A stretch of 64,000 nucleotides of DNA from Yamadazyma tenuis (Eukaryota; Ascomycota; Pichiomycetes; Serinales; Debaryomycetaceae), in NCBI RefSeq assembly GCF_029203305.1, contig NC_089464.1, forward strand, positions 1,178,001 through 1,242,000. The letters are read 5' to 3'. Both the position numbers and the translations under genes were made by a program. The first letter of the stretch is position 1. Each line of letters starts with the position of its first letter. This document shows positions 1-64,000 of this stretch, in pieces. The notes under the pieces were generated by a model. The model was not told where the DNA came from. It saw nothing but the letters and a program-made list of their open reading frames with translations, and searched no databases.

Positions 1-1572
1 AAGTAAGTCCAGATTAAAAGCAAGAAACTGGTGCAAAACCAAATGTAGCTTGTTCTTCCCTTCATGTCCAACTCCGTGGGATTAATGAACTTGGGCTCAA
101 CCACTTGAGCCACCAATTGCACCAAATTGTAGGCATTTCTTCCAATTGCAATACTAACAGCTCTCAACCTCGTACTTGAAACCTCCGACATAACGGTATA
201 TCCTAGAGGTGCCAAAGAAAGCACAAACGCAACACACCATCCGAAAGTACAACCAACTTGGCCCCAGGAATACTTTAAATCACCTGTATTGCTGGCTGGG
301 GTCTGGAGGATGCCAATCACCAATAAGAAAGCTGTCATGAACGTCAATCCAGCAAGAAAGATCTTTCTCCGGCCCACCTTGTTGGCCAAAAACCACGACA
401 TGAACGTACCTACCCATGCCACTGCCGTAATGGCAAGGTTCATGTTGTACGTCATAACACTATCTAATCCCACCTGTGAGAAAAAATACGATGGGAGGTA
501 CGCAAAGTTATTCCCAGCAAATACCTGGCCAGCCATCGCCATACAAGCGATTTCAGTTCTTCTCAAGTTGGTGCCCCGGAAACATTCCCTATATGCTTTC
601 CAGCCCTTATACCGGTCGTCCAACCGGTCTTGTTGGTCTTTTTCCAACTCGTTGGTGTAGATCATCAAATTGACCCTTTGCTTAGCAAGATGATGGATAG
701 ACTTGTGACTCAATCTCTTTACCATCTCCTCTGCCTTTTCGAGCTCTCCACGACGAACCAACCAGTATGGAGAGTCGGGACAAAACCAAGTAGCAATGAA
801 AAGTGGAGGGATCCATGCCCATTGTACGGCAAAAGGTATTCTATAAGACCAGTGGCTGGTGTTGCTCAACATGGCCCGTAACACTCCACAGGCCACCAAC
901 TGGCCGGTGGCCCAACACATCATCACATAGGCCGATAAAAACCCCCGAAGCGGTAAGGGAGATACTTCTGAAGCGTAAATAAGTCCTACTACTGAGAAAA
1001 AACCCCAGGGAAATCCACAGAGAATCTGACCCACAAGAAGCATTTCCACGTTTTTAGCAAACACCGTGATAAACAAGAACCCAGCCATGACAACCAAGTT
1101 GACCAAAACGATTTTCCTATGGCCAAAGCGTTCTACCAAAATCCCATTGACAGCCAAAGCTATGATAATTCCGATACTACTTGCACACCCCAAGGCACTT
1201 TGCCATTGTCCAGTGAGCAGGTACGAGCCGGGAGCAATCTCCACTCCGTACTTTTTTTGGAAACTAGTGAATGCAAAGAAATTTCCCATTAAAGAGGTAT
1301 CGTAACCCTCCATAATACTAAAACACATTAGTAAGAGATTAAAATAAAGTTATTAACATAGGTACATACATTGTTGAAGACATGATCAACGACCAGCAAA
1401 CGGCAGGAAAATAGTCCCTAAGGGCCCTGCTGGCAGTAAGTTCATGCTCGTCTTTAGTAGCATTTCTTGCGTTCAAAATGAGGTTCTCGGCCTCCACCCC
1501 TAATTCTTTCTCCAGTTCGTTGTCTGAAACCATCTCATGGTGCAGAGCTTCTGGCTTTTCTTGGTGGCTCAT
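1..1572 (-). CDS. alpha-glucoside permease-like MFS sugar transporter (5' part, one intron, cut by window edge)
   Basis: Proton-coupled sugar uptake at the plasma membrane is the likely role. Exon 1 (1572-1370) encodes a hydrophilic N-terminus (MSHQEKPEAL) and the first membrane segment. A 52-nt intron (1369-1318) has a GTATGT donor, TACTAAT branch and TAG acceptor; splicing joins exon 1 to MEGYDTSLMG, a signature of the maltose/alpha-glucoside permease branch of the sugar porter family. Exon 2 continues in frame to the left edge, with QWQSALG, GFPWG, YASEVSPLPLRG and PDSPYWLVRRG, all matching this family. The C-terminus lies outside the window. It is divergent from a Zn2Cys6 regulator 252 bp away, the arrangement of yeast MAL loci. 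The substrate is inferred from family only; other disaccharides or hexoses are possible. Confidence 0.85.
1318..1369 (-). other. spliceosomal intron in the MFS transporter gene
   Basis: Donor GTATGT begins at 1369, branch-like TACTAAT lies 8-9 nt before the TTTTAG acceptor ending at 1318. Removing it restores one reading frame across the first transmembrane helix; without removal the frame stops just after exon 1. Confidence 0.85.
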
Positions 1573-1824
1573 TGTGTTTTTGATTAATTACAATCGATCG
1601 GTTTTCCCCTGTCTATTTATATAAGTTGTAGCCCGTACCTCCCAACCACGTCTGATGTAAGTTTGGGGTACGCACCCCCACCTACCCGTTAGTGGCCCCT
1701 CAGAACCTTTTTGGGCCAATCATGCACCCCACTCAAAAATAAAACATGGGGTAATCTGCGCAACGGAACTCCCCTTCAGGAAACCGATATAAAAACCCAC
1801 AACTCCGGTTGAGAATCTACCCCA
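1573..1824. promoter_or_regulatory. divergent MAL-like promoter
   Basis: Shared 252-bp region between the transporter and the regulator. TATA-like elements face each way: TATATAAA on the minus strand near 1613-1624 and TATAAAA on the plus strand near 1787-1793. It contains TGGGGTA (1664-1670) and ATGGGGTA (1746-1753), a motif that recurs in the arabinose-type promoter at 13.2-14.0 kb, plus several CGG triplets that could be Zn2Cys6 half-sites. Confidence 0.6.
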
Positions 1825-3465
1825 ATGAAATCGCAGTGGAAATGCCTTAATCTTGGCAATTACACCAACAAGGCCAATGGCCGTCGCAGACAGAAATATA
1901 CCACTCCTTGTGATGCATGTGCAAACAGCAAGATTAAGTGCGACTCCAATCTTCCCTGCTCACGATGCCTGAGGCTCAAAAAATCTTGTACTTTCAAGCG
2001 TAAAAAGAGGCCAACTGGTGATCCACACCCGATCGATTCTCCAGAAAACCAACAATATGAGCTGGCAACTGCGCTAGAGGTTTTTTCAAATACAGGAAAT
2101 TGGGGTACGGGGTTTGGGGTGTACACTTTGGGTTCAGCGGAGGAGATTATCTCCAAAGAAATTTTACTACCTTTTATCGATATCTACTGGAAATGGTATT
2201 ATGGAAACTGGCCCATTTTGCCAGCTCGTAGCTTGTCCACTCGGTGCCAAAGCCTTAATCCTACCTCCACTACACCAGCATCCATAGATAACGTTTTGTG
2301 CTATTCGCTCAGTTGTGCAGTGGCTGCTGCAATTGCCAATCAGCTAACATTTCTCAAGTCAGACAACCCTATCAACTTTGACTTGGAGCATATTGACATC
2401 GACAGACTCATCCAAGAAAGCGTTCGAGCCCGAAATTTAATCAATTATCGGGCTCTCCCTTCGGTTGATAATATTTTGATATCTTTCTTCCAGTACATTT
2501 ACTATGTCAATGTGGAAGGGTACATGGATAGTGGACTTTTGTGTATGAAAGAGGCCATTGATATAGCCCAAATTTTCCGGATGCGTCACTGGCGGATGAA
2601 GCAGGGTCATTCCACTTTGGAAATGCACCTGTTATCCAAGATTCATTATATGCTCTTGATCAGTGAGAGGTATATGTGCATAGAACAGAATCTCCCGGTA
2701 TGTCTAGAGTCTTCGTTGCCTTTACCAACATCAGACTTGGATGAGAATCCTTCGTTGTTGGCTGGATTTCAGGAGCTTGTCAAGTGCTTTGCGTTGGTAG
2801 ATCGGAGCTTTTTTGACAACTTGATCAGTTATACCACGAAGCAAACGAATTATCTAAGTGCGAGCCACCTGAACTGGTTTCCCAGGAGAAGCTGGATCAA
2901 AACTATCAACAGTAAGTTGAAGGATATACAAATAGTACATGCCTGTGGGGAAACTCAAATGATGAATGTCACCTTGTCAAAGCATTGGATGAGGGCTCTT
3001 GTATGGAACTTGAGTCACGAAAACAATTTCACCACTGATGTACAACCAGAACATTACTTGTCCTACAAACACCCTGTCTCCATAGCACGGGACTTTTTGG
3101 ATGAGACTTCTAGTCTACTGAGCTTTGCATTTGAGTCCAATGGCCCAGGCCTATGCGTGAAGCTATTGGAAATAACTTGCAGAGTTGCTGATTCTATTAC
3201 AATCACTGGTGATTTGGGAGCCTTGCCGGTTCTTCAGACCATGTTTGACTTGGTTTTGCAATACAAGTCGGACATTACCATCTCCAGGAGTATTTATTTG
3301 AAGGTGAAAAGTGTCTTACAAAAAGCTTCATCTTCTTTCAATGAATTTCCAGCTTTCAATCTTGATCTTTTCGATTTACAAATTCCCTCAATCGTTTCTT
3401 CACCATATAGCAATCTTGCCATGTCAAGAAAAGAGGAGCAATCTGAGACCCTTCACAACCACTAG
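1825..3465 (+). CDS. Zn2Cys6 transcription factor, MAL-activator-like
   Basis: Predicted nuclear regulator of 546 aa. The N-terminus (about residues 29-55) has the six-cysteine cluster CDACANSKIKCD...CSRCLRLKKSC followed by basic residues, the fungal Zn2Cys6 DNA-binding fold. The middle region has LLSKIHYMLLISERYM followed by a Leu-Pro-rich stretch, the motif found in the regulatory domain of maltose-activator-type factors. The start ATG at 1825 lies about 35 nt after a TATAAAA element. Divergent from an alpha-glucoside-type permease, so it probably controls that gene in response to a sugar; this is inferred from position and family, not from a seen binding site. Confidence 0.8.
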   Translation: MKSQWKCLNLGNYTNKANGRRRQKYTTPCDACANSKIKCDSNLPCSRCLRLKKSCTFKRKKRPTGDPHPIDSPENQQYELATALEVFSNTGNWGTGFGVYTLGSAEEIISKEILLPFIDIYWKWYYGNWPILPARSLSTRCQSLNPTSTTPASIDNVLCYSLSCAVAAAIANQLTFLKSDNPINFDLEHIDIDRLIQESVRARNLINYRALPSVDNILISFFQYIYYVNVEGYMDSGLLCMKEAIDIAQIFRMRHWRMKQGHSTLEMHLLSKIHYMLLISERYMCIEQNLPVCLESSLPLPTSDLDENPSLLAGFQELVKCFALVDRSFFDNLISYTTKQTNYLSASHLNWFPRRSWIKTINSKLKDIQIVHACGETQMMNVTLSKHWMRALVWNLSHENNFTTDVQPEHYLSYKHPVSIARDFLDETSSLLSFAFESNGPGLCVKLLEITCRVADSITITGDLGALPVLQTMFDLVLQYKSDITISRSIYLKVKSVLQKASSSFNEFPAFNLDLFDLQIPSIVSSPYSNLAMSRKEEQSETLHNH

Positions 3466-4062
3466 CTCTGTTTATACTTGCACCTGGCACAGAATATATT
3501 TGCATGTAATTTCGCAGCCTACTTGAAATTCTTTACAAATCTGTAGTTTAATATAAGACTCTGTGTTCACCTTTTGATTCTTTTTCGTGGATACTTGTCA
3601 GTGCTTGCTTTACGTGGGAAGGTTAAATTCGAGTGGACATTTATTTCTGTTCCCGCCGATCATTGACCTCCGGGAGATCTTCAGCCGCAAACAGATGAAT
3701 AGCAACAAAATCTGATTATGAGCGAGCAATAAAACTCCTTACTCATAAATCATGGTTTTTGGGGCTCATAAGTCGTACAGTACTTGTGTTTCATGTTCAT
3801 CGTCTCAAGAGTTCCTACGTATGTCAATTATAACCGACTAAACGGTACGGAATTTCGTCAACTTTGGTTCGTTACTAAAATTCAAAACGCCGCGTCTACT
3901 ACAGAATGTCTTGGTGAAAGTTGCCGTTCAAATAGTGTATGTGACAACAGCAAATTTCAAAAACTTTTTAGGGAATGTCCTAAATCTTGGAAGAATAACA
4001 GGATTAGTTATTGAGATCCATGCAAGGATAAATTTTAGAGAAAAACTATTCTTCGCAAATTC
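3466..4062. other. intergenic region, no gene recognised
   Basis: About 600 bp holding the 3' flank of the regulator and the 5' flank of tRNA-Tyr. Short open frames here resemble no family known to me. Confidence 0.5.
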
Positions 4063-4152
4063 CTCTCGGTGGCCAAGCTGGCTAAGGCGCGAGACTGTAA
4101 TGAGTACCTCAAAGTAATCTTGAGATCGGGTGTTCGACTCACCCCCGGGAGA
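4063..4152 (+). tRNA. tRNA-Tyr(GUA) with intron
   Basis: Folds as a cloverleaf: acceptor CTCTCGG with CCGGGAG (one T-G wobble), D arm GCC/GGC, anticodon stem CGAGA/TCTTG, T arm GGGTG-TTCGACT-CACCC, discriminator A. Anticodon GTA at 4097-4099. A 16-nt intron (4101-4116) sits one base 3' of the anticodon, as in all yeast tRNA-Tyr genes, and contains TAC complementary to the anticodon. The exons are close to S. cerevisiae tRNA-Tyr. Confidence 0.97.
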
Positions 4153-4153
4153 A

Positions 4154-4160
4154 TTTTTTT
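4154..4160 (+). terminator. RNA polymerase III terminator
   Basis: Run of seven T residues starting two bases after the tRNA-Tyr discriminator base, the standard Pol III stop signal. Confidence 0.85.
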
Positions 4161-4397
4161 GGTCACCGTCCTTCAACTAACAATAGATTTTTTATTTGAA
4201 GCAGCTTGTACATAGTCTCTACACCCCTAGGCAAGAACACGTATAGCTTCAACAATGGCCAATCCTAGTATGCCAACAATAATGGCCATAAATATTTTTT
4301 AAACCCTTCGAAGCTAATGCCCGCCGAGTGCGTTTCCTCCTAATTTCCCCTTTGCAACCAAACAATGGTGAGATGAAAATCATGCATTCATATATAA

Positions 4398-6095
4398 TTA
4401 ACGAGAGATATTGGAAAACATTTCTAAGAGACACGAGTAGTGACCAAGAACGCCAAAAACCACTAGGATATGCCATATGTTGTGACTGGAAAATGCGTAG
4501 TCCACCCACCATAAAGAAAAGAAATCGGTCTTATAGTTGGTTTGAATTGGTTGTTCAGGGAAATGCTTGTTAATAATGGACTTGAACTTCTCGTGTTCCA
4601 TTGCTTCAGACTCGTGGTCAGATGGGGGTTTTTCATTTAAGATCTGGTTAGTAATATCGTTTTCAATGTCTTTATACTCTTCTTCTCCACTCTTTTCTGG
4701 GTTTCCTGCCAAAATGTCAGAAGCACTATGCTCATGCTGACAGCACTCGTCTTCATTTATGATCACATCATATCTCCATCTTTCTGGAATGAGTCCACCA
4801 TAGAAACATACACCAATCCAGTACCAAACAAAACTCTTGTAGAAAATAGGAATGATGAACTGGAACGACTTGACAAACCCTTCGTAAAAGCACAACAGCA
4901 TGACGGTTCCAACCCCCAAAGCTGCTAAACCAACAAAGTAACCAATTCGAATGGACCTGCACTCGGGTTTATCAAAGTACGGAGACCAGTTGAATGCCAA
5001 ACCTCCAACCCCACTGACAATCGAAATGGTCATGAACGTCCTGAACAATTTGGGATAGTTGAACAATGCTGCATACTCAACAGACACAACAGATGATGTG
5101 ATCAAGAAGGTTATTCCGGTATAATCCACACACGCACAATTATACCTGGTCGATATTCTGGCAAAACATGAGTATGTGTGCCAAATAGTGGAGCAAGTCA
5201 AGCATGCCACTGCACAGAACAAGAAAAAGTAGATGGCCAAGTTGTCTTCAAATGTGTTTTTGCTGAACACTTCTGTGGATGGTAAGTGCACCAACCCCAA
5301 ATAAAAGAGAATCCCCAATCCCACTATGTGGGTCCAGATATTCATGGACTCGTTGTGGTTGAAGTGAAAAATGGACTTGAACATCGACCAGTGGCTCAAG
5401 GAAAACCGGTATCCGTTGATGATGTACCTGTTTTCTCTCCAACCGAGGGGCATCTGGTAGTAGTGTAAGTAGTTATGTTGACCAAGCTTTAATGCCTTGT
5501 TGAAGTTGTAGAACTTGAAGATGTTGAAAATCGACTCGTCTGTGATCACTTGGTTGGTTTTTCTTTGGATCATATCGTCTATGTGGGTGAGCCTTTCATC
5601 AAAGTATTGTAAAGTGTCGATGATCTTTTGACTCAAGATCTCTTTTGAGTTGTCAAAAGATATATCACTCGAAATCAACGGCTCGCTAGAATTGAACATG
5701 TAGCTGTACAGATCATCCAAAGTTTTGTACAAGTATTCCAAGTTCAGAATCGACGATTTGAGTACCGATTGTTTGATAAGTTTTAATCTCTGGTGGATCA
5801 TATCTAGGTTTGCAAAGCTCTTGAACGACAGAACGCTGGAAACACTTGTTCTTCTGCCATGTCCCTGGTGGGATTCGTCGGTCTCTTCTCCGGACTCTAC
5901 CTCTTTGGTCTTTTCCTCTTCATAGTATTCATCAAGATCCTCAATATTGTTGAACTTAAAGTACCTCTCAAACTGGTCTAACCTGGACTCTATTGACGAC
6001 AAGAAAATGTCTAATTTCTCTATCAACAACTCCTCTGTGGAATCTTTGGTGGAGTTGTGGAACCTATTCCTAAGTCCTTGTGTGATTTCAGACAT
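4398..6095 (-). CDS. IZH3: IZH3-like PAQR family membrane protein
   Basis: Member of the progestin/adipoQ receptor (hemolysin III) family, linked in yeast to zinc and sterol homeostasis. The start is MSEITQGLRN at 6095; an upstream in-frame ATG at 6188 would add an unrelated basic stretch. The N-terminal half (about 250 aa) is soluble and acidic, as in S. cerevisiae Izh3 rather than the shorter Izh1/2/4. The C-terminal half carries about seven membrane segments with the PAQR hallmarks HNESMNIWTH, STIWHT, CVDYTGI and the C-terminal SSHNIWH. An acidic loop interrupts the last helices. Length 565 aa fits the Izh3 subfamily. PAQR proteins are proposed metal-dependent hydrolases; activity here is not shown by sequence. 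Confidence 0.85.
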   Translation of the reverse strand: MSEITQGLRNRFHNSTKDSTEELLIEKLDIFLSSIESRLDQFERYFKFNNIEDLDEYYEEEKTKEVESGEETDESHQGHGRRTSVSSVLSFKSFANLDMIHQRLKLIKQSVLKSSILNLEYLYKTLDDLYSYMFNSSEPLISSDISFDNSKEILSQKIIDTLQYFDERLTHIDDMIQRKTNQVITDESIFNIFKFYNFNKALKLGQHNYLHYYQMPLGWRENRYIINGYRFSLSHWSMFKSIFHFNHNESMNIWTHIVGLGILFYLGLVHLPSTEVFSKNTFEDNLAIYFFLFCAVACLTCSTIWHTYSCFARISTRYNCACVDYTGITFLITSSVVSVEYAALFNYPKLFRTFMTISIVSGVGGLAFNWSPYFDKPECRSIRIGYFVGLAALGVGTVMLLCFYEGFVKSFQFIIPIFYKSFVWYWIGVCFYGGLIPERWRYDVIINEDECCQHEHSASDILAGNPEKSGEEEYKDIENDITNQILNEKPPSDHESEAMEHEKFKSIINKHFPEQPIQTNYKTDFFSLWWVDYAFSSHNIWHILVVFGVLGHYSCLLEMFSNISR

Positions 6096-6200
6096 GGTCA
6101 ATTTAAAAGATGTACTTTTTTTTACTTGTTTGCGCACGAGCCGGCCCCGAGCCGCTATCGTGCATTTGCGTGAAAATCTATAATGCATAAATAGGGGTAA

Positions 6201-8600
6201 TCAAGAGTTATGGTGTTTGATACGTTCTATGTTCTCGTAATCCCACAAGGACTTTCTTAATGGCTTGGACATCTTAAAGGTTGACACAAACTGATTGTAT
6301 TCGTCTTTCATGTGTGGGTCGAGGTCCAACTTCTTGTTGTCTCGGCCATAGCTATCAAATAAGTATTGTTTCTCCATGTCGTGATAGTCGGTCAAATCTT
6401 TGGTCAAGTAGTACTCCATGAGAACCTCATCGTAGGTATCTAGTAAGTTGAAGATATCGCTGTCGTCCATTTTGGCTATTCTCCTTAACATTTTTTCCCT
6501 GTCGTACTCACCTTCGGGATTTTTCACCTCTTCGTCTGCGAATATCAGACCCACTATATCATTCTTTAACCACAAGTTAAGACCATGCACAAAGTACCAG
6601 TCGTGGAATTCCAAGTTGGTCAATCCCTCGGAATACTCAAACACCAACCGATTGGTGATGGTGGAAGGAATAAATACTGGCACTCCTCCCATCATGGTAT
6701 ATCTTAATGGAGATAGCTGATCTAACTTGTAGAAATGCTTCCTTCTGTCATTATAGATTTCCACTTGATCGTCATCTTGCGGCTTGGCAATATCTACCAA
6801 GACGTTGCTGTCGTACTCTTCAGGAGCATTTGCTTTTGACTTGGCTAGAGCCGTTACATCGATGTAGATACCAGAATCCACATCCACGACTCTGGCATCG
6901 ATATGGTTGGACTTGGAACTAATGTCTCTGTTGTGGATGAAGCTTCCCACATCGATAAAGTATTTCCCGTACCCCTCGGCTGGGTCTTCGACAATTAACG
7001 TTTGGTTGAAATCTCTGGCAAGTCTGACGAGCTCGCTCATAGGCATTTGGATGTCGATATCCAAATCAAACGGGAACATTAACCCATCCCAGAACCAGGA
7101 TAATAATGGACCGTGCATGATCCAGCTGATGAGCCCCTTTTCTTCAGCGAATCGATTCCAGTTTCTTAAGAGTCTGTCCAAAATGATATTTGACCTGTAG
7201 TTCATTTCCTGCTCATTCCATCCGATTCTATCGTAATTCAAGGCGCCGTTGAAAAACCTCCAGTCGTAATGCCATCCCCATTCTTTATCTCTGTTTCTGT
7301 CGTCGTCGATTCTGATGGTGGCCATTTTGAAATAGGTTTCCTCGTCATCAGAATTGGGGAATTCGGCACAATACTTGATGCTCTGCAAGTACATTTCCTC
7401 ATTGATGGTCAACTGCGAGGCACCTTTTGCTTCGAGTTCCTCAATTTGCTTGTTCATCGAATCCTTGTTATAATGAAACATTTCCTCCGTCAACTTGAGC
7501 TCACGGCTTGCACTGGGGTTCAGGGTCTTTCTCAAGATGTTGTACATTCCCACCAAGTCCTCCGACTCTGACAAGGTTCTGGGGATAACCTTGGCCTTCA
7601 AGTCGTCGAATTCCTTGATATGATTGATTGTGACCAACGAGTCCGGTTTCAAATCCTTCCGATCATACATGTTTGTATCAATAAAATAGTCAATCAAATC
7701 GGAAGTGATCATTTTCTCGTTGGTGTTTTGCTTCACATCAAATTCATAAGTTCCACCTTCTCCATTCAAGATGACCACCTTGACGGGTTTTGGTAGATGT
7801 TGGGACAACGCATAGCACTTGGCTTCCATGACTCTGAAGTCATTGAAAGGCCTGTCATCGTGTGTCGAGTGACCATGGATGATGAATCTAGGAAGTTGGT
7901 TTCTGTTTCTGAACCCTAAATCTCTCACCATGTCATCGCTATAACGAATGTTATCCCAACAGAAATACTCCGGATCGGGGTCATTATTGGTACCTCCTCT
8001 TATATAGGGGCAGTCAATTCGTTGGTCCATGGGCTTTGCCAACTCTTCGTTCAACAGCGTCAAGTCCAACCAGTCCACCCAGTTGAACGGCAATTCGATT
8101 CTGGTGAGCTCGTTCAAGTCCGGTTTTTCCTTAAGACTACCACCTTGGGCTATAGAAGCCTGGGTGTATTTGTGCTTAATGGCATTCAAGTATATGGATA
8201 AAGTGAACCGGGGGTCGTAGAATAGCTCATTTTTATTGACCCAGGAGTTTTCATCTTCCACCAGATACTCAGAGTTCTTCAAAAATGGCTTGATGGCAAC
8301 GTATGTTTCAATCTCGGTAAGCTCGGTATGAGCAAGCCAATATCGGTCGTCCTTGTTGTTCCGGACTCGCTCGAACCGCTTTCGAAGCTTGTTGTTGAAT
8401 CCGTATTGGTGGAGGTCTTCTGCCTTGATATTCATCCATGGTTGTCCATTGCGGTCGGACGCGTAATGTTCATATGCTTGTTTCAATACGGCGATTCCCC
8501 TGTTTCCTCTGAAATTGGTGGCCAATAACAAGCCGACGTTCAATAGTATAGTCACCACTATGACGATTCTTAAAATCCGGACAATCAGCCTAGAAAACAT
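6201..8600 (-). CDS. MNN4-type LicD-domain protein, mannosylphosphate transfer
   Basis: Type II Golgi membrane protein of 799 aa. One N-terminal hydrophobic segment (about residues 5-27) is followed by a long luminal domain. Around residues 480-620 lies the LicD/fukutin nucleotidyltransferase-like core: SWIMHGPLLSWFWDG, then FPFDLDIDIQMP with its acidic DLDID cluster, as in Mnn4 proteins. Mnn4 promotes addition of mannosylphosphate to N-glycans, giving the wall negative charge. The tail lacks the long KKKKEEEE repeat of S. cerevisiae Mnn4. CUG-clade yeasts often have several paralogues, so I give no symbol. Confidence 0.85.
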   Translation of the reverse strand: MFSRLIVRILRIVIVVTILLNVGLLLATNFRGNRGIAVLKQAYEHYASDRNGQPWMNIKAEDLHQYGFNNKLRKRFERVRNNKDDRYWLAHTELTEIETYVAIKPFLKNSEYLVEDENSWVNKNELFYDPRFTLSIYLNAIKHKYTQASIAQGGSLKEKPDLNELTRIELPFNWVDWLDLTLLNEELAKPMDQRIDCPYIRGGTNNDPDPEYFCWDNIRYSDDMVRDLGFRNRNQLPRFIIHGHSTHDDRPFNDFRVMEAKCYALSQHLPKPVKVVILNGEGGTYEFDVKQNTNEKMITSDLIDYFIDTNMYDRKDLKPDSLVTINHIKEFDDLKAKVIPRTLSESEDLVGMYNILRKTLNPSASRELKLTEEMFHYNKDSMNKQIEELEAKGASQLTINEEMYLQSIKYCAEFPNSDDEETYFKMATIRIDDDRNRDKEWGWHYDWRFFNGALNYDRIGWNEQEMNYRSNIILDRLLRNWNRFAEEKGLISWIMHGPLLSWFWDGLMFPFDLDIDIQMPMSELVRLARDFNQTLIVEDPAEGYGKYFIDVGSFIHNRDISSKSNHIDARVVDVDSGIYIDVTALAKSKANAPEEYDSNVLVDIAKPQDDDQVEIYNDRRKHFYKLDQLSPLRYTMMGGVPVFIPSTITNRLVFEYSEGLTNLEFHDWYFVHGLNLWLKNDIVGLIFADEEVKNPEGEYDREKMLRRIAKMDDSDIFNLLDTYDEVLMEYYLTKDLTDYHDMEKQYLFDSYGRDNKKLDLDPHMKDEYNQFVSTFKMSKPLRKSLWDYENIERIKHHNS

Positions 8601-8954
8601 GATTGAATGCTGGGGATGATCTCATATAAGTACGGCTGTAGCAAGGTCAGCGAAGGGTGAGTTCGATTTAAAAACTGTTTGAACGGGTATCAATTACTGG
8701 TGAGTCCGAAGTATGACGCTGGTGTATGCAATGTAGGAACACGAACAGGTCAAATCTTCTATCTAATATGAAAAGTCTTTGGCAACGGTAGGGTTGTGAT
8801 GCGCAAGGAAAAAAGGCGAAAGGATTAGCTTCGCCGATGGCACACACGACTTAAACTAAATAGCCTTGTTTTGTGCGGCATGCATACAGTACACTGCCCC
8901 AGAAAAAGCCTCAAGCGGTACTATTAAGGTACTTTTGTATACTTCTATATACGT
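8601..8954. other. intergenic region
   Basis: 354 bp holding the promoter of the MNN4-type gene and the 3' flank of the PX-domain gene. No other gene or repeat seen. Confidence 0.5.
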
Positions 8955-11390
8955 TTATATGCCCTGCAAAACTCTGTTGAGTTCCTTCACCATATGAGGA
9001 TCGAATTTGTCGAGCTCGCTAGTGGAATACTCGAAGGTTTGAAGCTGAGAAATTTTTTTCAGAAACTCAATATCGGTGTTTTCAGATATGTCAAAGTTGA
9101 GCTCTTCAAGCTCGTCGATGTCGAGCCCAAAGTTCGTATCGTACTCGTTGAACGCTTCGTGTAGCTGGTCCCAGTTGTTTTCAATCGAGTTTCCGTGCTT
9201 TTCTCTCTGGGCCACCGTTTGTTGATAGTGCTCTTTGAATAGTTTCCTCTTGAGGAGGATCTTGTCCATTCTTTCGTGTAGCTGCTTGAAGAATTGTTCT
9301 TCATCTAGTTCCTGATCCTTGAGATGGAGATCCAAAGTGACTTTATCGATATCAGCATACTTCAAGCGGAGTTTGAGAAGGAAATTTTCAATCCACTGGA
9401 TCAACTTCAAGAACAAATGGCTGTCATCGTTGTTGTACATGTTATGCACGAACTTCCAAAAGATCCCAATATGATCATCCATTAGCTTCATAAGCCTGTT
9501 GAAGACTTCAACCGAGCTAAGGTAGTATATTTCTTCTTCGTTGATCCGGACAAGTAAATTGATCAACTCATCGTTAAATCCTTGAAGGTCCTTGAAGAAG
9601 ATGTGCATCTTACTTTTGCTTAGAAGTTCGATTAATGGATGGTAGAAGATAATGAGAAAGTTCTTGATAAGCCTGGTGAGCTCAGGTTCTTCCCACAATG
9701 ACTTCAAGATGAGCTTGTCATTTTGTCTCACTTTAATCTGATATAGCTGCTTCAAGTTGTTGAAAAGATCATCTGAATCACGTAGTTTGGTTTTTGCCAT
9801 GGCCTCTTGTTTGTTAACCTCCTCAATAGAACCAATGATGTCTTCAATGGCCTCCTCGATATCGAGGTGTGCTTCATTGAGTTTGTTATCAATGTTTGCT
9901 TCAATTGCAGCAATGAAGTTAGGATACTCTTTCAACTTGAGCTTGACATTATTGACTTCAACTTCGTACCCATTCAAGTCTTCATCTAGCAACATGATAA
10001 AGAGGCATGACAACAAATTCTTGTTGTTTGTACCGGGAATATTGATCAAAAGAAGACTTATGACCCTGCTTATAATACTCATTGGGTTCGTGAACCGCAA
10101 AATATTGTACATTATCCCATACGGGAATAATCGATGGAACTTTTTGACATTATGCAACAATTCGTTGGAATTGTCTTGAGTCAAGAAGATTTGGAAGACA
10201 GTGGCACTGATTTCAATCTTACACCAATCAATAAATATCTTGAGAAGAGGAGATAGGTTTGTCATTTCCTTATTGGCACCGATTTCTTTGAATATATTGA
10301 CCAACGTATCCGGTTCTTTGATTAGCTGGATCTTAAAATCATCAAACTGCTTACTGAAATCTATCATGAGCTTGCTGACTTCCTTCTGAAATTCGAGTTG
10401 CGTCATCAATAGATGTTTTTCATGTTTATGTCTCTTTTCATAATCTGCCTTCTGTTCATCGTTCAACGTATGGAAATTGTGTTCATTAATGAAGTACTGA
10501 AACTCCTCACTGCTAACTATTTCAGGAAACTGAAGTAGCAGGGTCAAATATCCTCTTAGAGATATTCTTAATTTCTCCTTTATCAACGTATTGGCATCGT
10601 TTTTGAATTTTTCTGGGAGTTTACTAGTTTCAATGTTCATGATTCCCGGGAATTTCTTGAGGAGGGTTTTCTCCAAGTGCTTGAATTCATGGTACGGCCT
10701 TGAAACATAGTGTTGATCTCCAGAGTCCTGCTCTGTGACTTGGATAACAAATTCATAATGGTGTGTAGACTTTGTAGAAAGGCCAAACCAGGTCGTAGTG
10801 GTCTCCACATGCACCTTGTCAACGCTTACTATGTTTATATTCAATCCATTGGAGAAATTGAGTTTCTGGTGCAAATCTTGGAGCATGGGTGTTTTATGTG
10901 CTCTTATCTTATCTAGCTTACCGACATCGCTAGGAGCCAAATGTTCACTTTCCAAGTACTCCATGTCCTTGGGGGTGACGAGCACGGAGTTGTAGAATAG
11001 TGCCAATCCGCTCACAAACTTGGTATTGATTTGTTTCCTCTTTGTTGTGTGTTCTTTCCTATCATTGGAGTTGGAAAGCTGTTTTTGATTCACACTCTCC
11101 ACAAACGGCTGAACCGTATGTTTCCAAAACTTTTCTTGATCTTTCTTGGTATTGTTGGTAATGAATGGGAAGCTGTTAATGTAATTGTTGAAGAAGTATC
11201 TCGATAATGGGAATGAATCGGTGTCAGCATCGGTGGTTTTGGAGTCAAATGGAGTTCCAAATAATTGTAAGCAATCAGGCCTGGCCAATAGCTTGAGTTC
11301 AGTTTCCAACCGCTTTTCCATCAAGAACTTCTTCAAGAAATGCTCCTCGGTGGGAGATAAGTTCAGGAGAAAGGCATTGGTCTGTGTCAT
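8955..11390 (-). CDS. LEC1: PX-domain protein with DUF3818 (Ypr097w/Lec1-like)
   Basis: Peripheral membrane, phosphoinositide-binding protein of 811 aa. An N-terminal helical PX-associated region (about 1-190) is followed by a PX domain (about 195-305) with the RPYHEFKHLEKTL basic stretch and a downstream KLPEKF proline turn. A long helical region rich in Leu and acidic residues follows, matching the DUF3818 part of the S. cerevisiae Ypr097w family, which has been tied to sterol/lipid distribution. No transmembrane segment. It is shorter than the S. cerevisiae protein (about 1070 aa). The orthology rests on domain order only. Confidence 0.75.
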   Translation of the reverse strand: MTQTNAFLLNLSPTEEHFLKKFLMEKRLETELKLLARPDCLQLFGTPFDSKTTDADTDSFPLSRYFFNNYINSFPFITNNTKKDQEKFWKHTVQPFVESVNQKQLSNSNDRKEHTTKRKQINTKFVSGLALFYNSVLVTPKDMEYLESEHLAPSDVGKLDKIRAHKTPMLQDLHQKLNFSNGLNINIVSVDKVHVETTTTWFGLSTKSTHHYEFVIQVTEQDSGDQHYVSRPYHEFKHLEKTLLKKFPGIMNIETSKLPEKFKNDANTLIKEKLRISLRGYLTLLLQFPEIVSSEEFQYFINEHNFHTLNDEQKADYEKRHKHEKHLLMTQLEFQKEVSKLMIDFSKQFDDFKIQLIKEPDTLVNIFKEIGANKEMTNLSPLLKIFIDWCKIEISATVFQIFLTQDNSNELLHNVKKFHRLFPYGIMYNILRFTNPMSIISRVISLLLINIPGTNNKNLLSCLFIMLLDEDLNGYEVEVNNVKLKLKEYPNFIAAIEANIDNKLNEAHLDIEEAIEDIIGSIEEVNKQEAMAKTKLRDSDDLFNNLKQLYQIKVRQNDKLILKSLWEEPELTRLIKNFLIIFYHPLIELLSKSKMHIFFKDLQGFNDELINLLVRINEEEIYYLSSVEVFNRLMKLMDDHIGIFWKFVHNMYNNDDSHLFLKLIQWIENFLLKLRLKYADIDKVTLDLHLKDQELDEEQFFKQLHERMDKILLKRKLFKEHYQQTVAQREKHGNSIENNWDQLHEAFNEYDTNFGLDIDELEELNFDISENTDIEFLKKISQLQTFEYSTSELDKFDPHMVKELNRVLQGI

Positions 11391-11597
11391 TGGGTATATT
11401 GTAAATGTTATCGACGCAGAGCCTCGAAAACCTAAATCAATGACAAAATTTGGGGTCGCAAAAACTAACTAGTTGCAAATTGGTCCCAGGTTAAAGGGGT
11501 AAAATGTCACTTTTGCAAACACATATTTATACATTAATAGAGAAATGAAAACCGGTTTCACTAGCTTAACAATAGTATAAGTGGAATAGCTACACAA

Positions 11598-13133
11598 TTA
11601 CTCGTTATGTTCAACATCAACCTTGAAGTCGTCAACAGAACCTCCCTCGAAGTTTCTTCCTGTCTCGAGAAGCTCAATCTTTTCTTTCAAGTCTTCGTCA
11701 TAGTTTCTGGTTGGCCTCCATCCGGGAATAAAGTAAGGAGCTTCTCTCCAGTATTCGTCTGAGAGCTCAAGAGGAACTCTTCTGGTTTCAGGCATGAAAG
11801 CCCAGAAAAACACAGCATTACTGGCACAACACACACAGAAGGTGAAGTAGAACTTATAACCAACTTGTTCCATGGCAACGGTGGTGACCTGGCCAAACAT
11901 GGTGTTGAAAGCAAAGGACACCATAGTTGCCAACGAAATACCTTTAGCTCTCATCTGCAAATTGAAACTTTCAGAAGGAATCACCCACGAAAGAGGACCA
12001 ATTCCGTAACTGAAAACAAAGTTGTAGATCCAAGTACTGGCGATAAATCCGATTTGGGCGGGTCTACTGGTAGTGGTAGCAGCAGGGAAAGTAGCCAACA
12101 AAATGGTTGCAACGATAAAGCAAAGACAACTCAAGGCATTACAGGAAATAAGAACCCATCTTCTACCAGTCTTATCAATGGTTAACACACACAATGCTTG
12201 GGCAATCAAGGCAATGATCGAGTTGATCGACTGATAAAGCAATGTTCTTCCTGTGCTCAACCCCATATTGGCAAAAATTGTAGGACTAAAATATTGAATG
12301 GAAGACACCCCTGTCAACTGGACAGATGCTTGCAACGCGCAACACAACACCACTCTTCTGGCTCTGTCCTTTGTAGAGAAAAGACCAATCCAACTCAAAG
12401 TAGGATTGAGTTTCTCGAACTCCACCTCTTCAATGATCTCTTCGTACTGAGCCCTACACTCTGAATCCTGAACATTCCCATTTGAATGCAAATTGGCAAG
12501 TGTAATTAAGGCCTTGTCTTGCTTACCATGAGCAGCCAACCATCTTGGACTTTCAGGAAGAAAGTAGGTTGCGAAAAACAATAATCCGATGGGCACCACC
12601 TGAAGTCCCAAGGGCACTCTAAATTGTTTTTCCGAGCCTGCCAAACCAATGTAAGACCCGTAGGCAATCCATGAAGATGCCAAAGCCCCAATTCCCAAAA
12701 AGAACTGTTGAAGCGAAGTGACAGTTCCTCTGATAGAAGGGTGACATAATTCGGCCTGGAACAATGGAATGATCATACAAAGCTTTCCAACTGCTACTCC
12801 AGCAATAAACCGGCCGGCCAAAAGCATTCCAATATTTGTGCATGCAGCTTGCAAGATCCCTCCTAAGATAAACACCAAGCACCCAACACTAATAGTGTAC
12901 TTCCTTCCAATGTAGTCCGATAAGTAGCCAGCAAAGAATGACCCAAAAAAGGCACCTCCTGTGAACAACGACACCACAGCACTCGACTCGTTGGTAGTGG
13001 GGTGCATCAGACTGACAAAACTTTCAGAGGCCACTACTTGGGCAATGACCGAAAGATCGTACCCATAAGCAAAACTTCCAATGGAAGCAAAACAACAGAT
13101 GAGAAATTGGTATAACTTAGGATTAAGAGCCAT
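11598..13133 (-). CDS. MFS sugar transporter, possibly arabinose/pentose
   Basis: Twelve-helix plasma-membrane sugar porter of 511 aa. Visible signatures: GYDLSVIAQV in helix 1, GYLSDYIGRKY in loop 2-3, PESPRWLAAHGK before the central loop, QLTGVSSIQYFSP in helix 7, DKTGRRWVL and the C-terminal PETRRVPLEL. It belongs to the fungal hexose/pentose porter group and not to the short HXT group. Divergent from a GH51 alpha-L-arabinofuranosidase 880 bp away, so L-arabinose or arabinosides are plausible substrates, inferred from context. A TATA element (GGTATATAAG on the minus strand) lies near 13171-13180. Confidence 0.85.
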   Translation of the reverse strand: MALNPKLYQFLICCFASIGSFAYGYDLSVIAQVVASESFVSLMHPTTNESSAVVSLFTGGAFFGSFFAGYLSDYIGRKYTISVGCLVFILGGILQAACTNIGMLLAGRFIAGVAVGKLCMIIPLFQAELCHPSIRGTVTSLQQFFLGIGALASSWIAYGSYIGLAGSEKQFRVPLGLQVVPIGLLFFATYFLPESPRWLAAHGKQDKALITLANLHSNGNVQDSECRAQYEEIIEEVEFEKLNPTLSWIGLFSTKDRARRVVLCCALQASVQLTGVSSIQYFSPTIFANMGLSTGRTLLYQSINSIIALIAQALCVLTIDKTGRRWVLISCNALSCLCFIVATILLATFPAATTTSRPAQIGFIASTWIYNFVFSYGIGPLSWVIPSESFNLQMRAKGISLATMVSFAFNTMFGQVTTVAMEQVGYKFYFTFCVCCASNAVFFWAFMPETRRVPLELSDEYWREAPYFIPGWRPTRNYDEDLKEKIELLETGRNFEGGSVDDFKVDVEHNE

Positions 13134-14012
13134 TTCTGACGAGTACAGGTGATATCGTGAAAATTGCGCTGCTTATATACCAGGCAGCTCCATTTTTTGG
13201 TGGGGGTATGTCAGCCCCACATCGAGACCCCATTCTTAGTATCTGTGGTTTACGGGATCGGGTACAGACCCACTGACCCCAAAGGAGGAGATCACTTGTA
13301 TCAGGATGTCGTCGCGACATGGGGTCAATAACAGGCTACTTTTGCTTTGGGTGAAGGGACCAATCTGGTGTCAGGGATTCTATTGTGAATGGTAGATCGT
13401 ATATCAAAGTGTCCCCTCGTTGCTGTCATTCTGTTTATCCAAAGTCGCATCCCGTTTATTGAATTGACTGCAAAATTTGGAATCTTACAGCTAATTTCTG
13501 ACAAACAAGAGAGGTAACCCTAGAAAGAGCTTCCTATCATCAAGCCAAGCCTCCCCCTCGTTGGAATGGCACAATTAATCCATCTGTCACTTTGGCTCCC
13601 AGGGGCTTTTGCGACATCCGCATATCGCGGGGTTTTCCTGTGCTCCGTTGCTACTTGCCAGTTGCAAAAGCCCCGCATATGGAGAACCGATTGAGAGACA
13701 TTGCCGCATTGGCCCTAGTAAATCGTAAAACCTGTTGCGATATTTATTCCAGTCCATTGTTGTATCCCTGAGGGAGGTTACCCGAGTGGAGCAAACCCCC
13801 CTTGGCCGCCCCTATACCAGCAAAATTAAAATGGGGTATCTCCGCACTTATTGGCCCGCTTGCACAAACATGGGGTAATGTGGGGCCATAAAACCGATAA
13901 TTAGTTTTTCCACTAGCGCCCCATCTTTGAAGCTGGGCATGTGGGGTACTTAAGAACATGGCTCCTCCAGGCACTATTCCAACATTTTTGCGTCCTCCAA
14001 ATCTCAACCACA
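13134..14012. promoter_or_regulatory. divergent promoter of transporter and arabinofuranosidase
   Basis: 879 bp without a gene. It carries GGGGTA-type motifs on the plus strand: TGGGGGTA 13201-13208, ATGGGGTC 13319-13326, ATGGGGTA 13831-13838, ATGGGGTA 13870-13877 and TGGGGTA 13942-13948. Two of these share extra context with the MAL-like promoter (a T-C-T-N-CGC tail after the motif at 1746 and 13831). CG-rich patches GCATATCGCGGGG and CCCCGCATATGG near 13620 and 13672 form an inverted pair that may be a further binding site. Confidence 0.55.
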
Positions 14013-15575
14013 ATGTCTGTATTTGGCCAAACCGTGACTACCGTAAAGTCGCTTGAACATTCAGCCATTAGTGTTGACCCCAAACGTATTTTATCTGCCA
14101 TTGACGAAAAAATCTACGCCGGTTTCGTGGAACATTTGGGTAGATGTATATACGGAGGATTGGTCGACTACTCCGAAAACCCCAAATGTAAGGTCAATGA
14201 ATTGGGATACAGACAAGATGTTTCTCAAGCCATCAAAGATCTCAACATGCCGGTTGTAAGATGGCCCGGGGGAAACTTTGTTTCATCCTACCACTGGATC
14301 GATGGGGTTGGTCCTAAAGAGGACCGTCCCAGACGACCTGAATTGGCCTGGAAAGGTGAGGAAAGTAATGAGTTTGGTACTAATGAGTTCATGGAGTGGT
14401 GTCGCTATATGGACGTTGAGCCCTACTTCTGTCTCAACATGGGCACTGGAACCTTAGATGAAGCTCTTGGTTGGGTCGAATATTGTAACTCAAGTGCCAA
14501 CACATACTACGCCAACTTGAGACGCAAGCATGGTCATCCAGAGCCTTATAACATCAAGTACTGGGGTCTTGGAAATGAAGTCTGGGGTCCATGGCAAGTG
14601 GGCCAAATGAGCCAGGAAGAATATTCCACCAAAGCGGCTGAATGGGCTAAGGCCATCAAGCTTTTGGATCCCAACGTTCAGTTGGTGTCTTGTGGGTGCA
14701 CTGGTATCGACAACTGGGACCACTACGTGTTGGACAAGTTGATCAACTGGGTTGACTTTCACTCTATTCACATGTATACCGCCAACGATGACTTTCTCAA
14801 GAATGTCACTGCTCCAGTAGCGGCCGAAGCTGCTATTCAGGTCACCAAGGGTCTCATTGATCTTGCAACCACTCTGAACCCTCGGGTATTCAATGGACTC
14901 ACTGCGCTCAACGGAGAGAAGAAAAAGGTCAAGATCTGTTTTGATGAGTGGAACGTCTGGGACCCAGAGAGAGCAGACGGGGTCGAGGGAGCTGAAGAAA
15001 GGTACACTCTCAGTGATGCCATTGCTGTTGCTTCCTGGTTAAATATTTTTGTCAGACAGAGTGAAAGTTTGGGTATGTGCAACATTGCGCAGGTGGTGAA
15101 CGTTATTGCACCCATTATGACCAACGAATCCACGATGTTTTTGCAGACTACCTACCATCCCTTCCGGTTGTTTTCCAACTACATGAGGGGAAACGCCTTG
15201 AACTTGCACGTTGAAACCACCATGTACGAAGGTGAAGCTGGAAACAATAGTGGCCAAAACACTTGGATTAAGGGCAATTATGGGGTTCCGTTATTGGACG
15301 CTTCTGCCGTTCAAAATGGTGACAAGACTTACATTGCTGTGGTTAATAGATGCGATAAGGAAAATGCTCATACCAAGATTTCCTTTACTTCCAAGGTGTC
15401 CAAAGTCCACAAATGGTTACTTTACGACGATGATGTCTTCGCGTATAACAGTTTTGAGGAACCCGAAAAAATCTCTGTGAAGGAATCTGATGTCGAATTT
15501 TCTCAGGATATTAATAATGCCATTCCATTTACCTTTGCTAAGCATTCTTTCACTTTATTAGAAATCAGCTACTAA
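14013..15575 (+). CDS. alpha-L-arabinofuranosidase, GH51
   Basis: Hydrolyses terminal alpha-L-arabinofuranosyl residues from arabinan or arabino-oligosaccharides. The start is MSVFGQTVTT at 14013 (CACAATGTC context); an upstream in-frame extension has no family similarity. At 520 aa it matches the intracellular GH51 type and lacks a signal peptide, so substrate probably enters as oligosaccharide through a transporter such as its divergent neighbour. Visible features: RWPGGNFVSSYHW, acid/base glutamate in GLGNEVWG (E189) and nucleophile glutamate in CFDEWNVW (E312). The C-terminal part forms the usual beta-sandwich. The gene ends 110 bp before NOG2. Confidence 0.9.
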   Translation: MSVFGQTVTTVKSLEHSAISVDPKRILSAIDEKIYAGFVEHLGRCIYGGLVDYSENPKCKVNELGYRQDVSQAIKDLNMPVVRWPGGNFVSSYHWIDGVGPKEDRPRRPELAWKGEESNEFGTNEFMEWCRYMDVEPYFCLNMGTGTLDEALGWVEYCNSSANTYYANLRRKHGHPEPYNIKYWGLGNEVWGPWQVGQMSQEEYSTKAAEWAKAIKLLDPNVQLVSCGCTGIDNWDHYVLDKLINWVDFHSIHMYTANDDFLKNVTAPVAAEAAIQVTKGLIDLATTLNPRVFNGLTALNGEKKKVKICFDEWNVWDPERADGVEGAEERYTLSDAIAVASWLNIFVRQSESLGMCNIAQVVNVIAPIMTNESTMFLQTTYHPFRLFSNYMRGNALNLHVETTMYEGEAGNNSGQNTWIKGNYGVPLLDASAVQNGDKTYIAVVNRCDKENAHTKISFTSKVSKVHKWLLYDDDVFAYNSFEEPEKISVKESDVEFSQDINNAIPFTFAKHSFTLLEISY

Positions 15576-15685
15576 ATATGGCTATAGATACATTCTCATT
15601 ATTTGCAACCATGTTTGCGCGCGCACGCCCTGCTCTTAAAATCCTCATCTCATCTCAGTGGAAAAAAAAATATAGTCAAAGCGAG

Positions 15686-17713
15686 ATGGGAACTGGTAAG
15701 AAAGAAAAACAAAGAAGAATAAGGCAAGGGGACACCAAGGATGGTAATATCCGTGTCAAGGGTGAGAACTTCTACCGTGATACCAAAAGAGTCAAGTTCT
15801 TGAACATGTACAAAGGAGGACATGCTGTCCGTAACGCCAAAGGTGAGATTGTGCAATCTGCTGCTTTACAATCTACCGATGCCCCTACTGCCAGAGTCGA
15901 CCCCAACAGAAAGTGGTTCGTAAATACCAGAGTCATTGCTCAAGATGCTTTAACTCATTTCAGAAATGCCATGGCTGACAAAAAAGACAATGCCTATCAA
16001 GTTTTATTGAGACGTAATAAGTTGCCCATGTCTTTATTGGACGAAAAAGATACCACAGAATCACCAATCCTGAAAATCATAGAAACGGAGTCGTATGGTC
16101 TGGCTTTTGGTCCCAAGCAACAGCGTAAAAAACCTAGAAACTTACAAGTATCGAGTTTGGAAGAACTTGCTCAGGCTACCGAGAAGGACTCTGCAGAATT
16201 CCAAGAAAAGCTCGAATTGAACTCGACTTTGGGATTGATGGGAGGATCCTTGATGGATCAAGATGGTATTACACAAGAAGCCAAGGAGGCTATTTTCAGT
16301 AAAGGTCAATCCAAGAGAATTTGGAACGAATTGTACAAGGTTATCGATTCATCTGATGTGGTGATCCATGTTTTAGATGCAAGGGATCCTTTAGGAACAA
16401 GGTGTGAATCTGTTGAAAAGTATATGAAAGATGAATGTCCTCATAAGCATTTGATCTATGTGTTGAACAAGTGTGACTTGGTTCCAACGTGGATTGCTGT
16501 ATGTATAAGAAGTGTTGAATTGTTGGTTGTTGATGGTTTCAAAAGAAGGCCCCAAAGCATAAGTCAGGGTGATTTGCAACTGATTCTATTCCGTTACTTT
16601 CCCAAAAAATTGCCTGTTACGTCTTTGGAATATTGATATTATTCGTCCGTAGACCCAGGACTTTGTCTTGGTACCTTTTCCGTTTTGGAGTTGGTTTTGT
16701 CTACATCGAGCTGGCAGTTTTTGCTGGCTCACCCCAGGATAATTACGGTGACTTCTTGAGTTGAATCTCCTTTTTCTTTTTCATGGGATGATTCGTAGTA
16801 TAGATACCGACATTTTTTATCTCTCCGTCTTCCATTTGGAAACATCAAACAACCAACCCGAATTTAGTTGATCTAAATTACTAACAAATTATAGGCTGCG
16901 TGGGTTAAACATTTATCCAAAACCTATCCAACTTTAGCATTTCATGCTTCCATTACCAACTCGTTTGGTAAGGGGTCTTTGATCCAATTATTACGTCAAT
17001 TTTCCACTTTGCATGCAGACCGTAAGCAGATTTCAGTTGGTTTCATCGGATACCCTAATACTGGAAAGTCTTCAATCATCAACACTTTGCGTCGTAAGAA
17101 GGTTTGTCAAGTGGCTCCTATTCCTGGTGAAACCAAGGTGTGGCAGTATATCACATTGATGAAGAAAATCTTTTTAATTGATTGTCCTGGTATTGTACCA
17201 CCTTCTTCAAAAGATTCTTCGTCTGATATCTTGTTCAGAGGTGTTGTGAGAGTTGAACATGTTTCCAATCCAGAGCAATATATTCCTGACTTGTTAAACA
17301 AGTGTGAAAGAAAGCATTTAGAAAGAACCTATGAAATAAAGGGCTGGAAGAAGTTTGAGGAAGACGCTTCTTTATTGGAAGAAGCCAGTGCTGAGTTTAT
17401 TGAGTTGATTGCTAGAAAGCATGGTAAGTTATTAAAGGGTGGTGAACCTGACGAACATGGAGTTGCCAAACAAGTTTTGAATGATTTCAACAGAGGGAAG
17501 ATTCCTTGGTTTACTGCCCCACCTCAAGACGAAGAAATTAGAGAAGGTGAAGATAAGAGAGCCGGAATCAAGAGAAAGAGAGCTGAAAGAGAAGAGAAGG
17601 CTCTTCAGCAAGATATGGATGAATACAAGAAACAAAAACCCAATAATGATAGTGATGACGATGACCAAGTGGAAGGTAAGGAAGAGCAAGACTGGGAAGG
17701 AATCAAAGATTAA
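15686..17713 (+). CDS. NOG2: Nog2 60S ribosome assembly GTPase (two exons)
   Basis: Nucleolar/nuclear GTPase needed for late pre-60S maturation. Exons 15686-16498 and 16895-17713 give 543 aa. The start [12 protein letters not shown] at 15686 is the conserved Nog2 N-terminus; an upstream in-frame ATG at 15578 adds unrelated sequence. The GTPase motifs are circularly permuted: NKCD (G4) and DARDP precede GYPNTGKSS (G1) and DCPGI (G3). Exon 1 ends at TWIA and exon 2 resumes AAWVKHLS in phase 0. The 396-nt intron has GTATGT, TACTAAC (16879-16885) and TATAG; in S. cerevisiae the NOG2 intron hosts snoRNA snR191. Two CTG codons (16070 and 16100) sit at non-leucine positions of the orthologue. Confidence 0.95.
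16499..16894 (+). other. NOG2 spliceosomal intron
   Basis: GTATGT donor at 16499, TACTAAC branch at 16879-16885, TATAG acceptor ending 16894. Much longer than the 52-nt intron at 1318-1369, leaving room for a snoRNA. Confidence 0.93.
16638..16815 (+). ncRNA. candidate intronic H/ACA snoRNA (snR191 homologue)
   Basis: Inside the NOG2 intron. 5' hairpin closed by ATTATTC (16638-16644) with GGATAAT (16737-16743), containing smaller stems GAGCTGGCA/TGCTGGCTC, CCAGGAC/GTCTTGG and GTAGAC/GTCTAC. 3' hairpin closed by CGGTG (16746-16750) with TACCG (16805-16809), upper stem GAATC/GATTC, and ACA at 16810-16812 immediately after the stem and three bases before the end, the H/ACA layout. The hinge does not show a perfect ANANNA box and I did not match the guide pockets to rRNA, so boundaries are approximate. 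S. cerevisiae snR191 lies in the same host intron. Confidence 0.65.
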
Positions 17714-17788
17714 GCACGGAATTTTCTCCATGGCGTTTTTAAAGATATTTATAATATACATTAATGCATTATTACTATACATTGCTTG

Positions 17789-19213
17789 TTAGAAGGGTCT
17801 TCCAAAGTGAACCACTCCAGACTTAACTGTTGTCCCTGGAGTAGATGGTCCTGAACCATTTCCAACACTAGGGCCATTCTCACCCATATTCAATCCCCAG
17901 ATCAACCCTGAAAACTTGGAGAATAAGATGAAGTCGAATCCAGATTGTCTCAACAACTCTTTAAAGCATTCCATGATCAAATAGGCATGTAATGTCGAGG
18001 TCAATTGTTGGTTACTTTGGTTGTTTGAGGTGCTGGAGAAAAATTGGCGTACTACCGGAGATATAGGTAATAAATGTAACTCTTCTGCCAAGTATTCAAT
18101 GGAAGGTTTAGATGCTTTACCATCAGGTGTAGAAGACTTGTTCAACAACTGGCTTCCAATTAACTTCAAGTCTATGAAGTTAGGAAAGTATTTGTTGCAG
18201 TACCAGTGGAAATCTTCTTCATTGATTGGTAAAGCGTCGTTCTTCAATAAGCTAACAAAGTATCCAAGGTCATAACCACCATGGAAGCTCACCCAGTGGA
18301 TGGTTTTGTCTAAAAGTAACCCACTCTCAAGCATCAATTCGGCAAAATTGAAATGGTGAATACCTTCGGTCATTGCCAATTGGAAGTTTATTTGAGAATT
18401 CTGCGCCAACATTGACAAGTGTTCTTCGTTGAACATTTCTTTCGATATGTCGTATAAGAAGTTGAACTGCCAAATGATGGAGTTACTGAATTCATTGTTT
18501 TTGTTAACCTTTACCACGCATAATGATAACTGAATCAAATTCAATAAGTCAGCATTTGATCTTAACGTTTGAAAATGATAATCCGCTTGGGATTTAAAGG
18601 ATCCCACGGGCCTCGAAACTATCCCAGGGATTTCTTGGTGTATGGAGATATACACAGAGTTGACCTTGTCGTTAGCAAACGCCCTTAAAGCATGAAATTC
18701 ATGTTCCAAGTTATTACTCCAAACTTCACGAATAATGGGTACTTGGTGAGTAGGCTGTGGGATTGGAGCATGGGCTTGGAGCTGCTGCAACTGCTGAATA
18801 GGGTGAATTTGGTTTTGGAACTGTTGCTGCTGTTGGTAAGGAGCTTGAGGCTGTTGTTGAGGTTGTTGTTGTAACTGGTGCAATTGTTGCATCTGTTGCA
18901 TCTGTTGCATGTTAACACCTTGGTTGTTGTTGGACGAGACATTGTTGTTGTTTCCTCCGTTAATTATGGCCAACAATGGGTTAATGGCATTGGGAGTATT
19001 AACATTTGGCCCTTGGCCATGAGACTGTTGCTGTTGCTGTTGCTGCTGTTGTTGTTGTTGTTGTAAATGCTGGTTCAATATCTGTTGACGTTGTTGCAAA
19101 TGTTGTTGTTGTTGTAACTGGATCTGTGAAACCTGAGGTGATTGTGAATTATTATTCACTCCTTGCTGAGGCATCTGATGCTGTTGCAAGTACTGGATGT
19201 GAGGAACGTTCAT
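17789..19213 (-). CDS. POP2: Pop2/Caf1, CCR4-NOT deadenylase subunit
   Basis: Subunit of the cytoplasmic CCR4-NOT mRNA deadenylase that links Ccr4 to Not1. The first ATG, at 19213 (MNVPHIQYLQ), gives 474 aa; further upstream only a TTG opens the frame. The N-terminal 170 residues are Gln/Asn-rich with a 13-Gln run (51-63). The C-terminal CAF1 nuclease fold includes REVWSNNLEHEF, the exonuclease I region IHQEIPGIVSRPVG, WQFNF, HGGYDLGYFV and a C-terminal GLIWGLNMG. The family acidic first residue (D in DTEFPG) is His192 here, Glu194 and the Asp of YDLGY (about residue 315) are kept, and the late Asp is not evident. S. cerevisiae Pop2 is also divergent at these sites. Convergent with NOG2, 75 bp apart. 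Confidence 0.9.
   Translation of the reverse strand: MNVPHIQYLQQHQMPQQGVNNNSQSPQVSQIQLQQQQHLQQRQQILNQHLQQQQQQQQQQQQQSHGQGPNVNTPNAINPLLAIINGGNNNNVSSNNNQGVNMQQMQQMQQLHQLQQQPQQQPQAPYQQQQQFQNQIHPIQQLQQLQAHAPIPQPTHQVPIIREVWSNNLEHEFHALRAFANDKVNSVYISIHQEIPGIVSRPVGSFKSQADYHFQTLRSNADLLNLIQLSLCVVKVNKNNEFSNSIIWQFNFLYDISKEMFNEEHLSMLAQNSQINFQLAMTEGIHHFNFAELMLESGLLLDKTIHWVSFHGGYDLGYFVSLLKNDALPINEEDFHWYCNKYFPNFIDLKLIGSQLLNKSSTPDGKASKPSIEYLAEELHLLPISPVVRQFFSSTSNNQSNQQLTSTLHAYLIMECFKELLRQSGFDFILFSKFSGLIWGLNMGENGPSVGNGSGPSTPGTTVKSGVVHFGRPF
19025..19063 (-). repeat. polyglutamine tract in POP2
   Basis: Thirteen consecutive CAG/CAA codons, mixed rather than a pure triplet. Confidence 0.9.
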
Positions 19214-19469
19214 GTTAGAAAAAGAGAAGCCAGCTTTTGGTGGTGTAACTGATATTTTTCCTGAACTGAATGTAAGATTCAAATATCACTGGATACTTCG
19301 ATTCCAGAGTTAAATATTGGAGTTTCTCTAATGTCTAGCCACCTAATTGTAATGTCAGTGCAATCAGGTTTTTCGTTGAAAATACCTCGCACTTTTTTAT
19401 TTTTGTGTTACTTTTGCAAATATAGATTTTGAGATGTAATTATACAATAGAAAGCAGTATACATATTCG

Positions 19470-20684
19470 TTACAACTGTTCTCTGAAGTTGGTGGGCTCC
19501 CTCGTGGAGCCTTGGAGGAAGTCATGTTCCCCTACTTTTCTGGGCTTTATAATTGTTTGGATAAGAAATGCAATTGCCAACGCGAGAGACAAGACTGCCA
19601 CCACCAAGTAAACCACTCCCAAAGCATAATTGCGGCCTCCAAAGATCGAATTCGTAGTTATCACCAACGACTTGGTTCCGTGGAAAATCGATACCGGATA
19701 GTTGAGAACAATTTGGGTCTCGTAAGTTCCTGATGATAATGTCTCAGTTTTGTTGACTCCATAAAGCTTGTAAAAAGAAGACAATCCTGCTGTTCTCATC
19801 CAGTTCTGTAAGAGCTCCCACAGCTGAAGGTCAGGGATGTTGGATTTGGTGTACCCTTTCGGATACATTTTGTACCAGTTTGGCGGAGGAACAATATCAC
19901 TTGGATCGTACTTAGTTTTCTTATACTTATGCTTAACATCAGAAGACCAGGAGATTCCGGTTTGAGACAACACGTATGTTTCGTTGTCTTGGGTGGATTT
20001 GGTATTCAACAAGGTCAAGTTTGAAATCGAATCATTGAAGTACGAATTTGGAATCAACCCACATGGATAGATGATTTTCTTGTCGTCTCCGGACCCTTCA
20101 AAGTCCAAAGGAGAACAGTTATCATCCACATCATGTGCTGACACGGCTATTCCTTTTAACTGCTCCAAATCATAACTCTCGACATACTTCCGGTGGTTCT
20201 GGTGAAAATTGGTCAAGTGGTAATATGCATAAATTGGAGGCTTCAAATCCTTGGGAAGATTAAACTGAATATAGCACGTACTGATCTCATCTCCAAAGCT
20301 ATCTTTTGCTGAGTCAGTTCTCCACTTGAACTCCGGACTCGTGTTTTTGGAGCGAAAATGATGTCCCACGTAACTAGAAGGAACTGCTTTGAACGAACTA
20401 CTGGCTTTCGAGGCACAATGGGTATAGTCAATAGACAAATACTCAATGTTTGCAACGGTATATATGATTCCAATTCCCAATGGACCAAAAATACATGCTA
20501 GCACAAACAAAAAGGGTATCACAGATTTTGGCGTCATTATAGGTTGCCAGGCCTTCAATCTTTGCTGGCGGAAAGCAGTATTTGGCGGTTTCCTAGATTT
20601 ATGGATCTTGGACTTGTTGGCATTGATATCATCATTGTCGCTATCAGAGTTATAATCGCCCCTTCTTTTCCTTAAGAAATTCAT
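19470..20684 (-). CDS. CDC50/LEM3 family phospholipid flippase subunit
   Basis: Non-catalytic beta-subunit that chaperones P4-ATPase flippases from the ER to Golgi, endosome or plasma membrane. 404 aa with the family layout: basic N-tail, helix 1 (VIPFLFVLACIFGPLGIGII, about 55-77), a large lumenal domain with glycosylation sequons and cysteines, and helix 2 (YALGVVYLVVAVLSLALAI, about 352-375). RRQLKAWQP-like RQQRLKAWQPIMTP before helix 1 and the GGRNYALG stretch before helix 2 are conserved family motifs. S. cerevisiae has three members (CDC50, LEM3, CRF1); I cannot assign which. Confidence 0.92.
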   Translation of the reverse strand: MNFLRKRRGDYNSDSDNDDINANKSKIHKSRKPPNTAFRQQRLKAWQPIMTPKSVIPFLFVLACIFGPLGIGIIYTVANIEYLSIDYTHCASKASSSFKAVPSSYVGHHFRSKNTSPEFKWRTDSAKDSFGDEISTCYIQFNLPKDLKPPIYAYYHLTNFHQNHRKYVESYDLEQLKGIAVSAHDVDDNCSPLDFEGSGDDKKIIYPCGLIPNSYFNDSISNLTLLNTKSTQDNETYVLSQTGISWSSDVKHKYKKTKYDPSDIVPPPNWYKMYPKGYTKSNIPDLQLWELLQNWMRTAGLSSFYKLYGVNKTETLSSGTYETQIVLNYPVSIFHGTKSLVITTNSIFGGRNYALGVVYLVVAVLSLALAIAFLIQTIIKPRKVGEHDFLQGSTREPTNFREQL

Positions 20685-20833
20685 CTGGTAAAATAATGGC
20701 TGAGTTTTGATTTGGTTTTCTGGTTTGGTTTTCTACGAGAAAAGTGCGACCACTTGATGATGGATACGTTTATGATAGCGTATGTACAAATAGTGAATTA
20801 AGGTATAAATCAGATGGTGACAGACCTACTAGA

Positions 20834-22054
20834 TCACTTTTTCTTTGGGACCTGTTTTTTGTCATTCTTACGTTTGGCGTCGTGGGGTTTTTCTTTGGCT
20901 TTAGGATCTTTTCTACCGTTCTTGGATTCTCTCACCTCCAAAAAAATGGTGATACCATTGACAACGGTTTTCTTGGCCCCCAAAGCCTTTCTTTGGCCAT
21001 CGACGTTAAGAAAGTCAATTAATGCAATGTTGGAGTTCTGTTTGAAAAACTTTATTTCTCCGAAGTTCATTTTCAAGTGGTCTTTCAAGTCGTCTTCCTT
21101 GATATCTTCGCAGCCACGGACGTAGATGGGAAACCAATCTTCCTTTTTGTACTTGCCGTTGGGCAAGGCCGAAGGCGATGGTACGGGAGTAGGAGCGGTA
21201 GCAACACCGGTGGGCTTCTTGGCAGCGGTTTTGGGGACAGAAGCGGGTTTAGGAGATTTATCTTTCGCAGTTGCAGCCAAAGCAGCCCAGGAAAGAGGGC
21301 CAGAAGCAGGAGCCGGTTCTTCGGTCTTTTCCTTATCGAACTCAACAGCTTCCAATTCGGGTTCAGGTTGTTCCTTTTCAGAAACATCTGACTTTGCTGC
21401 TTCGCTTTCTTCAACCTGCTCCTCAGCCACTTCCTCAGGTTCTTCGGCAGGTTCGTCCACGTCATCGACAGTAACTCCATTTTGAGTGGGTTCTTCTTCA
21501 GCGAGTTCCTCTACAACTGCAATCTCAGTCTGCTTCTCTTTCTCGACGATTTTGTCGTGTTTGAAGTCGTAGTCGATGAACCTCAAGATGTCGTTGGCAA
21601 CCTCGTAGTTGGACTCGTTGATACCGCAAGATAAAATAAACGTTTGGTTGAATTGGTAGTAAGGCGAGGAGTTCTTGGACCATTCTCCATTGACCACAAT
21701 CAATATACTGTTTCTCAAACTGATTTGAATATCAGCATTGATAACAATGATCTTGTTTTTGATTTGAGCAGCCTGCAAATCCTTGTACAACGATTTGATG
21801 GACTCGGTGCCGGTGGCCTGACGAACGGCTTGGGAAACACCGGGGATGTCGCCGTGGCTTATCGACGCTTCGGAGTTGTACAATTTATATAAGTTTTCCG
21901 GGTTCTTGTTGTACATCTCATAGTAGGATTCAATAAAGAACCATCCAATGGAATTAGCACGGTCGAGTCCCAACTTCACGGCCGATGGTTTGGCATCAGT
22001 CTGACCGGCTTCTCCTTTGGTGTCACTTCCTCCAACGTCCGAACTACTCGTCAT
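20834..22054 (-). CDS. BRE5: Bre5/G3BP-like NTF2- and RRM-domain protein
   Basis: Cofactor of the Ubp3 deubiquitinase in yeast and relative of the stress-granule protein G3BP. The start MTSSSDVGGS at 22054 is chosen over an upstream ATG (22111) that adds a non-family leader; this gives 406 aa. Domain order: NTF2-like domain (about 25-155, with GWFFIESYYEMYNKNPENLY), acidic Glu/Pro-rich linker, Ala/Pro/Lys-rich segment containing GPLSWAALAA, RRM-like domain (about 295-370, IYVRGCEDIKEDDLKDHL), and a basic Lys-rich tail. Next to UBC1 on the same strand, another ubiquitin-system gene, though no functional link is implied. Confidence 0.88.
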   Translation of the reverse strand: MTSSSDVGGSDTKGEAGQTDAKPSAVKLGLDRANSIGWFFIESYYEMYNKNPENLYKLYNSEASISHGDIPGVSQAVRQATGTESIKSLYKDLQAAQIKNKIIVINADIQISLRNSILIVVNGEWSKNSSPYYQFNQTFILSCGINESNYEVANDILRFIDYDFKHDKIVEKEKQTEIAVVEELAEEEPTQNGVTVDDVDEPAEEPEEVAEEQVEESEAAKSDVSEKEQPEPELEAVEFDKEKTEEPAPASGPLSWAALAATAKDKSPKPASVPKTAAKKPTGVATAPTPVPSPSALPNGKYKKEDWFPIYVRGCEDIKEDDLKDHLKMNFGEIKFFKQNSNIALIDFLNVDGQRKALGAKKTVVNGITIFLEVRESKNGRKDPKAKEKPHDAKRKNDKKQVPKKK

Positions 22055-22282
22055 GAATTTATGTCCACAAATATGATTTGATTCGAATTTGAATTTGAGT
22101 TTCCACCTCAACTTATCTCACAGTTTCAAAAAATTTTCACTTTCTTGATACATGCACTACCGCCACCTTAAGTTCATACTGTGTATTCTTAATTATATAG
22201 AAACTACAACAATGACATCCATGAGCGTAGAGTATAAGGACATAGGGATTAGAACCACGTATAAATTCCTAGTGCATCACGA

Positions 22283-22942
22283 TTACTGACATTCTTTCAA
22301 AAGCTCCTCCAAGATCTTGTTCTCTGTTTCACTCTTGTTACTAACACTATTCAAGTTCTTGATCCCCATTCTCCGAAGCACCTCAATGGTCTTGTCTCTG
22401 GGGAACCCCATGTTCTCGAATTGAACAACGATGTCGTTGTCAATTCCATAAAGGGCCGAATCACTCAATTCTGCTTGACCCGCATCCACATCACTGGCGT
22501 AAATCTTAGTCCAATATGCTGCCGTATCATTGAATCCCTTCTTGTCACTCAAGTAGTGCTTGGCAACCTCGGCATCTTGAGGGTCATCGGGCTCCGGCGA
22601 CTGTAACAATGACTGCAAAGAAATCAAAGACGATTTCAACGTCAAGATTGGAGACCAGGCATCTTTCAAGATGTCCAAGCAAATGGCACCGGTTACAGAT
22701 GATATATTGGGGTGGTAGATCTTGGTGATGAACTTCATTTGTGGAGGTTTGAAAGGATATTCACTGGGGACATTTATATCCACTTGGAAGTTACCACCCT
22801 CATAAGGAGTACCTGGAGGTCCTTTAAAAACTCCCGTTAAGTGGGTCAAATCGGTCTCATTGTTGAGCTTCAAGCTCACACCTGAATGGGAATCTTGCTT
22901 GCATTCTTCTAGCTCTTTGGCGATTCTTTTCACTCTGGACAT
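22283..22942 (-). CDS. UBC1: ubiquitin-conjugating enzyme E2 Ubc1
   Basis: E2 that works in ubiquitin chain extension (E2-25K class). 219 aa: UBC fold (1-150) with [16 protein letters not shown] placing the active-site cysteine at residue 88, as in S. cerevisiae Ubc1, and a C-terminal UBA domain (about 176-219, [22 protein letters not shown]). Length and domain order match the family fully. Confidence 0.96.
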
Positions 22943-23120
22943 TTTTGATCTGTTGTGTTTGTGAACCTACACTGGTGGAATTTGCGGTTTTTCAAATTCG
23001 ATCGATTTGTGAGAAACCAAAATATTGGTATTCGAATCACACGACCGAGTTTGAAAAGAAAGATATATTTTAGTAATATTCTACATAGCTAATTTACAGC
23101 CAGCATAAACTGGTTTCTTA

Positions 23121-26100
23121 TTATGGGGTGGTAGTGATGTTTGTGTACAATGAATCAAATACCAATTTGATTTCGGGTGGCGAATTCTTGACAAACGGCA
23201 ACTCAAAAAAGTTGTAGGTATCGTTCTTGATCAACTCTGTGAGCAAAATCGTCAATCCCCATTGATGTGGTTTGTTCACCACATGTCTTTCGAGCAACAC
23301 TCTGGTGATAAGCTCTTGAACTGTGATCCTGCTTTCACTGTTGCTCCAGGTCTTTGCGTTGAAGAAGTGTAAAAATAATCCCACCAGCCAGTTTGTGTGG
23401 GTGTTAGGATACCTTAACTGATTCGCCAAAGCGTTAATGAGGTGGAACTTAAACTCAGTAGATCCGATGCTCAACAAGTCAAAGAATATAGACACATGCG
23501 CATCCTTAGGTTGGAAAGCACCCCCATTTTCTTGACCTTCTGACAAAGTTACGTATAAAACCAACGAGTTGATAAGACCGACGTTGTAGTTAACAGAATC
23601 AAACTCAAACTCTTTAACTTGTTTAGGTTTACTCAATTTCAATCCGTTGTAAACAGCCTTGATCAACCCAGGACCAGGAATTCTCAAATAGTTGTCCACT
23701 GGTCTCCTCAATCCCAGTTTGACGATATCTTCAGTTGGGTCCAAAAAGATGATAGGAGCTTTCTTCATGTCGCTAATTCTCTCAACCTTCAATCCCCGTT
23801 TGAACGGGTTCTCTAAGGTGATTCCCTTTGGAGTTGCGCTCAACACAATATTTCTCAATTGGATGTAGCTGGCAGGAATGCAAGCTAATAACTGCAAGTA
23901 GTTTTCGCTGAAAAAATCAGGATAGTCATGGAATAATCCAACAAAGATACGGTTGATGGCTTTAAAAATAACACAAATCACATCATAGTTGACTGATTCA
24001 TCTACTGAGTAAATGGATTCAAATCTCAATAATGGTGTCAAAAGCTTAACCAATATTCCGTGTCCCGTCTTATTAGGTAATTCCAATACCCTAGGTAAGA
24101 ACATTCTGTGGCTTATTAATGAAATCCACGCAAAGGTGAATCCTGGGAAGATAATTGGTTGCAAAGAATAGAAGATATCACCAACAAAGTTGAAAAATTG
24201 AATATCCATATGAACAGTAGCATCAACTTGCATCATGGAAGCATCATTCCAGTAACACAACAAAGACGAAAAGAACTTGAAGTAAGCTCTTTCGCTCCAT
24301 TGACCATTGGACGATTCGTGATCATTTGTAAATGAAACGAGAATCACACCCATAATATTTTTGAAATACTCGACGGCATCTTCAACATTATTCTTGTCGA
24401 ACTTAATAAGAATATGGACTATCAAGGCCGCCAAAGCATCCACCACTAGCAAAGCTTCATGCTGTGTTCTACTTCTAATATCATGTTCCATAGCAAAAGA
24501 AGTGATAGATACTTCAATGGCCGACTTGAAGAACATACTGAAGAGTTCCGGATCTGTCAAAATCTCCGTCTTGAATAAACCTTTGACAAACTCGTCCTTT
24601 AATTCTTCATTGCAGTCACCGTGAGTCAATAACTTGAACCATTCGGTGAAAATATAACCCAATTGACTGTACATTTCACTGTTGGCAGTCACTAGAGCGT
24701 TATCATTTAAGAGCTCAAAAAGTTTATCGCGAGCTTCTCTAGCTTCTTTGGTACCTTCAATGGATTGGTCACCTTCGTATTTGGATAAGCTGGCTAACGA
24801 CAATGCAAACTCTGATCTCAAAGCAATAGGTCTTGGATCTTTGCTGGTGTATATGATTCCCAACAAATTAGCTGCAAAGGTGACTATCAATGGATTCTTG
24901 GTCTCCGTGATCAATTTACTGATCGATGTATCCAACTTAGTTGGTTGGATCAACTGCACCTTCAATAAAGAGTACATGACAGATATGTTCAACTTTCTCT
25001 GATCTGAGGAATGAACTAACCACCAAGTCACATCCTTCGCAGTTGAAGGAGAATATTCACACAATTTGTCCAAGATTACCACATAGATCTCATTACTGAT
25101 TGGATTTTCGTGAGCTTGAGTGAAAAGGCAGTTAACAGCATATTGCGCAACCTTTAGCAACAATTCGGGATACTTCAAAGCATTCCCTTGTGCGAGCGTC
25201 AACACATTGGTAATACATTGCATGATCACATGGTCTTGAGGTATCTCTGCCAAAGTGGTAGTGTAATTATCGGCAAGACTCAGGATAGCTTTGTCACAAC
25301 TTTGAGTGATGGCAGCGAACAACTGATCAGTAATGGCAGTAGTATCATCCTGGGGCACAGGAAGTCCAGGGGCACCCGGTTGCTGTTGTTGAGGGGGATG
25401 CAAAAGAGCACTGGTAGGTGGAGCTTGTGGTTGACCCAAAGATTGCAATCCTTGAGGTTGAGGAGGTGCTTGAGGCTGGGAAACAACTTCAGGACGAACA
25501 ATAGAAGCACTAAAGTTCTCATAAACAGCCAATTGACTTGGTAAGAGACCTTCTGGTTTCAAACCCAATGGAGGTTGTAAGTTTAATGCGTAACCGTTGG
25601 CATCCTTTTCCACAAAACGTTGACCAGGTTGGTTCTGTTCCCTTTCAAGAACACTATACTTCATTTTCTCTTCAATGAGTTCAATGATGTTTCCCACTGC
25701 AAGTTTGTTTACAATGTCAACACACAAATCAACATTCGATTGAATTGCTGAGCTCAACTCTCCTAATGGAATGTCGTTAGGATTGAGTTGATGCGATAAT
25801 AGTCTGACCATAAAAGCTTGTATTGTTTCAATAAGGATTTTCCGGCCACTTGAGCCAATAATACTTTGAGCTAACTTAACAGCCAAAGACTGGTAACTCT
25901 TACGGAATTTGTTGATATCTCCCTCGTAAGCAAAGTCCTTCTTAATCAAAGCCTCAGTTGTTGTAATGACAGATTCACTTGTCTTACTCAAGATTGGAAC
26001 AGCACATTCTCGCACAGCTCTTGATAACGAAGCTTGGAAAGCCCTTCTAAGGTTCGGGTTAGTGGTGAAAATAGTGTTACCAACTAAAGTACTGAAGGAA

Positions 26101-26235
26101 GTATCCAATCCTCCAGCAGTTGGCTTTGGTTGTCCTTGAGGTTTGGGTTGAGGTAAACCTTGAGGTGGAATTTGGCCCGAAAGGCTTGGAATTCCACCAT
26201 CTTCGGAACCTCTCTGTTGGATATGTTGGCCTTGT

Positions 26236-26276
<41 letters not shown>

Positions 26277-26334
26277 TTGCTGTTGCTGTTGTTGCTGTTG
26301 CTGTTGTTGCTGTTGCTGTTGTTGCTGTTGCTGT

Positions 26335-26369
<35 letters not shown>

Positions 26370-26418
26370 TTGTTGTTGTTGAAGCTGAAGTTGAAGTAGC
26401 TGTTGCTGCTGCTGTTGC

Positions 26419-26458
<40 letters not shown>

Positions 26459-29400
26459 GCTGTTGCTGTTGTAACAACTGATGTTGAGACATTTGAGAAG
26501 GTTGAAATTGAGCAGGGGGGAGGTGAGCTTGTCCATCAAGGGCCAACTTGGAAAAGTCATTGACCAAAGGATTAGCATTCTGCTGGATACCAAACATTGC
26601 AGCCAAAGCAGCAGGATTTGGTGGATGGCTTCTTACAATTGTTGAAGGCTCAACATCGGAAATCTTCATGTTAAATGAGTTTAATAAGACTTCAATCTCA
26701 AACTTCAGATTCAATTTCAAGTCAGCACAATCATAAAGTTCGACCAAAACTTTAATGATACCAAGTACCCAGGGATTGGGTAAGTTGAAAATCTTCGAGT
26801 ATTTGGCTTGATCTAAGATTTTGCAAACAAAAGGAATAACGTAAGGCAAGGTTTTGAAATCATAGGCTTCCACTAACAAAAACTTCACTCCAATGTGAGT
26901 TCTCTTCAATGCTTTGTCTGAAGCCAAAGTAATCTGACCTAACCACGATCCCAAGTTTTTCAAATGAGAACGTTCAAGAGATGTATCCTTGAAGTTTCTA
27001 ATCAAAAAGCTGACTTCCCTCAAAGAAACGCTCAAAACGTATTCATAGAATATAGGATCATCGAATTCCTGAACAAGCTCACAGTATAATCTATGATTAT
27101 TAGGTTCAGACTTGGCTCTATCGGCAACCAAATAGTCGGCAAACCACAAGAAGAAGTTCTCAATCAAATAGTCTTTGATTTCAGGCAATTTGCTATTCAA
27201 GTTGTCGCCAGTCAAGTTGTTAACAAAGAAAAGTAATCTGTCAGTAACATTTTCATTGGGTTTTTCCTGTTGGATGCTTCCAATGATCTGGTCGGAGATA
27301 GTTATCGATTGATATTTTATTCCACCGTCCTCAGTTGATTTGTTTATCAGCATTGGTTGTCCACTGGAGTTCGATGAATCAGGTCTACTACCATTGAAGG
27401 ATTGATCATCACAAGGAATACCGTTTGACGCATCCTTGACTATCTGGTACATCTTGGCATGTGCGGACAATGAGTTACACTCCAATAGATGCTTACAGTA
27501 GTTTGGGTACTCGTGTAATCTTGACTTGAAGTTGTATAACGCCTGGACTGCAAACTTGAACAAGTGAGAATCTTGTGGTTGATTACAAGACTCCCAAATA
27601 AAATTCAATGCAACAGTTAAAGTAGTTCCTTGAATGATATCTTTTTGTAATAATGCACCAAACAACAAAGATGTGGAAGCCAAGGCAGTCAAAGGATATT
27701 CTGAGAAGAATCTGTATTCATCCAATAATGAGTGGATCATACAAGCGAAGATATCTTGATCGTGTGGGATATCACTTGACTTGAACTTAATCAACATATC
27801 AACTATTTCTTTGATATCCAATTCTTTGTTGTACATCTTCGAATAATAGGCTTTCATCTCTTGCTCAACTGGTTCAGGGAATACATTGGATACCTTGTCA
27901 TTTTCAAGAATAGCACCATCGTGACCACAGCCAAAGTTGATTAATCTTGGATAAGTGGTTAACAACTGTAACTGTAATGCCTTCAATTTCTCACCATTAA
28001 GGAATCCAGCATGTCTGGTAAGAATCCCTAATAAGTGAAATACAGTAGCTACACCTAATACCTTGGTTTTGGTAATGAGGTTAGTGTCTTCTGTAGACTT
28101 GACCTCCAATATCTCTAAGATGGCTTGAACGACAATAGGTCTCTTATTTGGATCATTCAACAATGAATCAATCAATGGTTTACAATCAAAGTCCAAAACC
28201 GAGGAACAAATTGCCAAGTTCAACCCCATGGTGATATTGATATTCAAGAACTGGGTTAATAAACTATCAAACAAGTTCAGTTGTAACATGGCGCGGCTGA
28301 TAGTCAAGATTGCATCAGTATTCTTGCGGAGGTTGTAATAGTTGAAAAGCTTATTCATAAGAGCGCCTTGTTCTCTTTCATTGAATTTCTGAATTACATT
28401 TCTCAAAAACTTACTCTCATTTGTGAGCAACGTGTCCAACAAGTTGTTCAAAACCCCTTCGATGAATGGGTTACCCTCGTTCACGAAAGTGATACATGCG
28501 CAAAGCATGTATTCTGGGAAAGTATGGCAGTGATGATCGAACAATTTGGAGATTTCGGAGTCAATTGACTTTTCATTCAAGGGCTTTTTAGATGCCGCGT
28601 ATTGGCTAACAACTTTCAACTCTAAGCGGCCGACATTGATATATGCTATAGGAGTTCTTCTACCCAATTGAGATTCAATTGGAGTCTCAACATCGTCAAA
28701 ACCTCTCGTCAAGAAAGGAGATGTGCCAAGGTCATAACAACCTTGCTTAGGGTCAGCCGTGAGAAGTGTATACAACAAGACGTTGCTGAAGCTCCAATCA
28801 ACACTCAATGCAATGTCTAACAAGCCAGGACGGAAATCAATGGCAGCTATGAATTGATTTATGTTTAAGAATGATGGAGCTACAGCCTTCGATGCAGATA
28901 AGGTCTCTTGAGCCTTGGAAAACACTAATAACCAGTCGATTTTAATGGCGGGGTCAGAATCAAGAAGCTTAAATGTGGTTTGCAATTGGGCACCTTTGGC
29001 AGATGATTCAGGGAATGATTTGCACGTAGACAAACCTTTCAAAGGATTAGATGGCAAGTTCGTAGATCCTGGTGAAATAACCTCTGCAATTACCAAAGCC
29101 AATGACAGATCGATTTCCTTTTTATCTATTTTTAACATGACAGGCAACAAATTTCCAGGATTAATACCCTTCAAATCCTTATTTACCTCGATCAATAATT
29201 CTTTGAAAGACATATTAGGTAAACTTTTAGTGGTAAGTTCAAGAATGTTTAATTTTAAAGTAGGATCAATGGTTCTTTCTAATGTGATGGCGGCCAATAA
29301 TTTAGCAGCTGGAGGAAAGTTTTTGTTACTGATGGTAGCAGCGAAAAAGGGGGCAAATTCAAAGCTTTCAGTGAAAAAGCTAGCTCTTTGTGTGATATTG

Positions 29401-29855
29401 GTAGCAAGTACAAGAAGTTTTGCTTTGTCTGCTTCAGTGTACGAGGTGCAGAACTCTCCGAAGAAGTATAATCCAAGTACTGGTCCGACTCTAACTCTTT
29501 CAACAAAATCTAAAACCGAGATTGAGTTGAATAACTTTTCGAAATATGGATGATATAAACCAATGTCACGGAAAGCGTTCAAATGAAATAATAGACTGTC
29601 TTCAAGTATTTGTTCTAATGGACTAAGTTCAGTGGTGTTTTCAGTATAACTTATGGAAACTAAACTTAATAATTTACCGAAATAATGAGGGAGAACTGAT
29701 CTGGAACTATTAGATAAAATGTAATTGATTTCTTCAAGTCGAACACGATAATTATCTTCTGTAGTGGTAGATAGTAAAATGAATAACTGATTGATGATGC
29801 TTTTCTCTACTTCTAATAAGATGCCCGGTGGGCTTTTTTGGTAATTGAGACTCAC
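23121..29855 (-). CDS. NOT1: Not1 scaffold of the CCR4-NOT complex, without an AUG at its start
   Basis: Large scaffold (about 2244 aa) that binds Pop2/Caf1, Not2/Not5 and other factors for mRNA deadenylation and transcriptional control. N-terminal helical HEAT-like region, a Gln-rich insert with an 80-codon polyQ tract (about residues 1129-1208), the CAF1-binding/CN9BD-like region, DUF3819-like segment, and the C-terminal Not1 domain (NPFKRGLKVERI, AFQPKDAHVSIFFDLL, HFFNAKTWSN). The coordinate 29855 is a GTG codon beginning (GTG)SLNYQKSPPG; the frame has no ATG until residue 214 (29213), although the intervening sequence is clearly coding, and the upstream leader has no ATG in any frame. So initiation is at a non-AUG codon, at an undetected upstream exon, or the GTG is a substitution or error for ATG. 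Confidence 0.9.
26232..26471 (-). repeat. polyglutamine tract in NOT1
   Basis: Eighty CAA/CAG codons interrupted by a short LLQLQLQ patch. The CAA/CAG alternation suggests expansion by unequal exchange of mixed codon blocks; length is likely polymorphic between strains. Confidence 0.9.
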
Positions 29856-30164
29856 GGTTAAGAAAGGTACTCCAAGGGGGACGTCAAGGGTTCCTTTCTG
29901 AATTGAAAAAAGATGGTCCGAACGAGGAGATTGATTTGTATAACGTGTTGAATCCCTGGAGGAGATCTATGCAATATAATTGGTGATGCTGAAAAATAAC
30001 TTGTATAACAGCGGACGAATGACAATTGATTTGGCGCTTTTCCTGTTGCTTGAAAATTTTGAGAACTGGAAGAACTGTGCGACTGGCACGGTTTTGTGCA
30101 ACTTTGGGTTTACCCGGATAAATTGTCAATTGGTATAATATAAACTGTCTCTATTATGTACCTA
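29856..30164 (-). promoter_or_regulatory. NOT1 5' region, AUG-free in all frames
   Basis: 309 bp between the TBC gene stop and the NOT1 frame. No ATG occurs on the minus strand in any frame here. In frame with NOT1, the stretch just upstream of GTG stays open for about 20 codons. TATA-like TTATATTATA lies near 30136-30145. Confidence 0.6.
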
Positions 30165-31691
30165 TTAAGCAATCACTTGAATAATCTCCTTGATTAATTC
30201 CTCATCATCAAGGTTTGCCATGCATTTGATCAACAAATCTTTCATGGTCTTATTTTGTCTTGATATTTCGCTATTGGCGAAAGGTGATGGGATCTTCAAG
30301 TAATCTGCAAATTTTGAGTTTCCCGAACTACTCGAGTCTATGGTGACCTCGGAGTACACAGAGTCTGTGTCATTGTTGACAGTTGTGTAGATTTTCTTGG
30401 AGAAAATCGAGTTGTTGGAGGTGTTGCCCAAAGAGTAGCTTGAGATGTTCAAACTTCTGAACTTATCAATCATGGAAGACTGGGTTCTCTTATGTGTTTT
30501 CATGGGCTTGTTAATATGCAACATATCTTCATTCTTGTTGAAAAACAGGGGGTCAAAGTTCATTAATAGTTCACCAAAGAAATGGTTGATATCTTTCAAT
30601 GCCAACCCCCATTTGCACTCGTATAAAAGGTGCTGATAAACCACCTCTTCCTCTCCATCTGTCAACGACATCAAAATGGGTTTGTTAACCAATAATAACC
30701 CAGCAGAAATCTTGAACATTCCTATTTTCCAGCCTTGGATTAAGCAAAAGTCTAAGATCCGATTGATGATGGAAAAATCTGGGGTGTGACTCGACATGAA
30801 CGAAAGCCACCATTGGTATAAGAATACCTTCATATCCACAAATGATGACATATGCACGTAAAGCTCATTGTCTAATTTGGATAACATCCCAGTGAACTCA
30901 CTGTACCATTTGTTCAAGGTGGAGGACATCAATTCTTGGGTGAAGATGTCATGCAATTCCACCTCGGACTCCATGATGGTAATCAACGAGTGGAAAGTGA
31001 GCTGGGGATCCTTGAACTGATAGAATAACGTACCCACCAAGAACAATAATCCCTGGCAGTAGCCTAATTCCACGTCGTAGTTCGCATAGACGTTCAAGAC
31101 GGTTTCAAGCTGCTTGATGTTTCTCTCATCAAGGAAAAACGAAACAGTTGGAAAGGTTCTGTTTAAGTCCTTGCTGATCTGATCTGACGTCTCCGAGTTG
31201 TACGAGTGTTGAAAGTTCTTGTACACCAACAAACACGCCTCGGGTATCTCGTTGTTGTAGTGAATCAAAAACAATTTCTTCCAGACGGTTGGCCGGAGCT
31301 GAAATGGGATTCCCTGTTCCAAGAACAATAACTGGGAATAGTGAGGAAGAGTGTTGATGGTTCTTGTGGGACTATTCAAAAACAATCTCCAGTAACTCGA
31401 CTCTAACGATGATGAGAGCTTGGACTGTTCAATAAACTTCAAACAGCAATCGCTGTTGGTGTTTATTGGTTTACCACAGATGTTGCACGAAGTAAACTCA
31501 TCCATAGAATAGTCGTAACCGTTGAAAATGGCTTCTAACGCGATTTCTGGGGAGGTGGTAGAATGGTCGGACGGAACCACCAAGTTGTACTCGATCTTGG
31601 CTTCCAAGTTGCCCAAAGTAATCGAAGTATCTTTCTGGGTGCTTGTTTGTAAACTATCTTCAAACTCCAAAAGGGACTCGTAATCGGACAT
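30165..31691 (-). CDS. TBC-domain Rab GTPase-activating protein
   Basis: Accelerates GTP hydrolysis by a Rab GTPase in vesicle traffic. The start is MSDYESLLEF at 31691; an upstream ATG (31766) adds a hydrophobic non-family leader. 508 aa. TBC domain about 125-380: GIPFQLRPTVWKKL, arginine finger motif ISKDLNRTFP (R178), glutamine finger YCQG (211-214), and FLYQWWLSFMS and DFCLIQGWKIGMFKI further on. An N-terminal CNIC...DCC cysteine cluster (69-83) may bind zinc. The Ser-rich C-tail is variable. Both catalytic fingers are intact. Specific yeast orthologue not assigned. Confidence 0.88.
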   Translation of the reverse strand: MSDYESLLEFEDSLQTSTQKDTSITLGNLEAKIEYNLVVPSDHSTTSPEIALEAIFNGYDYSMDEFTSCNICGKPINTNSDCCLKFIEQSKLSSSLESSYWRLFLNSPTRTINTLPHYSQLLFLEQGIPFQLRPTVWKKLFLIHYNNEIPEACLLVYKNFQHSYNSETSDQISKDLNRTFPTVSFFLDERNIKQLETVLNVYANYDVELGYCQGLLFLVGTLFYQFKDPQLTFHSLITIMESEVELHDIFTQELMSSTLNKWYSEFTGMLSKLDNELYVHMSSFVDMKVFLYQWWLSFMSSHTPDFSIINRILDFCLIQGWKIGMFKISAGLLLVNKPILMSLTDGEEEVVYQHLLYECKWGLALKDINHFFGELLMNFDPLFFNKNEDMLHINKPMKTHKRTQSSMIDKFRSLNISSYSLGNTSNNSIFSKKIYTTVNNDTDSVYSEVTIDSSSSGNSKFADYLKIPSPFANSEISRQNKTMKDLLIKCMANLDDEELIKEIIQVIA

Positions 31692-31867
31692 GACAAAGGC
31701 TGACAAGTATATGGGTATAGGTAAGTAAAGGAATGGATTGGTTAAATGAATGAAATGAAAGAACACAGTTGGTGTGGAAGGAGTGAAGGAGGATAGTTAC
31801 AGGGGGAATGCCAAAAAACTTTGTTACTACATACGGGAATTTTTCGCGTCAGCTGAAACATTCACAG

Positions 31868-32533
31868 ATGGTGTACTATTTCAAAGCACAAGTCGACACA
31901 GACTTTGAGACAGAACAGTATAACGTGTATATGGGACGCGACAAGGTAGAGAATGACCCGCTTATACGTTACTCCAACCCCAAGAACTTGTGGTTCCACG
32001 TCGATAAAGTCAGTTCTGCTCACGTCTACCTCAGTCTCACCAACCAGCAGAGACTACAGAATTTTAAGTCCTTGAGTCTCCCGTCACAGTTGCTAGACCA
32101 GCTAGGCCAGCTCACTAAAAACAACAGTATAAAGGGAAACAAAATGGCGTCGGTCACCATAATATATACCTCAGTAGATAACCTCGTCAGTGATGGCTCG
32201 ATGGATATAGGGACTGTTACATTTAAAAATCAACAACTCGTGAAGCGGTTCAATGTCGGCAAGAAAGACAACTTGGTCCTCAACAAGCTCAGCAAAACCA
32301 AAACAGAAATGTCCACGGATGAGTTTATTGCTAATGAAAAGCTGGCCCTTGTCCAGTATGAACGAGAGAAAAAAGACCATCAAAGACAACTACAGAACCA
32401 ACAACGAGAGTTGGCCAAACAGCACCATGAACAGAAGCAGCGGAATCAGGATCCGTACGCTGACTTGTTCACGGAGGAGAACATGCATTCGAATTTGGCT
32501 GTTCTGGAAAACTATGAAGATGACTTTATGTGA
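31868..32533 (+). CDS. JLP2: Jlp2/CCDC25-like DUF814 protein
   Basis: 221-aa member of the NFACT-R (DUF814) family, related to the RNA-binding domain of the ribosome quality-control factor Rqc2. The start MVYYFKAQVD at 31868 matches the family's MV-F-F opening; an upstream ATG at 31808 adds 20 non-conserved residues. Family motifs: VYMGRDKVENDPLI, NLWFHVDKVSSAHVYL and a basic coiled C-terminal region rich in Gln and Lys ending in an acidic tail. Divergent from the TBC gene and convergent with COX12. Its biochemical role in yeast is not settled. Confidence 0.9.
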   Translation: MVYYFKAQVDTDFETEQYNVYMGRDKVENDPLIRYSNPKNLWFHVDKVSSAHVYLSLTNQQRLQNFKSLSLPSQLLDQLGQLTKNNSIKGNKMASVTIIYTSVDNLVSDGSMDIGTVTFKNQQLVKRFNVGKKDNLVLNKLSKTKTEMSTDEFIANEKLALVQYEREKKDHQRQLQNQQRELAKQHHEQKQRNQDPYADLFTEENMHSNLAVLENYEDDFM

Positions 32534-32589
32534 AGTTGATGAATAATTTATATTTAAATTTAGTATGGTCGTTATAAAACGTAAGTGAT

Positions 32590-32838
32590 CTAATCGAGCT
32601 TGAAAGGCAATTTTCCGGCCTCCTTTTGATCGTTCCATCTTTCAACCCATTCGAGTGGACATAAAGAAGTGTAGGTTTTCCAGAAGATCTTACAAGGCTC
32701 GAAGTCTTCACCTTTCACAGCCACACATTTATGGTAGTCCACGTAGGCCTGGGCACAATTCTTGGATTGGTTTTGGTTGGGGAATCTAGGGTCGAATTGT
32801 GGGGTGTCGAACTTAAATGTTTCAGGGTCGATAGCCAT
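32590..32838 (-). CDS. COX12: cytochrome c oxidase subunit VIb (Cox12)
   Basis: Small intermembrane-space subunit of complex IV, 82 aa. The coiled-coil-helix fold is marked by C28-x9-C38 and C49-x10-C60, the cysteine spacing of the COX6B family, with NCAQAYVDYHKC and PCKIFWKTYTSLC, and the C-terminal WVERWNDQ helix. Full length compared with S. cerevisiae Cox12 (83 aa). Import would use the Mia40 pathway, as for other twin-Cys proteins. Confidence 0.97.
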   Translation of the reverse strand: MAIDPETFKFDTPQFDPRFPNQNQSKNCAQAYVDYHKCVAVKGEDFEPCKIFWKTYTSLCPLEWVERWNDQKEAGKLPFKLD

Positions 32839-32980
32839 TGTGTTGTGGTTTAGATTTGTTAGATTGGAAAAACCTTACGAGTTTGGTTTGATATAATGCG
32901 AACGAGCAATTTTTCATTGGCCAGGAATCCGGCGTGGCACACGACCTGCGCGGGACTACGACAATTAGGCTGCAAAATGA

Positions 32981-35059
32981 CTATACAAATGGGTACGGTA
33001 AGTCCTCATTGACCGACTGTTCGTTAAGGTCACTGTAATACTCGAAGTTCAATGGGCTGATATCTAAAACTGTGTCGTTGAAGGACTTTTCGAAGTCGTA
33101 ACGGAATTCTGTCAAGTCTTTATGGAAAATCTCGTTAACCAACCCGTCGTTCTCAGTCTTCAAATGAGGTCCTGTTTCTTCTCCAATTCCCTTCGACAAG
33201 ATCTCTACCAAGTTAACCAAGTTACACGTGAGTTGGTTGAATCTCTTCAATTTGAATAACATATCTTTGCTCAAATTGATGTAGTACTTGAACTTCATGA
33301 TTTCTTCATCTGAGTACTGGTCCTTAAGGTTATAAATAAGTAATATCGGCACCAATACCGCATGGAACACAAAGTAGATCCCGTACCACGAAGAGAAGTA
33401 GTTTAAGTCCCGGTGCTTGAGGTACTCATTTATCGAGTGTATGGTTTCAATAGATGCATCCAAGCATACCTTTAAGCAATCTTTGATAAGTTTAACTTCC
33501 TTGGTAAACATTTTGGGGTTCTGTAAATACGGTCTTATTTGCCAAATGTAGTTTCGGAACATCAAGATCTGCACATTCTTGTACCTCCAGATGATTTTGA
33601 CTCTACGGAACTGAAACCATTCAGGAACAGCTATTTCTGAATCTTCGTTGAAATAGGCTGGAAACCCTTGGGCATACTTGACAATTTCTCGGTTCAACTC
33701 GAACAATTCTGTAGTCTTTTTCATGAAGCTTTTTTCCAAGCTCGACATCACATAATGGATCTTGGACGAGATCTTGATGAGTTTCATTTCTAGCACAAAC
33801 CCTTCGATGAGATTTGGATTTGCTCCTTCGGAGACTGTTTGAGGAGGATGATCAAAGTCGATGGAAGGGAAATTGATATTAATACAGCTCAAGCTGGGGG
33901 CTATTGTGGGTCTTCCCAACGTTAGCGCATGGCCCACATCCAAGACGTATAAACCCCAGAAAATTCTTCTTCTTCTTTCCAAGATCTGGAGGGCTTTCTG
34001 GTCCAATTTCTCTTTTTGGACGTGAATCTCTCGATGTAGCCCAAACGAAATGGCCATTCGGAAACAGATCCCATGGTAGTTCCACCCCGTATTGGGTTTG
34101 TTTCTCTTTTGACAGTAATTTCCAAGAATGGTGAGGGCCTCGAGCAAATAAAAACTATTGTACTCCATGATATCTACCTGCTTCAACGTATCCTTCACCC
34201 TCAGGTAATACATCAAGTCCACCACGCAATCATCCCCGTATTTACAGAAAGAACCAAGGGCAAGAAGCGTGTAGATCAAAATCGTCAACGACTTCTTCTG
34301 CATGGGGTTCTTGGTGTGTAGCTTACTGTAGTCCTTCAAGAACAACGACTTTTGAATGAGCGGATACGCCTGGTGGTAGGTGGTGAAATAGCACTCGAAA
34401 ATCATCTGGTGGAAATCGGTGTTATCCAAGTAATAATCTCCGTATTCGTGCCGAATGATATCAAGAGTCACCTTGTAGTCAGACGATGCGGGCATGGGCT
34501 TATAGTTTTCCAAAAGATTTCGTTTCGTGTTCAGGTCAACCTTTTGCAAGAACCTGATTAGGCCGTTGGGGGATGCGAGACCATAATACACGGGGATCTT
34601 CAAATTCTTACTTTCAATCGAAAGGGCACTCATACCGTCGGTGACATTCTGACCCGAGTATTCGCTGATGACCTTTTCATCGTCGGTTTCATACCATACT
34701 ATGTCATCGATATCTTCTACTTCATCTAGAAGAAATTCTTCTTCTTTAACATAGTCAATTGAGTCCGGAGAGTAGTTAGCAGCCGCGGCCTCGTTCGGGG
34801 CTGCGGCCACGGCGGTGGCTCCGATGAGCTTCTCAAGCTCCTCCAGGTTGGGCACATACCGAGCCAATAGCCGTTCTAAAATCGAGACCCGAGTGTGAAG
34901 CTTCTGCACGTTGGACTTGGTTAACTGGACCCGTTTGTTTTCAGGGGAGTAAAAGCACTCTTTGTGATACCATATGCATTTATCGCACCTAGGTGTTTCT
35001 CTCAGGCACTTCAACTTCCGCCTTCGACAGAAGTCACACGCGTGAGACTCAAGAGACAT
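32981..35059 (-). CDS. Zn2Cys6 transcription factor next to beta-glucosidase
   Basis: Predicted nuclear regulator of 692 aa starting at MSLESHACDF (35059). Zn2Cys6 cluster at residues 8-35 (CDFCRRRKLKC...CDKCIWYHKEC), followed by a coiled-coil dimerisation segment (VQKLHTRVSILERLL). The central fungal-specific domain has GICFRMAISFGLHRE and RRRRIFWGLYVLDVGHALTLGRP, the standard PF04082 signatures. Divergent from the GH3 beta-glucosidase with a 574-bp shared promoter, so it is a candidate regulator of beta-glucoside use; this is inference from position. Confidence 0.85.
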   Translation of the reverse strand: MSLESHACDFCRRRKLKCLRETPRCDKCIWYHKECFYSPENKRVQLTKSNVQKLHTRVSILERLLARYVPNLEELEKLIGATAVAAAPNEAAAANYSPDSIDYVKEEEFLLDEVEDIDDIVWYETDDEKVISEYSGQNVTDGMSALSIESKNLKIPVYYGLASPNGLIRFLQKVDLNTKRNLLENYKPMPASSDYKVTLDIIRHEYGDYYLDNTDFHQMIFECYFTTYHQAYPLIQKSLFLKDYSKLHTKNPMQKKSLTILIYTLLALGSFCKYGDDCVVDLMYYLRVKDTLKQVDIMEYNSFYLLEALTILGNYCQKRNKPNTGWNYHGICFRMAISFGLHREIHVQKEKLDQKALQILERRRRIFWGLYVLDVGHALTLGRPTIAPSLSCININFPSIDFDHPPQTVSEGANPNLIEGFVLEMKLIKISSKIHYVMSSLEKSFMKKTTELFELNREIVKYAQGFPAYFNEDSEIAVPEWFQFRRVKIIWRYKNVQILMFRNYIWQIRPYLQNPKMFTKEVKLIKDCLKVCLDASIETIHSINEYLKHRDLNYFSSWYGIYFVFHAVLVPILLIYNLKDQYSDEEIMKFKYYINLSKDMLFKLKRFNQLTCNLVNLVEILSKGIGEETGPHLKTENDGLVNEIFHKDLTEFRYDFEKSFNDTVLDISPLNFEYYSDLNEQSVNEDLPYPFV

Positions 35060-35633
35060 GATAGTGGTAGACAAACAGTTTGAAATTATTTAGTGCGAAA
35101 TGTCCCCACACGAACGATCTCCGGGGCCACAGCGCTGGGACGACACTGTTGAAGAACCTAGTGGCGGAGGTGGTTCCAGGATTTGTAGGAGCTACAAATA
35201 TGGGGGTGATAATCTTGGTGGAGATAGCAATGGGTGTGATAATCCTGGAAGTGGGGATGAGAGTGACAGTCTTGCAACTGAGCAATGGGGATTCTGCGAA
35301 ACCTGGGGTTAGCCAAGCATTGACACACCCCACCTGGTGGTAGAGGCGATGGTCTCTGGAGAAAATGGTATAAACTCCGTGGCGGGTGAATTACAGTTGG
35401 AGAAGAATTTAGGGTTCCGGCCAATGGGCTGCTGATATACCACTGGTGTATCCTGCATGATATACTAATGTGGTAATAGTAGCCGCAACCGGCGCGGGGG
35501 ATTACAGTGCCTGGACGGTAGCCGCAATATGGCTCTCAACAAGGTAAGTTTTCCTTTCTTTCCGAGTTGCGAATCAACGGGTATAAATAGGAGTTATTCA
35601 CCCCATTTTGGCACCTTTTAGCATTTTTCAGCA
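35060..35633. promoter_or_regulatory. divergent promoter of Zn2Cys6 regulator and beta-glucosidase
   Basis: 574 bp without a gene. Plus-strand TATAAATA near 35583 serves the beta-glucosidase. Two near-identical 19-bp repeats (TGGGGGTGATAATCTTGG at 35201 and TGGGTGTGATAATCCTGG at 35231) are spaced 30 bp apart. CCGGCGCGGGG near 35489-35500 is a CG-rich patch that could hold CGG half-sites. Confidence 0.5.
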
Positions 35634-38150
35634 ATGGCAGACATTGACGTTGAATATACACTTTCCCAGCTTGAACTCTCAGAGAAAATCGGCTTGATTG
35701 CCGGAATTGACTTCTGGCACACCTTTGCCGTTAAGCGATTGAACATTCCTAGCTTGAGATTGTCCGATGGGCCAAATGGTACCAGAGGTACTAGGTTTTT
35801 TGACGGAGTTCCTGCCGCGTGCTTTCCGTGTGGAACCGGTTTGGGATCCACCTTCAACAAGGAATTGCTTCAAAAAGCCGGCCAATTGATGGGGGTTGAA
35901 GCAAAACATAAGGGTGCCCACGTTATTTTGGGGCCAACCACAAATATGCAAAGAGGTCCTTTGGGGGGAAGAGGGTTTGAATCTTTTTCGGAAGACCCCT
36001 ATTTGGCCGGAATTGCTTCGGCTGCCATCATCAATGGGATCCAAGACGAAGACATTGCTGCTACTATCAAGCACTTTGTTTGTAATGACTTGGAAAACGA
36101 GAGACAGAGTTCTGATGTCATTGTCACTCAAAGAGCTTTGAGAGAAATCTATTTGGAACCTTTCAGATTGGCTATCAAGTACTCCAATCCTGCTTGTTTC
36201 ATGACTGCGTATAACAAGGTCAATGGAACCCATGTATCAAACAATTCCAAGATCTTGAAGGATATCTTGCGTGATGAGTGGAAGTTTGAAGGATTGGTGA
36301 TGTCTGACTGGTTCGGAGTCTACACTTCTGAAAAGGCCATTCAAAGTGGTTTGGACTTGGAAATGCCAGGTCCTACCATCTTCAGATCCGTTGAAATCAT
36401 CAAGCACATGATTGAGTCCAGAGAATTGCACATTGATGATCTTGACGACAGAGTCAGAAATGTCTTGAACTTGGTTAAATGGTGTGCCAAGAGCGGAGTG
36501 CCTGAAAATGGAGAGGAAGATACTGACAATGACACAAAGGAAACCTCGGCCTTGTTGAGACAAATTGCTGCTGAATCTGTGGTTTTGTTGAAGAACGAGG
36601 ATAACGTCTTACCATTGAAGAAAGATGACAAAATTGCTGTTATTGGTCCAAACGCCAAGTATCCAGCGTACTCTGGTGGAGGTTCTGCTTCTTTGAGGCC
36701 TTACTATACCACCACTCCTTTCGAGTCGATTTCCAAAAAATTGTCCACTACTCCTGAGTACACAGTTGGTGCATACGCTTTCAAGAGCATGCCTTCCTTG
36801 GCCACTCAATTGACTAACTTTTCCACCGGGAAAACTGGTTACAACATGAAGTTCTATAAACATCCAAGGGACTACAAGGGAGATAGAGAAAACATTGACG
36901 AATTGAACATCAATACCTCCTTTATCTTTTTGGTGGATTACAAAAACGACAAGCTTGATAGCAATTTGTACTACATTGATATTGAAGGTGACTTTGTTCC
37001 TGAGTCGTCCGGTGAGTATGAGTTTGGTTTGACTGTTCAAGGTACTGCTTTGTTATATGTCAATGACCAATTGGTTGTTGATAACAAGACCAAGCAAGAA
37101 AAGGGAGAAGCCTTCTTCAATATGGGTTCTACTGAGATCACCAACAAAATCAACTTAAAGGGAGGCGAAAAGTACAGAGTTAGAGTTGAATTTGGTTCGG
37201 CTCCAACCTTTACCGCTAGTAATGGTGAAAATGTTGACTTTGGTGGTGGTGGTGGTTTATTCTTCGGATGTGCCAAAGTTATTGATGATGACGAAGAAAT
37301 AGCTAATGCTGTTAAGTTGGCTAAGTCGGTTGATAAAGTTGTTTTAGCCATTGGTTTGAACCAGGAATGGGAAAGTGAAGGCTATGACAGAAAAGATATG
37401 GATTTACCTTTGAGAACGAACGACTTAGTGGAAGCTGTATTGAAGGCTAACCCAAACACTGTTATTGTTAACCAATCCGGTACTCCTGTTGAAATGCCAT
37501 GGTTGAGCAAAGCCAAAGGTTTGCTTCAGGCCTGGTATGGTGGTAATGAAGGAGGAAATGGTATTGCTGATGTGTTATTTGGTGACCATAACCCATCTGG
37601 TAAGTTGTCTTTGACCTTCCCCTTTAAGAACATTGACAACCCTGCTTATCTCAACTTTAAGACTGAAAGAGGTAGAGTTTTGTACGGTGAGGATATCTTC
37701 ATCGGTTACAGATATTACGACAAGTTGCAAAAAAAGGTAGCCTTCCCATTCGGTTACGGATTATCTTACACCAACTTTGAATACTCTGACTTAAAGATTA
37801 ATGTTGATGAAGCCAAAGATAAATTAACTGCATCTTTATCAGTAAAAAATGTTGGTAAGGTAGATGGTGCTGAAGTGGTTCAATTATATATCAGCCACAA
37901 GGGTGGTAAGACCATTCTTCCTGTCAAGGAATTGAAGGGATTTGAAAAGGTTTCCATCAAAGCTGGTAAATCCGTCACTGTCTCATTCGATTTGTGCTTG
38001 AAAGATACCTGTTCTTGGTTTGATGAGTACTTCGACAAATGGATCTTAGAGACTGGTGACTACGAAGTTCAAATTGGTAAGTCCAGTGACGATATCGAGT
38101 TGATTGCTCCATTCGAAATCAAAAACCAAAAGTTATGGAAAGGTATTTAG
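35634..38150 (+). CDS. cytosolic beta-glucosidase, GH3 with PA14 insert
   Basis: Hydrolyses cellobiose and aryl/alkyl beta-glucosides. 838 aa, no signal peptide, so it acts inside the cell on imported substrate, like the Kluyveromyces marxianus BglI type. GH3 N-domain with RLSDGPNGTRG, KHFVCND and the nucleophile Asp225 in LVMSDWFG. The (alpha/beta)6 domain with VIGPNAKYPAYSGGGSA is interrupted by a PA14 domain (about 400-560, GEYEFGLTVQGTALLYVND). The C-terminal fibronectin III-like domain includes FPFGYGLSYT. Full length. TATAAATA lies 50 bp upstream. Paired with a divergent Zn2Cys6 regulator. Confidence 0.95.
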   Translation: MADIDVEYTLSQLELSEKIGLIAGIDFWHTFAVKRLNIPSLRLSDGPNGTRGTRFFDGVPAACFPCGTGLGSTFNKELLQKAGQLMGVEAKHKGAHVILGPTTNMQRGPLGGRGFESFSEDPYLAGIASAAIINGIQDEDIAATIKHFVCNDLENERQSSDVIVTQRALREIYLEPFRLAIKYSNPACFMTAYNKVNGTHVSNNSKILKDILRDEWKFEGLVMSDWFGVYTSEKAIQSGLDLEMPGPTIFRSVEIIKHMIESRELHIDDLDDRVRNVLNLVKWCAKSGVPENGEEDTDNDTKETSALLRQIAAESVVLLKNEDNVLPLKKDDKIAVIGPNAKYPAYSGGGSASLRPYYTTTPFESISKKLSTTPEYTVGAYAFKSMPSLATQLTNFSTGKTGYNMKFYKHPRDYKGDRENIDELNINTSFIFLVDYKNDKLDSNLYYIDIEGDFVPESSGEYEFGLTVQGTALLYVNDQLVVDNKTKQEKGEAFFNMGSTEITNKINLKGGEKYRVRVEFGSAPTFTASNGENVDFGGGGGLFFGCAKVIDDDEEIANAVKLAKSVDKVVLAIGLNQEWESEGYDRKDMDLPLRTNDLVEAVLKANPNTVIVNQSGTPVEMPWLSKAKGLLQAWYGGNEGGNGIADVLFGDHNPSGKLSLTFPFKNIDNPAYLNFKTERGRVLYGEDIFIGYRYYDKLQKKVAFPFGYGLSYTNFEYSDLKINVDEAKDKLTASLSVKNVGKVDGAEVVQLYISHKGGKTILPVKELKGFEKVSIKAGKSVTVSFDLCLKDTCSWFDEYFDKWILETGDYEVQIGKSSDDIELIAPFEIKNQKLWKGI

Positions 38151-38330
38151 TTATGCAGAGTAAAATATATCTCCGTGTTTAAGTCTCGGATTTTCACCTA
38201 ACGGTAATAGACGGGTCTTGATTTCCTGGCTATCGAACTTTCGATCCAATGTTCTAAATATCCAAATATCCTCGTCGTGATCGAAAGTTTCCGACGTAAA
38301 CTCATTATCCATAAGCACGAGCATTATCAT
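38151..38330 (-). CDS. possible small ORF or C-terminal relic, unrecognised
   Basis: A 59-codon open frame whose stop codon is adjacent to the beta-glucosidase stop on the other strand. The product begins MIMLVLMDNEFTSE and ends LKHGDIFYSA; it is hydrophilic, rich in Asp/Glu/Lys, and has the composition of real coding sequence. An in-frame TGA sits just upstream, so it is either a tiny gene or the end of a decayed one. I recognise no family. Confidence 0.25.
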   Translation of the reverse strand: MIMLVLMDNEFTSETFDHDEDIWIFRTLDRKFDSQEIKTRLLPLGENPRLKHGDIFYSA

Positions 38331-40058
38331 CGACTCTCAGTGAGGATGAAGAATCAGAAATCCAGCTGTAGGTCTACCTCGGTGAATAATTATTAGTATG
38401 GTTAAAATGCCGAAGCCTCCTGTGATGGCTGTAAGTCAAGAAAACGCCTGAACCGCTTGAAACCGGAAAACGTATGGGTTTCAGCTACGGAGTCTGAAGT
38501 GCAGCAAACCCTTATACTGTTCATCCTGGTCATGATTGTCACTTAAATGGCAAATCACTTGCAGGAAAATTGATAGAAGTTTATTTTAGACTTACTCAAG
38601 GAAATCTCAATGTATTAACATACATATTTACAACTGTTGAAACATATGCAGTCAGAAATATTGATTTCCGTTGGTAAACCAATTGTGTGGCTGCAAATGA
38701 GCAAGTTTGTATGCTAAAGCCTCGGAAGAATTGCGATCAAAATTAGGCTTGCACTCCCCCAAATTTCCAGTCGACCTAAAAACCGGCTACAGCTAGGAAG
38801 GACGGTAATTACAATTTGTTCGATAGTTTAATCTTGCACTACTTAGAGATTCGATGACAAGGAACTTTTTCCAATAATTTTCCGTTAATCTTATTTAGCC
38901 CGAACAGTTTTTGCAAAATTCACAAGTTTAGTGAGAAATTTTTTTCTTCTCAACTTCTTATAGCTATATTGAAGCCTAATTCTTTGTAAAAATGAAGGTT
39001 TTGTAGAATAATCTTTTCCTTAAGAATTACAAATTTGATAATAGACTTGAGGATTTTCATTTGGTTCAGGTAATATTAACCTGCTAAATGCATTATCTCT
39101 AGGATACACAATGAATTCAATAAGCAAGACTTTCATCTAGTAACACATTTTTTGTAATATTTGTGTTAAGGTGGAAGCTCACAAGAGAGTAGAGAACATA
39201 TACGGTTGGATTTTGGATATGTTTCATTGCACTAGGTGAAAGTCTTCCCTGTAAACTTGGACATCTTCGGCGTATGGGACAGAAATAAAGAGCCGTCTTT
39301 TCCTCTATTTTTGAGTCAATTTTCAGTTTCTGAGGAGGTTCTGGCATATGTCATACGAAGTGTTTAGGATCCACTCCAGAGGAAAGCCAACAGAGTATCT
39401 GAGCCAGTATCCGAGCCAGCATTTGAAGGCCAACCGATGAATCGCAATTGCTATCTCCAAACGGTATTGTTTGGAAACTTCGAAGCATGCAACAATTACG
39501 TTTGATAACAAGATGTAAAAGGGGCTCACCATGTCTGAATGATCAATGCTTTTTAAGCTCTCTAATATCCTACTAACTGTAATCAGCCGCCAACACTCGT
39601 AGTGGGCTGAGGCGGACGAAAAATATAACGAAAATGTCGGGATGGGACTCCAAGGGTTTTGAGGCTGACTTTCAAGAAGGGGATAGGGAGGATTCAAAGT
39701 AGTTAGGATGTTCCGCAAAATGAAACCTGTATCTATTGAACTACCGATATGACATAATGAATGTTAGTTTTCCAACTCACCAACGGCTACGGTATATAGA
39801 ATTCAATTCCCCCACGGAGGGGTACACAACGCATTCCCCTAAAACATCATTCAGGTTATTCAGTGATGGAATTTGAAAAGAAGGTAAAGAAAGAAAGTTC
39901 TGACCCATACCCCACCGAAGATCTGACCCCACCAGTACCAAATTGAATTTCACACGTACAAGCTTATCTTCTCTGATTATTTTGCTTTCCAAATTTTCAT
40001 TAAGGCTATGTTTTGGTTTTCTTTCACATCCTCATAATCGCCTGTTCCAATCTTTATT

Positions 40059-40106
40059 AAAAAGACCGTGAAAAAGACCTTGAAAAAGACCTTGAAAAAG
40101 ACCGTG
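40059..40106 (+). repeat. 12-nt tandem repeat, four copies
   Basis: AAAAAGACC followed by GTG, TTG, TTG, GTG in successive units; outer copies match each other and inner copies match each other. Confidence 0.9.
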
Positions 40107-40554
40107 CTCTTCTAGATGTTGTTACAACTTTGGTTACAAGTTCTGTTTTTTATGCCTGTAATATGCCATAGAAATCTCTTTTTGAACTTCCATGCTAGCG
40201 GATGTTGCAGGGGCTGGCCATCAGCAGCCAATATTTTTTTTTCATGAAGGGGGTATGATAAAATGCCGATCCTTCCTAAACTGGGTAAATGGTTATCATT
40301 TTAGTCTCTGCTCCTAACATATCGCCGTGTAAGTAAATGCACGCCAATTTCTACATTTTGAGTAGTAAAGTTTCTAGCAGATTCTCTGCTTACAGTTTGA
40401 TAGGATTATTCAATTTCTCTTGTGGTCACTAGGTGTTCATTCAGGTCAAATATGAATAGTGACAAATAGGTTTCGAAGGTATTTTCCTGTGCCGCTGCTT
40501 CACTAATTTCAGCACCTGGGTCAGCCTATTTTCTATCATATGAACAAATCTTAG

Positions 40555-40700
40555 TATTAAAAACTTACTCATCATCTTTCAAAAAAAATATAATGGCTAT
40601 GACCCCAGTTTCAAGGTTTCTCCTTTAAAGAGGCAGTGTCCAATTAGAATTGATTTGCCCCTTTAATGACGAAAATTAGTTGAACTGACGCCTTGGAATA
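40555..40700 (+). repeat. dispersed decayed repeat, family A, copy 1
   Basis: Shares an ordered series of matches with 43868-44060 and 63575-63770: a CTCA-x-CA-x-CT-x-CAAAAAA core, AAT-x-GCT-x-TG, TAAAGAGG-x-AG-x-G, then CCC-TT-AA-GA-GAAAAT-A. Most diverged of the three. Confidence 0.5.
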
Positions 40701-41450
40701 TTTTCTGTTCAACAATAGGTTGTCTCTCTAATTCGTATCTTAATTAGGGGTTCCAGTCATCGGGTCTTGCCACTTTGAGTCAATCAACAATGCCTGTTGT
40801 CCAATTGCCTAAATAGATCCAATCAACTGAGTACCTTTTGCACTCCGTGTGGCTAATACGTATACGCTTTGAGGTATGTTATCAAGCTCTTGCAGTACTT
40901 AAATATTACCCTCCGCGATTAAAAATCAACAGTTCTAGTAAAGATTAGGCAGGGCGGTTATATCATTTGGAAATGTAAACTCTTTTTTGATTTAGAGTAA
41001 ATTTTGAGAATACAAGGTTACTACATTGAGGATCGTAGAGTACTAAGGTATGAAAATTGTGGAACCTCTAATGTCATCCTGTCTCCTGTTCAGCTCAGAT
41101 TTCAAAAGCGGCCATTCGTTTTTGGCTAGGCCTTGAAAAGAAGAAATAACCTGCCCCTTGCCGTAAACTTCGACTCTCCTGGCTGAAGATCTTTTACCTC
41201 TTGAGATGTAGATATACTTTATCTCATTGTTAAAGCCATTTCCTATATTAAACCTTCCAACAAGCTTATACTCCAGAGTAAAAGTACTAACCTTTTGGGA
41301 ATGTGCACTATTTAAATACTAAACTCGTGTTCTCTATATCAATGCCCAAATGGAGATACTTTGGAAATTACTCAGCCAAGTAATTCCCCTTGTCGATAAG
41401 TGGGTATATAGTAAATAATGTACCCTATGCATGGTACTAAATTTCTTCAA

Positions 41451-43406
41451 ATGAAACTTGCAAGCTTATTAAGCAGCTTAGCTATCTTGCCCTCCGTATT
41501 TTCCGCTAGTATTGATGTCGGAGGATGTTCTCCTGATACAACTGACCTAGAGCAGGGTTTAAAAGCTGAGTTCTTTAGTGTTACTACAGAGGAGGTCGAT
41601 AATGATAACCGAAATAAAGCTAATTTTGAGTCCTTCCTTCAAAAGATGGACAAATATAAGGTAGTTTGTACTGGTAATACAGGTGATGATATTAATTTCT
41701 ACTATCCACTGGAAACTATTGGTGAAACTGCTACTATTTATGGCTGTTCGGAGAACACAGAAAAAATTGGAGTAAGGCTTACAGGTTACTTATATGCTAC
41801 GCAGTCAGGAACTTACAACATTCTGGTTACCTTTAACAACGCTGGAGCATTAACAATTGGAAATGGGAACGGTTTGGACTGCTGTAGTAATAGTAGCATT
41901 CCATATGAGGCAGGAGATAGTGCATACTTGTTTTCCACTACTTCGCAGTCGCCTGCGGAAAGAAGTCAACAATACGAATTGAAGGCTGGAGTGTATTATC
42001 CTATTAAGATCCTTTATTATAATGGTTACACGGGGCCAGCTACTTTCACACTTGGTATTACCTTACCCGATGGAACACAACTCACTGAGTCTGAATTTCC
42101 TTTGTATACCTTTAACACAACCAATGAATCTGATTATTGCCCGATTACCACAACCACTACTCTCATATGGACAGGAACTGATACTGAGACTTTTACAGTG
42201 ACAGCTTCTGACGGCGACGTGACTGTTACTGTTGAAGTACCAGAATCCACAACCACTACAACTGAACCATGGACTGGTACAGGTACTACTACTGTCACAA
42301 TCTATCCTTCGAATCCAAGTGATCCTGTAACTATTGAAGTTAAAACTCCAGAATCCACAACCACTACAACTGAACCATGGACTGGTACAGGTACGTTCGA
42401 GACAACAATCTATCCTTCGAATCCAAGTGACCCAGTTACAGTTCTCAAGAAGACTCCAGAAACTACAACCACTACAACTGAACCATGGACTGGTACAGGT
42501 ACTACTACTGTCACAATCTATCCTTCGAATCCAAGTGATCCTGTAACTATTGAAGTTAAAACTCCAGAATCCACAACCACTACAACTGAACCATGGACTG
42601 GTACAGGTACTACTACTGTCACAATCTATCCTTCGAATCCAAGTGATCCTGTAACTATTGAAGTTAAAACTCCAGAGTCCACAACCACTACAACCCATCT
42701 TGGATCCATTGCCACGACTTTTACTATTACTCCCTCAAACCCAAGTGACCCAGTGACTGTTGTTGTTGAAACAACCCCTACTCCCTCAAGCTCTTCTTCA
42801 TCACGTGTCAAACCATTAAGCCTGTCTTTCCACTGGTTGAATTCAACTACTCCAATATCATCTTCGGGTACTTCGTCTTCAGAAGGGACTTCTTCTAGTC
42901 CAGCACCATCTAGTCCAGCACCATCTAGTCCAGCACCATCTAGTCCAGCACCATCTAGTCCAGCATCATCTAGTCCAGCATCATCTAGTCCAGCACCATC
43001 TAGTCCAGCACCATCTAGTCCAGCATCATCTAGTCCAGCACCATCTAGTCCAGCATCATCTAGTCCAGCACCATCTAGTCCAGCACCATCTAGTCCAGCA
43101 CCATCTAGTCCAGCACCATCTAGTCCAGCACCATCTAGTCCAGCACCATCTAGTCCAGCACCATCTAGTCGTACACCTTCGGAAAGTATTATCACTATTA
43201 CCACCCCTTGGACCGGCTCTGTTACATCAACTTATACCACAACTGGAACTGATGGTAAGCCAACTGTTGTTGTCGATACTCCTGTTCCTACCATCACTAC
43301 TCCATGGACTGCTGTACAAGAAGTCTCCACTTACGAGGCTATGGGTTCAAAGAACACCTACACATTCTTGGCTGTGTTATCTGCACTTTTGTGGATTTCA
43401 TTTTGA
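41451..43406 (+). CDS. adhesin 1: GPI-anchored PA14/GLEYA-type surface protein
   Basis: Probable cell-wall adhesin of 651 aa. The start [10 protein letters not shown] at 41451 gives a clean signal peptide; the in-frame ATG at 41418 would bury it behind 11 residues. N-domain (about 25-235) begins [18 protein letters not shown], then [22 protein letters not shown] and [12 protein letters not shown], the Flo/GLEYA lectin fold with its Cys-Cys motif. Four 36-aa Thr-rich flocculin-type repeats ([10 protein letters not shown]...) follow, then 18 SSPA[P/S] units, one and a part TITTPWT repeats, and a GPI signal (YEAMGSKN plus hydrophobic tail). It lacks the cysteine-bearing C-terminal module found in adhesins 2 and 3. 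Ligand unknown. Confidence 0.88.
42246..42680 (+). repeat. 108-nt flocculin-type repeats in adhesin 1
   Basis: Four copies of a 36-codon unit. Copies 1, 3 and 4 read [20 protein letters not shown]; copy 2 carries FETTIY and VTVLKK, the version found in adhesin 2. Confidence 0.9.
42894..43163 (+). repeat. 15-nt SSPAP tandem repeat in adhesin 1
   Basis: Eighteen units of TCTAGTCCAGCACCA or the single-base variant TCTAGTCCAGCATCA ([10 protein letters not shown]), forming a likely O-mannosylated stalk. Confidence 0.92.
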
Positions 43407-45247
43407 ATCAATCCAATGGAACCTGGGTGGGATTCATACATGAGAAACGTGATTGTTTGTGAATGTTTGGTTATTATAATTTCTCTTGTCAAGTTCTTTC
43501 GCTTACCAATACTTGGTACTGTATTAATATACACTTTTGTGGCGTAAGTAATAAAACGTTGTAGTAAGATTATCATGTTTCTGGTTTGGACATTAGATTT
43601 TCATTAAGAACCTTTTATATATTGGTGGTTAAAATCAACACTTGAAGAGGCTACAGTTTCGAAATAAGCGGGTAGGATAGAAACTTGTTTACATGGCTTT
43701 GGTATTAAGAGAGATTTAGTTGTACAACCAGCGGAATTACGGTTCGGCCGTGCGAGATTCAAAATTAATTTGCGGAATCGAATTTACCCCCACAATTTTT
43801 GATATAGTCAGAGCTTGCAGATAAAAAGTGTCATAAATATTATTCAAGGTCGAGAAAAGTGATTTATGCAGATATGAGAAATGATGTCAATTAATTGATA
43901 TTACATTTTTGAGCACTTGGAATCAGCTCAGCAGACTCCAAAAAAGACTAATAGCTGTGTACACGCCACCGTCTATAAAAATTTGCTCTAAAGAGGTAGG
44001 GAATCGCCGAGACTTGGCTCCCTTAAAGGATGAAAATCAATTAGACCTCGTATGCTGCCAAAAAATTACACGATTATCGTGAACTGCATATAATTTTGAA
44101 GGACGTCGATTACGGCAATTTGTATAGATGAAATGTAGAGGTAATGCTAAAGAATCGTACAAAGCTCTGACGTTGTGCTAAATATATTCTCACAGCGGTA
44201 CCTTCGTTTCAATATCACAAAATGAGCGGATTGGGGTAAGTACTTTCTCTCTTAATGTCAGTTAGAATTTAATAAAAAAGCGCGTCAAAATTGGGGCATG
44301 AATACCTAATGGTAAAAGCTCCTGTAGCCGTAACCAATTAAGCAGTATATATGACAGTGTAGGTTTGCTGTGACAAGCCTCATTAAGCTTTGGATGCGAA
44401 AATATACAAAAGACTTTCCCGAGTACTACCGCGTTACATAAAGTTGCATATCTATATATCACAAATTCATAATTGATGATTCGTGAATTCTCACACTCAA
44501 AAACTGGGAACAGAAGCTCGTACATGGTATTATGTATAGTATATGATTTGCATGAAGCAACTTCAAAAATGTATATTTCGAAGAAACAGGTCATAACCCC
44601 CTAGCCTTCAACATCAGATTTTTATGTCATCGCCGGAGTTATCACAATATCAGAGATCTTCAAATTAAAGCATTGTTCTTAGGCACATGCAGGATGAATA
44701 TCTATATGTCTTCAGTTTTCTTGGCTTACGGTATGTGCAGGTGGAGATGTCTAGGGAGGAAAGTAATTTCAGCTGATGTCTTTCAATGGATTGGCACCTG
44801 CTGTTAAACTTTGACCATAACTCTCAACAATATCCAATTATTAAACCCATCTTCAACTCAAGAAGTTGGGGTTTGAACTAGAATAAATCCGGAGCCATTA
44901 GAAAAAGTCCGGGCCGAAGTAAGGGGGAGATGCACGTATCCTAAAATAAACCAGACTGCACAAGGAAGGCAGGGGGGGCAACCTGTTAAAAACCACACAC
45001 TATGCAAGCTGCTTTATAAAAATTACATGCTAAACAGAATACGTGCACGCATACAAGTTTCTGCGTGGGAGAGTTTACAAATATTAATCAAGCAGTTTGT
45101 AATCCTCGAGATTTTCTCTTCAAGTCACGGAATCTGAGAATTGTGTTCAATTTGGTTTGCAGATTGTGTCTATCATGCCAGAAATTTCTTAGATATATTC
45201 CAATATTTACCCATAATTCGATACTGGAATATTGGGCCATACATTAA
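43407..45247. other. intergenic region between adhesin 1 and mannosyltransferase
   Basis: 1.8 kb between convergent genes. The first 400 bp is a diverged inverted copy of the sequence downstream of adhesin 3 (57180-57564); shared blocks include the AACCTTTTATATATTGGTGG and GCGGAATCGAATTTACCCC regions. A family A repeat copy follows. A minus-strand frame at 44262-44594 matches no family. Confidence 0.6.
43868..44060 (+). repeat. dispersed decayed repeat, family A, copy 2
   Basis: Clear ordered similarity to 63575-63770: ATGCAGATA-GGAAATGA, TTGATATTAC-TTTGAG, TGGAA-CAG-CCAG-AGA-TCCAA, AATGGCTG-GTACA, and AGAG-TAG-GAATC-CC further on; also matches 40555-40700. Confidence 0.65.
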
Positions 45248-47578
45248 TCACTCATTCCCGACCCAAATATCACCAAAATAAGCGTACAAATCTATTGAGT
45301 CCTGTTCAAACTCGTACACATGTCCCACTTGAGTGTTATCACCTCCGTCAGACGTGAGTCCACCTATTGAAGAGTATGCACACCACAAATAACTGTGACA
45401 ATATCCATGTTCCATTTTCCAGCCTTCTTTTGGCTCTTCAACGCTGTTCTCTGCGGTTTTTGCCGATTTTATATTGAAGGGTGGAATGACGGCATTTTTG
45501 AGTTTTAAAGATCCTTCATAGTACTCTCGCATGGATTCAGCATCTTTTAAGAATTTAAAATGCTCTTGTTTCTTAACCTCTGATTCAAAATTAACAAGAT
45601 CGCTTTTCCCACAGAACTTGAAACCTGAGTTGAACCATACCAACTTTCCATTTTCATCGAGGTGTCCTGGATGAGGTGAACAGAGTTCCTGAGATTTCTT
45701 GAGGTTTCCTTGACTGGTCAATCTTTCTTCCTGGGAAGTAAGAGTCCCAATCGATGCAGCGAAATTCTTGTTGAAGTGATAGTCTTCATCACCATTGGCG
45801 GCGAATCCCAACCAGAATATCTCTTTGTCTCCATGGACTCTAGAGGTAACAGGCTTAAAGAAGTTCAATTGGAGCATTGTTAAGATGGAGTTGAAGTGTA
45901 AGTGTCTATTGATCAACACCACTCCACTTTCCATGAAATGGTTCATTCCATCAAAGAACTCCAATCCAAGGGTCTTCTGGGTGATGATGGGAATATCAAA
46001 CATCAAGTTGTCTAAAATTGAAGGGGTAATCTTCTGAAAAAATTTAGTATCACCTGGTGGTCTGAATTGAGGGGTAGTTCTATCCTTGAAGAAGTAGGCC
46101 CCGGTGGTTTTGTAGTCCTTCAAGTCGAAAAATTCGGATGGGCTTTGCAACAACACTGTATCAGCGTCAACTAACATGAATTCCTCAAATGAATTGAACA
46201 ACGTTGCTAAGAACTTATTGGCAAACCGTTTGAACTTATCCTTGAAATTATCGTGAATGGCGTTGTACGTGTTTACAAACCACACTTCTTGCTTTGGCAA
46301 TCCACCGTCTTGGACATTGAGGTAGTCGGCTGGGAAATTCTTTGAAACTTTGTGGAAACTTTCCGGTAAATCTATCATTTTATTTCGAGCAGCGGCGACT
46401 ATTCTCGCTTTAGTATCATCGCTGAGGGAGTCATAGAATACGATTTGGATTGGATAGTGGTTGTTCAAAGCTCTCAATAGGCGAATGAGTCTTACAGTAT
46501 CGTCTACATGTTTGTCACCAATCGATAGCACAATGCCCTTCCCATTCAACAGATTCTTGAATTTGTTGAAGAAGCATGGCCCATTTGCAGTGAATGTAGA
46601 TTTGGAGGGGCGTTCAGTGAAACCCTTGAACTTGGAGTTTGTAGTCTTGAACACCTCAGGATAATGAACGAATTTACGTAGATCCGGGGGAGATAGGAAG
46701 ATCTCACCGGTCCATCTTTCATAAATGGGGTAAGAATGAGACATCCATTTATAGATTCTGCTTTCCAACTCACTACAGGATTTGGAACCCTGGTCGTTGA
46801 TTAATATCTCACCATCGGTGGCCTTGAACTGGGTACGATCTATGCTGTTGGCTTCTTTTTCTAACAATTCATTGGCTTTGCCCATGATGTACCTGTCATC
46901 ACTGGTGACGTAGCACTTGTCGAAAATCCGTAAATGGGACAAGTAGTCTACAATCTTCTGTTCCGTCTTCATGGTTCGTTCCCAGAACACCTTGAACTCT
47001 TCTTCGGCAAGCTGCTCCACGCCTTTAACGACATTCTTATCCTTGAAATTGATCTTATCATATTCCAAGTTCAGCATCTGGGCATATTTGTGCCTTGTGT
47101 TTTCAGAAGTCTCTTTTTTAAACAGCTCTAAGTCAAAACCATCACGATGATCAAGAGGAAAGTCTTCATTAGGATCCACAAACCAGTTGCGGTCTCTGAT
47201 AAATAGGTTCTTAAAGTACAAGTCACACCTCTCAGTGAAATCGAGGTTTGCTAGAATGTCCGACAATGCGTGCTTCTCCAAAATTTGGTCATATACTCTC
47301 GAATGGCTATCAATACTTCTAGTCTCTTCAATTTCCAAGGTACGCACCAATTTCTGGATGGTACAGTCTTCAAACACATCGATTTTCTTGACATTCACAG
47401 GATTGGACAACTCTGCATTGGGAGACCCAAGTTCCAGGTGGTAAATAGACGTGTCCGACTCACTAAATCCAATCGAAGTGTAGCTATGGGTCCAGATGCC
47501 AACTGAAACTAACCAACAGGCGATGAACCCGTAGAACACGGGTTTTGAATTTTGCCGAAGGTTGAATGCTTTGTCCAT
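45248..47578 (-). CDS. MNN1-family alpha-1,3-mannosyltransferase
   Basis: Golgi type II glycosyltransferase of 776 aa that would cap N- or O-linked mannan with alpha-1,3-mannose. The start MDKAFNLRQN at 47578 is the first ATG. One N-terminal membrane anchor (about 14-32, FYGFIACWLVSVGIWT). Family signatures: GKGIVLSIGDKHVDDTVRLI, YPIQIVFYDSLSDD, the metal-binding FMLVDADTVLLQSP, ESGVVLINR and GDKEIFWLGFAANGDEDYHF. The C-terminus HGYCHSYLWCAYSSIGG is also found as a fragment at 52946-53131. Members of this family decorate adhesins such as its neighbours. Confidence 0.93.
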   Translation of the reverse strand: MDKAFNLRQNSKPVFYGFIACWLVSVGIWTHSYTSIGFSESDTSIYHLELGSPNAELSNPVNVKKIDVFEDCTIQKLVRTLEIEETRSIDSHSRVYDQILEKHALSDILANLDFTERCDLYFKNLFIRDRNWFVDPNEDFPLDHRDGFDLELFKKETSENTRHKYAQMLNLEYDKINFKDKNVVKGVEQLAEEEFKVFWERTMKTEQKIVDYLSHLRIFDKCYVTSDDRYIMGKANELLEKEANSIDRTQFKATDGEILINDQGSKSCSELESRIYKWMSHSYPIYERWTGEIFLSPPDLRKFVHYPEVFKTTNSKFKGFTERPSKSTFTANGPCFFNKFKNLLNGKGIVLSIGDKHVDDTVRLIRLLRALNNHYPIQIVFYDSLSDDTKARIVAAARNKMIDLPESFHKVSKNFPADYLNVQDGGLPKQEVWFVNTYNAIHDNFKDKFKRFANKFLATLFNSFEEFMLVDADTVLLQSPSEFFDLKDYKTTGAYFFKDRTTPQFRPPGDTKFFQKITPSILDNLMFDIPIITQKTLGLEFFDGMNHFMESGVVLINRHLHFNSILTMLQLNFFKPVTSRVHGDKEIFWLGFAANGDEDYHFNKNFAASIGTLTSQEERLTSQGNLKKSQELCSPHPGHLDENGKLVWFNSGFKFCGKSDLVNFESEVKKQEHFKFLKDAESMREYYEGSLKLKNAVIPPFNIKSAKTAENSVEEPKEGWKMEHGYCHSYLWCAYSSIGGLTSDGGDNTQVGHVYEFEQDSIDLYAYFGDIWVGNE

Positions 47579-48193
47579 AGTGTGATACAAGACAAGCTAT
47601 ATCTTGACAATATGCGTTGAGGCTTAAAAACTGGGAGACCATTTGCAAATAAGGTGTACAGGCGGCTTGAACTATGGTATATTTGCTACGAGTTGTGCTT
47701 TAAAGGGAGATTACGTAAGAAGAGTTAACAAAAAGGAGTGCTGAGAATAAACAAAAGAACTATATTGAATTAAGAAAAAGATGAGTTAGCTTGCAAAGGT
47801 TCCTACAATGGCCGCCTTGAAAGTATACCATCTTTAATTGGTATTGTGCTAGGAAGTGGTGGGGCCTGAAACAGACTAAAAATGCTCACAAATATTGGTC
47901 CCTTCCTTGATTTCACGATGCATAAACAGAAGTTTTTCAAACACCTCGATAAAACCCATTGTAATGCTCAAGTATGGAGCCTATCCACCAATACTATTCT
48001 CAACCACTGGAATAGGCAGATATATGATTTTTTACTACAAAGTTTTATCACGTACACCATAAAAGCATATATTATTACAGTACCAAGTATTGGTACGCGA
48101 AAGAACTAAACGAAAAGAAATTATAATAACCAAACATTCATGAACAATTACATTTCTCATGTATAAATCATATCCTGGTTCCATTGGATTGAT
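47579..48193. other. promoter of mannosyltransferase and 3' flank of adhesin 2
   Basis: 615 bp. The last 190 bp (about 48005-48193) is similar to the 3' flanks of adhesins 1 and 3, including ATTATAATAACCAAACATT and ACAGTACCAAGTATTGGTA (in adhesin 2 orientation these follow the stop codon). Confidence 0.6.
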
Positions 48194-50884
48194 TCAAAAG
48201 GATATCCACAAAAGAGCGGATAACACAGCCAAGAATGTGTATGTGTTTTTTGAACCCATGGCCTCATAAGTGGAGACTTCTTGTACAGCAGCGCCAGAGC
48301 CATTACCAGCTGAAGCAGCTTCCGAAGCCTCTCCAGAACCACTACCTTTAGCACCAGTTGGAGAAACGGTTTCAGTAGGGTTAGCAGTCACGGAAGCAGC
48401 AACAGTGAACGTGGTATAGACTGTGACTGTAGCGTCTCCAGCAGCATTTGTGCATGGCTCGGTGACCACCACAGTGGACACTAATGAGTGTGGGACGTTA
48501 CATACAACGGTCTTCTTACCATCATCACCGGTTGTTGTGGTGGTTGAAGGCTCTTTGCAAGTACATGGCAAAATAATGGTGGTGACATCTTTTTCAGTGA
48601 CGACAGGTTCAGGAGTTTCAACGACTACGGTTGGTTTACCGTCAGGTCCGGTTGTAGTGTAAGTTGAAGTGAAGGATCCTGTCCATGGAGTAACGATAGT
48701 TGGTTCAGGAGTCTCGACAACCACTGTTTTGTCACCATTGGGACCGGTGGTGGTGTAAGTGGAAGTAAAAGAACCAGTCCATGGGGTGGTAATAGTGAAA
48801 ACACTAGCCGGGGTTTCAACAACTGCGGTTGGTTTACCATCAGTTCCAGTTGTGGTATAAGTTGATGTATCAGAGCCGGTCCATGGAGTAGTGATGGTAG
48901 GTACAGGAGTATCGATAACAACGGTTGGTTTACCATCAGTTCCAGTTGTGGTGTAAGTTGATGTGGTAGAACCAGTCCATGGGGTGGTAATAGTAACTAC
49001 ACTTCCCGAAGGTGGTGGTGTAAATGGAACACTCGAAGATGGCACTGAACTAGAAGGAGAAGCAACACTCGAAGATGGCACTGGACTAGAAGGAGACGCG
49101 ACACTCGAAGGTGGTACTGGACTCGAAGGAGAAGCGACACCTGAAGATGGTACCGTAGACGAAGGAGTACCTAAATATGATATTGGAGTACTTGAATTTA
49201 ACCAGTGAAACGACGGGATTGGAGCACTTGAAGAAGGACTTGATGAAGTAGGACTTGAAAAAGTTGGACTTGTCTCAACAACAACCGTCACTGGGTCACT
49301 TGGGTTTAAAGGAGTTAAAGTGAAGGTTGTGTCAATAGTTCCACGACTGGTGGTAGTGGTTGTGGATTCTGGGGTCTTCTTGAGAACCGTGACTGGATCA
49401 CTAGGATTTGAAGGATAAATTGTTGTCTCAAATGTTCCAGTACCTGTCCATGGTTCAGTAGTAGAGGTTGTCGTTTCTGGGGTCTTCTTGAGAACCGTGA
49501 CTGGATCACTAGGATTTGAAGGATAAATTGTTGTCTCAAATGTTCCAGTACCTGTCCATGGTTCAGTAGTAGAGGTTGTCGTTTCTGGGGTCTTCTTGAG
49601 AACCGTGACTGGATCACTAGGATTTGAAGGATAAATTGTTGTCTCAAATGTTCCAGTACCTGTCCATGGTTCAGTAGTAGAGGTTGTCGTTTCTGGGGTC
49701 TTCTTGAGAACCGTGACTGGATCACTAGGATTTGAAGGATAAATTGTTGTCTCAAATGTTCCAGTACCTGTCCATGGTTCAGTAGTAGAGGTTGTCGTTT
49801 CTGGGGTCTTCTTGAGAACCGTGACTGGATCACTAGGATTTGAAGGATAAATTGTTGTCTCAAATGTTCCAGTACCTGTCCATGGTTCAGTAGTAGAGGT
49901 TGTCGTTTCTGGGGTCTTCTTGAGAACCGTGACTGGATCACTAGGATTTGAAGGATAAATTGTTGTCTCAAATGTTCCAGTACCTGTCCATGGTTCAGTA
50001 GTAGAGGTTGTCGTTTCTGGGGTCTTCTTGAGAACCGTGACTGGGTCACTAGGATTTGAAGGATAAATTGTTGTCTCAAATGTTCCAGTACCTGTCCATG
50101 GTTCAGTAGTAGAGGTTGTCGTTTCTGGTACTTCAATTGTAACAAAAACATCCCCGTCAGAAGCTGTTTCTGTGATAGTCTCAGTATCTGTTCCAGTCCA
50201 TATAATGGTGGTAGTTGTGGAGAGAGGACAAGATGTGCTATTGTCAGTTGAGCTGTACCAGTTAATGTCAGTTGTGTGAGCTGTTCCATCAGGATAGGTG
50301 ACGGACATATTAAATTCGCCACCATCTTCAACATTGAAGTAAACGACCTTGATAGGATAATAGACTCCTGCGGTGAGGGAAACTGTCTTCGAGACTGATG
50401 TACTTTCAAGATGACCATACCAGTGTGCAAATTCAGTGACATTAGCTGGGGATTGAGTCGATCCACAACATTCCATAGCAACTCCAGCCCCGATTGACAA
50501 CGAAGCTGCATCATCAGCATATGTGACTGCTATGGTGTAGTCTCCAGTTGCTTCGGCATATAAATACCCTGTAAGCCTCAAGCCAAAGTTAGCCGTTGTG
50601 ACATCGTGGCCATATAGGACATCGGTATTTTTAGAAACCAAAAAGTCTTGCTGAGTTATGCCTTCCCATGAATATTCTGCCTCTCTTTGGCTAACTACAG
50701 CAACGCCAGATTCTAACAGTGTAGTATCACCCTCCTTCCATTCATGATTTGCCACTTTGATGTATTCAGCATAGAGGCCTTTTTCCACAGCGGTGGGGCT
50801 ACAGCCTCCAACAGAATCTGCACTTGAGACAGTACCAATGAATTGAAAAATTCCTACTAATGATAACGTGTAATGGAATTTCAT
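48194..50884 (-). CDS. adhesin 2: GPI-anchored PA14/GLEYA-type surface protein
   Basis: Probable cell-wall adhesin of 896 aa. Signal peptide MKFHYTLSLVGIFQFIGTVSS, then N-domain with [44 protein letters not shown] and GVYYPIKVVYF. Seven near-identical 36-aa [14 protein letters not shown] repeats, a Ser/Pro-rich stretch, four ITTPWTGS repeats, a cysteine module (LPCTCKEP...VVCNVPHS...VTEPC) and a GPI signal identical to that of adhesin 1. The long upstream region (about 2 kb) is typical of heavily regulated adhesin genes. Ligand unknown. Confidence 0.9.
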   Translation of the reverse strand: MKFHYTLSLVGIFQFIGTVSSADSVGGCSPTAVEKGLYAEYIKVANHEWKEGDTTLLESGVAVVSQREAEYSWEGITQQDFLVSKNTDVLYGHDVTTANFGLRLTGYLYAEATGDYTIAVTYADDAASLSIGAGVAMECCGSTQSPANVTEFAHWYGHLESTSVSKTVSLTAGVYYPIKVVYFNVEDGGEFNMSVTYPDGTAHTTDINWYSSTDNSTSCPLSTTTTIIWTGTDTETITETASDGDVFVTIEVPETTTSTTEPWTGTGTFETTIYPSNPSDPVTVLKKTPETTTSTTEPWTGTGTFETTIYPSNPSDPVTVLKKTPETTTSTTEPWTGTGTFETTIYPSNPSDPVTVLKKTPETTTSTTEPWTGTGTFETTIYPSNPSDPVTVLKKTPETTTSTTEPWTGTGTFETTIYPSNPSDPVTVLKKTPETTTSTTEPWTGTGTFETTIYPSNPSDPVTVLKKTPETTTSTTEPWTGTGTFETTIYPSNPSDPVTVLKKTPESTTTTTSRGTIDTTFTLTPLNPSDPVTVVVETSPTFSSPTSSSPSSSAPIPSFHWLNSSTPISYLGTPSSTVPSSGVASPSSPVPPSSVASPSSPVPSSSVASPSSSVPSSSVPFTPPPSGSVVTITTPWTGSTTSTYTTTGTDGKPTVVIDTPVPTITTPWTGSDTSTYTTTGTDGKPTAVVETPASVFTITTPWTGSFTSTYTTTGPNGDKTVVVETPEPTIVTPWTGSFTSTYTTTGPDGKPTVVVETPEPVVTEKDVTTIILPCTCKEPSTTTTTGDDGKKTVVCNVPHSLVSTVVVTEPCTNAAGDATVTVYTTFTVAASVTANPTETVSPTGAKGSGSGEASEAASAGNGSGAAVQEVSTYEAMGSKNTYTFLAVLSALLWISF
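49370..50125 (-). repeat. 108-nt tandem repeats in adhesin 2, seven copies
   Basis: Seven head-to-tail copies almost identical at the DNA level; one copy differs by GGGTCACT against GGATCACT near 50042. Such uniformity points to recent expansion or conversion, and copy number is probably variable. Confidence 0.93.
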
Positions 50885-51560
50885 TCTTGCTTAGTTTCAA
50901 TGTCACGGATATCGGACAGGTATAAATGATTATCAGTGGAGTCAACCAACATTCAAATTATAGTTGTTGTTCTCATCTTATGCATCAAAAAAGGGTCATT
51001 ACTGACCAGATTGGGGATGACTTCAACGAAACTGGATTGAAAGAACACGGAAGGTAGCTCAATGCTCGTTTTGTATTCATGAGCAGACCCCACCCAACAC
51101 ACAACTCCCAGGTCGGGTTGTGTCCCATCCCATTGAGGAGAGCTTCAAGCCAGAAAAGGATTTGACCCCGTGGAACATTCACTGATAGCATAGCTGGTAT
51201 CAGGTAAATGCCACCCAAGTGGTTTATTTCCCATTTTTGAAAAACTTAAATCCTCTCTTAATTGAAAAAGGCATGAAGAATTGTTGTAAGAGCACCTCTT
51301 TTGGCTGTTACCTCTGTGAATTGAGAATATTACAGGGTAAGCATGGCGAAATTGCTAAAATAGGCATATGTGACAACTGGGCATATCCACAAAAGGGGGT
51401 CGATCTCATACATGAAAGGCAACCATCCATATGGTTCAAAAGTGAATCTTGTTCCTTATTTTTACTCTAATTTGAAATTTCCTTGAATCCGGCTTGAAGG
51501 GGCAAATAGCTTTCAGTTGCAGTAACGATAGGTCCTAAACAAAAATCTCTGAGGCATTGC

Positions 51561-51578
51561 TTGCCGGGTATCCGGCAA
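51561..51578. promoter_or_regulatory. perfect inverted repeat CGG-N4-CCG
   Basis: TTGCCGG-GTAT-CCGGCAA, seven base pairs each side. An inverted CGG pair is the site shape bound by Zn2Cys6 dimers. It lies about 680 bp upstream of the adhesin 2 start. Confidence 0.45.
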
Positions 51579-51639
51579 TAGACGTATCGTATGTGCAGTG
51601 CTAAATCTATCAGAGATATACCTAATCAAGTAACTCTTG

Positions 51640-51930
51640 CTAATATAACTCATTATGGAAAAAAGTTCAGGATACGTTAATTGGAAAATTACATTCATCA
51701 TGTCATGCTGGCAGTGGAAAAGATACAAATCACATTTACGAGAACACCTAAACTATTTTTAGTCCTGCAGTTGTCGCATCCTACATCTTTCTTGAATGCA
51801 AGCTTCAAAGAGTCGGAAAGTCTCTGCTGCAATCCTGTAATGAGGTATTGTTACCCAAAACAGCTGTAGAGTTAGGACTATCAAGGACTCGAGCTTAATT
51901 CAACATATATGTAAGTGCGCATACTATAGC
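51640..51930 (+). pseudogene. decayed coding segment, repeat family B copy 1
   Basis: Conceptual translation HHVMLAVEKIQ...TRTPKLFLVLQLSHPT...NASFKESESL aligns with 52050-52260 (HYVIWVAEQIE...REPRLYSIL). The continuation AGCTGTAGAGTTA to GTAAGTGCGCAT matches 60910-60990. Source gene not recognised. Confidence 0.45.
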
Positions 51931-52049
51931 ATGCCAAGCCGATAATGCACCACAGTTTTCTGCAAGATTGTAACTCAAACAAAGGAACACAAAACCCAAA
52001 TAAATTATGGAGCGGGTTTGAATTCTCCCATCAAGGAGCACATATCTGT

Positions 52050-52260
52050 ATTTCGGGGATACTTGGAGGGTACTTTAAAAATTAACATCCACTATGTCAT
52101 ATGGGTGGCTGAACAGATTGAAGTCCTATTTATGAGAGAACCAAGACTATACTCTATCCTTTAGTAATCACACCCCTACTGCCTTGTCTAATATCGGCTT
52201 CAGGGAGTTTAGGAGTCTTTACTGACTCTCCAGTAAATTTTTCTATCAAGTTTCGACGTC
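52050..52260 (+). pseudogene. decayed coding segment, repeat family B copy 2
   Basis: Reads INIHYVIWVAEQIEVLFMRE then two stops; resumes in another frame as SNHTPTALSNIGFREFRSL, matching the corresponding part of copy 1. Frameshift and stops show it is dead. Family unknown. Confidence 0.45.
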
Positions 52261-52649
52261 GGATGCCTATACTGTTCAGTGTTGGTAGCATACGATTGCA
52301 AAGAGGGAGGTTGGGGAGCTGAGGAAACGCTGGAAATGCTGGAGGAAATGGTCAGACAAAATTTACCAGCTCGAAGGGTTTCCATTTAACAAAATCCCAT
52401 CGATTATGATATCAAGTCGTGACCCAAAACAACCTTGAGATTATGTTTTTCAAGTAGTCAAGACAAACCTTTGTTTCGTGCATCTACCGGCGATTGTATA
52501 CATACATAATACGCACAGCGCCTGTCAAAGTACAAATTTGGTTAAACAACGCAACCATGGGCAGGTTTGTGCATGAAGGTAACAACGTACTCCAAAAAAA
52601 ATCAAAAGGGGGGTGGATTAAAAAGTACCATTCTGTTTTTTCATTGGAA

Positions 52650-52930
52650 GAAGCAAGTATTCAACTTGTCTGTAGCTACCTTGCTGTCTTGAATGATGCC
52701 CTTCTTCGCTTTCGCATATACTACCAACCGGGTAAATTGAGGCGTAAGACAGTTATCCTGCATCTGATGATAAGCAATGCTTCTATCTTTGGCATTCCGT
52801 TAACTCCGAGCGATTAGTAAAATTATGATGCGTAAGCTAAGAGGAAACGTGCGTATGCAAAAACAATTCTAAATGCACACAAGGAAAACTGGCTACAAAC
52901 TTAGAATGCCATTCCTCTTTTTGAGGGAAT
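52650..52930 (+). repeat. duplicated block, similar to 61200-61490
   Basis: Both copies contain AAGCAAT-CTTCTATC, then AGAGGAAACGTGCGTAT, then TGCACACAAGGAAA-CTGG in the same order and spacing. Confidence 0.6.
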
Positions 52931-52945
52931 CGCGTGGAATAGCCA

Positions 52946-53131
52946 ATGGAAGACTGGCACATGGTGGGTGGATATTGTCACAGCTTTTCATGGCGTGCAT
53001 ACTTTTCAATAGGTGGATTCATTTATTACGGACATGATAACACTCAAGTGGGCCACGTGTACGAGTTGAATCGGGACTTATTGGACTTTCCTTATCTCGG
53101 TGATTTTTCGGTTGGGAATACGTGTAAGTGA
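52946..53131 (+). pseudogene. C-terminal fragment of an MNN1-type mannosyltransferase
   Basis: Translation WHMVGGYCHSFSWRAYFSIG followed by GHDNTQVGHVYEL and LGDFSVGN aligns with the last 60 residues of the intact gene at 45248-47578 (GYCHSYLWCAYSSIGG, DNTQVGHVYEF, FGDIWVGNE). Only this tail remains; the frame begins straight after a stop codon and no upstream part of the enzyme is present. Confidence 0.85.
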
Positions 53132-54436
53132 TTCTAGTATGGAAGCTCATAATGTTTTAGTTTATGATCTGGCAAGCCTCCCCATTTAACGGCACCTGTC
53201 ACACGACGTTTTCTGAGAGTCTCGTTAGCAAATCCTGCTGTGAGAAAGTTTTATAGTGAAATAGTACTGCTTTGGGTGGTCCTTATCTGTTCCGTTTCCT
53301 TCCATGCGTACCTTGATAGGCCTTTTTCAATGTTTCCCCCTCTCCATTCTTACCTATTATTCAGTCGTTGGGGTTTAGAGTTTGTTGTACATAAGTGCGG
53401 TGGGGGTTCATTGCTGCATTCTGATTGGTGCGAATGCTTTTTTGTGTGTTTGTCAGCGAAATCCAACCATTGATGGGGTTAATTTACAGAATATGGGGAA
53501 GCGGGGCGTTGGAGTCTGTTCGCTGATATGAACTTTTTAAAGAAGTTATCAAAATTCCTCGGCGAGTTCTAGTGGATTCCGAGAGGAGTTGTAGTGGGTG
53601 AAGATAGGGGTCTGGAGCCCTCGTGAGAATTCGTTGGGTGGCAGTTTCCAGTGAAAGTTCAAAAATTGGGGAACCCAACAAGAGCATATTCTTCAATGGT
53701 TTGACTTTAGGTGTACTTCTCTTCGATCACGGAATTCAACTCGAATGATTACATTGTAATGGTGTTTGCGAAACTCTTCGAGCTTGCAAGTGTTGAAAGA
53801 ACACCACCGTCATAGTAATAAGGCAGATATGGGTGACTGGTACTCCCGACTTGAGAGTGTCGATATATGCTGCTGGCTTGAGAGTGTCAACATATGCTGC
53901 TGGCTTGAGAGTGTCAACATATGCTGCTGGCTTGAGAGTGTCTACTTAGTTTACACCCTTTTTGATTATTGTCCACTTTGAGCAGTCACTAGAGATAGTC
54001 CCCTTGCAAGTCGTAATACATCTTGACTCTCCAATGGCACTCACTTGACCTTAAAGCCAAAAGTGGTTAGGCGATACGATGACTGGTGGTGTTCTGGGGT
54101 TCATTTCATATCTTATCTCTATTATATCTGCAAAGGTTATAGAATTTACTCTATCACCCATCACAGGTTATGCTATTTTCGTGATTCCCTTGGATGAGGT
54201 CGTTCCTTGTTGAGGATACAGGCCTTATGAATTGTACCGTTTACTGTAGCCATTATATCAAGTAGTGTAAAATTCGCAATTGTTAGGGAAATTAAGATAC
54301 TATTGGGTAATCTCACCCAAAACAGATTTGTGGGAGCTATTCACAATAATTATTTCTTATTAAATATTGACTAATGTTGCACTACTTTGCTTTCAATACA
54401 GCTTTCTTAGTGTTTAATCAAGTTTCCCTTTGATTT
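53132..54436. other. intergenic region, no intact gene
   Basis: 1.3 kb. Short frames at 53240-53473 and 53484-53696 match nothing I recognise. Contains a 27-nt tandem repeat. Confidence 0.5.
53851..53942 (+). repeat. 27-nt tandem repeat, three copies and a part
   Basis: Unit TTGAGAGTGTC-A-ATATGCTGCTGGC; copies 2 and 3 identical, copy 1 differs by two bases, fourth copy truncated. In one frame it would encode LESVNICCW units, probably by chance. Confidence 0.9.
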
Positions 54437-55489
54437 CTATAACTTGAAGCCATGATCGATCAAGCCGATGGCCCTCATCGCTGCACCCCAAGACATTTCC
54501 ATCCCACTTCCTCCGAAACCATAGCAATCGATCACCTGAACCCCATCTTCCTTATAGCTGCTGATTCTTGTTCCTCCGTTTCTAGCAGGCCTAAATCCAA
54601 CATTAACTCTTCTAATATCAAACTTTCCCTCGATCATTAGATCCGGAAAATACGCTTCTCCTAATTTTATAAGATGCTCAGTGTCATTCTGGCTAGGATT
54701 CAGGTTCAAGTTGCCGATCTGTTTTGTTCCTCCAAGAATGATTCCTCCATTCAAAGGACGGGGAATAACGAAAATCCAAGACCCATTCGCTAACTGATAA
54801 GTGATGGTCTTATTAAGATACTGACAACCTAAAGGTGCTCTTACTAGTAAAGTCTGGCCTCTTATCAGGTAACTATTGGGATCAAAGCCTCCATTGAATT
54901 GAAGTCCCCTACCAGTACAGTTAAAAAGGAGTGCTCCGGGATATAGCTGACAAACCTGTTTCAAAGATTCAACTTTTTCTCTGACAAAATTCACTCCGTA
55001 CTTCATACTCAATGTGTTTTCCAAAAATTCAAGGTACTTGGGCGAGTTCATAGCCCAAGTATCGTAAGAAGCACCAAATTCGATTCCTCGGGGCAATTGC
55101 AGTTTTTCAATAATTTTGAAATTGTCAATGTCTTCAGTATATCCAGCAGCAGTGGTTTCGTATAGGGTATCATTGTTCTCCAAGTAGTCAAATCCTTGTA
55201 TCCATTTCACAGATGATTCAGGATTAGTGACAGCCAACTTCTTGAAAAATTTGTAGGTTGGTCGAGCTAACTTACTATCTCTCAATTCCTGTGGGCTTTT
55301 GGACGGAAAAGGCCTGAAATGTGCACCACTCTTGGACGATGTATACTCAGGACAATCTGAACCTGTAGAGGGAAAGTCGCTGGCTATGATATTCACCAGT
55401 GTAGCATCGTATCCATTTTCTGTAACGAGCTGGTAAGCAATGGTGAGTCCAATGACTCCAGCACCCACAATTACAATATTTTCACTCAT
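54437..55489 (-). CDS. D-amino acid oxidase (FAD)
   Basis: Flavoenzyme oxidising D-amino acids to 2-oxo acids with ammonia and hydrogen peroxide, usually peroxisomal. The start MSENIVIVGA at 55489 puts the FAD-binding VGAGVIGLTIAY at the N-terminus; the in-frame ATG at 55564 adds a non-family leader. 350 aa, normal for the family. Other motifs: NCTGRG, RGQTLLVRAP, IPRPLNGGIILGGT, VNVGFRPARNGGTRI and the C-terminal YGFGGSGMEMSWG. The C-terminus ends GFKL, only a weak match to the PTS1 peroxisomal signal. Isolated among adhesin genes and relics. Confidence 0.92.
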   Translation of the reverse strand: MSENIVIVGAGVIGLTIAYQLVTENGYDATLVNIIASDFPSTGSDCPEYTSSKSGAHFRPFPSKSPQELRDSKLARPTYKFFKKLAVTNPESSVKWIQGFDYLENNDTLYETTAAGYTEDIDNFKIIEKLQLPRGIEFGASYDTWAMNSPKYLEFLENTLSMKYGVNFVREKVESLKQVCQLYPGALLFNCTGRGLQFNGGFDPNSYLIRGQTLLVRAPLGCQYLNKTITYQLANGSWIFVIPRPLNGGIILGGTKQIGNLNLNPSQNDTEHLIKLGEAYFPDLMIEGKFDIRRVNVGFRPARNGGTRISSYKEDGVQVIDCYGFGGSGMEMSWGAAMRAIGLIDHGFKL

Positions 55490-56835
55490 CTTATGATTGA
55501 ATCTTGGTGTTTGTAAACAAATTGGGGCGACACAACCGTATGAGAGTTTTTGTGGAGTTGACAACTAGGTAGAACACTTTATGAATACAAGAGCAGGGAG
55601 GATAAGCCTTGTGATATTGCTGAACTTGTATTCGTAATGCTGATAATACTACTTGCTCTGCATATATATAGGAAGAGGATTTCCGTGCACAAAAGAAGAT
55701 CCCGTAAATAATGGGGGCATAAAAGAATGAGATTTCGCGGTGCGGTCCCCCCATTTCTCATACCTTTATGGGATGGTTTTTCCACTTTCAAACGGTAACC
55801 CAAGTAAGAAAGACAAAACCAAGCTCTATACCGCTACTGGAGGAGATTTTAGGGGGAAGTCATCCGACTAGTATGCCTGTGGTTCTTCCAAGTAATTCCA
55901 GGTACTCCAGGGTGTATACTCTGTATGGCGTGTACTTACCATAACTTCGGACGGGTTTTCTTCCACACACCAGCATCGCTCAGTTCCAGTCATGAGTCAA
56001 GAACCGTGCTCTAACAGGTCCAGTTAAGCAACATATTGCAGGGTTCTCCATTCTGTTTTGTTCGACATTGTTTTGCCCAAGTTGCTGACCAAAATGGGTT
56101 TGATTCTTCAGCTTGCAAAGATCTGGTATTGTATTAACTGTAGTTTGATGAACAGCAGAAGTGGTCGTGGAAGCGTTTATTATTCTTGTTTGGCAGAGGG
56201 AGTATAGAACACAAGTTTTGCAAGCTTTAACAACTATCATGCTTTTAAACAGAGGAGTATTGTACAAGCGGTGACAAAATTACGCCTGAGCTTATTTTTG
56301 GTTCCTCGAGAACTACACGTAGACTACGCAATAACATTAAGTTAGAAAATTAAGGTCATCTACTGGAAAATTAAGGGTTCGACATGGCTCCAAAGGAATC
56401 ACAATCATAAATACATTTAATTTTGATGAAACCCTATTTACTGCAAACCCTTGATTTTAGTTAGGTGAAATAACATCTTTGATAGCCCCATAGACTAAAT
56501 ATATTAGCTTTAATCAAGGTTCAGAGCTTCCCGTTCGGATTTTTCCGGGGCTCTAGGTATAAAGCTACAATAAGCTGTAAGACAAAAAGCAGGTCAATAG
56601 GCACAACTGATGGGCCTTATTCTTCAAAAAAGAAGTATCACGAAGTAGAGCTCGCCTAATCAGCGAAGTCCGACGGCCATTTTTTAGTGCGGAATAGTTT
56701 TGCAACCCGCTCTTGATGCTGAAATTCATTCGGTTTTTGCAACTTCGCTACTACATTTTCGCAGTCAATATAAATACGCCTGCAACTGTTCTCTGTTCCT
56801 ACTAAATCACCTATAAGCAACAATTTACTATAAGT
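55490..56835. other. intergenic region, no gene recognised
   Basis: 1.35 kb holding the oxidase promoter and, at the right end, what looks like the former promoter of the aldo-keto reductase relic (TATAAATA near 56770 and a CT/AC-rich leader). A minus-strand frame at 55980-56267 matches nothing known. Confidence 0.5.
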
Positions 56836-56951
56836 ATGTCTACTCCATGAAAAATCACTGCTAAAGGTTTCGGAACCATGTCAGTGACATGGTGTCCAGT
56901 TCCACTGCTATTTACAAATCCATTGAAACTTTGAAATATGTAAAGGACACT
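56836..56951 (+). pseudogene. N-terminal relic of an aldo-keto reductase (pyridoxal reductase/Ypr127w type)
   Basis: Starts ATG TCT ACT CCA, then a TGA stop at codon 5, then KITAKGFGTMSVTWCPVP, the N-terminal strand of the YPR127W/Plr1 group of aldo-keto reductases. After a frameshift it continues KSIETLKYVKDT, the first helix of the barrel. Similarity ends near codon 40. A TATA box and leader upstream look intact. The rest of this gene type is found at 62576-63230 on the opposite strand, starting at nearly the same codon. Confidence 0.7.
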
Positions 56952-57179
56952 TTAGCTTCTTGCACTATGCGAATCGCCAAAAGGGGTTACAAGAGAACCC
57001 TTCAATCTTATGTGAAAATAGGTTCCAACACATCATTCTCTTGTCCTAAGATTGAAACAAGGTACTATGGTGGTGTGTGCAGGTAAACGCGGGTGCACTT
57101 ATGGTATAGATACCGTCGAAGAGTATGAAACCAGCATCAACCAAGTTATGAGCGATTGTCTTGCTATTTGGAAAGTGTG

Positions 57180-57564
57180 CGGGTAAATTTGATTCCGCAA
57201 AATTTTAATCCAGCACTATAGCACTACCGATCCATAATTCTGCTGGTCCTATAACAACATTTCTCATGCTAAAGCGATGTAACAAGTTACTGCCCTACCC
57301 GCTTATTTCGGAATTGTAGCTTTGTAACATGCTGATTTAGACCACCAATATATGAAAGGTTCTTTGTGAAAATCTAATACCTGAATTAGATATCCTATAG
57401 TATTAGTACAAAGTTTGATTACTTCAACAACTAAAACATTTACTAATATAGTACCAAATCATGGCAAGCGAAAAAACTAGATAAAGAGAAATCATAATAA
57501 CCAAACATTTATAAATGACCAGGTTTTTCATTTATGAATCACCCCAATGTTCTATTGGATAGAT
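57180..57564 (-). repeat. adhesin 3 3' flank, inverted copy of adhesin 1 3' flank
   Basis: Read on the minus strand this follows the adhesin 3 stop and parallels 43407-43800: ATTATGATTTCTCT, TTGGTACTATATTAGT, AGAACCTTTCATATATTGGT, CGAAATAAGCGGGTAGG and GCGGAATCAAATTTACCC, all in the same order. Confidence 0.75.
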
Positions 57565-59601
57565 TCAAAATGAGATCCACAAAAGAGCGGATAGCACAGC
57601 CAAAAATGTGTATGTGTTCTTTGAACCCGTAGCCTCGTAAGTGGAGAAATCTTGTGGTGAAGTATCAGAGCCATTACCTGCCGAAGCACCTTCAGCGCCA
57701 CTACCTTCAGCGCCACTACCTTTAGCGCCACTACCTTTAGCGCCACTACCTTTAGCGCCAGTTGGAGCAACGGTTTCAGTAGGGTTAGCAGTAACAGCAG
57801 CAACGGTTTCAGTAGGGTTAGCAGTAACAGCAGCAGCGGTAGTGAAAGTAGTATATGTTGTGACAGTGACATCTCCAGCAGCATTAGTGCACGGCTCAGT
57901 GACCACGACAGTTGAAACTAGTGAATGTGGGATGTTACATATAACGGTATTACCATTATCACCAGTTGTTGTGGTAGTGGAAGGCTCCTTGCAGATGCAT
58001 GGTAAGATGATGGTGGTGACATCTTTTTCGGTGACCACAAGTTCTGGAATTTCAACGACTACAGTAGGTTTACCATCGGTTCCAGTTGTGGTATAAGATG
58101 AAGTAGTGGACCCTGTCCATGGAGTAGTTATGTGTTCTACTGGAGTCTCGACAACCACAGTTTGCTTACCATCGGTTCCAGTTGTGGTATAAGATGAAGT
58201 AGTGGACCCTGTCCATGGAGTAGTTATGTGTTCTACTGGAGTCTCGACAACCACAGTTTGCTTACCATCGGTTCCAGTTGTGGTATAAGATGAAGTAGTG
58301 GACCCTGTCCATGGAGTAGTTATGTGTTCTACTGGAGTCTCGACAACCACAGTTTGCTTACCATCGGTTCCAGTTGTGGTATAAGATGAAGTAGTGGACC
58401 CAGTCCATGGAGTAGTTATGTGTTCTACTGGAGTCTCGACAACCACAGTTTGCTTACCATCGGTTCCAGTTGTGGTATAAGATGAAGTAGTGGACCCAGT
58501 CCATGGGGTGGTAATAGTATCTACACTTCCCAAAGATGGTAGTGTAGGTGGTGCTGGACTAGAAGGTGCTGGACTAGAAGGTGCTGGACTAGAAGGTGCT
58601 GGACTAGAAGGTGCTGGACTAGAAGGTGCTGGACTAGAAGGTGCTGGACTAGAAGGTGCTGGACTAGAAGGTGCTGGACTAGAAGGTGCTGGACTAGTTG
58701 AATTCACCCAGCGGATAGACAGGTCTGACAAAGTACCGGAGGTGGTAGATTCCGGTACCTCCTTGGTGACAGTGACCTGTCCATCTGAACCTGTTACTGT
58801 GAAATACTCAGTATCTGAACCGGTCCAATAATCGGTGGTGGTTGTTGTAGTTCTTGGTACCTCCTTGGTGACAGTGACCTGTCCATCTGAACCTGTTACT
58901 GTGAAATACTCAGTATCTGAACCGGTCCAATAATCGGTGGTGGTCGTGGTGGTGCACAATTCTTCTTCAGCAGCTGCAGAATAGTACCAGGCAATGTCAT
59001 CTGTATGATTGGTACCGTCGGGATAAGTCACTTGAAGTTTCATTCCAGCCCAATTTGACGCTTGATTGAAGTAAATAATCTTCACTGGATAAAAGTTACC
59101 GGCTGTCATAGAAACCAGTGAAATTGTCAGTGAGCCACCTGCACTGGTTCCACTAGCCTGGACTGCCCCATCTAGTGAAAGCTCAGTGGATTTGATACAA
59201 CAGTCTAAGTCTTGTGTAGCCCCACCCATGGTCATGGTCACATAATCGTCAGCTATTAGGAAAGTGAATATATAAGTCCCATCTTTAGGAGCACGAAAGT
59301 ATCCTGAAAGTCTTAAACCAAAATTGTGGACATTTGTACTTCTACCATAAATATCTTGGTAATAAGGGTTACTGTCAGTTTTCATATTAGAAGTAAAATC
59401 AATATCGGTAACTCCGTACTTGGTATCATTTGGAGACATTGCATCTATGGTATTAAGATAAGAAAAGTCTGATGCATGCTCGGCCACCTTATCATAGTAA
59501 TCAACAATAAGTCCACTCGCAGTTGATGGAGGACTACATCCTGTATATCCAAGAACAAGCGGGAGACTTAAAGACCAAATAGATAACCGTATGGGGAGCA
59601 T
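57565..59601 (-). CDS. adhesin 3: GPI-anchored PA14/GLEYA-type surface protein
   Basis: Probable cell-wall adhesin of 678 aa. Signal peptide MLPIRLSIWSLSLPLVLG, N-domain with GCSPPSTASGLIVDYY, FGLRLSGYFRAPKDGTY, TMGGATQDLDCC and FYPVKIIYFN. Two DYWTGSDTEYFTVTGSDGQ units, ten SSPAP units, five 32-aa [15 protein letters not shown] repeats, a cysteine module (LPCICKEP...VICNIPHS...VTEPC), AKGSG repeats, and the GPI signal STYEATGSKN with the same hydrophobic tail as adhesins 1 and 2. The N-domain is clearly more diverged than the C-terminus. Ligand unknown. Confidence 0.9.
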   Translation of the reverse strand: MLPIRLSIWSLSLPLVLGYTGCSPPSTASGLIVDYYDKVAEHASDFSYLNTIDAMSPNDTKYGVTDIDFTSNMKTDSNPYYQDIYGRSTNVHNFGLRLSGYFRAPKDGTYIFTFLIADDYVTMTMGGATQDLDCCIKSTELSLDGAVQASGTSAGGSLTISLVSMTAGNFYPVKIIYFNQASNWAGMKLQVTYPDGTNHTDDIAWYYSAAAEEELCTTTTTTDYWTGSDTEYFTVTGSDGQVTVTKEVPRTTTTTTDYWTGSDTEYFTVTGSDGQVTVTKEVPESTTSGTLSDLSIRWVNSTSPAPSSPAPSSPAPSSPAPSSPAPSSPAPSSPAPSSPAPSSPAPSSPAPPTLPSLGSVDTITTPWTGSTTSSYTTTGTDGKQTVVVETPVEHITTPWTGSTTSSYTTTGTDGKQTVVVETPVEHITTPWTGSTTSSYTTTGTDGKQTVVVETPVEHITTPWTGSTTSSYTTTGTDGKQTVVVETPVEHITTPWTGSTTSSYTTTGTDGKPTVVVEIPELVVTEKDVTTIILPCICKEPSTTTTTGDNGNTVICNIPHSLVSTVVVTEPCTNAAGDVTVTTYTTFTTAAAVTANPTETVAAVTANPTETVAPTGAKGSGAKGSGAKGSGAEGSGAEGASAGNGSDTSPQDFSTYEATGSKNTYTFLAVLSALLWISF
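58035..58520 (-). repeat. 96-nt ITTPWTGS repeats in adhesin 3
   Basis: Five copies of a 32-codon unit, nearly identical in DNA apart from the last copy, which ends GKPTVVVEIPELVV. Confidence 0.9.
58552..58692 (-). repeat. 15-nt SSPAP tandem repeat in adhesin 3
   Basis: About ten head-to-tail units (GGTGCTGGACTAGAA on the plus strand), the same unit as in adhesin 1 but without the SSPAS variant. Confidence 0.9.
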
Positions 59602-60699
59602 CTTGTGTTGTTGCAGTTTATTCCGAACTCCTGTCTCTTTATAACGTGGACTTAGTTTCTAAGTCGAAGAGGTTAAGCTTTTTTCAATTACCTCATTAGT
59701 AGAATATCAAACTTTATTAGACAGGTTTTTGATATAGTTGAAAAACATACGTTTATATCCCCTTTGAGAGTTGGTATTATGAGTTGTAAATGGGTTTTAT
59801 AACTCTACTACCTCGTTGAGGAGATTTTCAGCTTCAAAGGGATCTTTATTTCTGAAAACTGGCGCCTTGCAATAGTTTGTAAAAGAAGAAAAAACTTTAA
59901 TTATGTGGTTAAATAACGGCTCTCCTCAAAAGTGCCAAATGTCTATTAAGGGCACCATTATTTTACCATATTAGACATCTTGTTTCCTCCAATGAGATGC
60001 TTCGATGGAAAACGGGGAAGTCAATATCAGTTAAATGAACGAATCGGGGAACAAAATATTTCATGCATATCTTTCTTCAGAACTTACATGCACTGTATAC
60101 CAACTGAGGCACTAGGAATACAAATATCTTACCTAAAGAAGTAACTCGTCCCCAAGTTACCTTTTTGGAACAAGAAACCTTCTACAGCCAGCGGCAAGGG
60201 TGGGTTCATGCGTTTCTTTTTTGGAATAGTTTTATTTTTGAAAAAGAATCAATGCGAAAACACTAGTTTAGCTAAGGAATTCCGCTTTCAACCCTAGAAT
60301 ACAACCTAATGGAGATATTGATAAGTCTTTTTAATTTGCACAAAGCTTAATGATGTCACCACAATACCATTTATAGCACACCATTGATGAAAAGTTTCTA
60401 GTTTCAGGCTATGCTTCCTGTTTTAGATATTTTACCAGCTAACTCATTTGGTTTTTGATCTTTCACTTTTGTTGGAATACTATTATTTTTGTCTTCAGCC
60501 GAATTTTTTCCACTACTCGATTGTTAAATCCCCGCCTTAATCCTAATGTGCGTGCTACAAAGCCACCTAAAGACAAAATTACTAGTAAATATGGTCACAG
60601 TCTGAATAATTTTGGGGGCCTTAAGTCCCCGTAAAGGAACAGATGTTTAGAGTTTATGAGAATCTTGGAGAGATTGGGAAAATTGCCATTTATTATTTC

Positions 60700-60990
60700 A
60701 TCTAAGTGTTTGAACAGAGGCAAATCCCATTTACCAAATCATCTAAATTGCGCCCTCTCCTAAGGTTTTTATTTACTTACCATTTGCTCTAATGTCAGCT
60801 TCGAAGGTCCTTGAGGGGATAACATTAGTTATGCTAGGCGGTGGAGAAAAAGGTGGATTTAAAAATATGATACAAGCACGTAGGTAAAATTGTATGGCAT
60901 AGAAACACGCAGTAAAAATAGCTGCAGAGTTAAGCTTTTTAAGAGATTGACTTGACGCTAACATACAGGCAAGTGCACAAAGTTTAACAC
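60700..60990 (+). repeat. repeat family B copy 3
   Basis: TCTAATGTCAGCTTCGAAGG parallels TCTAATATCGGCTTCAGGGA at 52189; then AGCTGCAGAGTTA and AACATACAGGCAAGTGCACA parallel 51863-51925. Confidence 0.45.
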
Positions 60991-61199
60991 ACTAAGGAGC
61001 TCACAACTTCTGTCTGACATTACCAGTTAAGATGAACAATATAAATATAGGCAGAGTTGTGCATTAAAGAGCCAATTCCAGTCCAATAGGATCATCACAA
61101 AAGGTGTAGGACAAGAGGTTTTCTATTGTTTCATTCAACTCGACTGCAGTTACTTTGTTTTTCTGAATAAGACCATCTTTATCTTGAGATATTCCAAAC

Positions 61200-61490
61200 C
61201 AAAAAAACTTGTGAGCTGGGCTATATTTGTGTGACTACTGCACTTAATGTTGGATACAATGATACAGATAGCTCACTGCTAGTTAGTATATCTTTTCAAG
61301 TAGAGGTATAGATGTTTTCCCTGGATCTAAGCAATACTTCTATCCGAAGAACTCCACACGATGGTAGAAGAACGACTTCCAAAAAATCAGGAGCTCAGAG
61401 GAAACGTGCGTATCCAAAATGTAAGACTGACTGCACACAAGGAAAGCTGGTGGCAAATGTGTTTCCAGTATCTGAATTCTTTCCATATAA
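61200..61490 (+). repeat. duplicated block, similar to 52650-52930
   Basis: Contains AAGCAATACTTCTATC, AGAGGAAACGTGCGTAT and TGCACACAAGGAAAGCTGG in the order seen at 52780-52890. A 60-codon frame (61312-61494) lies inside; I see no family for it. Confidence 0.6.
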
Positions 61491-61505
61491 GTAAGATCGA
61501 TCATA

Positions 61506-62348
61506 ATGTCTGATAGTAAAACCGTAGTTGTTACCGGAGCCTCTTCGGGAATTGGGTTGGCAGTAGCTCGGGAATTTGCCCTAAAAGGTTATAATGTCAT
61601 AGCTGGTGCCAGAAGACTTTCCTCTATGGAAGAGTTGAAAAAGTACAACGTCACAACTGTAGAGTTGGACATCACTTCCCCTGAATCGGTTGAGAAACTT
61701 AAGAAGTTGATTGAAACCGAATACGACGGAGCCATCAAGTATCTTTTGAATAATGCTGGTCAAAGCTGTGCCGCAGCAGCTGTCGAAGTGTCTGACGACG
61801 AAGTCTTCAGGTGCTTTGAGGTGAATGTTTTTGGTCATATAAGAGTTACCAGAGAATTAGCTCCGTTTGTGATAAAAACAAAAGGTACCATTGGGTTCAC
61901 TGGCTCTGTTCAAGGTATCCTAGAAACTATGTTCCTAGGAGTTTATGCGAGTTCAAAGGCTGCAATTCAGTCATATGCTTCGGGGATGGCGTTTGAAATG
62001 GCTCCATTTGGTGTTAAGGTGGTGAACTTTGTTACAGGAGGTGTCAGAACTGCAATGAGCGGAATTGATTTGAAATCTGTGCTTTACGATGAAGAGGGAT
62101 TGGAAGAGGTAAAGAAAGCCTACTCTGAACTTACGAAGACAGGCATGGACTCCCATGTCTATGCTAGGAAGGTTATCAAAGACTTTGAACATTCTAAGTT
62201 GGGTGTGGTTCACCATTATAGAGGTGCTGGATCGACTACAGTTTGGATAGCTCATACTTTCTTCCCCAAATTCGTTTTGAGTATGTTGTTTGGGCTGGTG
62301 CTTAAGTTATCAACTCTTCTTAAATCGATAACCAACAAGTACAAATAA
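61506..62348 (+). CDS. short-chain reductase, Ayr1-like
   Basis: NADPH-dependent short-chain dehydrogenase/reductase of 280 aa, most like yeast Ayr1 (1-acyl-dihydroxyacetone phosphate reductase of ER and lipid droplets). Rossmann motif TGASSGIG (about 10-17), NNAGQS, catalytic Ser in GSVQG and Tyr-x3-Lys in YASSKAAIQSY. The C-terminal hydrophobic stretch FFPKFVLSMLFGLVLKLSTL may anchor it to a membrane. All catalytic residues are present. Substrate is inferred from the family. Confidence 0.88.
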   Translation: MSDSKTVVVTGASSGIGLAVAREFALKGYNVIAGARRLSSMEELKKYNVTTVELDITSPESVEKLKKLIETEYDGAIKYLLNNAGQSCAAAAVEVSDDEVFRCFEVNVFGHIRVTRELAPFVIKTKGTIGFTGSVQGILETMFLGVYASSKAAIQSYASGMAFEMAPFGVKVVNFVTGGVRTAMSGIDLKSVLYDEEGLEEVKKAYSELTKTGMDSHVYARKVIKDFEHSKLGVVHHYRGAGSTTVWIAHTFFPKFVLSMLFGLVLKLSTLLKSITNKYK

Positions 62349-62575
62349 TGGCTTTTACGTATATTTCAATAGAAGAGCTTTTAACAAGTCTGGGGTAACA
62401 TTGGAAATTTTTTAGTGCCCCAATTATATCAGCCCAACACCTCAAAAGCTTTCAATTGAGCCAAGTTGAGATTGAACATTTCATCATATATATACTTATT
62501 CATATGACAAATATATTTAACAAGGAGAACGTATTATAAGGTGAATACAGAGTAAACCATAAAAATTTGAACTTT

Positions 62576-63230
62576 CTACCAAGCAGCAGCTTCGGGGAAG
62601 CATCTACCGCCGGAAATATGGCGTCCCATGAGAATCTCAGGAAGAGCTTCAACATCTACTCTTGGTAATTGGACGGGACTGCCAAAGTTCTTGTCAACAT
62701 TTTCTTTGGCAGATCCGGATGACACTGGGATAATATTAATGACCTCGGGATTCCTTCGAAGTCCTTAGGGCCTGATACACTTTGAACATAGCTCAATGAC
62801 AAAGCTTCCAAGGTTAAATTCTTGGACTTGGTGGACGAGTATAAAGAGTTCAAGCGACTCTTATTTCTTTGAAGGCGTCAGAACTTCGGTGGGTGTATGG
62901 GTCATAGCCTTGAATTTTTTTGAGTGAAAGGTCTTCAAGAAATCAAGATGTTCAGCAGCATGATCGGTTAAAGTTTCTCTATTCAAAGGGGAATAGGCAA
63001 TTATTGGAATCTGGCGCTTGTACACTTCTTCCACAACTCAATGGTAAACGATATCATCTCAAAATAAGGAAAATTCTACGTCAATTCCAGAGATTGGTGC
63101 AGCAGCAACAGCTTTCTTTATAGATACAGTACCTACTTCACTAATACGGACACCAGCAAGCTCGCCACTATTATCAATTGATCGGTTAATGTTTTCCTTG
63201 GTAGAATTCTGCACCGTCGAAAAATTTGAC
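62576..63230 (-). pseudogene. relic of aldo-keto reductase, all but the N-terminus (pyridoxal reductase/Ypr127w type)
   Basis: Read on the minus strand from 63230: VKFFDGAEFYQGKH, then ENINRSIDN, GVRISEVG, GIDVEFSLF then a stop, PIIAYSPLNRETLT, LTLEALSLSYVQSVSG, and after a frameshift INIIPVSSGSAKENVDKNFG to the end GGRCFPEAAAW at 62576. These are the ordered motifs of the YPR127W/Plr1 aldo-keto reductases. Two internal deletions of about 40 codons, several frameshifts and in-frame stops make it non-functional. The missing N-terminal 40 codons are exactly what is found at 56836-56951. Confidence 0.8.
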
Positions 63231-64000
63231 CGCTGGCTACAATTAGTCCACTTTTTACTTTTTTTTGTTGAGTACGAGAAAATACTGAACATTCTCGACC
63301 TGCAGCATGGCTATCTTTATGAGCTTTGGGTTCAACAACATCTCTTTGCGTGCTAATGAGTTTTCTCATTCTTGAACAATATTATCTGTGTACCTGGGCA
63401 TTGGGCATCTCTGAAGTAAAATTAATTCTCTTGCTTTCACTAAGAGTTCTCTCAAGCGAAATATAACTAGTGGCAAATAAGGTTAGAGGGGGGTGTTCTG
63501 GCCCCTTCCTTTTCGTCAGGGTTTGTATATAAGACGTATCATAACCTTAAAATCTCATTCTCGTTTGAGAATCAGATATGCAGATACGGGAAATGACTAA
63601 ATTAAACAACATGATGATATTACCTCTTTGAGTGGAACCAGCCCAGAAGATTCCAATGAGGCTAATGGCTGAGTACAGGATACCATCTGCAAAAAGTTGC
63701 CTTTCAAGAGTAGTGAATCACCAAGAATTCCCCCTTCAAGGAAGAAAAACAATTGGACTTCATATACTTAGCCAACACTCGGCAGCAAATCATTTTTTCT
63801 GCATTGCGATTATCAGGTCATGATCCCTTGTGGCAATCAACTGTTATTCGTTCAGCCTGCTGTGATTCATTCGGAAACCTGTAGACGTTTGGGCTGTATT
63901 CTCAGGCTCGGGTAACGGTGAAGCATATCAGAGGAAAAGATGTAGACTAATTTCCTAGCCAATTTTGCGGCAAGTAGAGCATAGAAAAATGGAACCCCTG
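63231..64000. other. right end of window, no gene recognised
   Basis: 770 bp. Apart from a family A repeat copy I see no gene. The sequence just right of 63230 does not continue the aldo-keto reductase N-terminus. Confidence 0.5.
63575..63770 (+). repeat. dispersed decayed repeat, family A, copy 3
   Basis: Best match to 43868-44060; shared runs include ATGCAGATA, GATATTAC, TGGAA-CAGC-CAG-AGA-TCCAA and AATGGCTGAGTACA against AATAGCTGTGTACA, all in order. Confidence 0.65.

Follow-up and report, generated by a model that had tools for sequence, protein, structure and literature searches.

NOT1 encodes the scaffold of CCR4-NOT, the machine that shortens mRNA tails, and the isoforms of its S. cerevisiae product (NOT1/CDC39) are reportedly the subject of a study by Pillet et al. 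in eLife in 2022. In yeast ALA1 and GRS1, a near-cognate codon gives the longer of two in-frame products and a downstream AUG gives the shorter, the extension being a mitochondrial targeting signal. For S. cerevisiae NOT1, two translational isoforms produced by leaky scanning have been shown experimentally, with AUG1 as the minor and AUG163 as the major start; the authors report one mRNA, and less of the short form in the presence of out-of-frame ATGs (PMC8970588). ALA1 and GRS1 are described as starting at the non-AUG codons ACG and TTG, respectively (PMC2909995), and cpc-1 of the Pezizomycotina as carrying a conserved N-terminal extension translated from near-cognate codons (PMC5487733).

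We examined a 64,000-nucleotide stretch of DNA (the window) from Yamadazyma tenuis, a member of the order Serinales, which carries a NOT1/CNOT1 orthologue identified by its Not1 C-terminal (E 1.3e-125), CAF1-binding (1.4e-86), HEAT (1.4e-55), and TTP-binding (6.7e-49) domains. The upstream neighbor is OCA5-like, judged by the name of a fused Candida verbasci record. The features of the locus are listed in Table 1.

Table 1. Features of the Y. tenuis NOT1 locus, in window positions
Feature	Position	Strand	Remarks
GTG, proposed non-AUG start of long NOT1 isoform	29853..29855	-	context ttaaccGTGag, A at -3
NOT1 N-terminal domain	29214..29855	-	214 codons; no Met, no ATG in any frame
First AUG (codon 215), proposed short-isoform start	29211..29213	-	context acctaatATGt, A at -3
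Short-isoform frame, 2030 aa	23121..29213	-	HEAT, TTP-binding, CAF1-binding (MIF4G), DUF3819, and Not1 C-terminal domains
Leader/intergenic stretch without ATG	29856..30164	-	309 nt
In-frame stop TAG	29967..29969	-	37 codons 5' of the GTG
RabGAP-TBC protein, upstream neighbor of NOT1	30165..31691	-	same strand as NOT1

This locus resembles S. cerevisiae NOT1/CDC39 (PMC8970588) in having two in-frame starts, putative in Y. tenuis, that are separated by sequence lacking ATG in every frame, a homologous N-terminal domain, and a Met at the domain border as the start, again putative in Y. tenuis, of the short form. The long form of S. cerevisiae begins at an AUG (tac-ATG; PMC8970588), in a context that we read as poor, whereas in Y. 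tenuis the corresponding place is occupied by a GTG with A at -3. With ALA1 and GRS1 it shares the use of a near-cognate codon as a candidate start (PMC2909995), but the extension differs, being in Y. tenuis part of a scaffold protein and predicted to fold as a domain. The alanyl-tRNA synthetase gene of Y. tenuis has an ATG close upstream, in whatever frame. An evolutionarily conserved fungal N-terminal extension with a near-cognate start, putative in Y. tenuis, is likewise common to cpc-1 and Y. tenuis NOT1; however, the cpc-1 leader has uORFs, and footprints suggest a starvation response, whereas the Y. tenuis NOT1 leader is AUG-free (PMC5487733).

The original prediction held that the minus strand lacks ATG from about 30200 to 29213. 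We confirmed this and placed the flanking ATGs exactly, at 30205 and 29213, with 991 nt between them free of ATG in all frames. Since the TBC gene ends at 30165, this gap holds 309 nt of intergenic and 642 nt of coding sequence. When we surveyed 264 kb of the Y. tenuis genome on both strands (the window and twenty 10-kb stretches, C1 being the only contig sampled), the NOT1 gap was the longest of 9131 ATG-to-ATG gaps, at 992 nt between first bases, compared with a mean of 57 and a next longest of 659. ATG alone among the trinucleotides is missing from the region; given the composition of the window, 17 would be expected there, and given the dinucleotides of the region itself, 9.4. The reverse complement, CAT, occurs 22 times vs. 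18 expected and thus shows no depletion. The first NOT1 codons had been described as coding and AUG-free, which stands, but the count of 213 requires correction, since 214 codons lie ahead of the first ATG, at codon 215. Only a single dipeptide of the encoded peptide (N93-A94) could yield an out-of-frame ATG by synonymous choice, giving 0.44 expected such ATGs and a probability of 0.56 of finding none. Given the peptide, the absence of out-of-frame ATGs in the coding part is therefore expected, and the avoidance sits in the amino-acid sequence: the Y. tenuis N-terminus has one permissive dipeptide vs. a shuffle mean of 7.5 (P ~0.0015).

The earlier suggestion to compare N-termini from related species proved informative, as a Met-free, ATG-avoiding tract was found across the clade. 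We counted Met and the permissive dipeptides [NHDY][VADEG] in the aligned N-terminal core, dropping sequences with <120 core residues (12 Serinales, 3 Pichiales/Phaffomycetales, 19 basal, 4 Saccharomycetaceae, and 24 Pezizomycotina/other) as well as P0140, P0153, P0177, P0187, and P0197; groups follow ranges of record numbers and general taxonomy, and single members may be misfiled. Met made up 2 of 12742 core residues in the Serinales (n=63; 233 expected), 0 of 4003 in the Pichiales/Phaffomycetales (n=18; 66 expected), and 28 of 4083 in the Saccharomycetaceae (n=28; 110 expected). The Saccharomycetaceae Met, one per sequence, is no more than 6 residues from the internal-start place in 27 cases; in P0145 it precedes that place by nine residues. 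Observed/expected ratios of permissive dipeptides in these three groups were 0.40, 0.40, and 0.34. Seven other early-branching budding yeasts had 5 Met vs. 31.6 expected, carried by three of the seven, and a dipeptide ratio of 0.39. In contrast, the control group of Pezizomycotina/other (n=29) had 131 Met vs. 150 expected and a ratio of 0.87. Avoidance of both Met and out-of-frame ATG is thus common to the budding-yeast groups and absent in filamentous fungi. The same dipeptides in reverse order gave 0.94, and the permissive ones in the remainder of the protein gave 1.04, in a count of 78 sequences that required a domain of 150-350 residues and excluded 4 models that were fused or too long, along with 7 sequences that had the domain but no M in the column. 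A tree-aware count of Met changes in the Serinales gave 2 for the core vs. 71, 136, and 40 for the next three stretches.

The tract ends at a conserved in-frame ATG, the second putative start, at the domain border, as a Met lies within 6 residues of the codon-215 place in all 63 Serinales that have the domain. This figure is unpicked, whereas the "nearly invariant M215" of our 68-row alignment is not independent evidence, the rows having been hand-picked and being mostly known carriers of the internal Met. The NCBI model P0002, whose contig measures 1,222,892 rather than 1,254,210 and hence belongs to another assembly that possibly used the same reads, starts at the internal Met, as do nine others of the 16 NCBI-named Serinales proteins listed.

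Several comparisons indicate that the N-terminal domain is genuine protein-coding sequence lying 5' of any in-frame AUG. Identity of the Y. tenuis domain was 40% with P0003, 36% with P0004, and 33% with P0009 over ~200 aligned residues, and NOT1 was 45-48% identical to these three over 447 residues. A profile comparison with Saccharomycetaceae Not1 N-termini (probability 98%, E < 1e-12) showed homology to residues 1-162 of S. cerevisiae Not1, the best local match pairing query residues 13-94 with S. cerevisiae 20-100; the homology covers the Caf130-binding segment 21-153, the later part of which aligns in global mode only. A structure model of residues 1-447 was helical with a mean pLDDT of 90.8, and M215 falls between predicted helices 198-211 and 217-227. 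The domain is accordingly predicted to be folded and all helical, and it probably matches in fold the end of animal CNOT1 that binds CNOT10 and CNOT11.

A GTG at 29855 followed by SLNYQKSPPG was, as predicted, present in the sequence, and its proposed role as the start fits all the tests made. No other GTG, CTG, TTG, or ACG is in frame from the upstream in-frame stop down to codon 92, and the GTG has a purine at -3 and aligns with the predicted start of the close relatives P0003, P0004, and P0009. Against this reading, GUG initiates weakly in yeast. If the mRNA is unspliced, the TAG bounds how far upstream the start could lie. The predicted starts of unspliced relatives cluster, with SPxG within the first 20 residues in 48 of 60, and the residue at the start place, where readable, is V or L. 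The start codons of relatives are deduced from protein records, not nucleotides; a viral_contigs scan with P0006 for DNA of relatives returned one pattern match and no relative, and the set contained no species in which a short NCBI model could be paired with a long, unspliced prediction (best, 88.6%, P0017 with P0030). Some records do show an apparent AUG for the long form, within the Serinales in Metschnikowia bicuspidata and Candida viswanathii and outside the order in Ogataea, Pachysolen, Wickerhamomyces, and the Saccharomycetaceae, so the non-AUG start is not universal. It nevertheless probably holds for most Serinales, as far as protein sequences indicate. Candida Not1 has been stated to lack ~180 N-terminal residues, and Caf130 to occur in the Saccharomycetes, a group containing Candida species (PMC3868889). 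If most Serinales use a non-AUG start, this lack is probably an annotation artefact.

We considered whether the gene might instead begin at an ordinary AUG obscured by a base error or a strain-specific ATG-to-GTG change at 29855, which had been named as the main alternative. One substitution would give an ATG where the predicted proteins of relatives begin with M, and those M may be true ATGs. However, ten named Serinales proteins, P0002 from its separate assembly among them, start at the internal Met, V or L is what can be read at the start place, and a strong AUG would leave the ATG-free coding tract unexplained. An error at a single base fails to account for a clade-wide tract that is Met-free and avoids ATG, and we regard it as very improbable. 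A strong AUG on a 5' exon in or beyond the TBC gene, spliced to NOT1, would likewise leave the downstream AUG avoidance unexplained. Annotators' fused models of this kind exist (P0007, P0069, and P0071, from C. verbasci, C. metapsilosis, and C. jiufengensis), and the TBC gene contains GTGAGT at 30901 and GTACGT at 31033, with TTAAC at 29861 and an AG ending at 29851. Nonetheless, GTGAGT and GTACGT are weaker 5'-site-like words, the TBC frame at either is out of frame when joined to this AG, and TACTAAC, GTATGT, and GTAAGT are absent between 31700 and 29700, although that consensus may not be this genome's. The upstream partner also varies, one fused model having TBC and two having PF05670, suggesting no conserved exon, and the clustering of unspliced starts at one place argues in the same direction, making a spliced exon improbable.

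The short isoform could also come from a separate transcript begun inside the N-terminal-domain sequence, with no leaky scanning involved. While compatible with the Y. tenuis sequence, such a promoter would give no cause for the purge of ATG from the leader and three frames, and the single mRNA and the effect of out-of-frame ATGs reported in S. cerevisiae speak against it (PMC8970588); we consider this equally improbable as splicing. Finally, the frame is open up to 29966, and the long form might start at another near-cognate codon within these 37 upstream codons (ATC at -37, AGG at -34, or ATT at -16). All three have T at -3, P0003 and P0009 resemble the Y. tenuis frame from residue 2 after the GTG onward, and the relatives' predicted starts fall at the same place. 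We judge this unlikely, if the least so of the four.

We therefore consider it highly probable that Y. tenuis NOT1 has two translation starts on a single mRNA, GTG 29855 and AUG215. Part of the scanning ribosomes would initiate at the near-cognate GTG to make full-length Not1, and the others would scan ~640 nt devoid of AUG in every frame and begin translation at AUG215, making Not1 without its N-terminal domain. The earlier proposal of two isoforms by scanning of one mRNA is consistent with all tests, and both proteins are expected from the sequence. As the domain is the counterpart of the Caf130-recruiting segment of S. cerevisiae, we infer that it may bind Caf130 in Y. tenuis as well, and that the GTG would set the share of CCR4-NOT complexes bearing the N-terminal-domain module. 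The two-isoform mechanism is already known from S. cerevisiae NOT1, and the proposed non-AUG start of the long form is the new part. In the main text of PMC8970588, neither non-AUG nor near-cognate nor Candida albicans occurs, and no title on a non-AUG NOT1 was found among the literature matches listed, in a search that covered few subscription papers.

More tentatively, and with some doubt, we suggest that in most Serinales the long isoform comes only from GUG or UUG, that initiation stringency dials a Caf130/NAC-type module, and that the loss of the Candida N-terminus is an artefact of annotation. If true, eIF1 and eIF5 levels and growth state would set the fraction of CCR4-NOT carrying a co-translational surveillance module. 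The N-terminus of a protein whose gene is essential in S. cerevisiae would be corrected across much of an order with medically important yeasts, and the published inference that Candida Not1 lacks the N-terminal domain would fall (PMC3868889). The tract also provides a natural example of selection against AUG, in all three frames, that can be seen in the amino-acid sequences of budding yeasts. It further suggests that a weak first start can be reached in two ways, through a leaky AUG or through a codon other than AUG.

NOT1, which encodes the CCR4-NOT scaffold, lies on contig C4 of a genome of 8 contigs and 10.86 Mb. A homologue search returned the NCBI model of the same species (P0002; Yamadazyma tenuis ATCC 10573, order Serinales) with 100% identity over the aligned part. 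In the minus-strand frame, numbered from the proposed GTG start, Not1 domains span residues 217 to 2236. The ATG-free stretch noticed earlier was confirmed: the minus strand carries no ATG in any frame between the two bounding ATGs. At 992 nt between first bases, this gap is the longest of 9131 ATG-to-ATG gaps on both strands of the 264 kb surveyed (the window plus 20 stretches of 10 kb from contig C1; next longest, 659), and ATG is the sole trinucleotide missing from it, CAT not being depleted. An antisense ORF over the N-terminal region is probably due to chance. P0002 omits a poly-glutamine stretch that the window encodes in frame, probably because it was modeled as an intron.

Features at and around NOT1 (window positions)
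Feature	Position	Strand	Remark
TBC-domain gene	3' end at 30165	minus	NOT1 is next, same strand
NOT1 ATG-free gap	30205 to 29213	minus	bounded by ATGs
In-frame TAG	29969-29967	minus	frame open for 37 codons from here to the GTG
Proposed long-form start, GTG	29855	minus	A at -3
Internal Met (M215), first AUG of the frame	29213	minus	proposed short-form start
Poly-glutamine stretch	26211-26477	minus	89 residues
Antisense ORF	28945-29553	plus	202 aa
Second-longest ATG-free gap	42593-43252	plus	within ORF 41418-43406

Apart from this proposed start, no GTG, CTG, TTG, or ACG lies in frame between the upstream TAG and codon 92. Similarity to the closest relatives starts one residue after the GTG (VSLNYQKSPPG vs. 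MSLNYQDSPKG and MSLNYKDSPQG).

We aligned the first 1000 residues of NOT1 proteins, defined the core as Y. tenuis residues 15 to 214, and took the expected Met count from the rest of each protein. The core held 2 Met in 12742 residues in 63 Serinales sequences (233 expected), both (P0056 and P0073) no more than three residues from the internal start, and none in 4003 residues in 18 Pichiales/Phaffomycetales sequences (66 expected). The 28 Saccharomycetaceae sequences had one each (28 vs. 110 expected), 27 of them within six residues of the internal-start place and one, in P0145, nine residues ahead of that place. Another seven early-branching budding yeasts had 5 (31.6 expected). Dipeptides able to spell an out-of-frame ATG across a codon border, [NHDY][VADEG], occurred at 0.40, 0.40, 0.34, and 0.39 of expectation in these four groups, respectively. 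Since 29 Pezizomycotina and other fungi were near expectation for both Met (131 vs. 150) and dipeptides (0.87), the avoidance belongs to budding yeasts. Controls on 78 sequences gave 1.04 for the permissive dipeptides in the remainder of the protein, 0.94 for the reverse order within the domain, 1.13 for [NHDY] followed by P/L/Q/R/H, and 1.07 for [NHDY] followed by K/S/T/I/N; the other out-of-frame route, a residue whose codons can end in A followed by Cys or Trp, stood at 0.59. When changes were counted by parsimony along a tree of these 63 Serinales sequences, the core needed 2 Met changes vs. 71, 136, and 40 in the three comparably long stretches that follow it (5 for the whole N-terminal domain with fused models included), and it is the most divergent of these stretches (mean pairwise identity 0.30 vs. 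0.52, 0.41, and 0.77). A Met within six residues of the M215 place was present in 63/63 Serinales, 18/18 Pichiales/Phaffomycetales, and 27/28 Saccharomycetaceae sequences, and in 6/29 Pezizomycotina and others. Clade-wide avoidance and a conserved internal Met support the proposal of a start before the first AUG, at the GTG, with two isoforms.

The relatives' N-termini, compared as had been suggested, showed the same design, their start codons being inferred from protein records rather than nucleotides. Among the best 120 of 1226 matches, 10 of 16 NCBI-named proteins from Serinales have the internal Met itself as their first residue (P0002, P0015, P0017, P0023, P0034, P0036, P0042, P0047, P0060, and P0061), as would be expected of ATG-demanding ORF callers if no in-frame ATG lay upstream. 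One starts further in (P0065), two carry a Met close to where the start is expected (P0040 and P0067), and three continue into the gene upstream (P0007, P0069, and P0071). The Candida verbasci model is fused to a TBC gene and those of C. metapsilosis and C. jiufengensis to a PF05670 gene, the fusions probably being by-products of the missing ATG. Most unnamed "lgn" and "ena" records carry M at or close to the aligned start; because GTG and TTG starts are often rendered as M in predictions of this kind, this is no proof of ATG. All four domain-bearing "jgi" records among those 120 matches (P0072, P0083, P0090, and P0097) begin with V or L. Wherever the Serinales start-place residue is readable, it is V (P0001, the window's own NOT1, GTG by DNA; P0072; and, by eye against neighbors, P0014, P0022, P0029, and P0040) or L (P0007). 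The motif SPxG falls within the first 20 residues of 48 of 60 long unfused Serinales sequences and is absent there from 12; a few predicted starts are shifted, e.g., P0013 upstream and P0041 and P0062 downstream. P0040 (Metschnikowia bicuspidata) opens M-V-T-S-Q, its residue 2 aligning with residue 1 of P0024 and P0033, so a new ATG may have formed in the codon immediately before an ancestral GTG. In the Saccharomycetaceae group, P0136, P0144 (Tetrapisispora phaffii), and P0151 start at or near the internal Met, having either lost the N-terminal domain or had its start missed.

Four rival readings, headed ALTERNATIVES, were weighed: a base error, an upstream exon, a separate promoter, and another near-cognate start. 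A base error at the GTG, previously held to be the main alternative, is made highly improbable by the clade pattern together with the NCBI model, which derives from a different assembly. That an AUG-bearing upstream exon is spliced to NOT1 is improbable, as strong splice signals are absent between 31700 and 29700, the weaker words present would join out of frame, and the upstream partner is not conserved. Production of the short form from a separate promoter, which would leave AUG avoidance in all frames unexplained, seems equally doubtful. Initiation at another near-cognate codon upstream of the GTG is unlikely, all three candidates having T at -3.

The two-isoform mechanism is already known, from one species. 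According to PMC8970588, S. cerevisiae makes two Not1 forms by leaky scanning, from a minor AUG1 and a major AUG163 with no out-of-frame ATG between them; a silent out-of-frame ATG reduces the short form, with a stronger effect at codon 40 than at codon 156, and the short form is lost altogether with M163L/A. The same paper assigns binding of Caf130, and through Caf130 the recruitment of Cal4 and Btt1, to segment 21-153, and states that lowering of RPL3 and RPL4 mRNA needs residues 1-162. Among the matches listed, the literature searched yielded neither a non-AUG variant of NOT1 nor an account of how widely one occurs.

The sequence architecture of Y. tenuis NOT1, and selection on that architecture, are established. 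The gene has the features of the S. cerevisiae system apart from the first AUG, its first start being GTG rather than AUG1, and the best reading by analogy is thus the same leaky-scanning mechanism with a non-AUG first start. The GTG would initiate the long form, two Not1 proteins would be made, and Y. tenuis Not1 may bind Caf130. A 2013 review (PMC3868889) describes Candida-group Not1 as lacking about 180 N-terminal residues relative to S. cerevisiae and Caf130 as specific to Saccharomycetes, Candida species included. Our comparison suggests that these Candida residues are encoded but were overlooked because gene models required an ATG.
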